From an uncultured Dehalococcoidia bacterium (GTDB taxonomy: Bacteria > Chloroflexota > Dehalococcoidia > Lucifugimonadales > Australimonadaceae), in contig OY282355.1 of the NCBI GenBank assembly GCA_958295525.1, positions 186,001-250,000 on the forward strand: a stretch of DNA of 64,000 nucleotides. Direction: 5' to 3'. Below the pieces are notes generated by a model. That model was not told the origin of the DNA. It did no database searches and saw only the letters and a program-made list of their open reading frames with translations. Position 1 is the stretch's first letter. The number at the start of each line of letters is the position of its first letter. A program made the position numbers and the translations under genes. Of this stretch, positions 1-64,000 are shown in pieces.

Positions 1-377
1 TCGGTCACGAACGCGACGACGGCGTCTTCCTCCGCGCTCATCGCGGGCAGCGGGGCGCGGTCGCGGACGGCGTCCACGAGCGCGGGGCTCACGCCCGCCC
101 GCCGCGCGAGTTCCGCGTGCGCGTTCCAGACGTAGGCGCAGTCCATCGCGCGGGCGGCGGCGAGGATCGCGAGTTCCTGCGCGCTTTGGGGAAGCGTCAA
201 TTCCCAGCGGACGTAGTTGCTGAGGGGACGGCGACGGAGGGCCATCTCGGGGCTGAGGGCGGCGACGGCGCCGGGCCCTGTCGGAACGCTGCCGCCGCTG
301 TCGGCGACGAGCGCGTCGAACGCCTCGCGCAACTCCTCCGGCACGGCCTCTCGGTCAACCTCCGGCATACGCGGCAT
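1..377 (-). CDS. Carboxymuconolactone decarboxylase (CMD/AhpD-like) family protein, 3' end cut by window edge
   Basis: The reading frame gives about 125 residues before running off the window. It reads as the CMD fold: a proline/arginine-rich start, a stretch with RRRPLSNYVRWE, and the family's helical core ELAILAAARAMDCAYVWNAH with the conserved Cys and His. Such proteins range from true gamma-carboxymuconolactone decarboxylases to AhpD-type peroxidase helpers; the substrate here cannot be told. The ATG at 377 overlaps the TAA of the upstream gene (TAATG), so translation is probably coupled. A second in-frame ATG lies at 368. With the SDR and the SUOX-fold gene it forms a minus-strand catabolic-looking operon. 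Confidence 0.8.
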   Translation of the reverse strand, partial: MPRMPEVDREAVPEELREAFDALVADSGGSVPTGPGAVAALSPEMALRRRPLSNYVRWELTLPQSAQELAILAAARAMDCAYVWNAHAELARRAGVSPALVDAVRDRAPLPAMSAEEDAVVAFVT

Positions 378-865
378 TATGCGCCTCCCTTTCCGCTGCG
401 GGCGCGCCGCTCGGCCTCGTGCAACTCTTCGTGAGCGCGGAGCGTGCTGGGGCGGACGTCGCGCCCGCGCTCCTCGCTGAAACGGATGGCGTTGAGCCAC
501 TTGACGTTGGCGCACTGGTCAACCTCGTCCGTTCCGCAGGCGGCGGGGTCGGGGATGAGGAAGCGCACGGGCCCGCCCTGCTCCTCCGGCAACGGGGCGC
601 CGTCGAGCGCGTAGAGCAGGAGCGCCTGATCGGCGACTGCGGCGAGGGGGACGCTCGCGGAGAAGCCGCCGTCGGCCTCCAGCGTCACGAACGCGGCGTT
701 CGCTTGCGGCGACACGGCGTCTAGGACTGCGCCGAAGCGCACCGCCGCGCCTTTCCGCCCCGGCGCGAGCGCGCCGACGTCGGGAATCTGGCCGGGCATC
801 GAGGCGAGGCGCTCGTGCTCGAAATCCAACGGCTGGCTCACCAGCCCGCTAACGCTCAGTGTCAT
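377..865 (-). CDS. Small sulfite-oxidase-fold (molybdopterin-dependent oxidoreductase-like) protein
   Basis: This 162-residue protein matches the core of the oxidoreductase molybdopterin-binding (SUOX) fold. It has a segment like RFGAVLDAV, a beta-rich middle (FVTLEADGGF, ASVPL), the family's LLLYALDGAPLPEEQGGPVR turn, and the closing CANVKWLNAIRF. It is far shorter than catalytic SUOX enzymes, and the molybdenum-ligating Cys expected after the first strand is not visible, so cofactor binding is uncertain. The start has a good AGGAGG Shine-Dalgarno about eight bases upstream. It lies 30 bases after the SDR and overlaps the CMD gene. Confidence 0.7.
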   Translation of the reverse strand: MTLSVSGLVSQPLDFEHERLASMPGQIPDVGALAPGRKGAAVRFGAVLDAVSPQANAAFVTLEADGGFSASVPLAAVADQALLLYALDGAPLPEEQGGPVRFLIPDPAACGTDEVDQCANVKWLNAIRFSEERGRDVRPSTLRAHEELHEAERRARSGKGGA

Positions 866-895
866 CGCTCGCGCCTCCTTGTCTCCGCTTGCTTG

Positions 896-1681
896 CTACT
901 CGCCGCCGTGGACGGGGAGGACGACGCCGTTGACGAAGGACGCGGCGTCGGAGCAGAGGAAGAGGGCGGCGCTCCCGATGTCGTCGCCAACGCCGACGCG
1001 CCCGACGGCGATGCGCTCCGCAGCCTGCGCCATCTCCGGCCGGACGGTTCCGGCGGGGCGGGGCGTGTCTATCGTGCCGGGCGCGATGCAGTTGACGCGG
1101 ATCTCCGGCTTCCACTGATGCGCCATATGGAAAGTGAGGCTGTGGACGGCGGCTTTGGCGGTTCCGTAGGCGGCGATGTCGGGAGCGTTGGGATGGCGGT
1201 CGAGGCCGGAGGTGGAGCCGACGTTGACGATCGCGCCCTTGCCTATCGCTTTCATATGCGGAACGACGGCTTTGGACGCGAGGAACGCCGTCTTGACGTT
1301 GCCGACATAGGCGCCGAGGAAGTCGTCGCCGCTCATTTCGAGCAGCGGAGCGCGGCCGTACTGCGGCATATCGGGGTTGCGGCTGTAGGAGCCGCCCGCG
1401 ACGTTGACGAGCGCGTCAATGCGTCCGAAGGCGTCGAGCGTCCGCGCGACCATCGCGTCTATCTCATCCGGATCAGCGACGTTGACCTTGACGCCGATGG
1501 CGGACGCGCCGAGCGATTCGGCCTCGGCGACGGCGGGCGGGATGCTCTCCTCCGGCACGGACGCGACGACGACGTTCGCGCCCGCTTGGGCGAAGGCGCG
1601 GACGCAGCCGCGCCCAATGCCGCCGCTGCCGCCGGTGATGACGACGGTTCGGCCTTCCATCGAGAAGCGGGACAAATCCAT
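896..1681 (-). CDS. Short-chain dehydrogenase/reductase (SDR), classical type
   Basis: This 261-residue NAD(P)-dependent oxidoreductase has the glycine motif TGGSGGIGRG near residue 17, the structural NVAGG segment, and the catalytic Ser-Tyr-Lys set (NVGSTSG, then YGTAK). The C-terminus VNGVVLPVHGGE closes the Rossmann fold in the usual way. The open frame continues upstream without family similarity. The ATG at 1681 is chosen because it begins the conserved N-terminus and follows an AAGGAGAA ribosome site. It is the first gene of a run with the SUOX-fold and CMD genes. Substrate unknown; SDRs next to CMD proteins often act in ring or keto-acid breakdown. Confidence 0.9.
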   Translation of the reverse strand: MDLSRFSMEGRTVVITGGSGGIGRGCVRAFAQAGANVVVASVPEESIPPAVAEAESLGASAIGVKVNVADPDEIDAMVARTLDAFGRIDALVNVAGGSYSRNPDMPQYGRAPLLEMSGDDFLGAYVGNVKTAFLASKAVVPHMKAIGKGAIVNVGSTSGLDRHPNAPDIAAYGTAKAAVHSLTFHMAHQWKPEIRVNCIAPGTIDTPRPAGTVRPEMAQAAERIAVGRVGVGDDIGSAALFLCSDAASFVNGVVLPVHGGE

Positions 1682-1809
1682 CTCGCCGTTCTCCTTGCTA
1701 CGAACACCCGCCTGCGCGGGGGGCGCAGGCGGAAGGATAGCATAGCCTCCGATCAAGGGCAGTCCCCGCGCGCAATGCTGCGGGCGCGTCGCAGCCTGAC
1801 GCGCCGCTC

Positions 1810-2061
1810 CTAATCGGACGAGGGGAGGGCGCGGGGGGCGAGCAATTGCATAGGGCGTCCGTCGCAGTGGATGCGGGAGGCTCCGGCCTTTGTGCAGAGG
1901 GCCATCACGCCGGTGGCCTCGTCCTGGTAGCGTTTGCCGAGTTGGTCGGCCTCGCCGTCGGGGGCGGGGGCGCAGGAGAGTTCGGCGTCGCCGCCTTTCG
2001 TGATGATGTATTGCGCCCCGTATTCGGCGCATTCCAAACGCTTGCCAGTCTCCGCTCGCAT
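1810..2061 (-). CDS. Small conserved protein with two desulforedoxin-like half-repeats
   Basis: This 83-residue protein looks like two related halves. The first reads GKRLECAEYGAQYIITKGGD; the second reads GKRYQDEATGVMALCTKAGA and continues to CDGRPMQLL. The pattern recalls small desulforedoxin-type iron domains, where each half carries CxxC and a later CC pair. Here most of those cysteines are missing (one Cys at each expected site), so iron binding is doubtful. It ends in the run PSSD. It is divergently placed to the aminotransferase. Function not assigned. Confidence 0.55.
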   Translation of the reverse strand: MRAETGKRLECAEYGAQYIITKGGDAELSCAPAPDGEADQLGKRYQDEATGVMALCTKAGASRIHCDGRPMQLLAPRALPSSD

Positions 2062-2142
2062 CCGTCCCTCCGGGCATTGTGAGGCGTTGGGGGATATAGT
2101 AGCAGGAGGCGGGCCGCGGCGCGGCGCGCAGGAGGTTGAACG

Positions 2143-3327
2143 ATGGCCGTCGCGCGGAACGTGAGCGAGCAGATGACGGACAGTTCGTGGATACGGCGGA
2201 TGTTCGAGTTGGGCGCGGCGTTGAAGCGCGAGCGGGGCGAGGAGAATGTCTACGACTTGTCGCTGGGCAATCCGGTGGCGGAGCCTCCGCCGGAGTTCTT
2301 CGCTGCGCTGCGCGAAATGGCCGGTGATCCGGCGCCCGGGGCGCATCGCTATATGCCGAACGCGGGCTACCCGGAGACGCGCCAAGCCGTCGCGGACGCG
2401 CTCGCGGGCGAGACGGGTCTGCCTTACGAGGGGAAGCACGTGGTGATGACGGCGGGCGCGGCGGCGGCGCTGAACGTGGCGGTTCACGCGCTCTGCGACC
2501 CCGGTGACGAGGTGGTCATCCTCGCGCCGTACTTCGCGGAGTACCTCTTCTACGCGCGCAATCACGGCGCCGTTCCGGTCGTCGTCGGCTGCGACGCGGA
2601 TTTCACGCCCGACCTCGCGGAACTGGAGCGCAAACTCACGCCGTGCTCGAAAGTCGTCATCCTCAACTCGCCGAACAATCCGTCGGGCGCCGTCTATCCG
2701 TCCGCGTTCGTCGCCGAACTTGCGGGGCTCCTGCGGCGCAAGAGCGCGGCGCTGGGGTCGGAGATCTACCTCATCAGCGACGAGCCGTACCGCCGCATCA
2801 TCTACGACGGCCTCGCCTATCCATTCCCGCAACTCCACTACGAGCGGACGGTCACGGCGACGTCGCACGCGAAAGACCTCGCGCTTCCGGGCGACCGCAT
2901 CGGCTATCTCGCCGCGCATCCCGATTGCCCGGACGCCGCCGGACTGACGGACGCCTTCATTTTCTGCAACCGCGTGCTGGGGTTCGTGAACGCGCCTGCG
3001 ATGATGCAGCGCCTCGTCGAGGGGTTGCAGGGCGTGACGGTGGACGTGAGCGGCTACCAGGCCAAGCGCGACGGCCTCTGCGCCGCGTTGTCGGAGGCGG
3101 GCTACCGCGTCCGCAAGCCGGAGGGGGCGTTCTACCTGTTCCCGCAGTCGCCCGTTCCCGACGAGATGGCGCTGGTGGACGCGCTGCAGGCCGAGGGCGT
3201 GCTCGTGGTGCCCGGACGCGGCTTCGGGATGCCGGGCTACTTCCGCGTTTCGTACTGCGTCGAGCAGGCGACGCTGGACGGGGCGGTTCCGGGGTTCCGC
3301 GCCGCGATGCGCGCGCTGACGGGCTGA
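2143..3327 (+). CDS. PLP-dependent class I/II aminotransferase
   Basis: This 394-residue fold-type I enzyme transfers amino groups between an amino acid and a 2-oxo acid. Visible family marks are YMPNAGYPETRQAVA (substrate-binding region), the phosphate-binding MTAGAAAALN, the NSPNNPSG motif, ISDEPYRRIIYD with the cofactor Asp and Tyr, and the PLP lysine in SHAKDLALPGDRIGY. The C-terminal VVPGRGFGMPGYFRVSYC carries the Arg expected to hold the substrate carboxylate. The start follows a gcaggagg ribosome site. It stands alone on the plus strand, so the substrate is unknown. Confidence 0.92.
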   Translation: MAVARNVSEQMTDSSWIRRMFELGAALKRERGEENVYDLSLGNPVAEPPPEFFAALREMAGDPAPGAHRYMPNAGYPETRQAVADALAGETGLPYEGKHVVMTAGAAAALNVAVHALCDPGDEVVILAPYFAEYLFYARNHGAVPVVVGCDADFTPDLAELERKLTPCSKVVILNSPNNPSGAVYPSAFVAELAGLLRRKSAALGSEIYLISDEPYRRIIYDGLAYPFPQLHYERTVTATSHAKDLALPGDRIGYLAAHPDCPDAAGLTDAFIFCNRVLGFVNAPAMMQRLVEGLQGVTVDVSGYQAKRDGLCAALSEAGYRVRKPEGAFYLFPQSPVPDEMALVDALQAEGVLVVPGRGFGMPGYFRVSYCVEQATLDGAVPGFRAAMRALTG

Positions 3328-3332
3328 GGGAA

Positions 3333-4970
3333 CTAGCCTGATTTTCGCGCTATGAGAACCGTTCCGTCCGCGAGGTCCGCCGCCGTTTCCACGTTCAGCG
3401 TATCTCGTATCTCGTCAGGCGTTACGCACGCCCCGCTCCGGTCTGACCAGATGATGTAGAGGTCTTTGCCATCGGAGCGCATCCACCGCGCAAACCCGCG
3501 CAGTTCTTCTGCTTGGCAAGGGATTCCATGGTGAGTGGCGGGCAAGCCCACCAGCAAGTACAACTGGCCGCGGATATTGCTCGCGAGGTCGTATTCGCCT
3601 TGGGGCGGGTTTGCTTTCAGGTAGCGAATAACCTCGGATTCTCGCCACGACTGGGACGTGACGCCCAGTCCGTGGTTCAGATGCAGCCGGAAACGCTCTG
3701 CGTAGAGGTTCGCTTGCGGTAAGAGCCAGAGGACGAGCGCGCCCGCGCCGGCGATTGCGATCAAATTGCGCAGGAGTGTCGCCATGAGTCTTCCATCGCC
3801 GCCTTCCGCTGTCCGCCAGTTGCGCTGCGCTGCGCGAAACCGCTCTAGCAAGAGCGCGGTCAAGAGGAGAATCGGTATGTGAACCGGAGCATAGAACCTG
3901 ATGCTGAAACTTTCGACGACGCCGCGATACGAGATCGCCGCGACGACAAAGCCGACGTAGACGAGAACGAAGAGGATTAGAACGAATTCGGGATCGGACC
4001 GGCGCGGGCGCCATCGCAAATTGGGTTTGACTTTCAGCAGGACGAAGAGCGCCGTCGGAACGCCGACCGCGAGCGCTGCGGTCGTCCCGATGTCCGCGTC
4101 AATCAGACGGGAGTAGGCGGCGCGTCCCAGCCACGACCACCCGGATGACGCCTCCGTCAACCTTTGCAGGAGCATTGAGAGATTCTCCGTAAGGGAAAAT
4201 CCGGGCGGGATGTCGCCATGGTTGCTGAGTTTGCCGATTCGCAAGAGGTTTCGCGCAAGCCATAAGCAGGTTGGCGTCAGTGCGATGGTCATATAGAGCA
4301 GGATGTTCACGGCGCGTTGGCGGCGCGCCGCATCGCGCTGAAACAGCAGAAGAAGAACGCCCGTTAGCGCAAGCGGCGCTCCGGACCAGCGCGTAAGAAG
4401 CGCTAATCCTGTGAAGGTCGCCGAGAGGATGAGCAAGGAACGCTTTGGCTTCCCGTTGAAGTAAGCGATGAGCAATAAGAGCGCCGCGAGCGTCAGCGGT
4501 ATGAACAACGCCTCCGCTGCCGCCAGCGCTGCGGTGTAGACCAGCGGCGGCGCGACGACGAGCGCCGCAGTCGCCCATGCGATGAGGAAACGCGACCGGA
4601 CCCGGCGCCGCAGCCATAGGGACGAAATGAAGACGGCTACGCCGAACGCGGCGGCGTTGAGGCAGCCCGCGGCCGCCAACGGATCAAAGCCCAGCAAGTC
4701 GGCGAGAGCGAGCAATCCGGGAAACAGGGGAGGGTAGTTGACATAAGGGCTCTGGTTGTGGAGAACGACGAATCCGTTTCCGTCGGCTGCGTTTCTCGCT
4801 GCGGAGATGTAGGCCACGGAGTCGAGAGTCGTCCCTACGCCGTAATTGACTTCGCGGGCAAGAACAAGCGCCGCGCCGACCAGGGCGGCCGCGGCCAAGA
4901 GCAGTGTGACGGCGTCGGGCCGGAGCCGGGCGGCGCGGCTTATCACGGCTCCTGCGTTGGGGGCTGGCAT
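3333..4970 (-). CDS. Multi-pass membrane glycosyltransferase, GT39/ArnT-like
   Basis: This 545-residue integral membrane protein has about ten hydrophobic segments and a C-terminal soluble domain of about 110 residues. The N-terminal TM is followed by a periplasmic loop with D-S-x-A-Y near residue 45 and the [14 protein letters not shown] segment. Both are typical of dolichyl/undecaprenyl-phosphate mannosyltransferase-like enzymes, in which an acidic residue in the first loop is catalytic. These transfer a sugar from a lipid carrier to protein, lipid or glycan outside the membrane. The start ATG at 4970 has an AAGGA site; longer upstream frame is antisense to nuoB. It is convergent with the aminotransferase and divergent from nuo. 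Confidence 0.8.
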
Positions 4971-5097
4971 AGGACTATCCTTACGATGGAGGGAACTGTC
5001 GGCGAGGATAGCACGGAGCGGCGGGCGCAGGCGGAGCGTTCGCGTCGCGTCGCAGGGGACGATGCCGGACCGATGCCGCCCGCCGCGTGCGCGATGG

Positions 5098-5126
5098 TTC
5101 ACGGAAGCCCTCGTCTGTGCTATGCT
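5098..5126 (+). promoter_or_regulatory. Sigma70-type promoter of the nuo operon
   Basis: The -35 box TTCACG (5098-5103) and -10 box TATGCT (5121-5126) are separated by exactly 17 bases. Predicted initiation near 5133 leaves a leader of about 54 bases before nuoB. It is the only good match between the divergent glycosyltransferase and nuoB. Confidence 0.55.
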
Positions 5127-5186
5127 CCCGTGCGCGGTCGTTCCGCGACTCCATTGCCGGGGGAGGCGTCCGGCGCGCCGGGCAGG

Positions 5187-5897
5187 ATGAATTCGCAAGA
5201 GCAGGCATCGTCGTTCGCGTCCTCTCTCGTAACGGGGGCATTCCCTGCAACGGGAGCGGCGGACTTCGCAACGGGAGCGGGGGAGCGCGGCTCGCCCTAC
5301 GGGCAGGCCGCGCCCGGCTGGGACGTCGACCGCATCGAGGGAGAAGCAGTCGAGCAGTTGAAGTGGAGCGCGCAAGAGGCGTTCCCCGAGCCCGCGATCA
5401 AGGTGCCGGACGACGTGGCGCGGAACGTGGCCGTCACGTCGATGGACGGGCTGCTGAACTGGGGGCGGCGCTCGGCGGCCTGGCCAGTCGCGTTCGGGCT
5501 GGCGTGCTGCGTGTTCGAGATGATCGCGTCGGCGATGTCGCGGTTCGACTTGGCGCGGTTCGGGATGGAGGCGATGCGCGCGACTCCCCGTCAGGCGGAC
5601 TTGCTGATCGTCTCCGGCACGCTCACTTGGAAGATGGCGCCCGCAGTCCGCCGGATCTATGATCAGATGGCGGAGCCGAAGTGGGTGATTGCGATGGGCG
5701 TCTGCGCGACGAGCGGGGGCCCGTACTACCAGGGCTACAGCGTCGTGCCCGGCGTGAACCACATCGTGCCGGTGGACGTCTACGTGCCGGGCTGCCCGCC
5801 CCGCCCCGACGCGCTCCTCTACGGCATTATGCAATTGCACGACAAGATCAAGAAGTATCAGTTGCAGGGCGCCGCCGCCGGAGTGGACAGGCCATGA
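5187..5897 (+). CDS. nuoB: NADH-quinone oxidoreductase subunit B (N2 cluster subunit)
   Basis: This 236-residue subunit of the Complex I connecting module ligates the terminal Fe-S cluster N2 and passes electrons to quinone. The ligands are visible: the tandem cysteines in GLACCVFEM near residue 105, MGVCATSGG, and [16 protein letters not shown] leader of about 60 residues rich in Ala/Gly/Thr precedes the conserved core and is not seen in typical NuoB. The ATG at 5187 is the first plausible start after the promoter. nuoA normally precedes nuoB but is absent here. Its TGA overlaps the nuoC ATG. Confidence 0.95.
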
Positions 5898-6370
5898 CGA
5901 CGGCGACCGCCGGAACCGCGCTGGCCGAGGCGCTGCGCGAGCGTTTCCCGAACGCCGTTCAGGAGGCCGACGCCCACGCGGCGTGGATCGAGCCGTCGGC
6001 CATCGCCGACGTTTGCCTCTTCCTGCGCGACGACCCGGCGCACGATTACAAGATGCTCAGCTCGCTGACTGCGGTCGACTACGTGGAGCATTTCGAGGTC
6101 GTCTACCGGCTGACGTCGCTGAGCCGGAACGCGACGGCGCTGCTGAAGGCGCGCGCGCGCGGACGCGAGTCGCCGTCGCTGCCGAGCGTCTCCGGCGTGT
6201 GGCGCGGCGCGGACCTGCAGGAGCGCGAGGTTTGGGATTTGATGGGCGTCGCGTTCGAGGGGCGCCCGAACCTCAAGCGCATCCTCACTTGGGAGGGGTT
6301 CCAGGGGCACCCGCTGCGGCGGGACTACCTGGAGCCTCCGCTTCCCTACTCGTGGCCGCACGGCGGATAG
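5894..6370 (+). CDS. nuoC: NADH-quinone oxidoreductase subunit C
   Basis: This 158-residue peripheral-arm subunit contacts NuoB and NuoD. The signature is clear: [18 protein letters not shown] followed by [17 protein letters not shown]. The ATG at 5894 overlaps the nuoB stop (ATGA), which implies coupling. It is not fused to NuoD, and nuoD starts 3 bases after its stop. It lacks any added domain. Confidence 0.95.
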
Positions 6371-6373
6371 GCG

Positions 6374-7480
6374 ATGACGCTTCGCACGGAACCCGTCGTC
6401 GTCAACGTCGGCCCGCACCACCCGAGCACGCACGGCGTGTTCCGGATGAAATTGACGTTCGACGGGGAGAACATCATCGACGCCGAGCCCGTCATCGGCT
6501 ACCTCCACCGGGGCACGGAGAAACTGGCCGAGGAGCGGCAGTACACGCAGGTCATCACGCTCACCGACCGGCTGGACTACGTTTCCTCGATGACGAACAA
6601 TCAGGCCTACGTGCTTTCGTGCGAGCGGCTGGTGGGGATCGAGCCGCCCGCCCGCGGCAAGTATCTGCGCGTGATCGCGGCGGAGTTGCAGCGCGTGGCG
6701 AGCCATCTGATCGGCGTCGGCTTCTTCCTGCAGGAGTTGGGCGTGTTCGGCGGCACGGCGCTGATGTACGCCTTCCGCGAGCGCGAGCGCATCCTGGATA
6801 TGTTCGAAATGCTCTGCGGCGCGCGCATCACGCTCTCCTATATGCGGATCGGGGGCGTTCTGCAAGACGCGCCCGAGGAGTTTTGGCCCTCCCTGCGCTC
6901 CTTCCTCGACGATATGCCGGGCTACGCCGACGAAATGCAAGCGCTCGTGTTCGAGAGCGAGATCGTCCGGGCGCGGGCGATAGGGGTCGCGCCCGTATCG
7001 GCGGAGGACGCGGTCGCCGCCTCGTTCACGGGGCCCATTCTGCGCGCGTCCGGCGTCGCGTGGGACTGGCGCAAGGCCGCCCCCTACGACGTGTACGACC
7101 AGGTGGAGTTCGAGGTTCCGACGTGCGAGGGCGGCGACAACTACGACCGCTTCTGGGTGCGGATGCAGGAGGTGCGGCAGTCGCTCCGCATCATCGAGCA
7201 GTGTTGCGCGCAGATCGAGCCGGGGCCGGTGCGCGCGACGATGGCGATGCTCTTCCGCCCGCCGCCGGGCGAGGCGTACGTTCCCATCGAGGCGCCGAAG
7301 GGCGAATTGGGCTTCTACCTCGTGAGCGACGGCTCCATCGCGCCGTACCGCTGCCACGTGCGCTCGCCGTCGTTTATGAGCCTCACGCTGTTCCGCGAGA
7401 TGCTGGTGGGGTGGAAACTCGCCGACGCCATCGTCACTTTGGGGAGCCTCGACTTCAATATGGGCGAGGTTGACCGCTGA
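6374..7480 (+). CDS. nuoD: NADH-quinone oxidoreductase subunit D (49-kDa type)
   Basis: This 368-residue subunit forms much of the quinone site with NuoB and descends from hydrogenase large subunits. The N-terminal VNVGPHHPSTHGVFRM carries the His residues near the quinone headgroup. IGYLHRGTEKL and the DRLDYVSSMTNN segment follow, and the C-terminus DFNMGEVDR is the family end. Length is normal. Its TGA overlaps the nuoH ATG by one base. Confidence 0.96.
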   Translation: MTLRTEPVVVNVGPHHPSTHGVFRMKLTFDGENIIDAEPVIGYLHRGTEKLAEERQYTQVITLTDRLDYVSSMTNNQAYVLSCERLVGIEPPARGKYLRVIAAELQRVASHLIGVGFFLQELGVFGGTALMYAFRERERILDMFEMLCGARITLSYMRIGGVLQDAPEEFWPSLRSFLDDMPGYADEMQALVFESEIVRARAIGVAPVSAEDAVAASFTGPILRASGVAWDWRKAAPYDVYDQVEFEVPTCEGGDNYDRFWVRMQEVRQSLRIIEQCCAQIEPGPVRATMAMLFRPPPGEAYVPIEAPKGELGFYLVSDGSIAPYRCHVRSPSFMSLTLFREMLVGWKLADAIVTLGSLDFNMGEVDR

Positions 7481-8739
7481 TGGGCGAGACGCTGGCCGAC
7501 AACGTCATCTACCGGAACGTGTACGCCTTCGTCGAGGGCGCGCTCGGCCCGGATTGGGCGTGGGCGGCCTACGCGGCGGGGGGGCTTGCGATCATCCTGC
7601 TCGTGGCGAACGGCGTGATGGCCATCGGCACGGGCTACACGTGGTTCGAGCGGCGGCTGCTGGGGCGTTTTCAGGGGCGGCTCGGCCCGAACCGCGCCGG
7701 GCCCTTCGGCCTCTTCCAGCCCATCGCCGACGCGATCAAACTGATCTCCAAAGAAGACATCATCGCGCTGGGCGCCGACAAAGTCGTGTTCACGCTCGCG
7801 CCGGTCGTGATGCTCGCCCCCACGATTCTTGTGCTCGCCGTCATTCCGTTCGGCTCGGGATCGTGGCTCGCCGATCTCAACGTCGCGGCGCTCTACATCG
7901 CGGCGGTCAGCGGCATTGCGACCATCGCCGTGATGATGGCGGGGTACGCCTCGCCGAACAGTTTCTCGCTGTTCGGCAGTATGCGGGCGGTGGCGATGCT
8001 GGTGAGTTACGAGGTTCCGCTGGTGATGGCGCTGCTGGGCGTCACCATTCTGGCGCAGTCCATGTCGCTGGTGGACATCGTGGAGGCGCAGGCGCTGCCC
8101 TTCCTCATCGTCACGCCGCTGGGCGCGCTCGTCTTCCTCGCCGCCGTCTCCGCCGAACTGAACCGCGCGCCGTTCGACGTCACCGAGGCCGAATCGGAAC
8201 TCGTGGCCGGATATATGACGGAGTACAGCGGCATGAAGTACGGCGTCTTTATGCTGGCGGAGTTCACGAACACCGTCGTCGCGGGCGCGATTTTCGCCGC
8301 CCTATTCCTGCAAGGATGGAAGTGGGCCGTGCTTCCGTCGCACCTGTGGTTCCTCATCAAAGTGGGGGGATTCGTGTTCGTCGCCGTTTGGGTGCGCGCG
8401 ACGCTGCCGCGCTTCCGGCTCGACCAGATCCTGTCGGCGGCGTGGAAGTATCTCTTCCCTCTGAGTCTGCTGAACGCGATGCTGCTGGCGGCGGAGGTCA
8501 TTATTTGGCCGGAGCGCGGCGCGGCGGAGTTGGGGATTATGGCCGCCGTCAACTGGGCCGTCTCCGTCCCCGCGGCGCTGCTTTGGTCGCGGGCGGTTTC
8601 GCTGCGCTCCGCGCCGCCGACGCTCGCGGCGCTTTCGCCCCGGGCATTCTCCGGGGCGGCGGGAAGGGCGCGTCAAGCGCCCGGCGGCGAGGCGGCGCCA
8701 GATTCGGCGGCGCGGAGCGCGGGAACGGAGGGCGGCTGA
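7480..8739 (+). CDS. nuoH: NADH-quinone oxidoreductase subunit H
   Basis: This 419-residue membrane subunit joins the quinone cavity to the proton-pumping arm. Family marks are [20 protein letters not shown], the [15 protein letters not shown] segment, and the acidic loop [20 protein letters not shown]. About eight membrane helices are seen. The last 45 or so residues form an Ala/Ser/Arg-rich tail with no resemblance to the family. They are encoded just before nuoI and look like read-through extension. The start is one base inside the nuoD stop. Confidence 0.95.
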
Positions 8740-9332
8740 TGTACGGGGCGGGCATTCTGCGCGGGCTGGGCGTTACGCTGCGGAACTTGGCGCGGCGTCC
8801 GTTCACCATTCAGTACCCGGAGGAGCGCGTTCCGCAGCACCCGCGCTTCCGCGGGCAAGAGTTCACGTGGTACGAGCAGCGCTGCACGGGATGCGCGAGT
8901 TGCGCGAAATACTGCCCGCTCGGCATCATCCGCATCGTGACCGACCCCGACGGGGGCAACGAGCAGGACGGCGGCAGTTACAAAGTGGACGTGTTCGACA
9001 TTGACCAGGCGCGCTGCATGTATTGCGGCCTCTGCGTCGAGGCGTGCCCCTACGACGCGCTGCATATGGGCTCCGGCTTCGAGGCCGCCACCCTCCGCCG
9101 CGAGGACCTCGTCATCAACGTGGATATGCTCAAGGCGCGCGAGAAGCGCCCAAGCACGTGGTTCCGCCCCCAACTGGAGCGCGCGAAGGCCGACCCGCAT
9201 CACGGCGATCCGGTCGAGTGGCGGGAGGCGGGGCGCGAGCCGTTCCCCTGGCATCCGAAGCGTCCGGCGCAGACGCCGGAGGAAATGGACCATCGAGCCA
9301 GCGCCGACGGCTCGTACCGGAGCGAGCGGTAG
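8739..9332 (+). CDS. nuoI: NADH-quinone oxidoreductase subunit I (2x[4Fe-4S] ferredoxin)
   Basis: This 197-residue peripheral subunit carries clusters N6a and N6b between the NADH/ferredoxin-oxidising side and NuoB. Both binding motifs are complete: CTGCASCAKYCP and CMYCGLCVEACP. The N-terminus has the amphipathic helix GLGVTLRNLARRPFTIQYP. The C-terminal 40 residues are hydrophilic (His/Pro/Arg-rich). The ATG overlaps the nuoH TGA (TGATG). Confidence 0.95.
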   Translation: MYGAGILRGLGVTLRNLARRPFTIQYPEERVPQHPRFRGQEFTWYEQRCTGCASCAKYCPLGIIRIVTDPDGGNEQDGGSYKVDVFDIDQARCMYCGLCVEACPYDALHMGSGFEAATLRREDLVINVDMLKAREKRPSTWFRPQLERAKADPHHGDPVEWREAGREPFPWHPKRPAQTPEEMDHRASADGSYRSER

Positions 9333-9334
9333 CC

Positions 9335-9877
9335 GTGGCGTTCGACAACCTCTTCTCCGAAATCGTGTTCTGGTTCCTCGCGGCGGCGAGCGTCGGCTCC
9401 GCCGCGCTCGTGGTGCGCCTCCGCAGCATCTTCCGCGCCGCGCTGATGCTCGTCGTCAGTTTCCTCGCCGTCGCGGGGCTGTTCACGATGGCGAACGCGG
9501 AGTTCCTCGCGGTCGTTCAGGTGCTGGTCTACGGCGGGGGCATCGCCGTGCTCGTGATTTTCGCGGTGATGATGACCCGCGACGTCGACCAGGGCAACCA
9601 GGCGACGGCGGTTCAGCCGGTGGCGCTGGCGCTGGGCGCGGCGCTGCTGGGCGCGCTCGTCTACAGCGTCGCGCAGGCGGAGTGGGCGCTGCTCCCCGAA
9701 TCGCTTCCCGCGCCTCTCGCCGCCGTCTTCGTCGAGACCCCGGCGCGGCTGGGGCGGCTGCTCCTTAGCGACTACGCGCTCGCGTTCGAGGCCGCAGGCG
9801 TCCTTCTCTTGGCGGCGGTCATCGGCGCGCTCTCGCTCGTGAGGGAGCGCGAGGCGCCGGAGGGCGACGATGCTTGA
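9335..9877 (+). CDS. nuoJ: NADH-quinone oxidoreductase subunit J
   Basis: This 180-residue protein has five predicted membrane helices. The third carries the conserved VLVYGGGIAVLVIFAVMM motif of the family, whose pi-bulge helix couples quinone reduction to pumping. The start is a GTG at 9335, two bases after the nuoI stop; no ATG fits the conserved N-terminus. Its last codons overlap nuoK by eight bases. Confidence 0.92.
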   Translation: MAFDNLFSEIVFWFLAAASVGSAALVVRLRSIFRAALMLVVSFLAVAGLFTMANAEFLAVVQVLVYGGGIAVLVIFAVMMTRDVDQGNQATAVQPVALALGAALLGALVYSVAQAEWALLPESLPAPLAAVFVETPARLGRLLLSDYALAFEAAGVLLLAAVIGALSLVREREAPEGDDA

Positions 9878-10214
9878 GCGCCTGCTGATCGTCTCGGCGG
9901 TTCTCTTCTGCATCGGGCTCTACGGAGTTCTGTCGCGGCGCCACGTCATCGCCATTCTGATGTCGCTGGAGATTATGTTCAACGCCGTCAACGTCGCGCT
10001 CGTCGCGTTCTCGCGCTACGCCGCGCCCGCCGCCCTTCGGTTCCCGGGAGCCGCGGAGGACGCGGAGCGTTTCGCGCTCGCCGGGCAGACGCTCGCGCTG
10101 TTCGTCATCGTCGTCGCGGCGGCGGAGGTCGCGCTCGGGCTCGCTCTCGTCATCGCCATCGCCCGAAGACGCGACAGCATCAACATATCCGACTTGAACC
10201 TGCTGCGGCGGTAG
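9870..10214 (+). CDS. nuoK: NADH-quinone oxidoreductase subunit K
   Basis: This 114-residue protein has three membrane helices. The conserved membrane glutamates are in place: MSLEIMFNAVN (helix 2) and VVAAAEVALGLALV (helix 3), which form part of the buried proton path. GLYGVLSRRHVIAILMS is typical of the N-terminus. A short loop rich in Ala/Pro between helices 2 and 3 is slightly longer than usual. It overlaps nuoJ by eight bases. Confidence 0.94.
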   Translation: MLERLLIVSAVLFCIGLYGVLSRRHVIAILMSLEIMFNAVNVALVAFSRYAAPAALRFPGAAEDAERFALAGQTLALFVIVVAAAEVALGLALVIAIARRRDSINISDLNLLRR

Positions 10215-10227
10215 GCGGAGGCTCGCT

Positions 10228-10422
10228 ATGTGGGTTCCCTACAAGAAAGCGCCCAACCTGATGATCGCCGAAATGTGGAAAGAGATCCTCGAAGGCGAGG
10301 GCTTGCCCATTCGCCTGCTGCCGGAAGGCGGCTTGCTGAACTACAGCGAGACGGCGGCGTTCGACGTGATGGCGCCTCGCGGGCGCGAGCACGTCGCCGA
10401 CGAGATACTGAGGAAGTTGTAG
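10228..10422 (+). CDS. Small DUF2007-like protein inside the nuo operon
   Basis: This 64-residue soluble protein reads MWVPYKKAPNLMIAEMWKEI, then LEGEGLPIRLLPEGGLLNYS, and ends PRGREHVADEILRKL. The pattern of A-P-N-L-x-x-A-x-x-x-x-x-L-E-x-E-G-I-P-V-x-L then a V-x-V-P-x-x-x-x-x-x-A-x-x-L-L end is that of the DUF2007 'putative signal transducing protein' family. It sits between nuoK (13 bases upstream) and nuoL (3 bases downstream) and must be co-transcribed. Role unknown; an assembly or regulatory partner of Complex I is only a guess. Confidence 0.75.
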   Translation: MWVPYKKAPNLMIAEMWKEILEGEGLPIRLLPEGGLLNYSETAAFDVMAPRGREHVADEILRKL

Positions 10423-10425
10423 GCG

Positions 10426-12414
10426 ATGCTCCCGGAAGCCGCAGCATGGCTCATCATCGGCCTGCCGCTTCTGGCGGGGCTTATCTGCATCGGCGCGCTG
10501 CGTCCCTGGCGGCGGGGGCTGTGGCCGCTCGCGGGCTACGTCGGCGTCGCGGGGACGGCGGGAGCGTTCGCGCTGAGCCTGGCCGCGGTGAACGGCGCGA
10601 TGGGGCAGGGCGACGCGGGCTACGAGCCGCACCGCTGGTTCGCGGTCGGCGGACGGGACGGCTTCGCAATGACCGTGGGCGTGCTCCTCGACCCGCTCTC
10701 GGCGATTATGGCCGCCGTCGTCTCCGGCGTCAGCGCGGTCGTGCAGGTTTTCTCGTTGGGCTATATGAAAAAGGAGAGCGACGCGGAGAACGGCGCGTGG
10801 AGCGACTATCCGCGCTACTTCGCCTATATGTCGCTCTTCACTGCGGCGATGCTGGGGCTTGTGCTGGCCTACAACCTCATTCAACTCTTCGTGTTTTGGG
10901 AGTTAGTGGGGCTCTTCTCCTACCTTCTCATCGGATTTTGGCATCACCGCCCGGCCGCCGCCGCCGCCGCGAAAAAAGCGTTCATCGTGACGCGGATCGG
11001 CGACTTCGGCTTCCTGCTGGGCATCCTCTACCTTTTCTTGCACCGGGGCGAGTTCGCAGCGCTCGGCCTGAACCCGTTCGAGATTCCGGCGATACTGGAG
11101 GCCGCGCCGATGCTTGGGGCGGGCGTGGCGACGTGGGCGGCGCTGGGGCTGTTCGCGGGAGCGGCGGGCAAGTCCGCGCAGTTCCCCCTTCACACCTGGC
11201 TGCCCGACGCGATGGAGGGCCCGACGCCCGTGAGTTCGCTGATTCACGCGGCGACGATGGTGGCGGCGGGCGTGTTCCTCGTCGCGCGGCTCTTCGGCCT
11301 CTTCGAGCAGAGCGCGGCGGCGATGGACACGGTCGCGCTGATCGGCGGATTCACCGCGGTGTTCGCCGCCGCGATGGGGCTCGCCGCGAACGACATTAAG
11401 CGCGTGCTCGCGTTCTCGACGGTGAGCCAGTTGGGGTATATGTTCCTCGCGCTCGGCGTCGGCGCGCCGGGCGTCGCGATGTTCCACCTGTTCAACCACG
11501 CCTTCTTCAAGTGCCTGCTCTTCCTGAGCGCGGGCTCCGTCCATCACTCCGTCCACACGTTCGATATGCGCTATATGGGCGGCGTCCGCAAATGGATGCC
11601 CGCGACCTATCTCGCGGCGCTCGTCGGCGGGCTGAGCCTGGCCGGGATATTCCCGCTCTCCGGGTTTTGGAGCAAGGACGAAATTCTCGGCGCGGCGTGG
11701 GGAGGAGAAAGCGCCGCGGCGCCGGTCGTGTTCTGGCTCGCGCTCGCCGCGGCCTTTATGACCGCGTTCTATGTCTTCCGCCTCATCCTTATGACGTTCC
11801 ATGGCGAGTTCCGGGGCGGCGTTGACGCCGTTCCCTACGAGGAGCGCATCCCCGACGAGGCGCATCATCACGTTCACCGGCGGGAGTCGCCGCTCGTGAT
11901 GACGCTGCCGATGATTTTGCTCGCCGTGTTCGCAATCGGCTCCGGATTCGCCGCGAACTCCCTCGTCGCGCTCGGCCCGATTCCCGCGCACTGGTTCTCG
12001 CATTTCCTTCACGAGGACGCGCCGGACTTCAGCATCGGCGTCGCGGGCGCGTCCACCGCCGTCGCGCTCGCGGGCGCGGCGCTCGCCGCGCTGGCGTACG
12101 GAACGCGGACGATTTCGTTCGACCGATTCGGCGCGCCCTGGCGCTTCGGCGGGCGGCTGCTCGCGCAGCGCTTCTACCTTGACGCGCTCTACGAAGACCT
12201 CATCGTCCGGCGCGTCCTCCACCGGGGGCTGTTCCTCGCGTCCGACTGGTTCGACCGCCGGATCGTGGACGGGGTGGCCGACTTGGCCGGATGGTTCGGG
12301 CGCAACGGGGGGCGCGCCGCCGCCCAACTCCAAACCGGCCAGGTCCAGGTCTACGGCGCGGCGGTTTCGATGGGCGCCGCCGTCATCCTCATCTTCTATC
12401 TGCTGCAGCGCTGA
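10426..12414 (+). CDS. nuoL: NADH-quinone oxidoreductase subunit L (antiporter-like)
   Basis: This 662-residue distal proton-pumping subunit has 14 or more membrane helices. The core motif HTWLPDAMEGPTPVSSLIHA and the discontinuous helix with K(R)VLAFSTVSQLGYM are clear, as is the helix-12 region GFWSKDEILGAAW. The C-terminus carries the lateral helix and a final TM (YGAAVSMGAAVILIFYLLQR). Length is normal for NuoL. It follows the DUF2007-like gene with a 3-base gap. Confidence 0.96.
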   Translation: MLPEAAAWLIIGLPLLAGLICIGALRPWRRGLWPLAGYVGVAGTAGAFALSLAAVNGAMGQGDAGYEPHRWFAVGGRDGFAMTVGVLLDPLSAIMAAVVSGVSAVVQVFSLGYMKKESDAENGAWSDYPRYFAYMSLFTAAMLGLVLAYNLIQLFVFWELVGLFSYLLIGFWHHRPAAAAAAKKAFIVTRIGDFGFLLGILYLFLHRGEFAALGLNPFEIPAILEAAPMLGAGVATWAALGLFAGAAGKSAQFPLHTWLPDAMEGPTPVSSLIHAATMVAAGVFLVARLFGLFEQSAAAMDTVALIGGFTAVFAAAMGLAANDIKRVLAFSTVSQLGYMFLALGVGAPGVAMFHLFNHAFFKCLLFLSAGSVHHSVHTFDMRYMGGVRKWMPATYLAALVGGLSLAGIFPLSGFWSKDEILGAAWGGESAAAPVVFWLALAAAFMTAFYVFRLILMTFHGEFRGGVDAVPYEERIPDEAHHHVHRRESPLVMTLPMILLAVFAIGSGFAANSLVALGPIPAHWFSHFLHEDAPDFSIGVAGASTAVALAGAALAALAYGTRTISFDRFGAPWRFGGRLLAQRFYLDALYEDLIVRRVLHRGLFLASDWFDRRIVDGVADLAGWFGRNGGRAAAQLQTGQVQVYGAAVSMGAAVILIFYLLQR

Positions 12415-12417
12415 ACG

Positions 12418-13899
12418 ATGCTCACTGCGATCGCATTCACTCCGATCATCGGCGCCGCGCTCGTGTTCGCGGTTCGCGCTCCGGCGCGGACGACGCGCCT
12501 GATCGCCCTGGCGGTCGTAGTCGCTGAGTTGGCCCTGACGATCTGGATGTACGCCGTCTTCAGCGCGCCGCAGGGCGGCTATCAGTTCGTGCAGCGGGCC
12601 GACTGGGTTCCGGCGGCGGGAGTCCAGTATCTGGTGGGGGTGGACGGCCTCAGCGCGCCGCTCATTCTGCTGAACGGCATTCTCGGCGTCGCGGCCGTCC
12701 TCGTCTCTTGGCGCGTGGAACTCCGCGTCCGCGAGTACTTCGCCTGGCTCCTCTTGCTGCAAGGCGCGGTGATGGGGGTCTTCGCGTCGCTCGACCTCAT
12801 CCTCTTCTTCATCTTCTGGGAACTGGAACTCATTCCGATGTTCTTCCTGATCTCCGTTTGGGGAACGGGGCGGCGCGACTACTCGGCGATGAAGTTCCTT
12901 CTGTTCACCTTCATTGGGTCGGCGTTTATGTTCGCGGCCATCCTCGCGCTCTACTTCTCGTTCCCGGCGGGCGAGCGCACGTTCGATATGACCGCCCTGA
13001 TCTGGAAGGATATGAGCAGCCTCATCGTTCCGACTTCGCTCGTGTTCGGCGGCTTCCTGATCGCGTTCGCGGTCAAACTGCCCATCGCGCCGCTGCACAC
13101 GTGGCTGCCCGACGCCCACACCGACGCGCCGACCGCCGTGAGCGTGATGCTCGCGGGCGTGCTGCTGAAAATGGGGGGCTACGGCCTTCTGCGAATCAAC
13201 GCGGGGATGTTCCCCGACCAACTCGCGGCGGCGGCGCCCCTCCTCGCCGCGCTCGCGGTCGTCAACGTCCTCTACGGCGCGTTCATCGTCCTCCGGCAAA
13301 CCGACCTCAAGCGGCTCGTCGCCTACAGCAGCGTGAGCCATATGGGCTTCGTCGTGCTCGGCATCGCGTCGGCGGGCGCGGGCGCCGCGCAACTCAACGG
13401 CGTCGGGCTGAACGGCGCGGCGCTCCAACTCTTCACGCACGGCACGATCACCGGGCTCCTGTTCGTCGTGGTCGGGCTGGTGTACGACCGCGCCCACACC
13501 CGCCACATTCCCGATATGGGCGGACTCGCCGGACGGATGCCCCTCATCGCCGCCGGTTTTATGATCGCCGGGCTCGCCTCGCTGGGACTGCCCACGACGA
13601 GCGGATTCGTCGCGGAGATTATGGTGTTCCTCGGAACGTTCCCGGTCTACGGACTGGCGACCGCGCTCGCCGCGTTCGGCGTCGTGCTCGCGGCGGGCTA
13701 TATTCTGTGGACGGCCCAGCGCGCGCTGTTCGGCCCGCCCCGCGAGCGCTGGAGCGCTCTGCCGGACGCGAGCCCCATTGACGCGGCGGCGATGGCCGTG
13801 CTGATCGTTCCCATCTTCGTCTTCGGCGTTTATCCCGCGCCGCTGACCGACGTTTTCGAGGCCGGCGTCGCGCCCATCGTCCGGGGGCTGGGAGGCTAG
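12418..13899 (+). CDS. nuoM: NADH-quinone oxidoreductase subunit M (antiporter-like)
   Basis: This 493-residue membrane subunit has about 14 helices. The conserved WELELIPMFFLISVWG carries the key membrane Glu. KLPIAPLHTWLPDAHTDAPT and DLKRLVAYSSVSHMGFV are the channel-forming motifs, and LPTTSGFVAEIMVFLGTF is the distal helix. The ATG at 12418 follows nuoL by three bases. Confidence 0.96.
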   Translation: MLTAIAFTPIIGAALVFAVRAPARTTRLIALAVVVAELALTIWMYAVFSAPQGGYQFVQRADWVPAAGVQYLVGVDGLSAPLILLNGILGVAAVLVSWRVELRVREYFAWLLLLQGAVMGVFASLDLILFFIFWELELIPMFFLISVWGTGRRDYSAMKFLLFTFIGSAFMFAAILALYFSFPAGERTFDMTALIWKDMSSLIVPTSLVFGGFLIAFAVKLPIAPLHTWLPDAHTDAPTAVSVMLAGVLLKMGGYGLLRINAGMFPDQLAAAAPLLAALAVVNVLYGAFIVLRQTDLKRLVAYSSVSHMGFVVLGIASAGAGAAQLNGVGLNGAALQLFTHGTITGLLFVVVGLVYDRAHTRHIPDMGGLAGRMPLIAAGFMIAGLASLGLPTTSGFVAEIMVFLGTFPVYGLATALAAFGVVLAAGYILWTAQRALFGPPRERWSALPDASPIDAAAMAVLIVPIFVFGVYPAPLTDVFEAGVAPIVRGLGG

Positions 13900-13902
13900 G
13901 GC

Positions 13903-15426
13903 GTGGGCATCACGGGACGCGACATCTTCCTCATCGCGCCGGAACTCGCGCTCGCCGCGCTCGCCGCCGCCGTCGTCCTGTTGGACCTTGCCCCGGCGTT
14001 CCGCCGGAACGAGCGTTTGGGCCAGGCGGCGGCAATCGGCGGGCTGATCGTTCCGGTCGCGTTCGGGGCCGCCTTGTGGGTCGACGTTCACGCCAACGGC
14101 GCGCAGTACGGTTTCAACGGCGCGCTCGTCGTGGACAAATTCGCGCTCTACGTCAAGTTTCTCGTCGCGGCCGCCGCCGGGCTGACGCTGCTCGCCAGCG
14201 GAGGCTACGCGCGGCGGTTCCGCCCTTACCAGGCGGAGTTCGCCGGGCTGCTGCTCTTCTCCGCGAGCGGGCTGATGCTGCTCGCCGCCGCCGCCGACTT
14301 GATCACGATCTATGTCGCTCTCGAACTGGCCACGCTCCCGGTCGTCGCAATGGCCGCCTTCGCCAAAACGCGGGCGGAATCGCTCGAGGCGGGCGTGAAG
14401 TACCTGCTGCTCTCGGCGGCCTCGTCCGCGTTCCTCCTCTACGGCTTCGCGTTCCTGTACGGCGCGTCGGGCACGATGCAAGTCGTCGCGCCGGAGGGCG
14501 GCGGCCCGACCATCGCGCAGGCGCTCGCGCAAAGCGGGGGCGGGGCGCCGTTCGGCGGCTTCGCCGTAATGGCGGCGGCGATTCTCGCCGTCGCGGGATT
14601 CGGGTTCAAGTTGTCTATCGTTCCGTTCCATATGTGGACTCCGGACGTCTACGAAGGCGCGCCGACGCCGGTGGGCGCGTTCCTGGCGACCGCGAGCAAG
14701 GCCGCCGCGTTCGCCGTCGTCCTGCGCGTGTTTATGGAAGCGTTCGGCGGCGCGTCGGCGGACTGGGGCGGCCTGTTCGCCGCGCTCGCCGCCGTCACAA
14801 TGACGCTGGGCAACCTGGTGGCGATAGCGCAGCGCAACGTGAAGCGGCTGCTGGGCTACAGCGCCGTCGCGCACGCGGGCTACCTGCTCATCGGAGTCGC
14901 GGCGGCGAGCCAGGGAGGCGCGCTCGGTGCGTCGAGCGTTCTCTTCTACTTAGGCGCCTACGCCGCGATGACGCTCGCCGCTTTCTTCGCCGCGATGACG
15001 CTCGCGGAGCGGGTCGGCGGCGAGCGCATCGAAGACTTGGCGGGCGCCGGCCGGCGCTTCCCCTTCCCCGCGCTCGTCCTCGCCGTCGCTCTCATCGGCC
15101 TCACCGGCATCCCCCCGACGGCGGGCTTTATGGGCAAACTTTTCCTCTTCAACGCCGCAGTGAACGCCGGACTCGTCTGGCTCGCCGTCGTCGGCGCGGT
15201 GAACTCCGCCGTCTCCGCCTACTACTACGTCGGCGTGATACGGACGATGCATCTGCGCGACGCCCCGGATGTTCCGCCGTCGCCGGACGCGGACGCCGCG
15301 CCCCGAACGCCGCTCGCGGCCAAAACCGCCCTGGGCGTCACTGCGCTCGCCGTCGTCGCGCTGGGCTTTTGGCCGGGCGGCCTGCTGGCCGCCGCCCGCG
15401 CCGCGGCGGAGAGTCTGCTGCGGTAG
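13903..15426 (+). CDS. nuoN: NADH-quinone oxidoreductase subunit N (antiporter-like)
   Basis: This 507-residue third antiporter-like subunit closes the operon. Marks are IYVALELATLPVVAMAAF, KLSIVPFHMWTPDVYEGAPT, KRLLGYSAVAHAGYLLIGV and LTGIPPTAGFMGKLFLF. The start is a GTG at 13903, three bases after the nuoM stop; the conserved N-terminus DIFLIAPELALA follows directly. No hairpin terminator with a T-run is evident after the stop, and the gene is convergent with asd 40 bases away. Confidence 0.95.
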   Translation: MGITGRDIFLIAPELALAALAAAVVLLDLAPAFRRNERLGQAAAIGGLIVPVAFGAALWVDVHANGAQYGFNGALVVDKFALYVKFLVAAAAGLTLLASGGYARRFRPYQAEFAGLLLFSASGLMLLAAAADLITIYVALELATLPVVAMAAFAKTRAESLEAGVKYLLLSAASSAFLLYGFAFLYGASGTMQVVAPEGGGPTIAQALAQSGGGAPFGGFAVMAAAILAVAGFGFKLSIVPFHMWTPDVYEGAPTPVGAFLATASKAAAFAVVLRVFMEAFGGASADWGGLFAALAAVTMTLGNLVAIAQRNVKRLLGYSAVAHAGYLLIGVAAASQGGALGASSVLFYLGAYAAMTLAAFFAAMTLAERVGGERIEDLAGAGRRFPFPALVLAVALIGLTGIPPTAGFMGKLFLFNAAVNAGLVWLAVVGAVNSAVSAYYYVGVIRTMHLRDAPDVPPSPDADAAPRTPLAAKTALGVTALAVVALGFWPGGLLAAARAAAESLLR

Positions 15427-15465
15427 AGGCGGGGGCGGTCGCGCCCTGCCGCGCAAGGCTCGCGG

Positions 15466-16491
15466 CTAGACGCCCGCCCTGAGCCATGCGCTGCGGCGGA
15501 CGATCTCCTCGGCGACTTGGACGGCGTTGGTGGCCGCGCCTTTGCGGAGGTTGTCGGCGACGATCCAGAGGGCGAGGCCGTTGGGGAGAGCGGAGTCCTC
15601 GCGGACGCGGCCTACGAAAACGTCGTCGCGTCCGGCGCAGTCCGCAGGCATAGGGTAGGCGTCGGACTCCGGGTCGTCCACGACGGCGACGCCTGGGTGG
15701 GCGGCGAGCAGGCTGCGCGCCTCATCAGGGGAGACGGGGCGCTCGAACTCGATATTGACGGCGGCGCTGTGGCACACCGGCACGGGGACGCGCACGCAGG
15801 TCGCGGAGAGCGGCAGGTTGGGCTCGTGGAGAATCTTGCGCGTCTCGTGGAGGACTTTGGTCTCCTCGGACGTGTAGCCGTTGTCGCGGAAGGAGCCGAT
15901 GCGCGGCAGGAGGTTGAAGGCGATTTGCGGGCGCCGCTCGGGCCGCGCCTCGCCGCCTGCGAGGAGGGCTCGGGACTGCTCGTCGAGTTCGGCCACCGCC
16001 GCCGCGCCGGCGCCGGAGACGGATTGATAGGTGGCGGCGATGACGCGGCGGATGGGGCTTGCCCGCCGGAGGGCGTCGAGCGCGAGGACGATAGGCGTGG
16101 CGGCGCAGTTGGGGATGGCGAGGATGCCGCGATGGGCGTCCACGTCGGCGGCGTTGACCTCGGGGATGACGAGCGGGACGTCCGGCTCCATTCGCCATAC
16201 GCCGCTGTCGTCCACGACGACGCAGCCGCGCTCTTTGGCGGCGAGGGCCATATCGCGGCTCACGGCGTCGGTGGCGGATATGAAAGCGAGGTCGCAGTCG
16301 TCGAAGACGGCGGGGGCGGTCTCCTCGACGGCGATCTCTTCGCCTGCGAACGTCAGCGTTCTGCCCACGGAGCGGGCGGACGCGGTGAGGCGCAGGCCGC
16401 CGACGGGGAAGGCGCGTTCGCGCAGAATGTCGAGAGTGACTCCGCCGACTGCGCCAGTGGCGCCGACGATGGCGATTCTGGGGTCGGACAC
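15466..16491 (-). CDS. asd: Aspartate-semialdehyde dehydrogenase
   Basis: This 341-residue enzyme reduces aspartyl phosphate to aspartate semialdehyde with NADPH, the branch point to lysine, threonine and methionine. The N-terminal GATGAVGGVTL binds NADP, and the catalytic Cys lies in AIPNCAATPIVLAL. VSGAGAAAVAEL and the ending DNLRKGAATNAVQVAEE complete the signature. The start is a GTG at 16491 with an AGGAG site seven bases away. It lies 64 bases after dapB, with a TATAAT hexamer between them, so it may be transcribed both with dapB and alone. Confidence 0.96.
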   Translation of the reverse strand: MSDPRIAIVGATGAVGGVTLDILRERAFPVGGLRLTASARSVGRTLTFAGEEIAVEETAPAVFDDCDLAFISATDAVSRDMALAAKERGCVVVDDSGVWRMEPDVPLVIPEVNAADVDAHRGILAIPNCAATPIVLALDALRRASPIRRVIAATYQSVSGAGAAAVAELDEQSRALLAGGEARPERRPQIAFNLLPRIGSFRDNGYTSEETKVLHETRKILHEPNLPLSATCVRVPVPVCHSAAVNIEFERPVSPDEARSLLAAHPGVAVVDDPESDAYPMPADCAGRDDVFVGRVREDSALPNGLALWIVADNLRKGAATNAVQVAEEIVRRSAWLRAGV

Positions 16492-16530
16492 GACGTTCTC
16501 CTGCGCCGCATCCGGCGCACCTCTTGCGGC

Positions 16531-16536
16531 ATTATA
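16531..16536 (-). promoter_or_regulatory. -10 box TATAAT upstream of asd
   Basis: A perfect TATAAT on the minus strand lies between dapB and asd, about 40 bases before the asd GTG. No good -35 hexamer is found at 16-19 bases, so this is a -10-only match. Confidence 0.3.
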
Positions 16537-16555
16537 GCAGGCGACGAGGGGCGGA

Positions 16556-17356
16556 TCAGAGGCTCATAAGTTTGTCGAGCCCGATCGTGAGGCCGGGAGG
16601 GAGAGCGGCGACGCTGCGGACGGCGAGGAGAACGCCCGGCATATAGCATTCGCGGTCGTTGGTGTCGTGGCGGAGGGAGAGGGTTTGCCCGGGGCCGCCG
16701 AACGTCACCTGGTGGTGGGCCATCCGCCCAGGCATTCGGGCGGCGTGGACGCTGACGCCGTGGAAGTCGCCGCCGCGCGTTCCAGGGAGGGGCTCGCGCT
16801 CCGGGGCGTTGCGGGCGAAGCGTTCCGGGTGAGCGTCATGGATGGCTTGCGCGATGCCCAGCGCAGTGCCGGAAGGAGCGTCGGCTTTCATTTCGTGGTG
16901 CTCCTCCACGATGTCGGCGTATTCGAAGTAGGGAGCGGCAAGGGCGGCGAGTTTCGTTAGGAGGACGGCGCCGATAGTGAAATTCGGAGCGAGGAAGCCG
17001 CCGACTCCGTGCTGCGCGCAGAGGCCGCGAATGCGCTCGATCTGCTCCGGCGCGAAGCCGGTCGTGCCGATGACGGGCCGCGCCCCGCAGGCGAGGGCGT
17101 CGGGGAGCATAGCGAGCGTGGCGTGCGCGAGGCTGAAGTCGACGATGACGTCGGCGGGGCGCTCGGCGAGGGCGTCGCGGACGGAGGCGTAGTAGGGCGC
17201 GTCGGCGGGGAGCGGCGGGAGTTCGTCTTGGGGAACGCGGTCAATGGCGGCGGCGAGCGTCAGACCGGGGGCGGCGGCGACGGCGCGCAGAACCTCGCGC
17301 CCGACGCGGCCCGACGCGCCGTGCACGGCGACTCGTATGGGAGATCCGGCGCTCAT
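16556..17356 (-). CDS. dapB: 4-hydroxy-tetrahydrodipicolinate reductase
   Basis: This 266-residue enzyme reduces the dapA product to tetrahydrodipicolinate for lysine and peptidoglycan. Visible are the NAD(P) motif GASGRVGREVLRAV, IGTTGFAPEQ, LAPNFTIGAVLL, and the catalytic and substrate motif EEHHEMKADAPSGTAL. The ATG at 17356 has no Shine-Dalgarno, but a perfect TATAAT ends only 10 bases upstream, which points to a leaderless or nearly leaderless mRNA. asd follows in the same direction. Confidence 0.96.
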   Translation of the reverse strand: MSAGSPIRVAVHGASGRVGREVLRAVAAAPGLTLAAAIDRVPQDELPPLPADAPYYASVRDALAERPADVIVDFSLAHATLAMLPDALACGARPVIGTTGFAPEQIERIRGLCAQHGVGGFLAPNFTIGAVLLTKLAALAAPYFEYADIVEEHHEMKADAPSGTALGIAQAIHDAHPERFARNAPEREPLPGTRGGDFHGVSVHAARMPGRMAHHQVTFGGPGQTLSLRHDTNDRECYMPGVLLAVRSVAALPPGLTIGLDKLMSL

Positions 17357-17366
17357 CGCGGGGGCG

Positions 17367-17372
17367 ATTATA
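17367..17372 (-). promoter_or_regulatory. -10 box TATAAT almost adjoining the dapB start
   Basis: The hexamer reads TATAAT on the minus strand and ends 10 bases before the dapB ATG. Initiation about seven bases downstream would leave a leader of only a few bases and no room for a Shine-Dalgarno. No clear -35 box is seen. Confidence 0.45.
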
Positions 17373-17397
17373 GCAACTCAGGCGGGCGCGCCGGGCA

Positions 17398-17540
17398 TGC
17401 GGAGATTAGGCGGCATATTCACCGCATACTATGCGGATATTGCGCGGAAGGCGTCTGCGGAGATTAGGCGCGTTATTCTCCGTATTTCCTGCGGAGAATG
17501 GGTTGCGCTCTGCGGAGATTAGCGTCTATAATCTCCGCAG
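17398..17540 (+). promoter_or_regulatory. Operator array and promoter of the Fic gene
   Basis: The 12-mer TGCGGAGATTAG occurs at 17398-17409, 17456-17467 and 17511-17522. The third copy is the left arm of a perfect 11-bp inverted repeat, TGCGGAGATTA (17511-17521), 7 bases, TAATCTCCGCA (17529-17539). A second palindrome, ATTCTCCG (17475-17482) and CGGAGAAT (17492-17499), and a shorter CCGCAT/ATGCGG pair (17422-17427, 17431-17436) use the same GCGGA core. The -10 box TATAAT (17527-17532) lies inside the main palindrome, 18 bases after TTGCGC (17503-17508). A bound repressor would block RNA polymerase. Confidence 0.65.
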
Positions 17541-17552
17541 GAGGCGCGGAGA

Positions 17553-18662
17553 ATGTACATCCATCAGCATAACGACTGGCCCCGCTTCACATGGAACCAA
17601 GAGTCCCTCACGGACGCGCTGGCGGACATGCGCTACCGGCAAGGCCGCCTCGTGGGGCGCATGGAGGCGCTTGGCTTCGGCCTCCGGCAAGAGGCCGTCC
17701 TAGAGACGATCACGGAGGACGTGGTCAAGAGCAGCGACATCGAGGGCGAGCGCTTCAACAGGAGGGACGTGCGGTCGTCAGTGGCGCGCCGTTTGGGGAT
17801 AGACGTCGCGGGTCTCGACCCCGCCGACCGCAGAGTCGACGGCGTCGTCGAGTTGACGCTCGACGCGGTGGGGAACTACGACGAGCCGCTCACCGCCGAG
17901 CGGCTGTGGGGCTGGCAGGCAGGGTTGTTTCCCGCCGGGCGCAGCGGGATATTCCGTATCCAAACCGGAGCGTGGCGCGACGACAGCCTCGGTTCGATGC
18001 AGGTGGTGTCGGGCGCAATCGGCCGCGAGCGGGTGCACTTTGAGGCTCCCGAGGCGGAGCGCGTGGCCGGCGAGATGGAGGTTTTTCTGGACTGGTTCAA
18101 CGCGCCTGCGGATATGGACGAGGCGCTCAAAGCGGCGCTGGCGCACTTCTGGTTCGTGACGATTCACCCGTTCGACGACGGGAATGGACGGATCGCGCGG
18201 GCGGTGGCCGATATGGCGCTCGCGCGATCCGAGCGCGCCCCGCAGCGCTTCTACAGCATGTCGGCGCAGATACGGCGGGAGCGCAAGGCGTATTACCAGA
18301 CGCTGGAGCGGACGCAGCGGGGAGCGTTGGACATCTCGAGGTGGATGGATTGGTTCGTAGGATGCCTGGGCCGCGCCATCGAGAACTCAGAGTCGACGCT
18401 GGGGACGGTTCTGACGAAAGCGCGGTTTTGGCGTTGGGCCGCCGACCTGCGCCTGAACGACCGGCAGCGCAAGGTCATCAATATGCAGTTGGAAGGCCGG
18501 GGAGGGAAACTGACGACTTCCAAGTGGGCCAAACTCGCCGGCTGTTCGCAGGACACGGCGCTGCGGGACATCGCGGGGCTCGTCGAGCAAGGGGTTCTCG
18601 TTCGCGGGCCGGAGGGCGGGCGCAGCACGAGTTACGCGCTTGCGGAGAGCGACGCGGCGTAG
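17553..18662 (+). CDS. Fic-family protein (DUF4172 N-domain, Fic core, winged helix)
   Basis: This 369-residue probable AMP-transferase moves AMP from ATP to hydroxyl side chains of target proteins. Order: a DUF4172-type N-domain; the inhibitory-helix motif SSDIEGER near residues 60-67, whose Glu blocks productive ATP binding in class II Fic proteins; the catalytic loop HPFDDGNGRIAR at about 204-215, complete; and a C-terminal winged helix (about 300-369, SKWAKLAGCSQDTALRDIAG). The start has a good AGGAGG eight bases upstream. The DNA-binding tail and the palindromes over its own promoter suggest autorepression. No partner antitoxin gene is adjacent. Confidence 0.92.
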   Translation: MYIHQHNDWPRFTWNQESLTDALADMRYRQGRLVGRMEALGFGLRQEAVLETITEDVVKSSDIEGERFNRRDVRSSVARRLGIDVAGLDPADRRVDGVVELTLDAVGNYDEPLTAERLWGWQAGLFPAGRSGIFRIQTGAWRDDSLGSMQVVSGAIGRERVHFEAPEAERVAGEMEVFLDWFNAPADMDEALKAALAHFWFVTIHPFDDGNGRIARAVADMALARSERAPQRFYSMSAQIRRERKAYYQTLERTQRGALDISRWMDWFVGCLGRAIENSESTLGTVLTKARFWRWAADLRLNDRQRKVINMQLEGRGGKLTTSKWAKLAGCSQDTALRDIAGLVEQGVLVRGPEGGRSTSYALAESDAA

Positions 18663-18707
18663 GCGAGCGGAGGGTCCGGCGAAAGCCGCCCTCCGCTCAA
18701 CGCGCCG

Positions 18708-19640
18708 CTACGAACGGGGCCCCATCCCTTGCGAGGAGCCGCCCGCTTGCCGCATACGGGCGGCCATCTCCTCGTCCACGCCGCGCCGCCACTCGCGCTT
18801 CGCCGGATCCTCCACGCTGACGCGGAGCGTTCCGACGCCGCCCACGGCGAACTCGAGGCGGTCGCCGTCCTGCAGCGCGCCAAGCCCCTGGTGGTTCGTG
18901 CCGGTGCTGATGACGTCTCCGGCGCGGAGGTGGGCGATGCGGGAGATGAACTCGATGCACTCCGGTATCTTGTGCGCCATATCGTCCGTGCTGAAGGCTT
19001 GGCGGTCTTCCCCGTTGTTCGTGATATGCAGGCTCACGTCATGCGGGTCGGAGATCTCGTCCTTCGTTACGATGAACGGCCCCATCGGGCCGAACGTGGG
19101 CCAGGACTTGACCTGAAAGAAACTGGTGCGCCCGCCGGGCTCGAACCCGCGCGCCGACACGTCTATGAATCCGGTGTAGCCGAACACCTTGTCCAGCGCC
19201 TCGTCCTGCGAAACGTTTTTGGCGTCGGCGCCCATCACGACGGCCAGTTCGGCCTCGTGGTGGAATATGGAGGCATGGCAGTCCGGGTCGAGGCGGATGA
19301 CGTCGCCGTCGCCGATGACGCAGTCCGAGGATTTCTGGAATGCGTCTATCTCCGGCATCGGGCGCTGGCCGAACTCGAGATAGTTGACGGCCATGCAGAA
19401 GATCTGGTCGGGGCGGGGGATGGGCGGGCGGATGCGGACGCCGCTCAGGGGGACGCCCTCCGACACTTCGGCGAGTTTGCGGAAGGGCTCGCGCACCTGC
19501 TCGAAGTGGGAGATGACGAGTTTGATGAGTTCCTGCGGGCCGTGGGCGTGGACGCCCTCGAGCGTCTCCGACACGTCCACGATGTGCGTGTCGTTCTTGA
19601 CGACGCCGAGCGTCCAGTCGTTGAAGAAGCCGAGTTTCAT
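18708..19640 (-). CDS. Fumarylacetoacetate hydrolase (FAH) family protein
   Basis: This 310-residue protein has an N-terminal lid region (about 1-70) and the FAH barrel. IFCMAVNYLEF opens the catalytic domain, HHEAELAVVMG carries the metal-binding E-x-E pair, and SFFQVKSWPTFGPMGPFIV and ISTGTNHQGLG follow. Members cleave C-C bonds in acylpyruvates or decarboxylate oxaloacetate; which one cannot be said. Two ATGs lie six bases apart. The one at 19640 is preferred because GAGGAG then sits seven bases upstream, while it nearly touches the other. It lies just downstream of purA on the same strand. Confidence 0.9.
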   Translation of the reverse strand: MKLGFFNDWTLGVVKNDTHIVDVSETLEGVHAHGPQELIKLVISHFEQVREPFRKLAEVSEGVPLSGVRIRPPIPRPDQIFCMAVNYLEFGQRPMPEIDAFQKSSDCVIGDGDVIRLDPDCHASIFHHEAELAVVMGADAKNVSQDEALDKVFGYTGFIDVSARGFEPGGRTSFFQVKSWPTFGPMGPFIVTKDEISDPHDVSLHITNNGEDRQAFSTDDMAHKIPECIEFISRIAHLRAGDVISTGTNHQGLGALQDGDRLEFAVGGVGTLRVSVEDPAKREWRRGVDEEMAARMRQAGGSSQGMGPRS

Positions 19641-19679
19641 TCGCATTCTCCTCGCGCGCGGGGCGGGGCGCGGCGCCCG

Positions 19680-20969
19680 CTACCGCAGAATGATAGGGCG
19701 CACCACGATGCTTTCGGCGCGCCGGGGCCCGGTGGATATGAGGTCTATGGGGCAGCCGATGATCTCTTCGATGCGGCGGACGTAGGCGGCGGCCTCGGGG
19801 GGCAGCTGCTTGACGTTGGTGATGCCGGCGGTGGGCGCGCTCCATCCGGGCATTTCCTCCCAGACGGGGGTCGCCCGCTCCAATTGGCCGGGGCTGCTGG
19901 GGAAGCGGTGGGTTCGTTCGCCGTCGGCGTCGTAGGCGGTGCATATCTTCACGGGGTCTATGCCGTCGAGCACGTCGAGCCGCGTGAGAACGGCGGAGGT
20001 GAATCCGTTGATCGTGGCGGAGTAGCGCGCCGCGAGGCCGTCGAACCAGCCGACGCGCCGGGGGCGGCCGGTGGTCGTTCCGTACTCCCATGCGCGCTCG
20101 CGGATGTCGCGCCCCACGGCGTCGTCCAGTTCGGTGGGCATTGGCCCCGCGCCGACGCGGGTGGAATACGCCTTGAACACGCCGATGATGCCGACGATCT
20201 CGCGGGGCGGAACGCCAAGCACGGTGCACGCGCCGCCGATGGAGACGGACGACGAGGTCACGTAGGGATAGGTGCCGTGGTCGAGGTCGAGCATCGCCCC
20301 CTGCGCGCCCTCCAGCACCACGCGGGCGCCGCGCGCGAGCGCGTCGAGGATGCGCTGCTCAACCGAGGCGATGTGCGGGCGGAGCGCCTCTCCCCAGCGG
20401 AGCGCGCGCTCGTAGAGGTCGTCGAAATCCACCGGCGGCGCGTCGAACGCTTTGGTGAGGATACGGCTCTTCTGGGCGACGACGCCCTCCAAACGCGAGG
20501 CGAGGTACGCCTCGTCCAGCAGATCGCCGAAGCGGATGCCCACGCGCGCCACCTTGTCGACGTAGGCGGGGCCGATGCCGCGCCCCGTGGTGCCGATCGC
20601 CTTGCTCCCCCGCGCCTCCTCCTCCAGCCGGTCGAGCGTAACGTGGTAGGGCATCACGACGTGGGCATGGTCGCTGACGAAGAGGCGGCTCGTGTCCACG
20701 CCCTTCTCTTGGAGGTCGCTCAGTTCGTCGAGAAGGGCTTCGGGCTCCACCACCACGCCCGGGCCGATGACGGCGTCCACGTGCGGGCGGAATATGCCGG
20801 ACGGCACGAGGTGGAGGGCGAATTCGCCCTTCTCGTTGATGACGGTGTGGCCGGCGTTGCTCCCCCCGGAATAGCGGACGACGATGTCGGCGTCGTCCGC
20901 GAGGAAGTCAACGACTTTTCCTTTGCCCTCGTCGCCCCACTGGGCTCCGACGATGCCGTATGCGGGCAT
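19680..20969 (-). CDS. purA: Adenylosuccinate synthetase
   Basis: This 429-residue enzyme joins IMP and aspartate with GTP in the first committed step to AMP. The phosphate-binding loop GAQWGDEGKGKVVDFLA starts near residue 8, with YSGGSNAGHTV and IGTTGRGIGPAYVDK after it. FEGAQGAMLDLDHGTYPYVTSS appears as LEGAQGAMLDLDHGTYPYVT. The C-terminal ISTGPRR closes the family. Full length, with GAGGAG upstream of the ATG. It heads a minus-strand pair with the FAH gene. Confidence 0.97.
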   Translation of the reverse strand: MPAYGIVGAQWGDEGKGKVVDFLADDADIVVRYSGGSNAGHTVINEKGEFALHLVPSGIFRPHVDAVIGPGVVVEPEALLDELSDLQEKGVDTSRLFVSDHAHVVMPYHVTLDRLEEEARGSKAIGTTGRGIGPAYVDKVARVGIRFGDLLDEAYLASRLEGVVAQKSRILTKAFDAPPVDFDDLYERALRWGEALRPHIASVEQRILDALARGARVVLEGAQGAMLDLDHGTYPYVTSSSVSIGGACTVLGVPPREIVGIIGVFKAYSTRVGAGPMPTELDDAVGRDIRERAWEYGTTTGRPRRVGWFDGLAARYSATINGFTSAVLTRLDVLDGIDPVKICTAYDADGERTHRFPSSPGQLERATPVWEEMPGWSAPTAGITNVKQLPPEAAAYVRRIEEIIGCPIDLISTGPRRAESIVVRPIILR

Positions 20970-21149
20970 CGCAACACTCCTCAGCGCGTGATGCGGCGTT
21001 CGTTCCTGAATCTCGGATAGACACGCCTATGGCCTGCGACCGCGAACGGCGCAGGCCGCAAGGCAGTATAGCAGACCGGCGCGCCATCTGCGCGATGGTG
21101 GTTGCCCGGACGTTGCAGGGCGTCGCAGGCTTCGCCGAGCGTTCCCTAC

Positions 21150-21974
21150 TCAGCGTCGGCTAGCGGCTTGACGTCCGAGTTGCGGCCACGCCGCAGGGGC
21201 CGACGCCGCTTCCAGACGCTCCGCGATGGGCAGGCGCTCGTCCCAATGCGAGGCGATGACGCGCCGCCCATTCACGCCGTCGGCCTCGCCGGACGCGAGC
21301 CATACGACAGGAGCGCGCATTACGTCCGGCTGAATGAGCGCGGCGCGGTCGTATCCGCCGTCGGGTCGCAGGAAGTTCGTGTTGGTCGCGCCGCCGGGGA
21401 TCAGTACGTTGGCGGTGACGCCGGAGCCATCCAGTTCCTGCGCCATCGCCGCGATGAACGCCTCGTGCGCCGCTTTCGACGCCCCGTAGGGGAGGTTGTT
21501 GCCCCGGATCATCGTGTCCAGGCTCGTGGTCACGCCGATGACGCGCCCCCATCCCTGCGCGCGCAAATGCTCGATGGCCGCCCGCGCCATAAGGAACGGG
21601 CCGCTCACGTTGACGCTGATGACGCGCGCCCACTCCTCCGGCGAAAGTTCCCAAAACGCGCCGTCGCGGGGGCTCGGAACGCCCGCGTTGTTGATCAGAA
21701 TATGCAGCCCGCCAAGCCCGTCCACCGTCTCCCGAACGGCGCGCCGCGCGTCGTCCCAACTGCTCACGCTGCCCTCCACGGGGAGAGCGCAGCCGTCGCC
21801 GCCGACCTCGCGGGCGTCGTTGACGCTCCGCGCCAGCGCGTCCGCGTCGACGTCCATCATCGCTGCCCGCGCGCCCGCCGCGACCAGCGCGAGCGCCATC
21901 TCGCGTCCCATCCCGATGGCGCTGCCCGCGCCCGTGACGAGCGCGACCTTGCCCTCCAGCGGCTTCTCCGTCAT
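21150..21974 (-). CDS. Short-chain dehydrogenase/reductase (SDR)
   Basis: This 274-residue oxidoreductase has TGAGSAIGMGREMA as nucleotide motif, MMDVDADAL (acidic residue favouring NAD), LINNAGVPSP, and YGASKAAHEAF with the catalytic Tyr and Lys. The usual catalytic Ser position falls in GVTTSLDTM. The C-terminal 45 residues lack the standard GxxxxVDGG ending and instead read as a variable tail. ATG at 21974 is chosen as the start of the conserved fold; further upstream frame is not conserved. Substrate unknown. Confidence 0.88.
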   Translation of the reverse strand: MTEKPLEGKVALVTGAGSAIGMGREMALALVAAGARAAMMDVDADALARSVNDAREVGGDGCALPVEGSVSSWDDARRAVRETVDGLGGLHILINNAGVPSPRDGAFWELSPEEWARVISVNVSGPFLMARAAIEHLRAQGWGRVIGVTTSLDTMIRGNNLPYGASKAAHEAFIAAMAQELDGSGVTANVLIPGGATNTNFLRPDGGYDRAALIQPDVMRAPVVWLASGEADGVNGRRVIASHWDERLPIAERLEAASAPAAWPQLGRQAASRR

Positions 21975-22049
21975 TCGGCGCCTCCCTTTGCGCGCTCGCC
22001 CCGCGAGCGCCTCGCCCAAGCGTATCACGGATGCGGGAACGGGAGGCCG

Positions 22050-24038
22050 TTACGACGGAATGCTGCCGCCCCAGCAGACTGAGGAGCCGTCCGTTCTGAT
22101 CGCGCAGACGCGCTGGTCGCCGGCGCTGACGGCGATGAAGCGCTCGTCCTCCCCGGGAGGCCATGCCTCCGTTCCGGGGGCTCCGCCCTCCACCCGCCCG
22201 CTCGACGTGCCGACGCCGCTCCCCCAGCAGATGAACGAGCCGTTCTCGCGCAGGCCGCAGGCGGCGTCTCGCCCGCTGCTGATCGCCTTGAAAACCTCGC
22301 CCGCAGGCGGAGACGTTTGCTCTTGCCTGCCGTCGCCCCAGCAAACGGGCGAGCCGTCCCTACGCAGAGCGCAGGCGTAGGCGTCGCCTACGCTGATGGC
22401 GGTGAGCGCCTCATCGCGCGGCGCCGGCGTTGTCCCCGCGGCGGCATCATCATCCAGCGGCCAGCAAACGGGCGACCCGTCCCGCCGCAGGCCGCAAGCC
22501 TGCCGCGTTCCAACGCTGATGGCCGAAAAACGCTCTCCTGCGGGCGGCCTGCCCGTTGTTCCCAAATCCCACCCGCCTTGCGCTGCGGCCTCGGCGCCCT
22601 CTTCAATCTCAACCACAACCCAGCACGCAGGGGAGCCGTCTTCTCGGAGCGCGCAGGCTTGGAATTCGCCGACGCTGACTGCGATGAAAGCGCCGTCTGG
22701 CGGGGGCGCTTCCCGCGCCCCGTACTCGCTGTAGGGGCCCGCCTCGCGCGCGATGTACTGGTCCCAGAGCCGTCCGACGGCGTCGTCGCCCGGCCAGCAA
22801 ACGAGCGAGCCGTCTTCGCGCAGCCCGCAGGCTTGGGATTCGCTTACGCTGATGGATGTGAGCGTTTCGCCGTCCGGAGGCGCGTAGTAGGAGTATGCGC
22901 CTCTGCCCGCGCAAACCGGCGCGCCGTCCTCTCGAAGCGCGCACACGTAGTCGCTCGCGTTGCTGATGGCGGTGAAGCGTTCGCCGGCGGGAAGCGCGGG
23001 CTGCAAGCGGTCTCCGCCCGGCGGCGCCGCTTGGCCCGCGTCGTAGTGCGGAAGCAGCGACCCCCAACACACCGGCGAGCCGTCCTCGCGGAGGGCGCAC
23101 GCATGGAAAAAGGATGCGCTAATGGCGGTGAAGCGCTCGTCTTTAGGAGGCGACGTCTGTCCGAACGGAAGCAGGTCTTCGGAGAAGTTCCAGCACACGG
23201 GCGACCCATTCTCCCGCAGCGCGCAGGCGTAGCCGGGGTAGGCGCTGAGCGCGATGAACCGCTCGCCGTCTTCCGCAGACGAGGCTTCGTCAGCCTCCCA
23301 AGGCGCCCACGCTCCCAAGTCGTCAACGGCGGGCCATCGCTCCGCATCGGGACGCTCGGCCGCCCAGCAGACGGGGGAGCCGTCCCTACGCAGACCGCAG
23401 GCGTAGGCGTCGGCGACGCTGATGGTCGTGAATCTCTCCCCCTCCGGCGGCGTCAAGGTGCCGAGGCCGTACCCCGGATCAAATCCATCCCAGCAAACGG
23501 GGGCGCCGTCCTCGCGCAGACCGCAAGCGCGCGATAGTCCGACGCTGATGGCCGTGAATCTCTCGCCCTCCGGCAGTTCGCGGTCGTTGCCCCAGCAAAC
23601 GGGCGAGCCGTCCTCGCGCAGCCCGCAGGCGTAGGAGCCGACGCTGATTGTCGTGAACCTCTCGCCCTCCGGCGGCGTCAAGGAGCCGAATAGTCCCCAG
23701 CAAACGGGCGAGCCGTCCTCGCGCAGCCCGCAGGCGTCGTACCACCCGTTGCTGACGGCGATGAGGGTTTCGTCTTCGGGCGGCGGAATTGGTATCACGA
23801 CGCCGTCAGGGTCGGGTTCAGGGTCGGTTAGTCCCCAGCAAACCAGCGACCCGTCGCGGCGAAGGGCGCAACTGGAGAAATAGCCGGCGCTGATGGCGGT
23901 GAACCCGTCGGGATCAGGCGCCGCTGCGCCCTCCCCGCCGCCCCCGTTGCATGCAGGGAGCGCGGCGGCCGCCGCCGCAAGCGCGAACGCGGCGAGCAAG
24001 ACGGAGCGCAGAGAGCGCAGAGAAAGGAGATTCCTCAT
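22050..24038 (-). CDS. Exported lipoprotein with 14 RCC1-like (CxLRxDGSxVCW) repeats
   Basis: This 662-residue protein opens with a charged segment, a hydrophobic Ala/Leu core and the lipobox LPAC (Cys about residue 30), so it is a likely lipoprotein. The rest is fourteen repeats of about 40-50 residues, each with a FTAISVG-type strand and a block of the form ACGLREDGSPVCWG. This is the RCC1/BLIP-II type of seven-bladed propeller; fourteen units would fit two propellers. Each unit keeps two Cys about 11 residues apart, suggesting one disulfide per blade. Spacer lengths vary widely. Target unknown; surface binding is inferred from fold and export. Confidence 0.85.
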   Translation of the reverse strand: MRNLLSLRSLRSVLLAAFALAAAAAALPACNGGGGEGAAAPDPDGFTAISAGYFSSCALRRDGSLVCWGLTDPEPDPDGVVIPIPPPEDETLIAVSNGWYDACGLREDGSPVCWGLFGSLTPPEGERFTTISVGSYACGLREDGSPVCWGNDRELPEGERFTAISVGLSRACGLREDGAPVCWDGFDPGYGLGTLTPPEGERFTTISVADAYACGLRRDGSPVCWAAERPDAERWPAVDDLGAWAPWEADEASSAEDGERFIALSAYPGYACALRENGSPVCWNFSEDLLPFGQTSPPKDERFTAISASFFHACALREDGSPVCWGSLLPHYDAGQAAPPGGDRLQPALPAGERFTAISNASDYVCALREDGAPVCAGRGAYSYYAPPDGETLTSISVSESQACGLREDGSLVCWPGDDAVGRLWDQYIAREAGPYSEYGAREAPPPDGAFIAVSVGEFQACALREDGSPACWVVVEIEEGAEAAAQGGWDLGTTGRPPAGERFSAISVGTRQACGLRRDGSPVCWPLDDDAAAGTTPAPRDEALTAISVGDAYACALRRDGSPVCWGDGRQEQTSPPAGEVFKAISSGRDAACGLRENGSFICWGSGVGTSSGRVEGGAPGTEAWPPGEDERFIAVSAGDQRVCAIRTDGSSVCWGGSIPS

Positions 24039-24153
24039 TGCGTAATCCTAGCGCTCCGAGCGCCGCCGCCGACCGCCGCGCGACCCCGCTTTGCGCGGCG
24101 CCCGCGCGGCAAGGTAGCATACGCATAGACGGATATTCGCGGCGGAGGCTCGT

Positions 24154-24549
24154 ATGAAAAGCAAACTCACTATCACCGTCGACGCCGAACTGATCCCGGC
24201 GGCCAAGCAGTTCGCCCGCTCCCAGGGCGTGTCCCTCTCCTCGCTGGTCGAGAAAGCCTTGCGCGAGGCGACGGAGAAGCCGGAGCCGCCGTTTTCGGAG
24301 CGCTGGCGCGGGAAATTCGAGGCGGTGGAAGGGCCTCGCATCGAGCCGCTGAAGCCGGAGCCGCCGTTTTCGGAGCGCTGGCGCGGGAAATTCGAGGCGG
24401 TGGAAGGGCCTCGCGTCGAGCCGCTGAAGCCGGAGCCGCCGTTTTCGGAGCGCTGGCGCAGGAGACTGGCGCAGGCGCCTCGCATCGAGCCGCCGAAGCC
24501 GGGGGAAGACCCGCGCTACGATTACTTGGCGCGGAAGTACCTGTCGTGA
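24154..24549 (+). CDS. VapB-like antitoxin with triplicated 25-residue unit
   Basis: This 131-residue protein has a ribbon-helix-helix-like N-terminus of about 40 residues (KLTITVDAELIPAAKQFARS, then VSLSSLVEKALREAT), as in antitoxins related to DUF6364. It is followed by three copies of a unit KPEPPFSERWRGKFEAVEG plus PRIEPL. Copies one and two differ by one residue; copy three is shortened and diverged. The tail GEDPRYDYLARKYLS probably wraps the toxin. Its TGA overlaps the toxin ATG, giving the order and coupling of a type II toxin-antitoxin operon. A GGAGG site precedes the ATG. Confidence 0.8.
   Translation: MKSKLTITVDAELIPAAKQFARSQGVSLSSLVEKALREATEKPEPPFSERWRGKFEAVEGPRIEPLKPEPPFSERWRGKFEAVEGPRVEPLKPEPPFSERWRRRLAQAPRIEPPKPGEDPRYDYLARKYLS
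24277..24495 (+). repeat. Tandem 75-bp repeat inside the antitoxin gene
   Basis: Two nearly identical 75-bp units (24277-24351 and 24352-24426) are followed by a diverged third of about 69 bp (24427-24495). The period is a multiple of three, so unit number can change without breaking the frame. Confidence 0.9.
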
Positions 24550-24953
24550 TGCTTCTAGACACGAACGTCTTGGTGGACGCGGCTCTCGACAGGCAGCCTC
24601 ACTCGGCGTCAGCCTTGGACCTCCTTGACAGGGTCGAGGACGGAGAGGCCCAAGCATTCGTTGCGTGGCACTCCGTCGCCACTTGTTACTACGTGGTCGC
24701 CCGGTCGCGCGGGGACGCTGCCGCACGCGAATTCGTCCTTGACCTTATGCGCTATGTGTCAGTCGCGCCGGCGAGCGCCGATGCGGTTCGGTTCGCGGCG
24801 TCGCTGCCGATGCGCGATTTCGAGGACGCGATGCAAGTCGCGGCGGCGCAGGCGTGCGGAGCGCGGCGCATCGTTACGCGCAACCTCAGGGATTTCACGA
24901 ACTCGCCCATTCCGGCGGTCAGTCCGGGGCAGGCGCTGGCCGAGCCGCTCTGA
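24549..24953 (+). CDS. PIN-domain toxin (VapC-like ribonuclease)
   Basis: This 134-residue PIN nuclease shows the acidic metal-binding residues: LLDTNVLVDAAL (first Asp), an internal Glu/Asp region around DLLDRVEDGEA, DFEDAMQVAAA (the paired acidic motif), and VTRNLRDF (last Asp). VapC proteins cut tRNA or rRNA until bound by their antitoxin. The ATG at 24549 overlaps the antitoxin stop by one base; a GTG three bases earlier is possible but would overlap more. Confidence 0.9.
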   Translation: MLLDTNVLVDAALDRQPHSASALDLLDRVEDGEAQAFVAWHSVATCYYVVARSRGDAAAREFVLDLMRYVSVAPASADAVRFAASLPMRDFEDAMQVAAAQACGARRIVTRNLRDFTNSPIPAVSPGQALAEPL

Positions 24954-24995
24954 CCGCCGCGCCGCCCCGCTTTGCGCGGCTTTTGACAGGCGGCC

Positions 24996-25802
24996 TCAGC
25001 GCGTGATGTCGCGCCGGTGGAAACGGACGAGCGCAAGGGCGAAGCCGACGACCGCGACGGCGAGCAGAACGCCCACGTCGCGCCAGACCGTCGAGCCGCC
25101 GACCGCCACCGCCAGCGGATCGAAGTAGTAGAAGAGGCCGAACGGGGCGAGCGGCTCCATCGGGCTCCAGATGACGGAGATGAAGTCCACGAAGTACATC
25201 GCCGTCAGAATGCCCGCCGTCCACGCGACGGTCTTGCCGCCGTCGGAACTGCCCGATGAGAGCAGGACGGCGATTGCGCCGGCGGCGAGGTGGAGCGCGG
25301 CGGCGTTGAGTTGCGCCAGCAGAAGCGTCGCATTGTCGAGATTCCCCGCGACGCCGGTCAGCAGCGCGCCCGCGAGCGAGCCCAGCCAAGCCATCGCTGC
25401 GATGATGGCGACGCCCGCGCTCAGCGCGCCGACCTTCGCGGCGAGATAGCGCCAGCGCGCGATGGGCGCCGCGAGCAGCATTAGGGCCGTTCCGCGCTCG
25501 ACCTCGCGGGCCGCCGAGCCGCTCGCCAGCGACAGCACGAACGACATCGCCGCGATGACGTAGACGGGATGGCGGTAGTCGAGCGCGACGTAGGAGGTGA
25601 GCGTGGCGCCGAATCCTCCCTGCGCGCGGAACATCGCCGCGAATATGTCGGGCAGCGAGTCGTAAAGGTCGCTCAACTGACTCGCGCCGCCGAGCGCGTC
25701 GAAGGTGTAGACGATGATGAGGCTCATCAGGAAAAGGCCAAGCGAGGCCGCGGCGAGGCCGGTTCTGTGAGAGCGGAGCGTCTGAGCGAAAACGCTACTC
25801 AT
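24996..25802 (-). CDS. ABC transporter permease (ABC-2 type)
   Basis: This 268-residue membrane protein has six hydrophobic segments. The N-terminus QTLRSHRTGLAAASLGLFLM is followed by a large extracytoplasmic loop, and the SAAREVERGTALMLLAAPIARWRYL segment is the coupling region seen in ABC-2 permeases such as the YhaP/NatB group. The gene overlaps the end of the ATPase gene by eight bases, so the two form one exporter. Substrate unknown. Confidence 0.85.
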   Translation of the reverse strand: MSSVFAQTLRSHRTGLAAASLGLFLMSLIIVYTFDALGGASQLSDLYDSLPDIFAAMFRAQGGFGATLTSYVALDYRHPVYVIAAMSFVLSLASGSAAREVERGTALMLLAAPIARWRYLAAKVGALSAGVAIIAAMAWLGSLAGALLTGVAGNLDNATLLLAQLNAAALHLAAGAIAVLLSSGSSDGGKTVAWTAGILTAMYFVDFISVIWSPMEPLAPFGLFYYFDPLAVAVGGSTVWRDVGVLLAVAVVGFALALVRFHRRDITR

Positions 25803-26745
25803 CCGCCGGCTCCTTCCCTCCGTCGGGAGCGTAGAAGCCGTTGGGAGCGTAGAAGCCCATAAAGAGGTCTTCCAGGCTGAGGCGCTCATAGACGAGGTCG
25901 GCCAGGTCGAGTTTGGCGAGTTCGCGGATTACGGCGTTGACGTCGCCGGACACGGCCAGCCGCAGGCGCGTTCCGTCCCGCGCGGCGATTTCGGCGCCCG
26001 GGACGGCGAACCCGTCCGGCGGCGGAGCGCGGAACTCAATCTCCATTGTCCGCGCCTTGCCCTCGCGCAGCGCGTCGACCGACCCTGTGCCGGCGATGCT
26101 TCCGGCGCGGATGAGCGCGACGCGCCCGCACACCTCCTGCACGTCGGGAAGCACGTGGGACGACATAAAGACGGTGGTTCCCCGGGCGCGCATCTCTCTG
26201 ATGACGGCGAAGAACTCCTGCCGAACGAGCGGATCGAGCGCCTCGGTCGGCTCGTCCATAATGAGAAGGTCGGGGTCGTGGCGCATCGCGTGCACGAGGG
26301 CGAGTTTCTTGGCCATGCCGGAAGAGTAGCCCTTGACGTTGCGGCGGAGGGCGGCGTCCGGCAATTCCAGCCGGTCGAGCAACTCTTTCTGGCGAGGGAG
26401 TTCGCCGCGCAAGCCGCGCAGCCGGGCGGTGTAGTCCAAGAACGCCTGTCCGGTGAAGCCGCCGCCGAAGGCGATGACGTCGGGCAGGAAGCCAAGCCTC
26501 GCCTTGACGGCCACGCTGTCGCGCCAAGCGTCCATTCCCAGCACGCGGGCCTCGCCGTGGTCGGCGCGGATGAAGCCCGTGAGGATGCGGATGGCCGTTG
26601 TTTTGCCCGCGCCGTTGGGGCCGAGGAAGCCGAACACCTCGCCCCGCCGGACGGCGAGGTCAACGCCTGCGAGCGCCTCGACGCCGCCGAAACGCTTCCG
26701 CAATCTCTCGACCCGCAGCGCGTCCTCCGCGCCGTCCGCGCTCAC
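25795..26745 (-). CDS. ABC transporter ATP-binding protein
   Basis: This 316-residue ATPase has Walker A GPNGAGKTTAIR near residue 41, signature YSSGMAKKLALVHAM, Walker B LLIMDEPTEAL, and an H-loop in SSHVL. A C-terminal extension of about 90 residues is typical of ABC-2 exporters of the CcmA/NatA group. The start is a GTG at 26745, which overlaps a TGA belonging to a copied recF tail. The C-terminus has a small duplication (FYAPNG, FYAPDG) coded by two near-identical 15-bp stretches. Confidence 0.93.
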   Translation of the reverse strand: MSADGAEDALRVERLRKRFGGVEALAGVDLAVRRGEVFGFLGPNGAGKTTAIRILTGFIRADHGEARVLGMDAWRDSVAVKARLGFLPDVIAFGGGFTGQAFLDYTARLRGLRGELPRQKELLDRLELPDAALRRNVKGYSSGMAKKLALVHAMRHDPDLLIMDEPTEALDPLVRQEFFAVIREMRARGTTVFMSSHVLPDVQEVCGRVALIRAGSIAGTGSVDALREGKARTMEIEFRAPPPDGFAVPGAEIAARDGTRLRLAVSGDVNAVIRELAKLDLADLVYERLSLEDLFMGFYAPNGFYAPDGGKEPADE

Positions 26746-26789
26746 GCCGCTTCCTCCGGCAGGATGCGCCCCTTGCTCACGCGCAGCGC
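26738..26789. repeat. 52-bp direct repeat: copy of the recF 3' end
   Basis: This stretch matches 27431-27482 with one mismatch over 52 bases (offset 693). The second copy is the last 15 or so codons and stop of recF. The copy here keeps the same sense, and its TGA overlaps the GTG start of the ABC ATPase gene. Confidence 0.9.
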
Positions 26790-26803
26790 CGCTTGATGGA
26801 AGG

Positions 26804-27337
26804 TCATCGGCTGCGGGCGCGAGGCGCCGGCCGGTGAAATTTCCTCAAGTACGCCGCCGCGTCATCCCGGTAGCGCGAGTCCGTCGGCGGCTGCGTTGAC
26901 GCGGGAACCTGCTTGTCCACCTTCGCCAGCAGGAGCAGGAACTTCCGCAGAGTCTCCTGGGCTTCGCCGATCTGCTCGGCGGACAAGTTGTCGTTGTAGA
27001 AGTTCCTGTGCAGGCTTTCCAAATCGCTGAAGAGCGCGCCCGCGTAACCCGCGTCGTCAACTTTTCCCGCCGCCTGCTTCCCCAAGTACCCGACGATGGT
27101 TCGCAAGGACTCGTGAGAGTGGTGCGGCCAGCCCCTCTTGCGGGCGATCTTCTTCACCGCGTGCGCGGCGGAACCGTACATCTCTTCCGACGAGACCACC
27201 CGCTCCCCCGCCTTAAGCGTGTCCTTTGCGCGGACCCGCAACCGGGCGCTAATGGCCGCGTGCGCGTCGGCGGGCGGGTCGCGGTCAAGCCACGCATCGA
27301 ATGGCGGAGCGAAAGGCTTTGGAGCCGCAGTGGTCAT
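26804..27337 (-). CDS. PaREP1/HEPN-like small helical protein
   Basis: This 177-residue, probably all-helical protein has the segment EEMYGSAAHAVKKIARKRGW followed by PHHSHESLRTIVGYL, the pattern seen in PaREP1-type proteins of the HEPN group. Members occur with nucleases or as orphans; function here is unknown. The ATG at 27337 is preferred to a GTG at 27394 because a strong promoter lies between them (TATAAT at 27382-27377). The gene sits between two copies of the recF tail and interrupts the recF-ABC gene order. Confidence 0.6.
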   Translation of the reverse strand: MTTAAPKPFAPPFDAWLDRDPPADAHAAISARLRVRAKDTLKAGERVVSSEEMYGSAAHAVKKIARKRGWPHHSHESLRTIVGYLGKQAAGKVDDAGYAGALFSDLESLHRNFYNDNLSAEQIGEAQETLRKFLLLLAKVDKQVPASTQPPTDSRYRDDAAAYLRKFHRPAPRARSR

Positions 27338-27376
27338 CGGTGCATCGCCTTGCGCGAGAACGCGCCCTCTCAGCGC

Positions 27377-27404
27377 ATTATATGCGGGTTTCACGGGTTG
27401 TCAT
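27377..27404 (-). promoter_or_regulatory. Promoter of the PaREP1-like gene
   Basis: On the minus strand the -35 box ATGACA (27404-27399) and a perfect -10 TATAAT (27382-27377) are spaced by 16 bases. Initiation near 27370 gives a leader of about 33 bases to the ATG at 27337. Confidence 0.6.
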
Positions 27405-27430
27405 AGACTTGCCGGGTTGAAGGCGGCGAC

Positions 27431-27482
27431 GCGCTCACGCCGCTTCCTCCGGCAGGATGCGCCCCTCGCTCACGCGCAGCGC
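27431..27482. repeat. 52-bp direct repeat: native recF 3' end
   Basis: This is the native copy of the repeat at 26738-26789; one mismatch (27467 versus 26774). Together they bracket the PaREP1-like gene. Confidence 0.9.
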
Positions 27483-28589
27483 GCAGGCGCGGGCGAGGAA
27501 CGAACGGGGGACGGCGTTGAGGTCGGCGGTCGTCACGATGGCTTGAGGATAACTGACGACTTCCTCGAGCACGAGGGCGCGGCGTCGCTCGTCCAACTCG
27601 GAGAGCACATCGTCGAGGAGCAGCAGGGGCGGCTCGCCTTTGCTCTCCGCGAGTAGGCGCGCCTCGCCGAGCCGCATCGCCAGGGCGGCAAGCCGCGCTT
27701 GCCCTCGTGACGCATGGCGCGAGGCCGCCGCGCCATCCAGCGTCAGGCGCAAGTCGTCGCGGTGCGGCCCGACGACGGTCATTCCCTGAGCGCGCTCCTG
27801 CCGGCGGGACGCTTGCAGCGCGGCGCGGATGGCGGCTTCCGCTCTGTCCGCATCGTTCGCGCCGCCGTCCGGCGACGGTTCGGCGGTCGCGGCGTAGTCC
27901 ACCGCGAGCGCTCCGCCGCCCGACAGCCGCTCGAAGGCCGCCGCGACGTAGCCGCCGAGACCGGGGACGCGCGCCCAGCGCTCGCCGAGCACGACCGCGC
28001 CCTCCGCGGCGAGCGACTCGTCCCAGAAGGCGAGTTCGTCCTCGCGGGCGCGCCCCTCGCGCATCGCCCGCAGCAGCGCGTTCCGCTGGGCGAGCGTCTT
28101 CTGGTAGCGCGCCAGCGCCTGCGCGTAGCGGCGCGACGCCTGCGCGAGCAGCACATCGAGGTAGCGCCTGCGTCCGGCGGGCGGGCCGAACACGAGACCG
28201 ACGTCGTCCGCCGCGAAGAGCGCCGCGCTCATTAGCCCCACGAGGTCGAGCGCGCGCTTGGGCAGGCCGTTGACGCGCACGCGCTTTATGACGCCGCCGC
28301 CGGCCTCGCCGCAGTCCAGCGCGACGCGCAGTTCGAGCGGGCCGCCGCGTCCGTCGAGCGACGCCGCGAGCATCGCGTATCCGCCTTCCTCAGCCGCTTG
28401 CCATGACACGAGGTCGCGCTCGACGGCGGCCCGGTACGACTTGCCGATGGCCAGCAGGTAGACGGCCTCGAGCAGATTGCTCTTGCCTTCCGCGTTGTCG
28501 CCGGCGACGACGGTCAGCCCCGGGCTGAGGGCGAGGTCCAATTGCCGGTAGGATCGGAAGTTGGTGAGCGTGAGGTTGGCGAGTCGCAC
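27435..28589 (-). CDS. recF: DNA replication and repair protein RecF
   Basis: This 384-residue SMC-like ATPase loads RecA at gaps with RecO and RecR. The N-terminus MRLANLTLTNFRSYRQLDLAL is the RecF opening; Walker A is GDNAEGKSNLLEAVYLL. The signature region MTVVGPHRDDLRLTLDGAAA and the LLLLDDVLSELDERRR Walker B/D-loop are intact. Full length. Its final 15 codons are duplicated near 26740, downstream of a small inserted gene. dnaA, dnaN and gyrase genes, common neighbours, are not in the window. Confidence 0.95.
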   Translation of the reverse strand: MRLANLTLTNFRSYRQLDLALSPGLTVVAGDNAEGKSNLLEAVYLLAIGKSYRAAVERDLVSWQAAEEGGYAMLAASLDGRGGPLELRVALDCGEAGGGVIKRVRVNGLPKRALDLVGLMSAALFAADDVGLVFGPPAGRRRYLDVLLAQASRRYAQALARYQKTLAQRNALLRAMREGRAREDELAFWDESLAAEGAVVLGERWARVPGLGGYVAAAFERLSGGGALAVDYAATAEPSPDGGANDADRAEAAIRAALQASRRQERAQGMTVVGPHRDDLRLTLDGAAASRHASRGQARLAALAMRLGEARLLAESKGEPPLLLLDDVLSELDERRRALVLEEVVSYPQAIVTTADLNAVPRSFLARACALRVSEGRILPEEAA

Positions 28590-28645
28590 GGGGGCAATCT
28601 TACGCTACGGCGCGACGTGGGCGGCGAGGGCGAGGGCGGGGGCGA

Positions 28646-28730
28646 GATTCCCGCCTGCGCGGGAATGATGGAGATGGGGCGGGAACGGCGATGCCTTAAC
28701 CTACCGTCATTCCCGCGTAGGCGGGAATCC
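28646..28730. repeat. Two opposed copies of the GTCATTCCCGC/GCGGGAAT palindromic repeat
   Basis: One copy in each orientation (28646-28669 and 28705-28729) lies in the gap between cupin and recF. Each can form an 8-bp hairpin (ATTCCCGC, loop, GCGGGAAT). Confidence 0.85.
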
Positions 28731-28780
28731 CGTGTCTGGTGTGGATTCGCGGGCGCGCTCCGATGGGGGGGCGGGCGCTC

Positions 28781-29218
28781 CTAGGCGCCCGCGTACACGC
28801 TGCCCTCGTGGCGTCCGTCCTTCTGGCGGTCGCGCAACTCTTCGTAGTTGATCCGCTGATTGCGGACGTTCGGGTCGGTCGCGGCGTTCCGCATAATCTC
28901 CAGCGGCTCGTCGCTCACGGACTCGAACCAGTACGGCGTCCCTTTCGGAATGAAGAGCGCGTCCTTCGGCCCCAACTCGACCGCTTCGCCGTCCTTCCCA
29001 TAGAACTTGGCGCGCCCCGCGAGCACGAACCACACCGCGTCCTGGCCGGAGTGCGCGTGCAGATTCGTCTCGCCCCCCTCGCGGCTCACGAGTTGCACGT
29101 TCACGCTGAGCAGACCGCTGCTCGCCAAGTGCGTGTTCCTCTTCGGCAACCCGTCCAGCCCCGGCGTCTCGTACCGAACGACCTCCATCCGCCCAACGGC
29201 CTCTCGCTCCATCGTCAT
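28781..29218 (-). CDS. Cupin-domain protein
   Basis: This 145-residue single-domain cupin shows the metal-site motifs: GETNLHAHSGQDAVWFVLAG (motif 1, His residues and Gln/Glu position) and PKGTPYWFESVSDEPLEIM (motif 2, with the His replaced by Trp/Phe-type residues). Loss of the second-motif His may weaken metal binding. GAGGAGG precedes the ATG. It follows the TctA gene on the same strand and may act on the same type of organic acid; that is inference. Confidence 0.85.
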   Translation of the reverse strand: MTMEREAVGRMEVVRYETPGLDGLPKRNTHLASSGLLSVNVQLVSREGGETNLHAHSGQDAVWFVLAGRAKFYGKDGEAVELGPKDALFIPKGTPYWFESVSDEPLEIMRNAATDPNVRNQRINYEELRDRQKDGRHEGSVYAGA

Positions 29219-29324
29219 CGTCTGCGCCTCCTCGCGTCTCCGTATGCGCGGCCATCATACGCCCACTGCGCCCCGCGCGTCGCCCCTCGCTTGCTCTCCT
29301 CGCGCCTCGCCGCGTCTTGCGGAG

Positions 29325-31328
29325 TCAGCGCAACGCTTCGGCGAGCCATTCGGTCACGAAGGGCTTGGGATAGAGGACGTAGAGGACGTTGTCGAGAAAA
29401 ACGTAGATGAATATCCAAACGATGGCGGCGGTCAGCAGGGCGACGAGCCAGCGGGCGGGGCCGCGCAGCAGCGCCGGAGGCGCCGCGAGGGCGAACGCGA
29501 GCGCGCCCCACTTGAGGCCGACGGTCACGCCGACGAGCAAGAGCAGCGCGAAGAGCCCGAGCGTTCTGAACGCCGCGCCGCGCGCGCCCGCCTCGCCGCC
29601 GCTGATTAGTCCCAAGTCCATCAGCGTGGCGGGAACCGGACGGCCTCGCAGTCCGCGCAAGAGTTCGATGCTCAGCAGGCCAAGCGCGATCACGGAGAGC
29701 CAGAAGGGGTAGGTGGTGAACCGCCACGCATCCTGAATGGGGTTGCGGAGGTGGTCGGAGAGCAAGAGGCCGACGCCGGCCATCACGGCGACGGGAATGA
29801 GAACGTCGGGGCTGCGGAGGCGCGCCGCCAACGGGAGTTTGCGCTTCTGATGATCGCCGCGGTCGGCGGAAGCCCCGCGCTCCATCCGGCGGACGGCGCG
29901 GAACAAGACGACGGCGATGAGCAGCGCGACGGCGAGAATAGCGATGGTGAGCGGCCGGCCAAGCGCGCCCGCGTAGCCGTCGTGAATGCTCACGGCGTTG
30001 AAATGGTTGCGCTCGATGATGTCGACCAGGATGAATCCCAGGATCATCGGCGGGCGCGGCCAGCGGTGGCGTTTCATCGCGTAGCCCATCGCGCCGACGC
30101 CGAGCGCGATCTGAATCCCGCGCCAACTGGTCGTGTCCACGAACGCGGAGAGAAGGAGAATCGGGATGACGACCGCGCCGATGACCGGGTAGGGAACGGT
30201 GGTGAGCCGCGCGATGAACCCCGTCACGCCTAGCCCGATGGCGGATATGACGAGGTTGGCGAGAGCGAGCGTGATCACGAGCAGAATAGTGATGTGCGCG
30301 TCGCGCCCCAGCATCTGCGAGCCCGGGGCGACGCCGTAGGGAATCATCGCGGTCACGACGAGCGCCCACGTCGGCGCGCCGGGAATGCCGAGCGCGAGCG
30401 TAGGCAGCGCCGCCCCCGCCTCTTTCGCGTTCTGCGCGGACTCCGCGAAGAGCACCCCGTCGAGCGACCCCTTGCCGAATTGCGAGCGGTCTTTCGTCAG
30501 AATGACTCCGAAGGCGTAACTCAGCCAGTCCACGACCGACGACCCCACGCCCGGGATCGCGCCAAGAAAGACGCCGGCGGCGGACTGCCGGACGGTCATC
30601 GGCCACCGGGAGAGTCCGTAGCGCGCGCCGCGCATTACCTCGCTTGCGCCGAGATTCGCGCCTTCCGCGGCGACGGGCTTCCGGCTGATCATCAGATCAA
30701 CGATTTCGGGAAGCGCGAACAGGCCGAGGATGAAGGGAACGAGCGGCATTGGCACAAAAGGCGTTACGGTGAGCCTGCCCCACGAGCCGATGATGCCGAG
30801 CAGCATTCCGACGAGAGCGGAGACGAGCCCACGCAGCATCGCGCCCCGGCTGAGGACGATGACCATCGCAATGCCCAGCATTCCGGTGGCGGCCACTTCG
30901 GAGAAGCCGAAGCGGAGAACGAAGGGGCGCGCGACGGGAATGGCGACCAGCAGGATCGCCGCGCCGACGACGCCCCCCAAGGCGGAGACGGCGTAGATGG
31001 CGCCGAGCGTGTGGGCGGCGCGCCCCCGCCGTGCGAGTTGGTGCCCCTCCAGGAAAGTGACTTGCGTCGCGGCGCTGGGCTGCCCGATGAGAACGGCGGG
31101 CACGGAGTCGAGCGTGTTGCTGACGCCGCTGATCGCCGCGAGCGCCACGAGGCCGATGGCGGGCTCCTCGACGCGGAAGAGGATGAATGGGAAGGCGAGC
31201 GCCATCACGAGAAAGGCGTTCATCCCCGGAATCGCGCTCGCCACGGCGGCGAGCGCGACGACGCTCAGCAGAACGCCCCAGTACAGAGGCTGCGTCAGAT
31301 AGCCGAGCGCTTCGACGACGGGCGCCAT
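29325..31328 (-). CDS. Tripartite tricarboxylate transporter TctA with C-terminal TctB-like domain
   Basis: This 667-residue membrane protein starts with the TctA fold (about 500 residues, roughly twelve helices): GVLLSVVALAAVASAIPGMN, LDSVPAVLIGQPSAATQVTFL and LGIPGAPTWALVVTAMIPYG are family motifs. The final 165 residues (from about RLRSPDVLIPVAVM) add four more helices in the layout of the small TctB subunit. TctA and TctB are normally separate; here they seem joined. No solute-binding TctC gene is adjacent. Start ATG at 31328 has no clear Shine-Dalgarno. Confidence 0.88.
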   Translation of the reverse strand: MAPVVEALGYLTQPLYWGVLLSVVALAAVASAIPGMNAFLVMALAFPFILFRVEEPAIGLVALAAISGVSNTLDSVPAVLIGQPSAATQVTFLEGHQLARRGRAAHTLGAIYAVSALGGVVGAAILLVAIPVARPFVLRFGFSEVAATGMLGIAMVIVLSRGAMLRGLVSALVGMLLGIIGSWGRLTVTPFVPMPLVPFILGLFALPEIVDLMISRKPVAAEGANLGASEVMRGARYGLSRWPMTVRQSAAGVFLGAIPGVGSSVVDWLSYAFGVILTKDRSQFGKGSLDGVLFAESAQNAKEAGAALPTLALGIPGAPTWALVVTAMIPYGVAPGSQMLGRDAHITILLVITLALANLVISAIGLGVTGFIARLTTVPYPVIGAVVIPILLLSAFVDTTSWRGIQIALGVGAMGYAMKRHRWPRPPMILGFILVDIIERNHFNAVSIHDGYAGALGRPLTIAILAVALLIAVVLFRAVRRMERGASADRGDHQKRKLPLAARLRSPDVLIPVAVMAGVGLLLSDHLRNPIQDAWRFTTYPFWLSVIALGLLSIELLRGLRGRPVPATLMDLGLISGGEAGARGAAFRTLGLFALLLLVGVTVGLKWGALAFALAAPPALLRGPARWLVALLTAAIVWIFIYVFLDNVLYVLYPKPFVTEWLAEALR

Positions 31329-31474
31329 CGGCTAGGCGCGCGCCCGAGGCCAGGCGTTGCCCGCCCTTACGCCTATCTTCCCGCGCCGACGAAGACCCTT
31401 TTCGCGTTCCATCGGCGCTCCCGCCTGCGCGGGCAAGGCGGCGGGACAAGCGAGGCGCGTCCCCATCGCCGCTC

Positions 31475-32422
31475 CTACAGAACCGCGATAGGGTTGAGCG
31501 GCGAGCCGGTGGCGAGCGGGAAATTCATCGGGGCGAGCGTGAAGAGGAACTCGTAGCGCCCGGCTGCGGCGCAGGCTTCCGCGAGCGCGTCGAAATCGGC
31601 GTTGTCCACGAGCCAGAGGCCCATCGCCACCTGCCCGACGGAGTGGATGGGGCCGAAGAGCCCGTCGTAGCCGGTGGGGCGCACTTCCTGCGCGCTGTCG
31701 CAGGCGAGAACGGAGACGCCGCGCTCGTGGAGCCAGGGCAGGCAGGATGCGTGAAGCCCGGCGCGCCCGCCGTCGCGCGGAACGGGGCCGATGGCGTTGC
31801 GCCGCGCCGTCCATCCGAAGCGCAGCAGAAGCGCGTCGCCCTCCTCGACCCGGACGCCATGCGCTTGCTCGGCGGCCTCGAGATCGTCCGTGTAGGCGGC
31901 CTCCCCGGGCTCGTACCAATCCACGTTGCGAATGCGGGCAAGATCGAGCAGCGCTCCTTTGGTGACGAGGCCGTTCTTCATGCCGTCCACCGCGCCGAAG
32001 CCCGCCTTGCCCGCCGACGAGACGACGCTCGCGGGGCGCCCGTTGTACATCTTGCCGCCCCAGAACTGGTGGCAGAGGGCGTCGAGGTGCGTCTGCCCCG
32101 GGCCGTGGACGGCCATGCCGAAGTAGTCCATCGAGTGCTGCGTCGTCCACTCGCGGTCGTCGTCAAGGCAGTAGACCTCGCCGCTCTCGACCATCATGTG
32201 AACAGGCGTGATCGGCTGGTCAACGGAATGCTGCGTGCTGACGGGGCGGGCGCACCCGATGCTGAGGCCGTCTTGCACGAGGGCCGCCGCCTGCCGCCGC
32301 TTCTCCGGCGTGATGAGGTTCAGCGTGCCGAGTTGGTCGTCGCCGCCCCAGCGCCCCCAGTTGCAGAGGGACTGGAAGTAGCCGAGGACTTCCTCTTCGG
32401 TTGGGAGTTGGCGCGTCGTCAT
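31475..32422 (-). CDS. Cyclase-family (kynurenine formamidase-like) hydrolase
   Basis: This 315-residue metal-dependent hydrolase has the metal motif GQTHLDALCHQFW (the H-x-x-x-x-H arrangement of the cyclase family), the N-terminal WGRWGGDDQLGTLNLITPEK typical of this subgroup, and LLRFGW and DSAQE further on. The family includes arylformamidases and isatin hydrolase. It is upstream of the TctA gene on the same strand, so import and hydrolysis of a cyclic or aromatic acid is possible. The ATG at 32422 begins the conserved part; upstream frame runs into repeats. Confidence 0.88.
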   Translation of the reverse strand: MTTRQLPTEEEVLGYFQSLCNWGRWGGDDQLGTLNLITPEKRRQAAALVQDGLSIGCARPVSTQHSVDQPITPVHMMVESGEVYCLDDDREWTTQHSMDYFGMAVHGPGQTHLDALCHQFWGGKMYNGRPASVVSSAGKAGFGAVDGMKNGLVTKGALLDLARIRNVDWYEPGEAAYTDDLEAAEQAHGVRVEEGDALLLRFGWTARRNAIGPVPRDGGRAGLHASCLPWLHERGVSVLACDSAQEVRPTGYDGLFGPIHSVGQVAMGLWLVDNADFDALAEACAAAGRYEFLFTLAPMNFPLATGSPLNPIAVL

Positions 32423-32516
32423 CGGCGTTCCTCCTGAGCGACGGGGCGCGGAAAGCGCGCCGCCGAGGCTTCGCGCAGGATAGCACAGGGCGCCGCCATG
32501 GCGAGGTTCCGCCTGT

Positions 32517-32835
32517 TCCTCTCTCCCGCCTACGCGGGAATCCAGTCGGCGCGCAAGTGCCGGACGAATGCGCGTAGCGCATCGTCTCCAAAGCGCCCCC
32601 CCTGCCCCGTCATTCCCGCGTAGGCGGGAACCCAGGAAGCGCGCAAGCACCCCCATTTGCCCCGCCCTGCCCGTGTAGGCGGGAATCCAGGAATCCCGGA
32701 CGGGGCGCACGGCCCCCGTCCCCAAATCCCCCCGGCACCTCGTCATTCCCGCGCAGGCGGGAACCCCGCCCCCATTTGCCTCGTCATTCCGCGTAGGCGG
32801 GAACCTCGCCCCCTGTCAGAGCGCCCCCTGTCTCG
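32517..32835. repeat. Cluster of GTCATTCCCGCGTAGGCGGGAAT palindromes
   Basis: About six copies, some with mismatches or one-base losses, fill the gap upstream of the cyclase gene. One hairpin-B partner (about 32563-32588) is the imperfect GACGAATGCGC/GCGCATCGTC form. No gene is seen here. Confidence 0.85.
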
Positions 32836-32919
32836 TCGTTCCCGCGCCGCGCAGTCTCCGATGCTGTCCATAAACGGCGGAACTCATGGAAATTACCAGG
32901 GTGAACGCCACTGGGAGGG

Positions 32920-32947
32920 TTGACGAATCATGAGCATGTACTACACT
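32920..32947 (+). promoter_or_regulatory. Plus-strand promoter candidate ahead of the tRNA-like palindrome
   Basis: The -35 box TTGACG (32920-32925) and -10 box TACACT (32942-32947) are 16 bases apart. Initiation near 32954 would transcribe the antisense strand of the tRNA-like element and stop at the hairpin at 33048-33068. Confidence 0.4.
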
Positions 32948-32962
32948 GGCAGGCGGCCCGGT

Positions 32963-33032
32963 TGGTGGAGATGGGGGGAATCGAACCTCCGCCGCTGAGT
33001 TGACGAGCCCCCGGCGCTCCCAGAGCATCCCC
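32963..33032 (-). ncRNA. tRNA/tmRNA-like element with encoded CCA
   Basis: On the minus strand this begins GGGGATG and ends CATCTCC-A-CCA, which pair as a 7-bp acceptor stem with one G-U. Before the 3' strand comes GGAGG-TTCGATT-CCCCC, a T-arm with one mismatch and the classic T-loop. The middle, 35 bases, holds only a GCCG/CGGC stem, so it is too short (67 bases plus CCA) for a tRNA. The 3' half closely resembles the end of bacterial tmRNAs, but the tag frame and pseudoknots are absent. It may be a tmRNA or tRNA remnant, or an attachment-site scar. Confidence 0.35.
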
Positions 33033-33047
33033 CCATCATAGGGCTAT

Positions 33048-33076
33048 CCCCCCGCCACTGGCGGGGGGTTCTTGTT
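33048..33076 (+). terminator. Rho-independent terminator (plus strand)
   Basis: A perfect 9-bp stem CCCCCCGCC-ACT-GGCGGGGGG is followed by TTCTTGTT. No plus-strand protein gene precedes it; the only candidate transcript starts at the promoter near 32920. Confidence 0.55.
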
Positions 33077-33118
33077 GCCCAGCAATCCTCGCACCCTGCC
33101 AGAGCGCGCCAGCGCGTC

Positions 33119-33172
33119 GTCGTTCCCGCCCCTGCCCGTCATTCCCGCGTAGGCGGGAATCCAGGTAGCCGC
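33119..33172. repeat. Palindromic repeat copy at the 3' side of the orphan antitoxin
   Basis: One partial and one complete GTCATTCCCGCGTAGGCGGGAAT copy abut the antitoxin stop codon. Confidence 0.8.
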
Positions 33173-33493
33173 TCATGCGCCGGCTTCCCCGGCGGACTCC
33201 TCGATTTTCTTAGCGAAAGGAGGTTCCCTGTCGGAGCGGCGCGTAGGGACTTCCAGTTCGCCGACGCGGGGGAAGTTGGCGACAAGCCACTGCCCCATTG
33301 GCATTGGGGAGAGGGTGGCGGACGCGGGATGAGCGCGCTCCCGCCAGAGGCGCTCCGGCACGATGACGAAGGGGTTGCGCGTTCCGACGCGCTGCGGCCC
33401 CTCTTGCTCGGCGAGGCGCAGTATCTCGGACAGCCGGGCTTTCGTCTCGGCGATCGTCCAAACGCGAGGAGCGGAAGATTCTTGCGTGACCAC
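33173..33493 (-). CDS. Phd/YefM-type antitoxin, apparently without a partner
   Basis: This 106-residue protein opens with VWTIAETKARLSEILRLAEQ and RVGTRNPFVIVPERLW, which is the Phd/YefM DNA-binding fold. The C-terminal 50 residues should be the toxin-binding part. No toxin-sized frame lies next to it: repeats border it on both sides. Either the toxin was lost or it acts in trans. Confidence 0.8.
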   Translation of the reverse strand: MVTQESSAPRVWTIAETKARLSEILRLAEQEGPQRVGTRNPFVIVPERLWRERAHPASATLSPMPMGQWLVANFPRVGELEVPTRRSDREPPFAKKIEESAGEAGA

Positions 33494-33599
33494 GAGGCTC
33501 CTCCTCAGGGACTTGCGGGGACGGTCATTTGGCCGTGAACCGCGCGAATCAATAATAACCTACACGAGTCTCGTCTTGCGCGCAGCGCCCGTCTCCAAA

Positions 33600-33930
33600 T
33601 TCCCCCCATTGCCCCGTCATTCCCGCATAGGCGGGAATCTCGCCCTATTCGCCCCGTCATTCCCGCGTAGGCGGGAATCTCGCCCCTCGCGGACGGGGCG
33701 CGCAGCGCCCGTCTCCATGCTCCCCTCGCGCCCCGTCATTCCCGCGTAGGCGGGAATCTCGCCCCTCGCGGACGGGGCGCGCAGCGCCCGTCTCCATGCT
33801 CCCCTGTCCCCGTCATTCCCGCGTAGGCGGGAATCTCCCCCCCCCCTGCGGACGGGGCGCGCAGCGCCCCGTCTCCAAATTCCCATCAGGGCCCCGTCAT
33901 TCCCGCGTAGGCGGGAATCCAGTCGGCGCA
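33600..33930. repeat. Tandem array of 75-80-bp units, each with two hairpins
   Basis: Units hold hairpin A (ATTCCCGC-GTAG-GCGGGAAT) then hairpin B, for example GACGGGGCGC-GCA-GCGCCCCGTC (33851-33873), then TCTCCA. Five hairpin-A copies are seen with three to four hairpin-B copies. Sequence between units is short and C-rich. No gene is seen from 33494 to 33949. Confidence 0.9.
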
Positions 33931-33949
33931 CGCTACGAGGTTGACGCCG

Positions 33950-34117
33950 CTATGATGCGCCAAGCAACCGGAACAGCAACGCCAAGAGGCCTAACCCGAC
34001 CGTCGCGGCAGGTATGGCAATCGGCGCCCAAGCGGCGGCGACTTTGCGGCGACATTCCGCTTCGGCGTCTTTGTAGGTATTGTCAGCCTGGTACGCTCTG
34101 GCGATGTTCTGCTGCAT
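33950..34117 (-). pseudogene. 3' fragment of an unidentified small membrane protein
   Basis: The frame from the ATG at 34117 gives 55 residues starting MQQNIARAYQADNTYKDAEA and ending in a single TM (AIPAATVGLGLLALLFRLLG). The same frame stays open and plausible a little upstream (TGIFPSPC), into the hsdS-like gene. It looks like the tail of another gene joined to a truncated hsdS. It could also be a genuine small protein. Confidence 0.4.
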
Positions 34118-34989
34118 GCACGGGCTCGGGAAGATGCCAGTTTCTCGGCGAGAGCGCGCAACGCCGCGAGGCGCTCCGGATGGTAGTAGTCCGCGTTGAG
34201 GCGCTTACGCGACATTGACTCCCCCAAGCGCACCGCGAACACGCGCCGCTTGTCCGCCTCCGGCGGCGCAATCCCCAGCGCGCTCAGTACGAAATCGTCG
34301 AGCCTGGCCAGCAGCGCGTCGGCCTCCGCCAACTTCGCCTTGCGCTCAGCGCGGGCGGCGGCCATCGCCTCGGCGAGGCGGCGTTGCTCGTCGAGCGGCG
34401 GCAGGGGGATGGGGCAGCGCTTGAACTCTTCCTTATTGATGTTCGCTTGCACGGAAGGACGTTGCGTCGCGTTAACCCAGCGGGCGTAGGCGTCCGTTTT
34501 TGTCCACCAATAGACGAACTCCGGCAGAACTTTCGCTGTGTCGAAACGGAAGCGGATGCAGTAGCCTGCGAACACTGCAGGCGCGCTTCCGTCCTCGTGC
34601 AAATACGTCTTGCCGACGCTGCCGCTGCGGGCGAACAGCAGGTCTTTCAATTCCAATTCGTGCTTGGTTTCCGGCGCGTCGAGCGTCACGAATTGGTGGC
34701 CTGGCTCGATGCCGTCGTCGCCGAAGTCCGTTATGCGAATGTAGCGGGGTTGCGCCTCGCTCATTCGAGGTTGCGCCCGTTGACTGCTGCCGTATGCGGG
34801 TTCGACGGATACGAGGTCGCCGAGGGCGGCGACAGGAAACGATGAGCGGAGCGTCTCTTTGGCCGCATGATGCCGCGCGTCAAACCGCGCGCTCGCGTCG
34901 CCAATTCGAACAGCGAAACACCGGGCATGCCCCGCTTGGGCGGGGCTTAGGCTAAAAAACGCGATGCGTTCCGCTGGAATTCGCGCCAT
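33991..34989 (-). pseudogene. Type I specificity subunit (HsdS-like), truncated after the first recognition domain
   Basis: The frame holds one target-recognition domain (about residues 15-180, with PRYIRITDFGDDGIEPGHQF and LLFARSGSVGKTYLHEDG), the family's PTQRPSVQANINKEEFKRCPIPLPPLDEQ-type boundary seen as PSVQANINKEEFKRCPIPLP, and a helical spacer (AEAMAAARAERKAKLAEADA). A second domain begins (RKRLNADYYHPERLAALRAL) but is cut after about 20 residues; the remaining 45 residues look out of frame. Start ATG 34989 overlaps the upstream gene by 43 bases. Half-size S proteins can work as dimers, so activity is not excluded. Confidence 0.7.
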
Positions 34990-36918
34990 TGGGCGGCGAC
35001 GCCGGTGTTGGGGATGATTTCGCGGCGGCGCTCGCTCCAACCGGGCGCGTCGGGGTTCATCGCGCCGGTCCATTCGTAGAAGACGCGGTAGTCGAAGAGG
35101 TCGCAGCGGTGGATTTCGATCTTTTCGCCGCGCTCGGCGCCGTTCGGGGGCGTTTCGCTCTCGACGCTGACTTCGAACGTTTTGCGCCCGGTCGCGTCGT
35201 AGCCGATGTTGTCGGCGAGCGCCATAAAGACGGGGGCGTCGTCGGGCGTTTTCTCGCCGTCGGGGAGGCGGCGCAGGAAGACGATGCTTGCTTTGACGCC
35301 GGCGTCGTAGTGGCTGAACGCGAATTGGGGGAGGCTGACGACGGCGAGGAGTTGGAATCTGGAGAGGAGCCAGTCGCGCACGCCTTGCAGGGAGGAGTTG
35401 GTGAGGATGCCGTCGGGCAGGACGATGGCGGCGCGCCCGCCGGGCTTGAGGAAGTGGTGGACGCGCTCGAGGAACAGCACTTCCGACTTGAAACTGGCGC
35501 GGGCGCCTTTGCCCAGGCGTTTGACCAGATCGAACTGCTCGACGTAATGCTCCGGCTTTTCGGCGCGTTTCACGGTCGCGCCGAACGGCGGATTCGTGAG
35601 GATGAGGTCGAACTTGCTGCGGGCGAGGCCGGCGTTCTTTTCGCTCATTTTGTAGACGAAGTCGAGGGCGTCGTGGCCGACGATGTTGGTGTGGCCGTCG
35701 TCGTGGATGATCATATTCATCTTGGCGACGCGGGCGAGTTCGTCGTTCACCTCTACGCCGAAGAGGTTGCCGCGGGGCGAATTCGTGCCAGTAGAGGAAT
35801 CTGTCGCGCTCGTTGAGGTCGGCGCGCTTTTCGGCTTCACGGCGGACGTGATCGAGGGCGTAAAGGAGGAAGCCGCCGGAGCCGCAGGCGGGGTCGAGCA
35901 CGAGGTCGGTGCGTTTCGGATCGAGCATTTCGACGGCGAAGGCGATGAGTTCGCGGGGCGTGAAGTACTGGCCGAAGTCGCCCTTGAAAAAGCCGCCCAT
36001 AAACTCCTCGAAGGCGACGCCTTTCGTGTCGAGTTCGGTGCGGTCGAGAGAGATGCCTTCCAAGTGCTCGACGCACTGGGCGAGGATGGGCGCGTCCACG
36101 TTGATGTTTTCGGTGAACACGTCGGGCTCGCGCTCCTTCTCTTTGCGGTAGAGGGCGGCGACGCGGGCGTGGAGTTGGGCGGGCGACTCGCCGCCTCTGC
36201 GCTGGAATTCGTAGGGCGCGCCGTCCTTCCGGTCGAGGTCTTTCTCGTCGCGGTGCTTGATGAACACCAATTTGGAGAACTCGCCGAAGGCGGCGATGGG
36301 GCTGCGCCGTCCGCCTTCCCAAAGGGTTTGGTGGCACTTGCGGATGGCGGCGCGGAGCGCTTCGCGGGGGACGGCGGCGAGGTCGGCGCCGCGCTTGTTC
36401 TTGTAGAAGCGCCACTCGGACGGCCTGCCGTAGCCTTTGGGGACGTCGGTGATGTGGTTGGCGTCGCGCTCGCCTGCGGGGAAGGCGTCGAATCGCAGGA
36501 AGCGGCGCGTGAGGCCGGCGACGGCGCCGCAGTAGGGCGCGCTCAGCCCGCCGCGATTGCCGCACGCCTGCTCGACCGCCTGCCTGAACTCCTCGTCGGA
36601 AATCTCCGCCTTCTTGCACTCGAACACGAACCAGGGCGACTTGAGGTCGTCGTCTTCGTAGAGCACGAGGTCGGCCTTGAAGTTGGGGGTGCGGGAGGGA
36701 ACGGGGACTTCGAAGCGGATGCGCTCGGGCGCGTAGCCGTCGTTGTAGATCAGTTCGGCCCAGAGTTCGGCCCGCACCTTCTCTTCGGGGTCGGCCCAGC
36801 GCTCGGAGTGGCCGGCGGCGATGTAGCGGATGCGCTCGTTCCGCCCCTCGCCGGAGCGCTCCGCCAGGCCGTCGGCGAAGGCGAGGTCGAGATAGGCGTG
36901 GGCGGCGGGTTCGGGCAT
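34947..36918 (-). pseudogene. Fused HsdR_N-like nuclease and N6-adenine methyltransferase, frameshifted
   Basis: Residues about 45-125 resemble the HsdR N-terminal nuclease domain, with FKADLVLYEDDDLK and WFVFECKKAEI giving the D...ExK catalytic pattern. Residues about 170-330 are HsdM-like helices, then methylase motif I DPACGSGGF and, in another frame, motif IV LILTNPPFGAT. The frame breaks at a run of four G (35775-35778 on the plus strand). Removing one base restores EFARGNLFG and a 656-residue protein. The repaired product would be a nuclease-methyltransferase fusion working with a separate S subunit, like the BcgI type. No hsdR gene is present. It may be a true mutation or a sequencing error. 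Confidence 0.75.
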
Positions 36919-36987
36919 TCGGTCTCCTCTTGCGCTGGGGGCGGGGCGCGCGCGCCGATTCTAGCGCCCCCGCGCGCAAGGGGCGGG

Positions 36988-37313
36988 GTTCCCGCCTGCG
37001 CGAGCAGGGCGATGCCCTCCCCCACCGAGATTCCCGCGTAGGCGGGAATCTCGCCCCCGTGGACGAGGCGCAACGCGCCTCGTCTCCACGTCACCCCAAG
37101 CGCCCCGTCATTCCCGCGAAAGCGGGAACCTACTGGGGCATGGGGGTTGCGCAACCTCGCCCCGTCATTCCCGCGAAAGCGGTGAATCTCGCCCTCGCAG
37201 CGCGCATCGTCATTCCCGCCCCTATTTGCCCGTCATTCCCGCGTAGGCGGGAATCTCGCCCCCGTGGACGAGGGCAGCGCGCATCGTCATTCCCGCATAA
37301 CGGGGAAGGAGGG
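36988..37313. repeat. Palindromic repeats between the Rieske and methyltransferase genes
   Basis: Five or six hairpin-A copies, some with diverged loops (GCGAAAGC in place of GCGTAGGC), and one perfect hairpin B, GACGAGGCGC-AAC-GCGCCTCGTC (37062-37084). No gene is seen from 36919 to 37357. Confidence 0.85.
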
Positions 37314-37357
37314 AGGGGCGGGCGGCGCTCCCGCGCCGCCACCCGCTGCGCTCGCTG

Positions 37358-38668
37358 CTAAAGCACGTCGCCGACGAGCCGGCCGCGGCCGACTTTGGAC
37401 GGGTCATCTATCTGGATGCCGTCCCACTCCGGGCGGCTCGCGCCCTCGCCGGAGAGTTCCGCCTCAATGTCGTTGCGGACGACGACGTCCTTGAACGGGC
37501 CCCGGCGGCTGCCCTCGTAGCCGGGGTATTCGAAGTGCTCGACGGGGTAGACGAGGATCTCGTTCTCGTCGGGGTTGCGGACGACGTTCATCGGGTCGCC
37601 GCCGTCGGCGACGACGCGCATCTGCTCCTCCAGCATCCGGCGGAACATAATGATGCCGACGTCGGAGACGCCGAGCCGCTCGGTCGTGCGGTCGGTCACC
37701 GGGCCCTGCATAATCCAGGCGGCCTGGTCTTGCCCGAGCACCCAGTCCGACTTGATCGTGCCGTCATCGTTGAACGCGGGGACGCGCTCGTGAGTCACCA
37801 CGTCGGGGATCTCTTGCCCCGCCTCCGGCTGCCTGAGGTCGACGACGAAGTGAAGCGTGTGCGTGTCGTCCACGGGGACGCGGTACTGGAGGTTGGATGT
37901 GATGTGCAGGATGTTGGGGAAGAGGATGGGGTGCCCCATGCGCCAGTGGTCGTCCTGCTCGGTTTCGTCGCCGACGAGCCTGCGCTTGATGACGCCGTAG
38001 TCGGTGATTTCGAAGCCGATCTTGCGGTGGTCGGCGCCGCGCGCGCCGATGCGGGCGTTCCAGGCGTCGCGCTCTTCCTGCGGCTTCTGCTTGTTCATCA
38101 CCCATCCGCCCCAGTAGCGGTGGAGCCACTGGAAGTGGAGCGGGTCCAGCGAGTTCTCGTGGCACTGCAGCCAGTTGCAGGGGAGCATTATGGACTGCGT
38201 GCGGCGGACGCCGGGCCAGACGAGGACGTCCACGCGGGGGAGCAGGGGCGCGGGAGCGGGGCCCATATAGGCGAAGACGACGCCGCCCAGTTCCTGCGCC
38301 TGGTACGCCTTGATGCGAACCTTCTCCTTGAACTTGGAGCCTTCGGGCTCCGAGGGCTGGTCGACGCACTGGCCTTGCTCGTTGAAGACCCAGCCGTGGT
38401 AGGCGCAGCGGATGCCGTTCTCCTCGGGGATGCCGTAGGAGAGGTTGGCCTTGCGGTGGGCGCAAGAGGGCTCGATGAGGCCGACGGTTCCGCTGCCGTC
38501 GCGGTAGAGGACGAGGTCTTCGCCGAGGAGGCGCACCTCTTTGGTGGGGTTGTCGGCGTCGAGTTCGACGCTTGCGGCGATGGGATGCCAGTAGCGGCGC
38601 ATCAGTTCGCCCATCGGGGTGCCCGGGCCGACCCGGGTAAGGCGTTCGTTCTGTTCGGCGGTGAGCAT
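37358..38668 (-). CDS. Rieske non-heme iron aromatic-ring-hydroxylating oxygenase, alpha subunit
   Basis: This 436-residue enzyme has the Rieske [2Fe-2S] ligands CAHRKANLSYG and CAYHGWVFNEQG (C-x-H ... C-x2-H) at about residues 69-95. The mononuclear iron site HENSLDPLHFQWLH has the Glu/Asp and two His of the D/E-x2-H-x4-H kind. It inserts oxygen into an aromatic or related ring using a reductase not encoded nearby. AAGGAGG precedes the ATG. It stands alone between repeat clusters, in keeping with the scattered oxygenases of SAR202-type genomes. Confidence 0.92.
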   Translation of the reverse strand: MLTAEQNERLTRVGPGTPMGELMRRYWHPIAASVELDADNPTKEVRLLGEDLVLYRDGSGTVGLIEPSCAHRKANLSYGIPEENGIRCAYHGWVFNEQGQCVDQPSEPEGSKFKEKVRIKAYQAQELGGVVFAYMGPAPAPLLPRVDVLVWPGVRRTQSIMLPCNWLQCHENSLDPLHFQWLHRYWGGWVMNKQKPQEERDAWNARIGARGADHRKIGFEITDYGVIKRRLVGDETEQDDHWRMGHPILFPNILHITSNLQYRVPVDDTHTLHFVVDLRQPEAGQEIPDVVTHERVPAFNDDGTIKSDWVLGQDQAAWIMQGPVTDRTTERLGVSDVGIIMFRRMLEEQMRVVADGGDPMNVVRNPDENEILVYPVEHFEYPGYEGSRRGPFKDVVVRNDIEAELSGEGASRPEWDGIQIDDPSKVGRGRLVGDVL

Positions 38669-38766
38669 AGGTTCCTCCTTAGCCCGCGCTTACGTTCGCG
38701 TTCGCCGTAAGCATAGCACGACGGGTCAAGGGGCGCCCCCGCCGCTTTTGGAGACTTTGCCCCCGG

Positions 38767-39465
38767 TCACTTGCCCGTCTTGAACTGCCCCACGATGCCC
38801 ACGTTGTCCTGCCGCTTCTCGTACGGCACCCGCGCCAGCGAGAGCGCGTCCGGCAGAACGATTCCGCCGGAGAACACGATCTTCATCGCCTTCTCCACGT
38901 CGATGTCCGTCTCCATCACCTCGTCCTCGTCCACGAACGCGAGATTGCCGGAAGTCGGGTTCGGCACCGTCGGAATGTACACCATCACGATGGACCGCTC
39001 GGCGGAGATCGCCCGCCCGGTCACGAACCCCATCGCCAGCATCCCGTCGCGCGGCCACTCCAAGAAGACGACCCGGCTGAAGTTGTACTGCGTCGAAAGC
39101 GAACTCGTGATCTGCTCCGCCACGCCGAAGACCGAGCGGACGACCGGAATGATCCGCATCACCCGGTCTTTCACGACCATCAGCCCCCGGCCCGCGCTCG
39201 TCTTGATCAGCAGCCCCGTCAGGTAGAACAGGATGACCGCAACGATCACGCCCACCCCGGGGAAGTCCCACGGCTGGCCTTCCACGAACGGAAGCGGCCT
39301 AACGAAGGCGTCCGCCCAGCCCACGATGAAGGTGATGACGACGATGGTGAGGATGAACGGCACCAGTTCCATCAGGCCGTCTATCGTCCGGCCCTGGACG
39401 TGCCCCTCGGCGCGCCGGAACGCATTCTCCTTCTTCTCGAACTCTTGCGGTTCCTCGCTTTTCAT
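38767..39465 (-). CDS. DUF502 family membrane protein
   Basis: This 232-residue protein has two membrane helices (about residues 30-55 and 70-95) and then a soluble domain. PFVEGQPWDFPGVGVIVAVI, the short VVRSVFGVAEQIT segment, and VMVYIPTVPNPTSGNLAFVD are the hallmarks of DUF502. The family is widespread, with no settled function. The N-terminal 30 residues are hydrophilic (EEPQEFEKKENAFRRAEG). AAGGAG lies upstream of the ATG. Confidence 0.88.
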   Translation of the reverse strand: MKSEEPQEFEKKENAFRRAEGHVQGRTIDGLMELVPFILTIVVITFIVGWADAFVRPLPFVEGQPWDFPGVGVIVAVILFYLTGLLIKTSAGRGLMVVKDRVMRIIPVVRSVFGVAEQITSSLSTQYNFSRVVFLEWPRDGMLAMGFVTGRAISAERSIVMVYIPTVPNPTSGNLAFVDEDEVMETDIDVEKAMKIVFSGGIVLPDALSLARVPYEKRQDNVGIVGQFKTGK

Positions 39466-39569
39466 CGCGTTACGCTCCTTCCGCAGGATGCTCCGGCGCG
39501 CAGGATACGCCGGATCCTGCGCGTGCGCCGCGCGGAATTATAGCAAACGCCGCAGGAAGTTCCCCGGGG

Positions 39570-39999
39570 CCCCGTCATTCCCGCGCAGCCGCGAATCCTT
39601 GCCCCCCCATGTAATCGTCATTCCCGCGTAGGCGGGAATCCAGTCGGCGCGCAAGCGCCCCCATCGTCATTCCCGCGTAGGCGGGAATCTCGCCCCCGTC
39701 CCCGCTGCGTAGCGCATCGTCCCCATGTAATCGTCATTCCCGCGTAGGCGGGAATCCAGTCGGCGCGCAGCGCCGGACGATGCGCGTAGCGCATCGTCTC
39801 CAAATCACCCCACCCGCCACGTCATTCCCGCGTAGGCGGGAATCTCGCCCTCTTGCCTCCGTCATTCCCGCGCATGCGCAAACCTCGCCCCCCTCGCCCG
39901 CCCTCCCGCGCAGCGCAGTGCCCCCTCCTCCCGTCATTCCCGCGTAGGCGGGAATCTCGCCCCCTGCCCCTCCCGTCATCCCCGCGCAGGCGCGAACGG
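39570..39999. repeat. Dense cluster of palindromic repeats
   Basis: Seven or eight hairpin-A copies alternate with hairpin-B sequence, including a perfect GACGATGCGC-GTA-GCGCATCGTC (39776-39798). Two units share an ATCCAGTCGGCGCGCA linker. No gene is seen from 39466 to 40049. Confidence 0.9.
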
Positions 40000-40049
40000 T
40001 CCGGCTTCCTCCTCCTGCCAAGGAGAGGACCGCATACGGGAGCGGCGCT

Positions 40050-40583
40050 CTACTTCCGCCGCCTGCGGCGCGGGAAGGGGCGCCCGCCCCGGCGCGGCGC
40101 CGCCCGTTCAGACGATGCGCCGCCGACCGGCGGCTTCTCTTGCGCTTGCGCTGCGCCGGGCTCGTCCGGCGGCGTCTCCTCTTCTCCGCCGCGCCCTGCC
40201 CGAGCCGCGCTCACCGCCCGCCGCAGCGCGTTCGCCACGACTTCCACGTAGCGCTTGTCCCTCGACGCCAAGACGTAGACCGGCCCGCGCTGCGTGACGA
40301 TGCGGACGCCGTAGCGCGGGCGCTTCCGCCTCAGGTTCAGCGAGCCGGAGAGGATGGCGACCGCTCCGACGAGCATCGCCGTCGTCTGATCGAGAACGAA
40401 CCCCCCGCCCAGCGCGGCGAACCCGATGAACAGCATCATATAACCGGGCCAGCGCCGGCCTTTGTCCTCGACCGGCTCGACCGCCGAGATGTTGCGCGTC
40501 GAGTAGGCGTGCTCGCCGAACTCCGCCCTCCGCGCCGAGATGCGGACGCCGTTCGCGTCGATGTGAAAAACTTCCGTCGCCAT
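40050..40583 (-). CDS. DUF6232-like small membrane protein
   Basis: This 177-residue protein begins with a beta-rich segment (VFHIDANGVRISARRAEFGE, STRNISAVEPVED), then two adjoining TM helices (about 48-85) and VRIVTQRGPVYVLASRDKRYVEVV, the order seen in DUF6232 proteins. The last 50 residues are Pro/Arg/Gly-rich and end in a poly-Arg tail. It starts 13 bases after the cimA stop, so it is probably co-transcribed with cimA and falls under the same T-box. No known function. Confidence 0.6.
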   Translation of the reverse strand: MATEVFHIDANGVRISARRAEFGEHAYSTRNISAVEPVEDKGRRWPGYMMLFIGFAALGGGFVLDQTTAMLVGAVAILSGSLNLRRKRPRYGVRIVTQRGPVYVLASRDKRYVEVVANALRRAVSAARAGRGGEEETPPDEPGAAQAQEKPPVGGASSERAAPRRGGRPFPRRRRRK

Positions 40584-40596
40584 CGCCGCGCCCGCG

Positions 40597-42177
40597 CTAC
40601 TTGTCCAGCAGCGCGTACTCTAGGCTGTCCGCGAGCGCTTGCCACGACGCCTCCACGATGTTCGTGGACGCGCCCACCGTCGCCCAGACGCGCTCGCCGT
40701 CGGTGGACTCCACGAGCACGCGCACGACCGCGCCGGTGCCCCCCGGCCCTTGCGGAACGACGCGCACCTTGTAGTCGGTGAGTTCCACGTCGGCGAGGCG
40801 GGGGTAGAACTCCAGCAGACCCTTGCGAATCGCCAGGTCGAGCGCGTTCACGGGGCCGTTGCCTTCGGCGGCGGTGTGGCGCACTTCCCCGTTGACGGCG
40901 ATTTTCACCGTCGCCTCCGACAGCGCGTCGCCCCCGCTCCACTTGCCCGGCCTGCGCCCGTGCTCCATCACGACCATAAAGTCCACGAGGTCGAACGGCG
41001 AGCGGTAGCGGGGCAGCAGCCGCTCCACCAGCAAGCGGAACGACGCCTCCGCGCCCTCGTACTGGAAGCCCTCGTTCTCGCGCGCCTTGACCAGTTGCAG
41101 CAACCCCGGCAAGTGGCTGGTCGGCACCTCGGCGGTCAGCCCCGCCTCCTGCAGTTTCGCCGCGATGTTGCCGCGCCCCGCGAGTTCCGAAATCACCACG
41201 TGCTTCGCGTTCCCCACCGCCTCCGGGTTGACGTGCTGGTAACTGGCCTCCGTCTTGGCCATCCCCGACACGTGCAATCCGCCCTTGTGCGCGAACGCGC
41301 TCTCCCCGACGTAGGGCTGATAGCGGTTGCGCGGCATATTCGCCAGTTCCGACGTGAAGCGGTGCAACTCCGTCAGGCGGCTCATCTGCTCGTCCGTCAC
41401 GACGTCGATGCCCAGTTTGAGTTTCATATTCGGGATCACGGAGAGCAGATTCGCGTTGCCGCACCGCTCGCCGTAGCCGTTGATCGTCCCCTGCGCTTGA
41501 GTCGCGCCCGCCTGCACGGCGGCGATCGTGTTGGCCACGGCGACGTCCGCGTCGTTATGGCAGTGGATGCCCACGGGGCAGTCCAGCGCCTTGCGGACGG
41601 CGCTCACCGCCGCGAAGACGTCCACCGGCAGCGTCCCTCCGTTCGTGTCGCACAGAACGACGCACTCCGCTCCGGCCTCAGCGGCCGCCCGAGCGCATTG
41701 CAGGGCGTACTCCGGGTTCGCCGCGTAGCCGTCGAAGAAGTGCTCCGCGTCGAAGAATACGCGCCGCCCCTCCGCCCGCAGATAGGCGACCGACTCGCGG
41801 ATCATCGCGAGATTCTCCTCGAGCGGAACCTCCAGCACCTCCGACGCCTGCATCTCCGACGCCTTCCCTACGAGGGTGACGACCGGCGCGCCGCTCTCCA
41901 GCAGCGCCCGCAGATTCGCGTCGTTCTCGACCGAGCCGTTGGGGCGCCGCGTGCTCCCGAACGCGACCAGCGTCGCGTTGGCCAGGCGCAGATTCTTCGC
42001 TTGCGCGAAAAACTCCTCGTCCTTCGGGTTGGAGCCCGGCCAGCCTCCCTCGATGTAATGGACGCCGACGCCGTCCAGACGCTCCGCGATCCGCAACTTG
42101 TCGTGCACGGAGAAACTCACGCCCTCCATCTGCGCTCCGTCCCGCAGCGTCGTGTCGTACAGCGCAACCTCGGCCAT
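40597..42177 (-). CDS. cimA: (R)-citramalate synthase
   Basis: This 526-residue enzyme condenses pyruvate and acetyl-CoA to citramalate, the threonine-independent entry to isoleucine. The TIM barrel starts with ALYDTTLRDGAQMEGVSFSV; the HMGL-like signature is VGIHCHNDADVAVANTIAAV, with the metal His pair. YIEGGWPGSNPKDEEFF distinguishes CimA from 2-isopropylmalate synthase. The C-terminal regulatory domain (about 410-526) is present. AAGGAGAAGG precedes the ATG. The upstream T-box with an isoleucine specifier agrees with the product's role. Confidence 0.93.
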   Translation of the reverse strand: MAEVALYDTTLRDGAQMEGVSFSVHDKLRIAERLDGVGVHYIEGGWPGSNPKDEEFFAQAKNLRLANATLVAFGSTRRPNGSVENDANLRALLESGAPVVTLVGKASEMQASEVLEVPLEENLAMIRESVAYLRAEGRRVFFDAEHFFDGYAANPEYALQCARAAAEAGAECVVLCDTNGGTLPVDVFAAVSAVRKALDCPVGIHCHNDADVAVANTIAAVQAGATQAQGTINGYGERCGNANLLSVIPNMKLKLGIDVVTDEQMSRLTELHRFTSELANMPRNRYQPYVGESAFAHKGGLHVSGMAKTEASYQHVNPEAVGNAKHVVISELAGRGNIAAKLQEAGLTAEVPTSHLPGLLQLVKARENEGFQYEGAEASFRLLVERLLPRYRSPFDLVDFMVVMEHGRRPGKWSGGDALSEATVKIAVNGEVRHTAAEGNGPVNALDLAIRKGLLEFYPRLADVELTDYKVRVVPQGPGGTGAVVRVLVESTDGERVWATVGASTNIVEASWQALADSLEYALLDK

Positions 42178-42273
42178 AGCCTTCTCCTTCCGTATCGCAA
42201 GCCTCGTCCGCCGCGTTGCGGCGCGTCCTCCCGGATCCGCGCAGGCGGGCGGCGACAGCGCGCGCGGCGGCAT

Positions 42274-42303
42274 AAAAAAAGCCCGCCCCTCGAAAGGGAC
42301 GGG
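42274..42303 (-). terminator. T-box attenuator terminator
   Basis: The stem CCCGTCCC (42303-42296) pairs with GGGGCGGG (42289-42282) around the loop TTTCGA and is followed by seven T (42280-42274). It competes with the antiterminator formed by the T-box bulge. It lies about 100 bases before the cimA ATG. Confidence 0.85.
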
Positions 42304-42590
42304 ATTCCCCGCGGTGCCACCCTCGTTCCCCCGGCTGCCGCGCGCCGATCGCCGCCGCAAGAGGCGAAAACCGGCGCCGTCACGGGGGCGCTCATTGGAG
42401 CGTCAGCGCGCTCCCGCCGTCGCTAACGGGCGGCGAATCCGGCCAGGTCTACTCCCCCGCGCGGCGCGGAGTTTCGGCTGGCGGCTCAGGAGGGATATTC
42501 GTTCGGGGCGGCGCGCCGACCTTCCACCAGCGCCGGCTCGCTGCATCGCCGTTGACCCGACTACTCGTCTCCGTCGAAGCCATTGTTCCC
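42274..42590 (-). promoter_or_regulatory. T-box riboswitch (isoleucine specifier) of cimA
   Basis: Reading the minus strand, Stem I contains GACGAGTAGT, then CAGCGAGCCGG and CTGGTGGAAGG, the standard apical pattern. The specifier loop reads GAATATCCCTCC, with ATC (42496-42494) in the usual place for isoleucine. The T-box bulge GAGGGTGGCACCGCGG (42324-42309) is nearly perfect. It is followed by a terminator hairpin. Uncharged tRNA-Ile would bind and favour readthrough into cimA. Confidence 0.85.
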
Positions 42591-42592
42591 AT

Positions 42593-42622
42593 AGCATACC
42601 ACGCCCGCGCTCCCGCCGTCAG
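42593..42622 (-). promoter_or_regulatory. Promoter candidate for the T-box-cimA transcript
   Basis: The -10 box TATGCT (42598-42593) and -35 box CTGACG (42622-42617), 18 bases apart, lie just upstream of Stem I. Initiation near 42586 fits the start of the leader. Confidence 0.45.
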
Positions 42623-42724
42623 CCAATTGCGCTGCGGGAACAGCAGGCCGCGCGGGGCTTCCTCAGCGTTCAGCCTCAACATTCAGCGGCGCTCGCTTCC
42701 CCCGGCCGGGCGGAGCAGGAGCGC

Positions 42725-42730
42725 TATAAT
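42725..42730 (+). promoter_or_regulatory. -10 box TATAAT of the small membrane protein gene
   Basis: A perfect TATAAT ends 21 bases before the ATG at 42752. A GAGGGGTGAAG ribosome site fits between. The -35 region is unclear. Confidence 0.45.
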
Positions 42731-42751
42731 GGCCTGCAGAGGGGTGAAGAT

Positions 42752-42988
42752 ATGACCATAGCGATAGCCGCAGCCATCGGTTTCGTCGTTTGCGGAATCA
42801 TCGGCGCGATATTCGCCGCCCTGCTGGAGGACGGCTTCCCCGTGATCGTGGGCATTGTGATCGTCGGCGGATTCGGCGCGTTCGTGCTCGCCGTCGTCGT
42901 GGCGTTCGAGCGCGGCGAGCACGAAGACGCCCGCAAGCGCGAGGCCGCCCGCGAGCGCGAGGCCGCCCGCGAGTCCAAAGAGGCGTAG
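42752..42988 (+). CDS. Small membrane protein with charged C-terminal tail
   Basis: This 78-residue protein has two hydrophobic segments (residues about 2-24 and 29-53) joined by a short LLEDGFP turn. It then has a strongly charged tail (REAAREREAARESKEA) of repeated Ala-Arg-Glu units that may form a coiled helix. A TATAAT box lies upstream. No family recognised. It is divergent from the cimA leader and convergent with rplT. Confidence 0.65.
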   Translation: MTIAIAAAIGFVVCGIIGAIFAALLEDGFPVIVGIVIVGGFGAFVLAVVVAFERGEHEDARKREAAREREAARESKEA

Positions 42989-43038
42989 CCCGGGCCCCGC
43001 GCGCGGCGCGCCGGCTTCCGTCCCGCAAGCGGCTGCGG

Positions 43039-43401
43039 CTAGGCGGCGGCGAGTTGGGCCTGAGCCTTGCTGGCGAGGACGCCGAAGGCGGCGGGGTCGG
43101 CGACGGCGAGGTCGGCGAGAGCCTTGCGGTCGAGGGCCACACCCGCGAGGGAGAGGCCGTGCATCAGCCGCGAATAGGAGAGGCCGTGCTCGCGGGCGGC
43201 TGCGCCGACGCGGACGATCCAGAGCCGCCGCATATCGCCCTTGCGCTCTTTGCGATGGGCATAGGCATAGGCGAGGGCGTGGAGCAGAGACTCGCGCGCT
43301 CTGCGGTAGAGGGCGTGCTTGGTTCCGCGGTGCCCTTTCGTGAGTTTGAGCGTTTTCTTATGCCGCCGGTGGGCGGTTACGCCGCGTTTGACGCGCGCCA
43401 T
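43039..43401 (-). CDS. rplT: 50S ribosomal protein L20
   Basis: This 120-residue protein binds 23S rRNA early in large-subunit assembly. [36 protein letters not shown], the [16 protein letters not shown] core, and [11 protein letters not shown] are family-typical. It is last in the infC-rpmI-rplT order, 11 bases after rpmI. Confidence 0.97.
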
Positions 43402-43412
43402 CGTTGATCTCC

Positions 43413-43616
43413 TTACGTTTTGAGGCCGGGGAGGAGTTTGGCCACCCGCTTGCGGGCGCCGGGGTCCGCGGCGACGGTGTCGCTGTAGGTTCGGGAGACG
43501 GAGCGGGGCTTCTTGCGCCGGAGGTGGCTGGAGTGGCGCTTCATCCGGAGAAGTTTGCCCGCGCCGCTGACGCGGTAGCGGGCCGCCGCCCCCTTGTGCG
43601 TTTTCATTTTAGGCAT
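43413..43616 (-). CDS. rpmI: 50S ribosomal protein L35
   Basis: This 67-residue protein starts [20 protein letters not shown], with [13 protein letters not shown] after it, which is diagnostic. The ATG at 43616 overlaps the end of infC by eight bases. Upstream in-frame codons belong to infC antiphase and are not part of it. Confidence 0.96.
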
Positions 43617-44178
43617 CGGTTTCGGTCTCCTCGGTTTGCTGGGCCGCCGGTTCGCGGCGGGCCGGAACGGATTTGTCCGGGGCGAGGACAATGCTGATGA
43701 AGCGCCCCTCCTGCTTCGGGGCCTGCTCCAGTTTCGCGTCGTCCTTGACGGCCTCGTGCACCTGCTTGAGAAGGGCGACGGAGAGTTCGCGGTGGTCGAG
43801 TTCCCGTCCGCGATGCATCACGGACACCTTGACCTTGTTGCCCTCGTCCAGCAGTTTCAGCACGAGGCGCTCCTTCGCCTCTATGTCGTGGCGCCCAATG
43901 CGGGGGCGGAAGCGCACCTCGCGGAGCCCGACGTTCTTATGGGACTTCCGCATCTCGCGCTCCTTGGTGGATTGGAGATAGCGGAACTTCCCGTAGTCGA
44001 GCATGCGGCAGACGGGAGGGTCGGAGTTCGGCGCGACCTCAACGAGGTCGAGGTCGTGCTCGCGCGCGAGGTTCAGCGCCTCGGCGGTGGCCATAACGCC
44101 GAACTGCTCGCCGCGCTCGTCTATGACCCGGACCTGCGGCGTCCGGATGCGTTCGTTGACGCGGTATTCCTTAGCTAT
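43609..44178 (-). CDS. infC: Translation initiation factor IF-3, non-ATG start
   Basis: This 189-residue factor keeps 30S subunits apart and checks initiator tRNA. The N-domain YRVNERIRTPQVRVIDERGE and PPVCRMLDYGKFRYLQ precede the C-domain VRFRPRIGRHDIEAKERL. The conserved N-terminus begins upstream of the first ATG (44094), and in that frame no ATG, GTG or TTG occurs before a stop. The start must be ATA at 44178 (giving the usual AKEYRVNE) or ATC at 44196. AGGCAGG lies eight bases before the ATA. Rare starts on infC underlie IF-3 autoregulation in other bacteria. Confidence 0.92.
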   Translation of the reverse strand: MAKEYRVNERIRTPQVRVIDERGEQFGVMATAEALNLAREHDLDLVEVAPNSDPPVCRMLDYGKFRYLQSTKEREMRKSHKNVGLREVRFRPRIGRHDIEAKERLVLKLLDEGNKVKVSVMHRGRELDHRELSVALLKQVHEAVKDDAKLEQAPKQEGRFISIVLAPDKSVPARREPAAQQTEETETDA

Positions 44179-44238
44179 GTTGCGCGCCTGCCTGATTCCT
44201 CAAATTCCGAGCGCGCGGTTCCCGCGCCCAGTGGCGTG

Positions 44239-44268
44239 AGTCTACACCATCGGAGCGCGGCGCGTAAA
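44239..44268 (-). promoter_or_regulatory. Promoter candidate for infC-rpmI-rplT
   Basis: The -35 box TTTACG (44268-44263) and -10 box TAGACT (44244-44239) are 18 bases apart. The leader would be about 55 bases. Confidence 0.45.
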
Positions 44269-44278
44269 GGGCTTGCGC

Positions 44279-44530
44279 TCACTCCTGCGGGTCGAGTTGG
44301 AGCGGGCGGAAGTAGAGCCCCCACTTCTCCATCAATCCCCGCACCTCGGGCGAGTCGAGTTTGACGAGGTCGTTGAAGAAGCCCGCGATGGCGTGCGCGT
44401 GGAGTTGCTCAGGCTCGGCCACCCAACTCGCCTCGGACGGGACGGCGTAGATTAGGCCCGCTTGGTTGCGCGAGCGCACCTCGACCCGCGTTCCGCCGCC
44501 GCCGCGCTTCACCGTGATGCCGCTGGCCAT
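44279..44530 (-). CDS. Conserved small protein of unknown function
   Basis: This 83-residue soluble protein starts with a basic, Gly-rich beta segment (GITVKRGGGGTRVEVRSRNQ) and continues with a helical half (LHAHAIAGFFNDLVKLDSPE) ending in LMEKWGLYFRPLQLDPQE. No family recognised. It has a good AGGAGG site and a perfect TATAAT upstream (44557-44552), divergent from selD by 60 bases. Confidence 0.65.
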   Translation of the reverse strand: MASGITVKRGGGGTRVEVRSRNQAGLIYAVPSEASWVAEPEQLHAHAIAGFFNDLVKLDSPEVRGLMEKWGLYFRPLQLDPQE

Positions 44531-44551
44531 AGGAGTCCTCCTGACGCGGGC

Positions 44552-44557
44552 ATTATA
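44552..44557 (-). promoter_or_regulatory. -10 box of the small gene divergent from selD
   Basis: TATAAT on the minus strand, 21 bases before the ATG at 44530. With the plus-strand TATAAT at 44578 it makes a compact divergent promoter pair; the boxes are 20 bases apart, so the two polymerases would compete. Confidence 0.5.
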
Positions 44558-44577
44558 CGCGGCGCTGGAGGGCGCGC

Positions 44578-44583
44578 TATAAT
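44578..44583 (+). promoter_or_regulatory. -10 box of selD, seven bases before its ATG
   Basis: A perfect TATAAT ends at 44583 and the ATG begins at 44591. Initiation about seven bases after the box falls on the A of the ATG, so the mRNA is predicted to be leaderless. No Shine-Dalgarno is possible upstream. Confidence 0.55.
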
Positions 44584-44590
44584 TGCGCTT

Positions 44591-45640
44591 ATGACGCGGG
44601 AGGAGATACGGCTTACGACGCTGGCGTCGTGCGCGGGGTGAGCGGGGAAGTTCGCTATGGAGGACCTCGGCGAGGTTCTGAGCCACTTGCCCCACGCGCA
44701 GGATCCGAACTTGCTGGTGGGCACCGCGACGGGCGACGACGCGGCGGTCTACCGGCTGGCCGAGGGCGTTCTCACCGTGCACACGGCGGACTTCTTCCCG
44801 CCCATCGTTGACGACGCCTACGACTTCGGCGCGATCGCCGCCGTCAACGCGCTGAGCGACGTGTACGCGATGGGCGGCAGGCCGCTGATCGCGCTGAACA
44901 TCGCCTGCTTCCCCGAAGATCTGCCCCGCGAGACGCTGGGGCGCATTCTGCGGGGCGCGGGCGACGCGGCGCGGGAGGCAGGCGTCGTGATCGGCGGCGG
45001 TCACACGGTGAAGGACGCGGAGTTGAAGTTCGGGCTGGCGGTCACCGGCGTCGTGGAGGAAGCGTCGCTGCTGACGAACGCGGGGGCGCGGCCCGGCGAC
45101 GCGCTCGTTCTGACGAAGCCCGTCGGCACGGGGATCATTACGACGGCGGCGAAGGCGCAGCAGTGCGGCGAGGAGACGCTCGCGGAGGCCGTTCGGACGA
45201 TGCGCCTGCTGAACCGCGCGGCGTCGGAGGCGGCGGTTGCGGCGGGAGCGCGCGCGGCGACCGACGTGACGGGGTTCGGCCTCATCGGGCACTTGACGGG
45301 TATGATGCGGGCGAGCGGGGCGTCGGCGCAGGTTCGGTTATCGAGCGTTCCGCTGCTGCCGGGAACACGGGAGTTGCTGGAGCGCGGGTTCGCGCCCGGC
45401 GGAACGCGCGCGAATCTGGACGCGGCGAACGCGACGACGGCGTGGGACGCGCAACTCAGCGAGGACGACCGCTTGCTGCTCTGCGACGCGCAGACGTCGG
45501 GAGGGCTGTTGATCGCCGTAGCGCAGGAGCGGCTGGGCGCGCTGGAGGCGGAACTCGCGGCGCGGGGCGCGGACGGCGCGGCGGTCGGCGCCGTCGCGGA
45601 GCGCCGAGCCGACGGCGCGCTCGTCGCGGCGTCCGTCTGA
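44591..45640 (+). CDS. selD: Selenide, water dikinase; probable selenoprotein with in-frame TGA
   Basis: This enzyme makes selenophosphate from selenide and ATP. The frame from ATG 44591 reads MTREEIRLTTLASCAG, then TGA (44639-44641), then AGKFAMEDLGEV and the well-conserved rest. SelD proteins carry a Cys or Sec at exactly this place in the CAG(C/U)AxK loop, so TGA is read as selenocysteine (residue 17). Full length is 349 residues. Downstream marks are GTATGDDAAVYRL, VHTADFFPPIVDD, NALSDVYAMGGRP and VIGGGHTVKDAE. The next ATG (44657) would drop the active-site segment. No selA, selB or selC is in the window. Confidence 0.88.
44639..44678 (+). other. Sec UGA codon and SECIS-like hairpin
   Basis: After the TGA at 44639-44641 a six-pair stem GACCTC (44663-44668) and GAGGTT (44672-44677) closes a GGC loop, about 27 bases downstream. 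That is within the spacing of bacterial SECIS elements. The fold was found by eye, and longer pairings were not computed. Confidence 0.5.
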
Positions 45641-45699
45641 CGCGCGGTTGCGCCTGATATGAGTTCCCTGATATTGCGTTCGAGGAGGAGGAGCGAGCA

Positions 45700-46098
45700 A
45701 TGAAAATTCCGGCTGACGTTCGCGGCGCGATGATCGCGCACGCGCTGGAGGAAGACCCGAACGAATGCTGCGGGCTTTTGGCCGGATCGGACGGCGTGGT
45801 TCGGAAGCATTACCGGATAACGAACGCGGAGCGCAGCCCGTACCGCTACAGCATGGACGGGCGCGAACTCAACGCCGCGCTGCGCGAGATAGACGACAGC
45901 GGGTGGGAGTTGCAGGTCATCTACCATTCGCACACGCACAGCCCGGCGTACCCGTCGGACACGGACACGCGGCTGGCGGCGAACTGGCCCGACCCGTATT
46001 ACCTGCTGATCTCGCTGCTGGACAAGGAGTCGCCTGACGTGCGGATGTTCACCATCGCCGACGGAGCGGTCACGGAGGAGGAATTTGAGGTCGCGTAG
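45700..46098 (+). CDS. JAMM/MPN+ (M67 family) metallopeptidase
   Basis: This 132-residue zinc peptidase has an N-terminal catalytic Glu in DPNECCGLLAGSDG and the JAMM motif HSHTHSPAYPSDTD, complete. Bacterial members often remove residues from sulfur-carrier proteins such as ThiS, MoaD or CysO analogues, as in the cysteine pathway of Actinobacteria. No carrier gene is adjacent. It follows selD by 59 bases with its own GAGGAGG site, so co-transcription is likely; a sulfur/selenium link is only suggestive. Confidence 0.9.
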   Translation: MKIPADVRGAMIAHALEEDPNECCGLLAGSDGVVRKHYRITNAERSPYRYSMDGRELNAALREIDDSGWELQVIYHSHTHSPAYPSDTDTRLAANWPDPYYLLISLLDKESPDVRMFTIADGAVTEEEFEVA

Positions 46099-46119
46099 GC
46101 GCGAGCGCGGCGCTCAGTG

Positions 46120-46443
46120 CGGCGGAGGGCTCTTCGGTCAACGGCGCTGCGTTCTCGTAGGACTGCGCCTCATACCGGAGCCGCCTGCATGCGCTCGCCT
46201 ATTCGACGTCTTCGCGGCGGGGACGGGCGACGCCCACGATGAGCGTGGCGCCGTCCATCTCGCGCTCTTCGGCGTGAGCGGCGGAGGGCTCTTTTCGGTC
46301 AACGGCGCTGCGTTCGTATGACTGCGCCTCATACAGGAGCCGCCTGCATGCGCTCGCCTATTCGACGTCTTCGCGGCGGGGACGGGCGACGCCCACGATG
46401 AGCGTGGCGCCGTCCATCTCGCGCTCTCCGGCGTGAGCGGCGG
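46120..46443. repeat. Tandem 159-160-bp duplication covering the ileS 3' end
   Basis: Sequence from 46120 to about 46279 recurs from 46280 to about 46443 with few differences. The second copy contains the last 28 or so codons and stop of ileS; the first is an extra copy outside the gene. A third partial copy of the boundary motif GTGAGCGGCGGAGGG appears at 46433-46447. Confidence 0.9.
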
Positions 46444-49400
46444 AGGGCGGGGGCTCGCCGATACGCAGTTCGCCGCTCAGGGTTTCCTGCCGGACGTAGT
46501 CCTCCTCCGCCGCGAGCGCGGCCAGCGTCTCCTCCGCGCTCCCGCCATCCGCGCCGGAGCCGGAGACGTAGGTTACGATGCGGTCTTCGATCTCGAAGCC
46601 GGCGGCCTTCCGCATATTCTGAACGCAGTGGACGAACTCCCGCGCGACGCCCTCCGCCCGCAGTTCGGGCGTGAGCGCGACGTCCATTCCGACGATCAGC
46701 GCGCCGTCCGCCGCCGCGGCGACGCCGGGCTTGTCCGCCGTCTCGACGAGCAGGTCGCCCGGCTCGAACGCGAAGCCGCCGATTTCGACGCGGGAGCCGG
46801 AGCGCAGCGCGCCCGCGACGGTTGCGGCGTCCGCCGCGGCGACGGCGCTTCGCGCTTCCCCGATTCGCGCGCCCAGTTTCGGCCCCAGCACGGGAAGATT
46901 CGGTTTGATGGAGAACTCCGCGACCGCGTCGGCCTCCGCCGTTTCGACCGCCTTCACGTTCAACTCGTCGAGGATCTGCGGGGCGACGAGCGGCAGCAGT
47001 TCGGCGTCCTCTGGGCGGAGGTGGACGAGGACGCGCGAAAGGGGCTGGCGCACTTTCACGCCGCTTCTGCTGCGCGCGTTGCGCCCGAGGCTGGCGATTC
47101 GCATCGCAAGGCGCGCAGCCTTGTTGAGGCGATCGTCCACGAGCGAGGCGTCGGGCTCGGGGAAATCCTCGAGGTGGACGCTGCGCGCCGCGCCGTCCGG
47201 CGCGAGGTTGCGGAACATTTCGTCGGCGGTGAACGGCGTGAGCGGCGCGATCAGTTTGGCGAGCGTCAGGAGGCAGGAGTAGAGCGTTCGGTGCGCCCAC
47301 GCCTTGTCGTCGTCGTTCTCGGCTTTCCAGAAGCGGCGGCGGCTGCGCCGGACGTACCAGTTGGAGAGGAGGTTGACGAACTCCTGAATGCGCCGCCCTG
47401 CGCCGGTGGGGTTGAGCGCGTCCAAGTCGGCGGCGACCGCCGCGGCGAGCCCGTTGAGTTCGGAGACGATCCAGCGGTCGAGTTCGTTGGGCGGCGCGCT
47501 TGCGAGCGCGGGGCTCCCGGCCTGCCCGTCCTTCCAGTAGGCGGCATGCGCCGAGGGGTCGAAGCCGTCTATGTTGGCGTAGGTCACAAAGAACGAGTAG
47601 GTGTTCCAGAGCGTGAGCAGGAACTGGCGCAGCGTCTCCTTGACAAGGTCGGACGAGAAGCGGCGGGCGTCGGCGGCGGGCGCGGCGGTGAAGAGATACC
47701 AGCGGAGCGCGTCCGCGCCGTGCTCGTTCATCACGGACCACGGGTCCACCACGTTGCCCCGCGACTTGGACATCTTCTCGCCGTTGCCGTCGAGAATGAG
47801 GCCAAGCACGAGGCAACTCTCGTAGGAGGGCTTCCCCGCGATGAGCGTTGAAAGCGCGAGCAGGCTGTAGAACCAGCCCCGCGTCTGATCCACCGCCTCC
47901 GTGATGTAGTTCGCGGGGAAGAGCGGGCTGGCGATGAGGTCGTCCACGCCGTTGAGCGTTAGTTCCGCTCCGCCCGGCCCCTTCACGGTCACGGGATAGT
48001 TCCACTGCGCGAAAGGCATCGCGCCGGAGTCATACCAGGCGTCCGCCACCTCGATGACGCGGCGCATCACGCCTCCGCACTCGCAGCGCAACTCCACGCG
48101 GTCTACGAACGGGCGGTGCAGGTCGAGGCCGTCCAGCAGCGGGCGCGTTTCGTCCGTGACACGCTCCGCAAGGTCGGCGAGCGACCCCGCGACCGCGACG
48201 TGCTCGGGATGGTCGGCGCACCGCCAAATCGGGATGGGCGTTCCCCAGTACCGTTCGCGGGAGACCGACCAGTCCACGTTGTTGCGGAGCCACTCGCCGA
48301 AGCGCCCTTCCTTGATGTGGCCGGGAACCCAGTTGATCGCGCGGTTGCCCGCGACCATCTCCTCTTTCCGCGCCGTCGTGCGGATGTGCCACGACGTCTT
48401 GGCGTAGTAGAGCAGCGGCGTTCCGCACCGCCAGCAGAACGGATACGTGTGGCGGTAGGGCGATGCGTCGCGGAAGAGCAGCCCTCGCTCGTCGAGGTCG
48501 CGGATGATGTCGGCGTCGGCGTCTTTCACGAACTTCCCCGCTCCGGGGAAGCCGTCCGCCACTACGCCGCGCAGGTCGACCGTATGCACGGTTTCGAAGC
48601 CGCGCGCCTTGCCCAACTCCGCGTCCTCCGCGCCGTAGGCGACGGCCGTGTGCACGACCCCCGTCCCGTCGGCGGTCGTCACGTAGCCGGCGGGCAGCGC
48701 GCGGTGCGTATGCCCCCGCAGCGACGGGCTGACGTAGGGCGCGTCGTATTGGACGCCCGTGAAGTCGGCGCCGGAGAATTCGGCCGCCGCCTTCCAGCCC
48801 TCGCCGAGAACGCGCTCCGCGAGCGCGCTTGCGACGATGACGCGCTCGCCGTCCGCGTCGCTCTCCGCGAGGACGTATTGCTCCGCCGGGCCGACGGCGA
48901 GCGCGAGGTTGGCCGTGAGCGTCCACGGCGTGGTCGTCCACGCGATGAACGACGGCCGCGGGGCCGTCCAGCGTCCGTCAATGAACCCCATCTTGCTCAA
49001 GGTTGCGGCGCGCTGCGGCGCAGGGAGGGCGAACCCGCCGACGTCGTCATTCGCGGATTGCGCCTCGCTCACGGGGAAGCGAACGTAGACGCTGGGGTCG
49101 GGCGTGTTCTCTTGGTAGCCGAGCGCGACCTCGTGCGAACTGAGGCTCGTCACGCAGCGCGGGCAGTGGGGCGTGACTTTGTAATCCTCGTACACCAGCC
49201 CCTGATCCCACAGCCGCTTGAACACCCACCACGCGGACTCGATGTAGGAGTTGTGATAGGTGACGTAGGCGTCGTCCATATCCAGCCAGACGCCTGCGCG
49301 CTCCGTCATCGCTTCCCAGTCGCCGACGTAGCGGAACACGCTCTCGCGGCACCGCCGGTTGAACTCCTCGACGCCGAACGCCTCGATCTCCTGTTTGCTG

Positions 49401-49726
49401 GAGATGCCCAGTTCCTTCTCGATCTCCAATTCGACGGGCAGGCCGTGCGTGTCCCAGCCGCCTCGCCGGAGGGGGCGGAAGCCGCGCATCGTCTTGTAGC
49501 GCAGGATGACGTCCTTGAACGAGCGAGAGAGGACGTGATGGATGCCGGGGCTGCCGTTGGCCGTTGGGGGCCCTTCGTAGAAGACGAAGAGCGGAGCGCC
49601 GGCGCGGACGCGCTCCGTCTCCCGCAAAAGGTTCTCTTCGCGCCAACGCTCCAGGATGGAGGTCTCCAAGTCGGGAAAGTTGACCTTGCTGGAGACGGGC
49701 TTGTAGGGTTTCTCACGGCTGGGCAT
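46358..49726 (-). CDS. ileS: Isoleucyl-tRNA synthetase
   Basis: This 1,122-residue class I synthetase charges tRNA-Ile, the tRNA sensed by the cimA T-box. The N-terminus VNFPDLETSILERWREENLL precedes the HIGH-type motif GSPGIHHVLSR near residue 55. The editing domain is central, and GEKMSKSRGNVVDPW (KMSKS loop) lies near residue 650. The tRNA-binding end lacks the Cys-rich zinc finger of the standard bacterial form, so it resembles the eukaryote-like IleRS type linked to mupirocin tolerance. Its last codons are tandemly duplicated downstream. Confidence 0.97.
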   Translation of the reverse strand: MPSREKPYKPVSSKVNFPDLETSILERWREENLLRETERVRAGAPLFVFYEGPPTANGSPGIHHVLSRSFKDVILRYKTMRGFRPLRRGGWDTHGLPVELEIEKELGISSKQEIEAFGVEEFNRRCRESVFRYVGDWEAMTERAGVWLDMDDAYVTYHNSYIESAWWVFKRLWDQGLVYEDYKVTPHCPRCVTSLSSHEVALGYQENTPDPSVYVRFPVSEAQSANDDVGGFALPAPQRAATLSKMGFIDGRWTAPRPSFIAWTTTPWTLTANLALAVGPAEQYVLAESDADGERVIVASALAERVLGEGWKAAAEFSGADFTGVQYDAPYVSPSLRGHTHRALPAGYVTTADGTGVVHTAVAYGAEDAELGKARGFETVHTVDLRGVVADGFPGAGKFVKDADADIIRDLDERGLLFRDASPYRHTYPFCWRCGTPLLYYAKTSWHIRTTARKEEMVAGNRAINWVPGHIKEGRFGEWLRNNVDWSVSRERYWGTPIPIWRCADHPEHVAVAGSLADLAERVTDETRPLLDGLDLHRPFVDRVELRCECGGVMRRVIEVADAWYDSGAMPFAQWNYPVTVKGPGGAELTLNGVDDLIASPLFPANYITEAVDQTRGWFYSLLALSTLIAGKPSYESCLVLGLILDGNGEKMSKSRGNVVDPWSVMNEHGADALRWYLFTAAPAADARRFSSDLVKETLRQFLLTLWNTYSFFVTYANIDGFDPSAHAAYWKDGQAGSPALASAPPNELDRWIVSELNGLAAAVAADLDALNPTGAGRRIQEFVNLLSNWYVRRSRRRFWKAENDDDKAWAHRTLYSCLLTLAKLIAPLTPFTADEMFRNLAPDGAARSVHLEDFPEPDASLVDDRLNKAARLAMRIASLGRNARSRSGVKVRQPLSRVLVHLRPEDAELLPLVAPQILDELNVKAVETAEADAVAEFSIKPNLPVLGPKLGARIGEARSAVAAADAATVAGALRSGSRVEIGGFAFEPGDLLVETADKPGVAAAADGALIVGMDVALTPELRAEGVAREFVHCVQNMRKAAGFEIEDRIVTYVSGSGADGGSAEETLAALAAEEDYVRQETLSGELRIGEPPPSAAHAGEREMDGATLIVGVARPRREDVE

Positions 49727-49917
49727 CGTTCACCTTGCGTGGCGCAATTGCCGCGGCAATTGACGCAATTGATCGGATAGGGCGCCGCCCGCGTCGCGCG
49801 CGGGGGCTTCGCCGTATGATAGCGCCCCGCTCCGGGGGGGGAGGATTCGCGGCTGCGAGGGCAGGGGGCGGCGATGCGCTGCGCGGCGAGGGGGAGGCGA
49901 CGATGGCCGCCCCCATG

Positions 49918-50010
49918 ACCGTCATTCCCGCGCAGGCGGGAATCTCGCCCCGGAGCGGAGCGCCCAGGCTCGGATACGAGGTTCCCGCCTACGCAGGAAC
50001 GACGGTACAG
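49918..50010. repeat. Two palindromic repeat copies upstream of ileS
   Basis: A clear GTCATTCCCGCGCAGGCGGGAAT (49919-49941) and an opposed copy GTTCCCGCCTACGCAGGAAC near 49981 lie in the 369-base gap between ileS and the membrane glycosyltransferase. Nothing else is recognised in the gap. Confidence 0.75.
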
Positions 50011-50095
50011 AGGCGCGTGAATGACGGGGACAAGAGGCGGGAATGACGGGACAGGGGTATACTCATCCTCGCCAAACCAAGCGTGGCGATGAATT

Positions 50096-52426
50096 GTGAC
50101 GCTCATCAGACATATCCTCTCCTCCTTCTCTCCGAAAAATTGCGGCGCCCACTTGCGGATGACGCTGAGGACGCTTGCGCCGCACTGGGGCGCCCTGCTC
50201 GCGCTCGCGCTGTTCTTGGTTGCAGGGCTCGCCGTTCTGGACGACTACGGGGTTACCTGGGACGAGCCGACGCAGAGAAGATTCGCAGTAGCGACGCTCA
50301 CGCATTTGCTGGGAGACGCCGACGCGCTGCCCGACGCCAGCGATAGATTCTATGGGATGGCGTTCGAGGCGCCGCTTCTGCTCGTTGAGCGCGCTTTCGG
50401 TCTGCAGGCGCCCCGGGAGGTTTACCTCTCCCGCCATCTGCTAACCCACCTCTTCTTTCTAACAGGCGGGCTGTTCGCCTACCTCCTCGCGCGCCGGCTG
50501 CTCGTCAGCAGGCTTCTCGCGCTCTTTGCGATGCTCTTTTTCCTCTTGCATCCGCGCCTGTACGCGCACTCGTTTTTCAATAGTAAAGACGTTCCGTTTC
50601 TCGTGATGTTCATCATCGCGCTTTATCTGGCGCATCGGGCGTTCCGAATGGACCGGATTCCCGCGTTCGTTCTGCTGGGCGTTGGGATTGGGGCGCTCAT
50701 CAATCTCCGAATTATGGGCGTTGTTCTGCTCGCGGCGATTCCTGCGATGCGGGCGCTCGACCTGGCGTTCGCGCAAGGGTGGGCGGAGCGCAAGCGCATC
50801 GTCTTGACGACGGGGGCGTTCGCGCTGGCCGGCGGGCTCACGGCCTACGTTCTATTGCCGTACCTCTGGGGCGACCCGGCCGGACGCTCCGTTGAGTGGT
50901 GGACAGCGTTCTCCGATCATCCAAATATCGTGCAGGAGTTATTCCGCGGGATGCTATATCGGGGCATGCGCTTTCCTGCGGACTACGTACCGGTTTGGTT
51001 CTCCATCACGAGTCTCCCGTTCGCGCTGCCGCTGGGCGTGATTGGCGGCGCCGCGGTCATCGCGGGATGCGTTAGGACGCCCGTTCAGGCGCTTCGGAAC
51101 ACGCGAACGCGCTTCGGCTTGCTGACGGTTGGTTGCTTCACTTTGCCTATCCTCGCCGTGATTCTGCTGGATTCCAACGTCTACAACGGATGGCGGCAGA
51201 TGTACTTTTTGTGGGCGCCGTTCTCCCTCCTCGCCGTGTTTGGGCTGCGATGGATCGTCTCAACGCTCGGGCAAGCGCGGCGGCGGGCGGCGGTCTACGG
51301 GGCGGCGGGGGCGGGACTAGCCGCGACTCTTCTATCGATGGCGCTGATTCATCCGAATCAGCAGGACTACTTCAACTTTTTCGTGGACAGGACAACCCCG
51401 GAACATCTCGGGGCCCAGTACAAGATGGACTACTGGAAGCATCCGTCGCGGCAAGCGCTCGAATGGCTGCTTGAGCGAAACCCATCCTCTCCGGTGAAGG
51501 TGAATCGCTCCGACTTCGGCGGCATAGTGGGACACAACGCGCGGATTCTGCCCAAAGCCGCCGGGGACCGCGTGTTCACCGCGCCGGACGCCGAGGCGCT
51601 CACTATCGCATACGGGCCTGCGGCGGATGAGGGTCGAGCGCTCTACGCGCTGAAAGTCTACGGCAGCACGATCGTGTCCCTCTCTCGGAAAGCCGATCTG
51701 CGGGCAGCCTACGCCGCAGCCAGGGCGAGCGAGCCGGCGCTCCGCTCCGTTTTCGACGTCCATCACGTGAACGGCGCGCTCGTCTACGTTAAGGAGCCTT
51801 GCAGCGAGGCCGATGCAATCGGCCACTTCCAGTTGTGGGTCGTTCCTGAGCATAAGTCCGATCTGACTGGCGCATGGACGCGGCGCGGATACGAGGACCG
51901 CAGTTTCCTCTTTCCCGGGCACGGCGCGGTTTTCGACGGGAAGTGCGTCGCTTCCGTTCCTCTGCCTTCCTACTCCGTCGCCTCCGTCCGGTTGCAGCAA
52001 TGGCCGCTGGGGGCGACAGACGACGATACGCCGTTATGGGAGTCCAGCGCCGTGTTGTATCCGGACGCGTGGAGGGCGGCGCATCAGGCCGCCGTTTCCG
52101 GAGCGCCGCTGGCGCGCTCGGTGTTCGATCTGCATCTCGGCGACCGCGCGCTGGTGTACGTGAAGGAGCCATGTGGGCAAGCGGACACAGAGACGAGATT
52201 CTTCCTGCACGTCGTTCCTGAGCGGGTGGACGATTTGCCGGAAAAACGTCGTCGGCACGGCTTCGATAATCTGGATTTCGACTTCTTTCTGCGCGGCGGG
52301 CATTTCGACGGGAAGTGTCTGGCTCGCGTTCCGCTCCCCGGCTACGCCATCGCGTCCATCCGAACGGGGCAGTTCGTCGGCGGAGAAGGGGAAGTTTGGA
52401 GCGCGGAGGTTGCGGTGAGGCGATAG
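50096..52426 (+). CDS. GT39-like membrane glycosyltransferase with two tandem C-terminal domains
   Basis: Residues about 1-430 form a multi-pass membrane part of about eleven helices with the early loop motif DYGVTWDEPTQRR, which is typical of ArnT/PMT-like transferases (acidic pair in the first external loop). Residues about 540-776 hold two copies of a domain of about 90 residues. Each starts RSVFD and contains ALVYVKEPC, a VVPE turn, FDGKC and PLPxYxxASxR. The start is a GTG at 50096 or, with similar support, ATG 50159. It is a lone gene on the plus strand. Confidence 0.8.
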   Translation: MTLIRHILSSFSPKNCGAHLRMTLRTLAPHWGALLALALFLVAGLAVLDDYGVTWDEPTQRRFAVATLTHLLGDADALPDASDRFYGMAFEAPLLLVERAFGLQAPREVYLSRHLLTHLFFLTGGLFAYLLARRLLVSRLLALFAMLFFLLHPRLYAHSFFNSKDVPFLVMFIIALYLAHRAFRMDRIPAFVLLGVGIGALINLRIMGVVLLAAIPAMRALDLAFAQGWAERKRIVLTTGAFALAGGLTAYVLLPYLWGDPAGRSVEWWTAFSDHPNIVQELFRGMLYRGMRFPADYVPVWFSITSLPFALPLGVIGGAAVIAGCVRTPVQALRNTRTRFGLLTVGCFTLPILAVILLDSNVYNGWRQMYFLWAPFSLLAVFGLRWIVSTLGQARRRAAVYGAAGAGLAATLLSMALIHPNQQDYFNFFVDRTTPEHLGAQYKMDYWKHPSRQALEWLLERNPSSPVKVNRSDFGGIVGHNARILPKAAGDRVFTAPDAEALTIAYGPAADEGRALYALKVYGSTIVSLSRKADLRAAYAAARASEPALRSVFDVHHVNGALVYVKEPCSEADAIGHFQLWVVPEHKSDLTGAWTRRGYEDRSFLFPGHGAVFDGKCVASVPLPSYSVASVRLQQWPLGATDDDTPLWESSAVLYPDAWRAAHQAAVSGAPLARSVFDLHLGDRALVYVKEPCGQADTETRFFLHVVPERVDDLPEKRRRHGFDNLDFDFFLRGGHFDGKCLARVPLPGYAIASIRTGQFVGGEGEVWSAEVAVRR

Positions 52427-52433
52427 GTTCCGG

Positions 52434-52551
52434 CTTTCGCGGGAATGACGTGGCGCGTGGTGTTATTTGGAGACGAGGCGCTATGCGCCTCGTCCGGCGC
52501 TGGAGCGCCTCTGGATTCCCGCCTACGCGGGAATGACGGCAGAGGGGAGGC
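52434..52551. repeat. Palindromic repeats before the acyl-CoA dehydrogenase gene
   Basis: Hairpin-A halves flank a perfect hairpin B in reverse orientation, GACGAGGCGC-TAT-GCGCCTCGTC (52472-52494), preceded by TTATTTGGA (the reverse of TCCAAATAA). It sits 75 bases before the next gene. Confidence 0.85.
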
Positions 52552-52625
52552 GGGAACGACGGGGCAAGTGGGCGATGCGCTGCGCGCTATACTCGCGGGC
52601 GCGATTCCGTTGGAGCGAGGGGTCA

Positions 52626-53801
52626 ATGGGTCTGAGCGAGGAGCAGCGCGCGCTGGTGGGAACGGTCCGCGATTTCACGCGGCGGGAGGTCGCGCCGGTT
52701 GCGAGCGCGATGGATCGGGCGGACGCCTACCCCGCCGACCTCGTGGGGCGGATGCGGGAGTTGGGGTTCTTCGGCGCGACGATCAGCGAGGAGTACGGCG
52801 GAAGCGGCGCAGGCGCCGAGACTTACGCGCTGCTGATCGAGGAACTCGCCAAAGGCTGGATGAGCCTCGCAGGCGTGCTGAACACGCACCTGCTCGTCGC
52901 GCATATGATCGAGGTCTCCGGCGCGCCGGAGCAGCGCGAGCGCTTTCTGCCGGCGATGGCGCGGGGCGAGCGGCGGGCCGCGCTCTGCATCACGGAGCCC
53001 GACGCGGGAACGGACGTCGCGGCGATCAAGACGCGCGCCGTCCGCGACGGCGACGACTACGTCGTCAACGGGCGCAAGCAGTTCATCACGAACGCGCGCT
53101 CGGCGAGCGTCTACGCCATCGTCTGCAAGACGGACGAGACGGCCGATCCGCCGCGCCGGGGCATCAGTTTGCTGCTGGGAGAGAAGAGGCCGGGCCTTAA
53201 TGTGACGCGGGACATTCCGAAACTCGGCTATCACGGGGTCGAGACGTGCGAGGTCGCGTTCGAGGACTACCGGACGCCGGCGACGAATCTGCTGGGCGGC
53301 GTCGAGGGCGAGGGCTTCCGGCAGGTGATGGGCGGGCTGGAGTTGGGGCGGATCAACGTTGCGGCGCGGGCGGTCGGCGTGGCGCGTGCGGCGCTGGAGG
53401 CGGCGGCGCGCTACGCGCAGGAGCGGCGGACGTTCGGCAAACCGATAGCGGAGCATCAGGCGATTCAGCAGAAACTGGCGGATATGGCGACGCAGGTGAA
53501 GGCGGCGCATTTGCTGACGATGGACGCGGCGCGCAAGAAGGACCGCGGCGAGCGCGCGGACTTGGATGCGGGGATGGCCAAGTTGTTCGCCAGCGAGACC
53601 TGCCTAACGGTCGCGACGGAGGCGATGCGGATTCACGGCGGCGTAGGCTACACGCAGGATTTGCCGGTGGAGCGCTACTTCCGCGACGCGCCGCTGATGA
53701 TCATCGGCGAGGGGACGAACGAGATTCAGCGGCAAGTGATCGCGCGGAGCCTGCTGCGGAACTACCCCTCCGGCGATTTCCTGTTCGAGGCGGGGCTGTG
53801 A
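52626..53801 (+). CDS. Acyl-CoA dehydrogenase
   Basis: This 391-residue FAD enzyme oxidises acyl-CoA to enoyl-CoA. The N-terminal helices, ALCITEPDAGTDVAAIKTRA (FAD/substrate segment), YVVNGRKQFITNA, RRTFGKPIAEHQAIQQKLAD, and MRIHGGVGYTQDLPVERYFRDA are all present. The catalytic Glu lies in MIIGEGTNEIQRQVIAR. Upstream open frame from 52467 runs through palindromic repeats and is not coding. Chain-length preference cannot be told. The gene is convergent with the large helicase gene. Confidence 0.94.
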   Translation: MGLSEEQRALVGTVRDFTRREVAPVASAMDRADAYPADLVGRMRELGFFGATISEEYGGSGAGAETYALLIEELAKGWMSLAGVLNTHLLVAHMIEVSGAPEQRERFLPAMARGERRAALCITEPDAGTDVAAIKTRAVRDGDDYVVNGRKQFITNARSASVYAIVCKTDETADPPRRGISLLLGEKRPGLNVTRDIPKLGYHGVETCEVAFEDYRTPATNLLGGVEGEGFRQVMGGLELGRINVAARAVGVARAALEAAARYAQERRTFGKPIAEHQAIQQKLADMATQVKAAHLLTMDAARKKDRGERADLDAGMAKLFASETCLTVATEAMRIHGGVGYTQDLPVERYFRDAPLMIIGEGTNEIQRQVIARSLLRNYPSGDFLFEAGL

Positions 53802-53824
53802 GCGGGGAGGTGGGGGAGGGGGCT

Positions 53825-56800
53825 TCAAGCGCGCGGCGCGCGGATAATTCCGCCTGATTCTTCCAATCGCCCTTCGCTCAGCAAAGCGTCGATCAGTTCG
53901 TTGAGACGCTCGACGATGCGGGCCCCCGTTCGAGCGAACTCCAACGTTCTTGAGATCTCGGTGACCAGGCCATCCCGAGGCCCTCGGAACGCATCGGCGA
54001 CTCGTATGATGAGCGTCTTTAGTTCGCTCGGAGGCGCGTAGTCTATGTTGCTGTCCGAAAGGGATCTGGGCTCGCGGCTGAGTTGGCTTTGCTTTGCGTA
54101 AAGGAAGCCGCCCTCAGACCGGATGCGTTTTTCTTTGACCGCCTGTTCCAAGGCGTGTTTGACGTGCTCCCTGGTGGAACCGCGCACCCTTGCTATGCCG
54201 TAGCGTTTACGAATGCGCTCGATGACGATGTCCGCATGAACGGGACCTTCGACTTTGGCCACGGCCACGGCCATTCCTACAAGCGATTTGACGCTTGCAT
54301 AACGGAGTTCTCCTACCGTAACGAACTCAGAGAGGTCAGTCTCGTAGTACGGAGCGAGCGCATGAGGATGGATGTCCGCCACTATCCCCGCCGGCGAACC
54401 TTCGTCTTCATCAGCGGTTGAGTCGCTTATTTCCACGCTCGCCTCTCCTGAGGGCGGAGGCGTGGGAGGCGTATAGGATCGGGCCCGTGACAAGGCTTCT
54501 TCTATGCGCTCTATCTCCGCGCCGGGGTTCCGCACCCAGGAGGTCGACCACACGCGATGGATCGTCCATCCCAAGCCTTCCAACACGGATTGCCGCAACC
54601 AGTCGCGGTCTCGCGCCGCAGGCGCGGAGTGGTAGGTCGCGCCGTCGCACTCAACGCCGAGGTCGTATTTCGCTCCGTCTTTCGATAGGATAGCCAAGTC
54701 AATCCGGTAGCCTGCCGAACCAACCTGCCCGACCACCCGATGCCCCTTCGCTATGAGCGCATCTTGTACGGCCTTCTCGAAGTCATTCAGTTCGATTCCG
54801 GTGGGCTGAGCCTGCGCCGTGCTTGGCCCGTCGCCGAGGTCCGCGCGCGGGTTCGCGACGTACTCCAGGAAGCGTCGCAGTAAGCGCGCGCCATCGGACT
54901 GGGAAGTGATACGCGCCGGTTCAATGGAATGAACAATGTCCATACGCTCACGAGCACGGGTGACCAAGACGTTAAGCCTGCGGTCTCCTCCTTTTCTGTT
55001 TAGCGGACCAAAGTTATTGGGCGTTGCGCCGTTCGGCGCCGTCGGGCCGTATCCAATGCTGATGATGATGCGGTCCCGCTCGTCCCCCTGAACGTTTTCC
55101 AGGTTTTTGACGAAGAGCGGCTCGCTCATTCTCTGCCTTACATCCTGCGCGTCCCGCTCATCGAGCAACCGCTCCTCTATGAGCCGTTCTATGAGGTCGG
55201 CCTGAGGGCGAGACATAGCCGCGACGCCAAGAGATTTAGTTGGGTGCGTCCGCAGGTGCTCAACGACGAGTTCAACCACCCTCTCCGCCTCATCCAAGTT
55301 TATCCGTCGCCCTCCTCCTTCGTAGCGCGCCTCCGGCAAGAAATGCCTATGGACGCCGTGCCATTCATCGCGAACGCCGGGAGTGGGAAACGTAAGCAGC
55401 CGTTCTGCATAGAAATGATAGTTGGAAAACCGAATCAAATCCTCATGGCGACTTCGGTAGTGCATATCGAGGCGACTGTCGTGAAACAGCGTGTGCCGTT
55501 GGTTGACGGCAACGTCCAAGATGCTTTCCCGATCCTTGAGCGCATCCCTCTCCCCGTTTTCGGCCACGTCGTCATCGTCATCGTCGTCGTAATCGTCATC
55601 ATCGCCAGATTGACGCCAAAAAACGCTCGGAGGCAACTGCTTAGGGTCTCCCGCGAAAATTGCTTGCTTCGCGTGGAGCAACGCAGGGATGGCATCCCAA
55701 GGAAACACCTGAGAGGCTTCGTCGAAGATTACAACGTCGAACGCCGCTTTGAACGTCAGAGGCAGAATTGGCTGAGACCTGCTAGGCGTAGCGTCTTCAT
55801 GCGACAAATACCGGCTCACCGCAAGCGGGCTCATCATAAAACAAGGCTTGAACGCCTTGATACAGTCGGGGATGGCCTGCACCAAAGAGCGAACGGACTT
55901 CTGCCTGCGCTTCTTGGTCAGTTCATTGCTAAGGGTTCTCATCCCATAACTGCGCTGGTTGCTCGCGTATACTTGGAACATTTTCTCACGAATTTCCGAA
56001 CGGATCGCTATAGGAAACTGTTGATCAATTTCGCGGAAATTCTTACGTGTTTCTTCATGGTCTACGGATGCGAAGGCCCGCAGTTCAGGCGTTTTCTCGT
56101 AGATAGCCTCGAGCCACTTGCTGAGGATGCTCCGCTCGACCATTCGCGGAACGATGCCTGCGTCGGAAGTGATTTCACGGCATTTGTCTATTGCGCCTGA
56201 GCCTAACAAGCCTTCTGAGTCAGCAACTGCGTTCCTATAGAGTATCCAATCCGAAGCATTGTCGGCGTCCATCTCAATTCGTGTTGTCCATATAATGATC
56301 TCATCATACGGCGCATTGGTCCACGAATCCCACGGCCCTGCATCGAGGTCGTAGAACCCTGCATAGCGCGATTTCAAGCCATGAAACTCGCCCTCAGCCT
56401 GAGCAAATTGGGCTGCATGCTCTGCATAGGCATCCGCGTTATACGGCGACAATGCATGTTCTCTAAGCCTATTGCTCGGGTCGTCAGGAGCATATTGCAA
56501 GAAAGTCACCGCCCACTGGAGGTCAGCGTTTATTTTACTCCAGTTGGTGTCGAAACCGGAGTATTTGCCCTCAAATTTCTTAACCAATTCGGATTCCCTC
56601 TGCGCCGCATCATGCTCTATCTTCCGCAGGCGAGAGGCAATTTGAATCTGTTCGATTATGTCATTTATGCTGTTCGGATGCGTCAAGGATTTCTGAACCA
56701 CCTGGATGATGATAGGAGCGATCCGCTCAAGGATCGGAATAATGGTTTTTAGAGACGCCGCCGCTTCTTCTATGGAAATCTTTCCAGTTTCATATGCACT

Positions 56801-59446
56801 CCACAGCGCGTCGCCGGCGATCAAACGCATCGCGTTGTCAAGAGCATTTGCTTTCTCTGACAGACGCCTTTCGCGTTCCATTAATTCGCTGACGCCTTCG
56901 CCGTCCACAAGCAATGAATGGAGCATTTGTGCGGTTCCAGGCCATCGGGCGACCATGTCTTGAGCAGAGGAAAACGCCTGCTCCAGCATAGCCCAGTCAG
57001 TGTCTTTGCCCCGGAACCTATGGCCTAGACTCGCTTGATATTTTGCCGATTGAATGTCCCAGTCGCCTTGCGCCGCATGCAGGTTTACTATTTGCTGCAC
57101 GAGCGCCAAACCTTCTTGCGCACTCAGTTTAGCAGGCGTAACCCGGTGCCCTTGCAGAACCTTCTGGTCTTTACGGAACTGACCGGAGAGCAACCTTCTT
57201 ACGACGCTTTGGTGATCGGTGCGGTAGCGGGCGAGCATTTCACGGTCCACCTCGTTGATGATTTGCAGGTCGTATTTCGCCGTAAGCGCTTTCTCGGCGG
57301 CGATTAGCGCGCTCGCCTGCTCCTTGGCCTTATCGATCATAGCGCCGATGTCCGTGTCTCCTGTTATCCAAGAGGCGGGGACAGGAGCAATGGCGCTCGT
57401 TTGGTGGGCGACGTCAATGAGCTCTTGGATAGAAGACCTATCGCAAGCGAACGTGCTCGCAAAAATTCCTTGCACTGCTTTAAACACATCCCAAGCGGTG
57501 TTGGCGGCCGTTGCCGCATTGGTCGCGTTCGCAACGAGTTCCGAGGTGTTGATCATTAATTGCTTACGCCATTGCTTCCCAATGACCGCCTCGATCGCCG
57601 CGCAGTCATTCCCGGGTAGCGTGACGCGCTGCAAAAGGTCATCGAAATCCCAATCTGGAATGCTTTCCCATGCTTTCCGCAGCGCCGCGATTGCGACTTC
57701 GCGATCTTGCTGCGTCTTTTTCTCTTCCCGCACGGCTTCGCTGAGACTGGCGAGCGCGCCGGCGGAAAGCCAGTGATCAAAGACTCCTGGCGCTTCTTTC
57801 ATATGCGCCAGCAGCAGACTTAGTGAGCGGCTTCTTTCTATAGAATTGGGTTCGGCTAGGCCAAGGAATCTTGCGCCGTTTGAGAGGCGTTCAACCACTC
57901 TCAAAGCGGTCTCGCGAATGTCTTCCATGCTCTCGCGAACTTTATCCGGAAGGTCGAGCGCAGGCGTGTCAACCAGCAGCACGGCCCAGTGGCTCCTGCC
58001 ATGCTGCTCGTATTCTCGGCTGCGCTGCGCTATCTGGTTAAGGGCGTTTCGCATTTTCGCGATCCAGTCTTGATCCATCGTTGTGATGGTGAAAGGCAAA
58101 CTGAGGCTCAAACGGGGAGAGCCGCCCAACGCGGCGTATTGGCCATGCACTTGGTGGATGCTCATATTCAACGGAGGTTGGGGCGCATGCAAGGCTCGCG
58201 TCGCCTCGTTCAATTTCCGCCTCTGCGCAATCAGCGCGGGCAGCTTGCGCCCCTTCTTCCTCACCGGCCGGGGCGCCTCAACCGACTCCTTGAGTTGCGC
58301 GTACACATTCGCCTTTCGGCCCCGGTCGCTGTGCAGATCGAGGCAATAGACGCCTAACGCCGCCTCGTCCAGACGTTTCTTCACCACATCGAGCGCAGCG
58401 GTCTTCTCGCTTACGAAGAGGACGGACTTCTCCTCGGCTATGAACGTGGAGATGATATTGGCGATGGTCTGGCTCTTTCCGGTGCCGGGCGGTCCGTGGA
58501 TGACGAGATTTAGTCCGTTCCGGGCATGCGCGACCGCAGTGAGTTGGCTGTAGTCCGCGTCCAGTACGGTGAACTGATCCTTCAAGTCCAACAAGTCATC
58601 CAATTTGCCGCCTGCGAGCTCATCCGCATTCGCAGGAATCGCCGACAGGGTTGCGGTGGAAGGCTGCGGCGTGGAGAGCCCTGATAGAACTTTGACGATT
58701 TCGTTGTCAGTGCCTCGGGTTTTCAAGGCTTCGAGGTCTCTCCACATAGCGAGTTTGGAGTAAGCGAAAGCCCCCAAGTAGACCTTGTCCTCCACGCTCC
58801 ACCCCTGTTGCCCGTTGATCGCTTGCCGAACGCTCTCGAAGTAACCCGAGGGGCTAGCTGCGTCGGCGACGTTGGGAAGCGTCAAGTTGAACAATTTATT
58901 GAGTTGCACGCCAAGCGTGTCGTTCCGCTCGAAGTCGTCATCAGTCGAGGCGAGACGGAATTCGCTGCGCTGGCTCGCTCTCGTAAGGTCGCACGGGAGC
59001 AGCAAGAGAGGAGCCGACGCGTCGCCTCCGGCGTCCACCCAGCGCAGCAACCCGAGCGCAAGGTAGAGAATGGGAAGCCCTTGCTCTTCTTGCCATTCCC
59101 GTTGCCTCTTCCGCAGCCTACCCAACCGGCGCTGCAGTTCAATGGGCTCGCAGTCGCTTTGCAAGTCTCCCCGGGTGAACAGCGTCTGAGCGGACCCCTT
59201 GACCCGCTCCGCGTAGTCGAAGGAAGCGCCTCTCCCTCCATCCTTGTCCAGCAAAGCGGCGATGCTGTCGGAAACGGACGCGCCGTCACCGACACGGCTC
59301 TTATGCAAGGCCGGGCTGTCCGGGCCGATGGCGACGATGGACTTGCTTTCCGTGTTTAGGTACAGCAGGCGGTTGCGCCGGTCGAGTTGCAACAGGCGTT
59401 CCTGCCAGTCGCCGACCGTCCGGGTGAATTGTTCGGGAAGTTGCAT
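53825..59446 (-). CDS. Giant SF1 helicase-nuclease (DUF4011, SF1 helicase, MTES_1575-type nuclease, DUF3320)
   Basis: The protein has 1,873 residues. Order: a DUF4011 N-domain (about 1-250, LQLDRRNRLLYLNTESKS); Walker A HGPPGTGKSQTIANI near 320; a long coiled-coil-like middle; Walker B VVIFDEASQVFPWDAI near 1241; the GDPKQLPPSVFW motif; helicase motif VI near RERMD; a Vsr/MTES_1575-type nuclease near 1560-1660 (YRIDLAIL then GVECDGATYH); and a DUF3320 end. Such single large proteins recur in defence regions and are thought to attack foreign DNA. Its middle third is clearly lower in GC than the neighbours, which suggests transfer. No partner gene overlaps it. Confidence 0.88.
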   Translation of the reverse strand: MQLPEQFTRTVGDWQERLLQLDRRNRLLYLNTESKSIVAIGPDSPALHKSRVGDGASVSDSIAALLDKDGGRGASFDYAERVKGSAQTLFTRGDLQSDCEPIELQRRLGRLRKRQREWQEEQGLPILYLALGLLRWVDAGGDASAPLLLLPCDLTRASQRSEFRLASTDDDFERNDTLGVQLNKLFNLTLPNVADAASPSGYFESVRQAINGQQGWSVEDKVYLGAFAYSKLAMWRDLEALKTRGTDNEIVKVLSGLSTPQPSTATLSAIPANADELAGGKLDDLLDLKDQFTVLDADYSQLTAVAHARNGLNLVIHGPPGTGKSQTIANIISTFIAEEKSVLFVSEKTAALDVVKKRLDEAALGVYCLDLHSDRGRKANVYAQLKESVEAPRPVRKKGRKLPALIAQRRKLNEATRALHAPQPPLNMSIHQVHGQYAALGGSPRLSLSLPFTITTMDQDWIAKMRNALNQIAQRSREYEQHGRSHWAVLLVDTPALDLPDKVRESMEDIRETALRVVERLSNGARFLGLAEPNSIERSRSLSLLLAHMKEAPGVFDHWLSAGALASLSEAVREEKKTQQDREVAIAALRKAWESIPDWDFDDLLQRVTLPGNDCAAIEAVIGKQWRKQLMINTSELVANATNAATAANTAWDVFKAVQGIFASTFACDRSSIQELIDVAHQTSAIAPVPASWITGDTDIGAMIDKAKEQASALIAAEKALTAKYDLQIINEVDREMLARYRTDHQSVVRRLLSGQFRKDQKVLQGHRVTPAKLSAQEGLALVQQIVNLHAAQGDWDIQSAKYQASLGHRFRGKDTDWAMLEQAFSSAQDMVARWPGTAQMLHSLLVDGEGVSELMERERRLSEKANALDNAMRLIAGDALWSAYETGKISIEEAAASLKTIIPILERIAPIIIQVVQKSLTHPNSINDIIEQIQIASRLRKIEHDAAQRESELVKKFEGKYSGFDTNWSKINADLQWAVTFLQYAPDDPSNRLREHALSPYNADAYAEHAAQFAQAEGEFHGLKSRYAGFYDLDAGPWDSWTNAPYDEIIIWTTRIEMDADNASDWILYRNAVADSEGLLGSGAIDKCREITSDAGIVPRMVERSILSKWLEAIYEKTPELRAFASVDHEETRKNFREIDQQFPIAIRSEIREKMFQVYASNQRSYGMRTLSNELTKKRRQKSVRSLVQAIPDCIKAFKPCFMMSPLAVSRYLSHEDATPSRSQPILPLTFKAAFDVVIFDEASQVFPWDAIPALLHAKQAIFAGDPKQLPPSVFWRQSGDDDDYDDDDDDDVAENGERDALKDRESILDVAVNQRHTLFHDSRLDMHYRSRHEDLIRFSNYHFYAERLLTFPTPGVRDEWHGVHRHFLPEARYEGGGRRINLDEAERVVELVVEHLRTHPTKSLGVAAMSRPQADLIERLIEERLLDERDAQDVRQRMSEPLFVKNLENVQGDERDRIIISIGYGPTAPNGATPNNFGPLNRKGGDRRLNVLVTRARERMDIVHSIEPARITSQSDGARLLRRFLEYVANPRADLGDGPSTAQAQPTGIELNDFEKAVQDALIAKGHRVVGQVGSAGYRIDLAILSKDGAKYDLGVECDGATYHSAPAARDRDWLRQSVLEGLGWTIHRVWSTSWVRNPGAEIERIEEALSRARSYTPPTPPPSGEASVEISDSTADEDEGSPAGIVADIHPHALAPYYETDLSEFVTVGELRYASVKSLVGMAVAVAKVEGPVHADIVIERIRKRYGIARVRGSTREHVKHALEQAVKEKRIRSEGGFLYAKQSQLSREPRSLSDSNIDYAPPSELKTLIIRVADAFRGPRDGLVTEISRTLEFARTGARIVERLNELIDALLSEGRLEESGGIIRAPRA

Positions 59447-59597
59447 TGGCGCATCATAGCATAGGTTGGAGATTAGGACACTGCATACTGGCCGATCAAG
59501 GCATGCGCGCCCCTAGCGGGCTGCTCGGGCGCTGGCCTACGCGGGAACGACGGTATAGGGCAGGCGGGTCGGCAGGCGGGCGGGCGATTGTTTCGAT

Positions 59598-61067
59598 CTA
59601 TCCCAGGAACCGCCGGATCTGCCCCGCCTCTTCGATGAAGTGGCGGGTTTGCGAGGTGCGGTTTTGGACGAGGCCGGCCCAGATGGCGGTCGTCAGCCCC
59701 TCGTGGATGCGGTCTATGTCGTGGGCGAAGCGGACGAAGAGGCGCCGGTAGTCGTCGCCCAGCAGTTGGGTGATGCGCGTCTCGTTGCAGAAGCGGAGCG
59801 CGGCGCTGAGGTCGTCGCCGAGGCTGGGGTACGCCTCGCGGAGATAGGCGAAATCGTCGTCGTTGAGCGCGGCGAGTCCGAGCAGTTCCGGCGGAACGCC
59901 GATGGAGTAGAGCGTCGCGGCGAAGGCGATGGCGCGGGGGAGCGTGACGTCCTCCGCTCCGGCGAGCGACCGCCCGTAGCCGAACAGCCCGACGTGCAGT
60001 TTGCGCTCGCGCCTGCGCGGCACGTGCGCCGACGCCGAGGCGATGGTGGGGGCGAGTTGCCGCACTTGCCGCTGGTACTCGCTCCCCGCCTTATCGAGGA
60101 TGGCGTTGACGCGCGCCTCGTCGACCGGCGGGGCTGGCTGGCGCTCGCGGGCGCGTATGCGCTCGATGGCGGCGCGGACTTGCTCCTCCGGGTAGTCGAA
60201 CTTGAAGGCGGACTGCACGGTGAGCGTTTGCACGCTGGGGTACTCGCGGAACGCGCGCTCCACGTTGACGGGCGAGAGGTGGCCGCGGAACGGCACGGAG
60301 CCCGCGCCGATGATGGGATAGAGCGCCGTTCCCGTCTCCTCTTCCATGCGGCTCAATTTCCAGAGGGCGGTTTTGAGCATCAGTTCGGCGCCGACGATGC
60401 CGTGGTTCAGCGCGGGGTCGCTGCGGGCGAGGAACACGCGCTGATGCTCCACCTCCCAGCCTTGCAGATATTCGCGGACGATGGAGTCCACGTCCATCAT
60501 CTGCTCGCGCTCCTCGAAGAGGGGAATGACGCGGATCGACTTGGGGAAGAACTCGCCTATCCAGTCGCGGATGACGCCTCCGCCCGGCAGCGTCCGGCTC
60601 TCCTGTCCGGCGATGAAGTGGGCGTAGTAGTCGCGGATGCGGGCGACCTGCTCGGCGTTGGTGGCGAACGGGAGGATGACCTCCTGAATGGGGGGCTCGA
60701 TGTCGCCGTCGTAGAACTCGCGGGCGACGTCGTAGGCGATGGGAATGCCTTGCAGCGCCTCGATGAGGAGTTTCCGCATCTCGACTTCGATGGAGGGGTT
60801 GGGCACGCGGAGCGTGATGACGGCGTCGCGCCCCAGCCGCTTTTGCTCGCGGAAGTAGGCGGGGTAGTTGCTGAGCAACTTCTGCACGACGTGGGTGTCG
60901 GAGTCCTTGCCTTCGGAGTCCCACATCTGCTCGTCGCAGCCGAGTTGGAAGACGTCGGCGGCCTCGATGATTTCGCCGTCGCCTTTGATCACGCCGTCCA
61001 CCGCGTAGGGGGGGGCCTCCGCGTTGTCGGGATGCTGCGTGCTCATCACTTTCGGAATCAGTTGCAA
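59598..61067 (-). CDS. ppcA: Phosphoenolpyruvate carboxylase, archaeal type
   Basis: This 489-residue enzyme adds bicarbonate to PEP to give oxaloacetate. It is about half the length of the usual bacterial PEPC and belongs to the archaeal family: IPKVMSTQHPDNAEAPPYAV, QLGCDEQMWDSEGKDSDTHV, FGYGRSLAGAEDVTLPRAI and the QNRTSQTRHFIEEAGQIRRF end are family-typical. The start is a TTG at 61067 with GGAGG seven bases upstream; it keeps the conserved IPKVMSTQH start, whereas ATG 61046 would trim it. It lies between two helicase genes. Confidence 0.95.
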   Translation of the reverse strand: MQLIPKVMSTQHPDNAEAPPYAVDGVIKGDGEIIEAADVFQLGCDEQMWDSEGKDSDTHVVQKLLSNYPAYFREQKRLGRDAVITLRVPNPSIEVEMRKLLIEALQGIPIAYDVAREFYDGDIEPPIQEVILPFATNAEQVARIRDYYAHFIAGQESRTLPGGGVIRDWIGEFFPKSIRVIPLFEEREQMMDVDSIVREYLQGWEVEHQRVFLARSDPALNHGIVGAELMLKTALWKLSRMEEETGTALYPIIGAGSVPFRGHLSPVNVERAFREYPSVQTLTVQSAFKFDYPEEQVRAAIERIRARERQPAPPVDEARVNAILDKAGSEYQRQVRQLAPTIASASAHVPRRRERKLHVGLFGYGRSLAGAEDVTLPRAIAFAATLYSIGVPPELLGLAALNDDDFAYLREAYPSLGDDLSAALRFCNETRITQLLGDDYRRLFVRFAHDIDRIHEGLTTAIWAGLVQNRTSQTRHFIEEAGQIRRFLG

Positions 61068-61135
61068 GGCGGAACCTCCGCGGCGCAGGGGGCGCTAGGG
61101 GGACAATGATACTCCGTTGCGCGGGGAAGAGGCGG

Positions 61136-64000
61136 CTAGGGGGCGAGGGCGTCCGAGCAGACGATGCGGACGATTTGGGGCTGCGGGGCTTCGGCGTCCG
61201 TCTCTTCCGGCGGGTTGAGGCGGAAGCGTTCGCGGAGGGCGTGGAGGCGGTCGAGCAGAGGCCGACCTTGCAATTCCAAGCGCCGGACGATGTCCAGCGC
61301 GGCTTCCGCTCCTTGTGGGAGGTCGCCCGTGAAGATGCGGCGCAGGTCGTCCGCGCGCGGGTCGTCAACCTGCGGGTCGCGGAGGCAGCGTTCGACGTAG
61401 CGGCGCCGCGCGTCGTGGGGCCGGCGGGCTCTGCCCAGCCGTTCGCCGAGGCTTCGGCGGAAGGCGGCGTTCGCGGCCATCACGCGCTCGTTCGTGTCCG
61501 CGGGGAGCGGTTGGGCGGGCGCGTCCGGCTCGCATTCGGCGGCGGCGGTGAACTGGGCGGGGGTGACGGCGCGCGGCTCCAGATCGCTTCCGACGGCGTA
61601 GCATTGCTTCACGCCGCCCGCCGCGATGAGCGCGAGCGTCTCGCCCTGGCGCGGCGCATCGAACGCGGAGGGCGGGGAAGCAGCGTCCGCAGGCGAGACG
61701 AGCGGGATTTGCGCCCGCCGGCCATCTTCATCCGGGCGCCCGCCGCCCGGCTCCGAAGATTGGGGCGCCTCGACGCGCAACGCGGAGCGGACGCCGTCAG
61801 GGAGCGACGTGAGCCGTTCCCAGAGAGCGGGGTCGTTCTCTCTGATTCGTTGGAGCAAGGCGACGCCGCGCTGGCTCGCGGTCACCTCGTTCAAGTCTTC
61901 CTCTTCCTCGGGCAGTTCCTTCCGATCGTAGATGCGGTACATCGCCGCGCTGTTCAGGCGTTCGGCTTCCGAGAGCAGTTTCGTGTCCAAGCCGATGAGG
62001 TCGTGGAACGACTGGACGCGGTTGTGGAGGCGCTCCGTGAGGGCGAGCCCCGCGTCCACTTGAGTGTCGGGCCACATATTGTGCAGATGGATAAAGGCGT
62101 GCTCCGAGCCGATGCGGTCGACCCGCCCGAAGCGTTGGATGAGGCGCACCGGGTTCCAATGGAGGTCGTAGTTGAGGACGCGGGCGCAATCCTGGAGGTT
62201 CTGTCCTTCGGACACCACGTCGGTGGCGAGGAGCACGCGCGCCTCCGGGCCGCCCGGGGGAGCGCCCCCGTTGGAGCGCGGGGAGAAGCGCCGCGCGGTC
62301 TGCTCGACCTGATCGCGGTTCGAGCCGGAGAGACGGGCGATGGACGGGTCGCCGCCAGGGTTCAGTTGGGCGTAGAGGTAGTTGATAGTGGTCTCCGCCT
62401 CGGAGAAGACGAGCAGTTTGCCGGACTTCACGTAGGGGCGTTCGAGGAACTCGCGGAGCGCGCCGAGTTTGCTGTCGTCTTCCGGGCCGATGCCGCGCAT
62501 GCGGCTCAGCAGATCGCTCAGCACGGCGTGGTCCGCGTCGAGGTCGGCCGTCCAGTCGGCGAGGCGGAAGTCCGAGGCGGGGTGCGCGAGTTTGCTCCGG
62601 TTCCCGGCGTTCGCGGCGCGCCGGCGTTCTTCTTCCTGACGCAGGACGTCGAGCAGTTCGTCCGAGTCGAACGCTTGCCCTGCGAGCATTCGGGTCGCCG
62701 TTTGCCCGATGGGGACGTAGCCTGATTCGAGGGCTAGCTTGAAGTTGCGGTTGCTCTGATCGAGCGCGTTGAGGGTGGAGCGGAACGCTACGATGCTAGA
62801 CTCCAGGCGTTTGAGCAGTTGGACGCGCATCAGGCGGGCGATGCGGTCTTTGGCGCGGAAGAGGTCGCGGTATTCCGGCTTCCCGCGGGCTTGCGCGGTT
62901 ACGTATTCGGCGGCGCGGTAGCGCGCTCCTTGATGGGCGTTCAGCAGGGCCATCAGGTCAGGCAGAGCGCCGGCCTTCTCGTAGACCTTGTCCAGGGCGT
63001 AGGCGAGGTTGTCGAGGCGGGGTTCGGGGAAGCGGACGGGTTCGCCGTTCACCTCGGCGGTTTGTCCGTAGAGTTCGGCGATGTCCTTGCGGCGGCGGCG
63101 TATGAACACCGGACGCAAGACCTCCTCGACGTCGGCGCGGGGGACGCTGGGCGGCGGCGGTTTGTTCATCGGCGCGGGGCCTATTCTCCCGTTCCGTTCC
63201 CAATCCGCGTAATCGGCGCGGTAGTTCTCGTCCTCGGCGCGGCTCTCGCGCCAGCGCTGGGCGTTGCGGAAGTACTCTTCGAGGCTGACGGGCTCGATGT
63301 CGAGGCCATGCGCGGTTTCGTCGAGGAAGAGGCGCAACTGGCGGTAGATGTCCATCGGCCCCAGGTTCTGGGGAGTGGCGCTGAGCAGGACGACTTTGCG
63401 CTCGCCTGACTCGAGGTAGTTTCGGAGTCCGCGCGAGCGGCGGTTGTCGTTGCGGAAGTTGTGCGCTTCGTCCACCAGCACGGCCCCGCGGTTCGGATAT
63501 TTGTCGCGGAGAACGACGCCTCCGCCGGGCGCGTCCGCGTCCAGATAGCGCCCCAAGTCTTCGTCGTATTCCTGTCCGGGGGGCTCCCCGATCATACTGT
63601 GGGAGACGACCTCCGCGCCGAGCCCGAAGCGCTCGTTGAAGCGGCGCCACATTGGGACGAGCCCGGCGGGGCAGAGGATGAGCGGCGGCCCGTCGTTCGG
63701 GCGGCTCACGCGCAACTGGCGCAGGATTTCCGCCCCGATGAACGTCTTGCCGAGCCCGACGACGTCGCCGATGTAGCAGCCGCCGTGGGCCTCGATCATC
63801 CGGAGCGCCTGCGCGACCGCGTCGATCTGGAAGTTCGCCAGTTCGTCGGAGCGCGCGGGCGCGAGCGGAAGGCTTTCTCCCGCTTGATCGCCGTAGAGTT
63901 CGTAAAGCGCCTTGAGGTAGACCTCGTAGGGCGTCGTATGCGCGAGCGCCCAGGAACGGTTCAGTTCCGCGACGATCTCCTTGCCGACGTCGGCGGAATC
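61136..64000 (-). CDS. SNF2-type helicase, 5' end beyond the window (partial)
   Basis: The frame stays open to the window edge and gives about 954 residues. It contains a Q-motif-like stretch ELANFQIDAVAQALRMIEAH, Walker A YIGDVVGLGKTFIGAEIL, DEAH box VLVDEAHNFRN, LLSATPQN, FSEAETTINYL, DVVSEGQNLQDC and motif VI IQRFGRVDRIGSEHAF. Motifs upstream (WALAHTTPYEVYLKALYELY) match helicases that carry an N-terminal phospholipase-D-like nuclease; that part is not in the window. Such genes are common in defence or mobile regions, but role here is inferred. The C-terminal 170 residues are variable. Confidence 0.9.
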   Translation of the reverse strand, partial: DSADVGKEIVAELNRSWALAHTTPYEVYLKALYELYGDQAGESLPLAPARSDELANFQIDAVAQALRMIEAHGGCYIGDVVGLGKTFIGAEILRQLRVSRPNDGPPLILCPAGLVPMWRRFNERFGLGAEVVSHSMIGEPPGQEYDEDLGRYLDADAPGGGVVLRDKYPNRGAVLVDEAHNFRNDNRRSRGLRNYLESGERKVVLLSATPQNLGPMDIYRQLRLFLDETAHGLDIEPVSLEEYFRNAQRWRESRAEDENYRADYADWERNGRIGPAPMNKPPPPSVPRADVEEVLRPVFIRRRRKDIAELYGQTAEVNGEPVRFPEPRLDNLAYALDKVYEKAGALPDLMALLNAHQGARYRAAEYVTAQARGKPEYRDLFRAKDRIARLMRVQLLKRLESSIVAFRSTLNALDQSNRNFKLALESGYVPIGQTATRMLAGQAFDSDELLDVLRQEEERRRAANAGNRSKLAHPASDFRLADWTADLDADHAVLSDLLSRMRGIGPEDDSKLGALREFLERPYVKSGKLLVFSEAETTINYLYAQLNPGGDPSIARLSGSNRDQVEQTARRFSPRSNGGAPPGGPEARVLLATDVVSEGQNLQDCARVLNYDLHWNPVRLIQRFGRVDRIGSEHAFIHLHNMWPDTQVDAGLALTERLHNRVQSFHDLIGLDTKLLSEAERLNSAAMYRIYDRKELPEEEEDLNEVTASQRGVALLQRIRENDPALWERLTSLPDGVRSALRVEAPQSSEPGGGRPDEDGRRAQIPLVSPADAASPPSAFDAPRQGETLALIAAGGVKQCYAVGSDLEPRAVTPAQFTAAAECEPDAPAQPLPADTNERVMAANAAFRRSLGERLGRARRPHDARRRYVERCLRDPQVDDPRADDLRRIFTGDLPQGAEAALDIVRRLELQGRPLLDRLHALRERFRLNPPEETDAEAPQPQIVRIVCSDALAP

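Follow-up and report, generated by a model that had tools for sequence, protein, structure and literature searches.

A probable selenocysteine-containing SelD of an uncultured Dehalococcoidia bacterium and its predicted leaderless messenger

The selD locus

The stretch of DNA analysed here (the window, 64,000 nucleotides of contig OY282355.1) comes from an uncultured Dehalococcoidia bacterium of the phylum Chloroflexota. At positions 44591..45640 of its plus strand lies selD, which encodes a selenide water dikinase of 349 residues. Direct reading places the ATG at 44591-44593 and the terminal stop, a TGA, at 45638-45640. When the in-frame TGA found at codon 17 (44639..44641, plus strand) is translated as selenocysteine (U), the product starts with MTREEIRLTTLASCAGUAGKF and continues into a complete SelD. 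The NCBIfam SelD profile, TIGR00476, matches this product with 376.1 bits (cut-off 125) between residues 7-313 of the protein and 1-309 of the profile. This is a full-length match that includes the N-terminal loop and makes the product a member of the family. In a phmmer comparison with solved structures, the SelD structure 3u0o aligns with nearly the whole protein (E 2e-73). An earlier note on this DNA had proposed ATG 44591 as the start of SelD, and the 349-residue frame and these two alignments bear it out. The same note had predicted that ordinary annotation would begin at 44657. Indeed, the standard-code open reading frame starts at that ATG and loses residues 1-22, so that an automatic start at 44657 deletes the catalytic residue of the enzyme and calls for correction.

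No co-directional gene is found directly upstream of selD. The neighbour on that side is a small divergent ORF (44279..44530, minus strand) with its ATG at 44530 and the Shine-Dalgarno sequence AGGAGG, which bounds the selD promoter region. Downstream, a JAMM-type metalloprotease-like gene occupies positions 45700-46098, and at least six relatives (L019, L023, L032, L033, L039 and L040) have a JAMM-like motif in the vicinity of selD.

Promoter and 5' end of the selD mRNA

A TATAAT -10 promoter box (44578..44583, plus strand) is separated from the selD ATG by the seven bases TGCGCTT (44584-44590), exactly as the earlier note had read it. The arrangement is shared by most of the window's family: in 12 of 13 copies, TATAAT or TATACT is found 6-7 nt before the ATG. 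Bases resembling a Shine-Dalgarno site are absent from 11 of these 12 box-bearing copies; in the twelfth, L025, a weak site stands at 11 nt. The exception inside the family, L020, has a Shine-Dalgarno site and a TTG start. The sequence signature of a leaderless gene is a -10 box whose end lies 5-8 nt from the start codon, together with the lack of a Shine-Dalgarno site, and the window's selD displays both features. In the other families of the order, 31 of 35 copies carry a Shine-Dalgarno-like site instead, and such -10 boxes as can be recognised ahead of the likely start lie mostly 24-39 nt upstream; the exception outside the family is L143, from an AT-rich genome, with TATATT.

The intergenic stretch 44531-44590 is 60 bp long and holds two divergent TATAAT boxes. 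With a divergent neighbour at so short a distance, selD depends on a promoter of its own within this gap. The minus-strand box (44557-44552) is followed by a 21-nt spacer, with AGGAGG, to its gene; the plus-strand box leaves no room for a leader.

The perfect box-to-start pattern is not peculiar to selD. It occurs 14 times in the window's genome, versus once for the reversed pattern, and nine of the thirteen other sites open frames of at least 175 codons. The pattern is also enriched in several GC-rich relatives. From these counts, leaderless starts are predicted to be common in this genome. Chloroflexi are among the medium-GC groups for which a leaderless signal of the TAtaaT type has been reported (PMC3160421). 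In Epsilonproteobacteria, genes are known to have changed between the leadered and the leaderless state lineage by lineage (PMC3847290). At the start of selB (L174, minus strand), TATCCT precedes the ATG by 6 nt and no Shine-Dalgarno site is found nearby; the selB mRNA may be leaderless too.

The selD mRNA could alternatively carry a leader, transcribed from a promoter lying farther upstream, in the divergent gene or elsewhere in the 60-bp gap. Leaders with Shine-Dalgarno sites in L020 and in most copies from the order's other families would fit such an origin. We nevertheless consider it unlikely, in view of the box conserved so close to the start in the window's family and the near-general lack of Shine-Dalgarno-like bases behind it. 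Moreover, the upstream gene is divergent and therefore provides no operon read-through into selD, and the same box pattern precedes other plausible genes of the genome. Thus the leaderless mRNA proposed by the earlier note is strongly supported at the promoter level, and the selD mRNA is probably leaderless in most of the window's family. For bacterial selenoproteins, no account of a leaderless mRNA turned up in a search of the open-licence literature.

The predicted selenocysteine codon and the selenium machinery

The TGA at codon 17 stands opposite Cys17 of E. coli SelD (SCAGUAGKF in the window's protein, HGAGCGCKI in 3u0o), as the earlier note had expected a cysteine to do, and the lysine conserved after this position is also present. 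In E. coli SelD, Cys17 binds selenide and a serine mutant is inactive (PMC3956282). All 48 base-readable copies of the window's order, the window's own included, carry TGA at this codon; relatives starting after the TGA, which the earlier note had named as evidence against its reading, were not encountered among them. In the 46 other genomes of the order with a real SelD, a single in-frame TGA interrupts the protein in every copy; a few of these alignments also extend beyond a terminal TAG. Among homologues from other phyla the position is occupied by TGA, TGC or TGT, the latter two being the codons of the Cys-SelDs. Thus the SelD of the window is, judging from its sequence, a selenoprotein with a predicted Sec17 in the active site. 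Sec-SelD is already a well-known kind of gene, of which this is a further example.

The genome also has the means to read such a codon. All three genes on which the earlier note had made the reading depend were found: a tRNA-Sec gene (selC) with anticodon TCA, selB, whose product has the SelB winged-helix domains, and selA (SelA match of 498.6 bits). Co-occurrence among the genomes of comparison also favours the reading: five genomes of the window's order (G031, G040, G042, G045 and G056) have neither selD nor selB above the cut-off. Against it, G034 and G012, the latter 88% complete, have a Sec-SelD and no selB above the cut-off, and in several others selB was found and selD was not.

These data bear on two further readings of the in-frame TGA. 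Translation might begin at ATG 44657, giving a SelD devoid of the N-terminal catalytic loop, the frame upstream being fortuitous or decayed. This agrees with the standard-code reading, but it is very improbable, given that the TGA-bearing N-terminal segment is conserved throughout the order and aligned with E. coli Cys17, that the Sec machinery is present and that the loop is required for catalysis in E. coli. Genome-wide reassignment of UGA to a standard amino acid, with which the conserved in-frame TGA would also agree, is close to refuted, because selD itself ends in TGA, beyond which similarity to the relatives stops, so that UGA still acts as a stop elsewhere, because selA, selB and other long genes contain no in-frame TGA, and because dedicated tRNA-Sec, SelA and SelB are present.

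SelD was considered as the sole selenoprotein of the genome, served by a machinery working only for itself; this was rejected, as four other redox genes containing TGA were found. The genome holds at least four further thiol-redox genes with an in-frame TGA. Two are of the peroxiredoxin type. In one the TGA is part of the redox motif FTGGUTTQ (L165:1621-1623, plus strand; G000:C1:1967469-1967846), in the other of the motif FYRGFFUGTC (L168, minus strand; G000:C1:1424495-1424866). The latter gene has the hairpin CCAACUC-GGC-GAGUUGG, whose apex, CUC-GGC-GAG, is the same as that of the selD hairpin described below. The other two form a tandem TlpA-like pair (L172:950-2260; G000:C1:2504880-2506156), both with FFATWUP(S/N)C, in which UxxC replaces CxxC. 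A search of the genome for mnmH (selenouridine synthase) found none, and the formate dehydrogenase homologue is without an in-frame stop. A codon-bias scan of the window and of selected loci gave no convincing candidate for other TGA genes, and a search for the UGSC family was uninformative, as no control genome gave a match.

A probable SECIS hairpin downstream of the UGA

A hairpin resembling a bacterial SECIS element (bSECIS) is found at 44661..44679 on the plus strand. Its arms, AGGACCUC (44661-44668) and GAGGUUCU (44672-44679), form 8 base pairs closed by the loop GGC (44669-44671), 27 nt separate the TGA from the loop, and the hairpin alone has a folding energy of -9.0 kcal/mol. The earlier note had described a six-pair hairpin with a three-base loop about 27 bases after the TGA; the location and the loop were right, and the pair count was too low. 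Published limits for bSECIS elements are a stem of 4-16 bp, a loop of 3-9 nt with a G in its first two bases, a spacing of 16-37 nt after the UGA and a minimum free energy of at most -7.5 kcal/mol (PMC13188914), and the selD hairpin falls within every one of them.

The bases of the hairpin encode the conserved peptide EDLGEVL and are partly palindromic from coding alone. Therefore, pairing was compared with synonymous codon shuffles preserving the protein and the codon usage of each gene. Perfect stems are found in 13 of 13 members of the window's family, where 2.0 are expected. Altogether 104 of 104 pairs are formed versus 85.9 expected (z 6.0), the family copies amounting to about seven distinct hairpin sequences and z values being upper bounds because these sequences are related. 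Two of the pairs show changes on both sides within the family (covariation), and the signal is abolished when the partners are shifted in a slide control. The hairpin looked for by the earlier note is thus present and maintained through synonymous choice. In 53 Cys-SelD controls, pairing is at expectation both in this register and in the second one described below (z -0.1 and -0.3). Because the hairpin exceeds the shuffle null in the family while the Cys-SelD controls are without signal, it is very probably a bacterial SECIS element.

For the window's sequence alone, the minimum free energy does not differ significantly from that of synonymous shuffles. In this GC-rich gene, z-scores of folding energy were uninformative whether dinucleotide or synonymous shuffles served as the null, and pairing was therefore tested register by register. 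The minimum-energy fold of the whole 5' region favours a different structure over the hairpin, whose pairing probability is about 0.04 in this context and rises to about 0.90 or more when the bases before 44650 are occupied, as they would be with a ribosome standing at the UGA.

A second register, 6 nt further from the UGA, places the loop, mostly of the GU type, at 33 nt. The Sec-SelDs compared came from the order (loci L017-L046 and L127-L145) and from other phyla (L047-L095). This second hairpin gave the stronger signal in the rest of the order (z 6.8), where the first hairpin also reaches z 3.9, and in the other phyla (z 6.2). It is depleted in the window's family (z -3.8). Of the two registers, the family uses only the one at 27 nt and other phyla favour the one at 33 nt; in several families of the order, either hairpin could be formed.

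A model for selenocysteine insertion on the selD messenger

The overall reading of the locus given in the earlier note is supported. Taken together, the features above are best explained, with high confidence for a conclusion drawn from sequence comparison, by a Sec-SelD gene whose mRNA would be leaderless and whose SECIS hairpin would be read by SelB. An RNA polymerase of the sigma-70 type would begin transcription on the A of ATG 44591 or on an adjacent base, as the position of the promoter suggests, yielding an mRNA with neither a leader nor a Shine-Dalgarno site. The ribosome would initiate on the 5' AUG, read 16 codons and reach the UGA. Its advance would by then have unfolded the 5' region of the message and so freed the 8-bp hairpin at 44661-44679. 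SelB carrying Sec-tRNA-Sec would presumably bind this hairpin and insert selenocysteine, following the known mechanism of bacterial Sec insertion. Selenium would then be handled by Sec17, as it is by Cys17 in E. coli SelD, and the selenophosphate made by SelD would be used by SelA to provide Sec for SelD itself and for other selenoproteins, among them the peroxiredoxin-like and TlpA-like candidates.

The earlier note had found it unusual that a leaderless mRNA should support UGA recoding so close to its 5' end. This was overstated: Sec at codon 16-19 is usual in the SelDs compared, whether a leader is present or absent. Bacterial Sec insertion relies on signals downstream of the UGA (PMC13188914). 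Since the UGA is in its normal position, preceded by 48 coding nucleotides (16 codons) and followed by the SECIS element, no special mechanism is required.

It is rather likely that the window's family is distinguished by a selD that is leaderless, unlike that of most of the order, and by a SECIS element 6 nt nearer the UGA than in other phyla, start, UGA recoding and SECIS all being contained in the first 90 nt. The comparative evidence suggests that Sec insertion can work on a message that is very probably without a leader. The leaderless family and its leadered sister families, with the same gene and the same UGA, form a natural pair in which the effect of the mode of initiation on recoding could be measured.

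Comparison with known systems

Sec-containing SelDs of bacteria have been listed in 38 cases (PMC1794560). The window's gene shares with them the protein family, a Sec near residue 17, a SECIS element just downstream and the presence of selA, selB and selC; it differs in that its mRNA is probably leaderless. Its probable SECIS element agrees with the bacterial consensus (PMC13188914) in the lengths of stem and loop, in the G that opens the loop, and in spacing and energy. Compared with the Sec-SelDs sampled from other phyla, the loop follows the UGA at 27 nt, against 33 nt in theirs, and it is GGC where theirs is of the GU type, which does not amount to a difference of class. With the TA-led leaderless genes of bacteria (PMC3160421), the window's selD has in common a TATAAT placed some 12 nt ahead of the start (counted from its second base) and the lack of a Shine-Dalgarno site; what sets it apart from them is that it is a selenoprotein gene, its leaderless state being a prediction.
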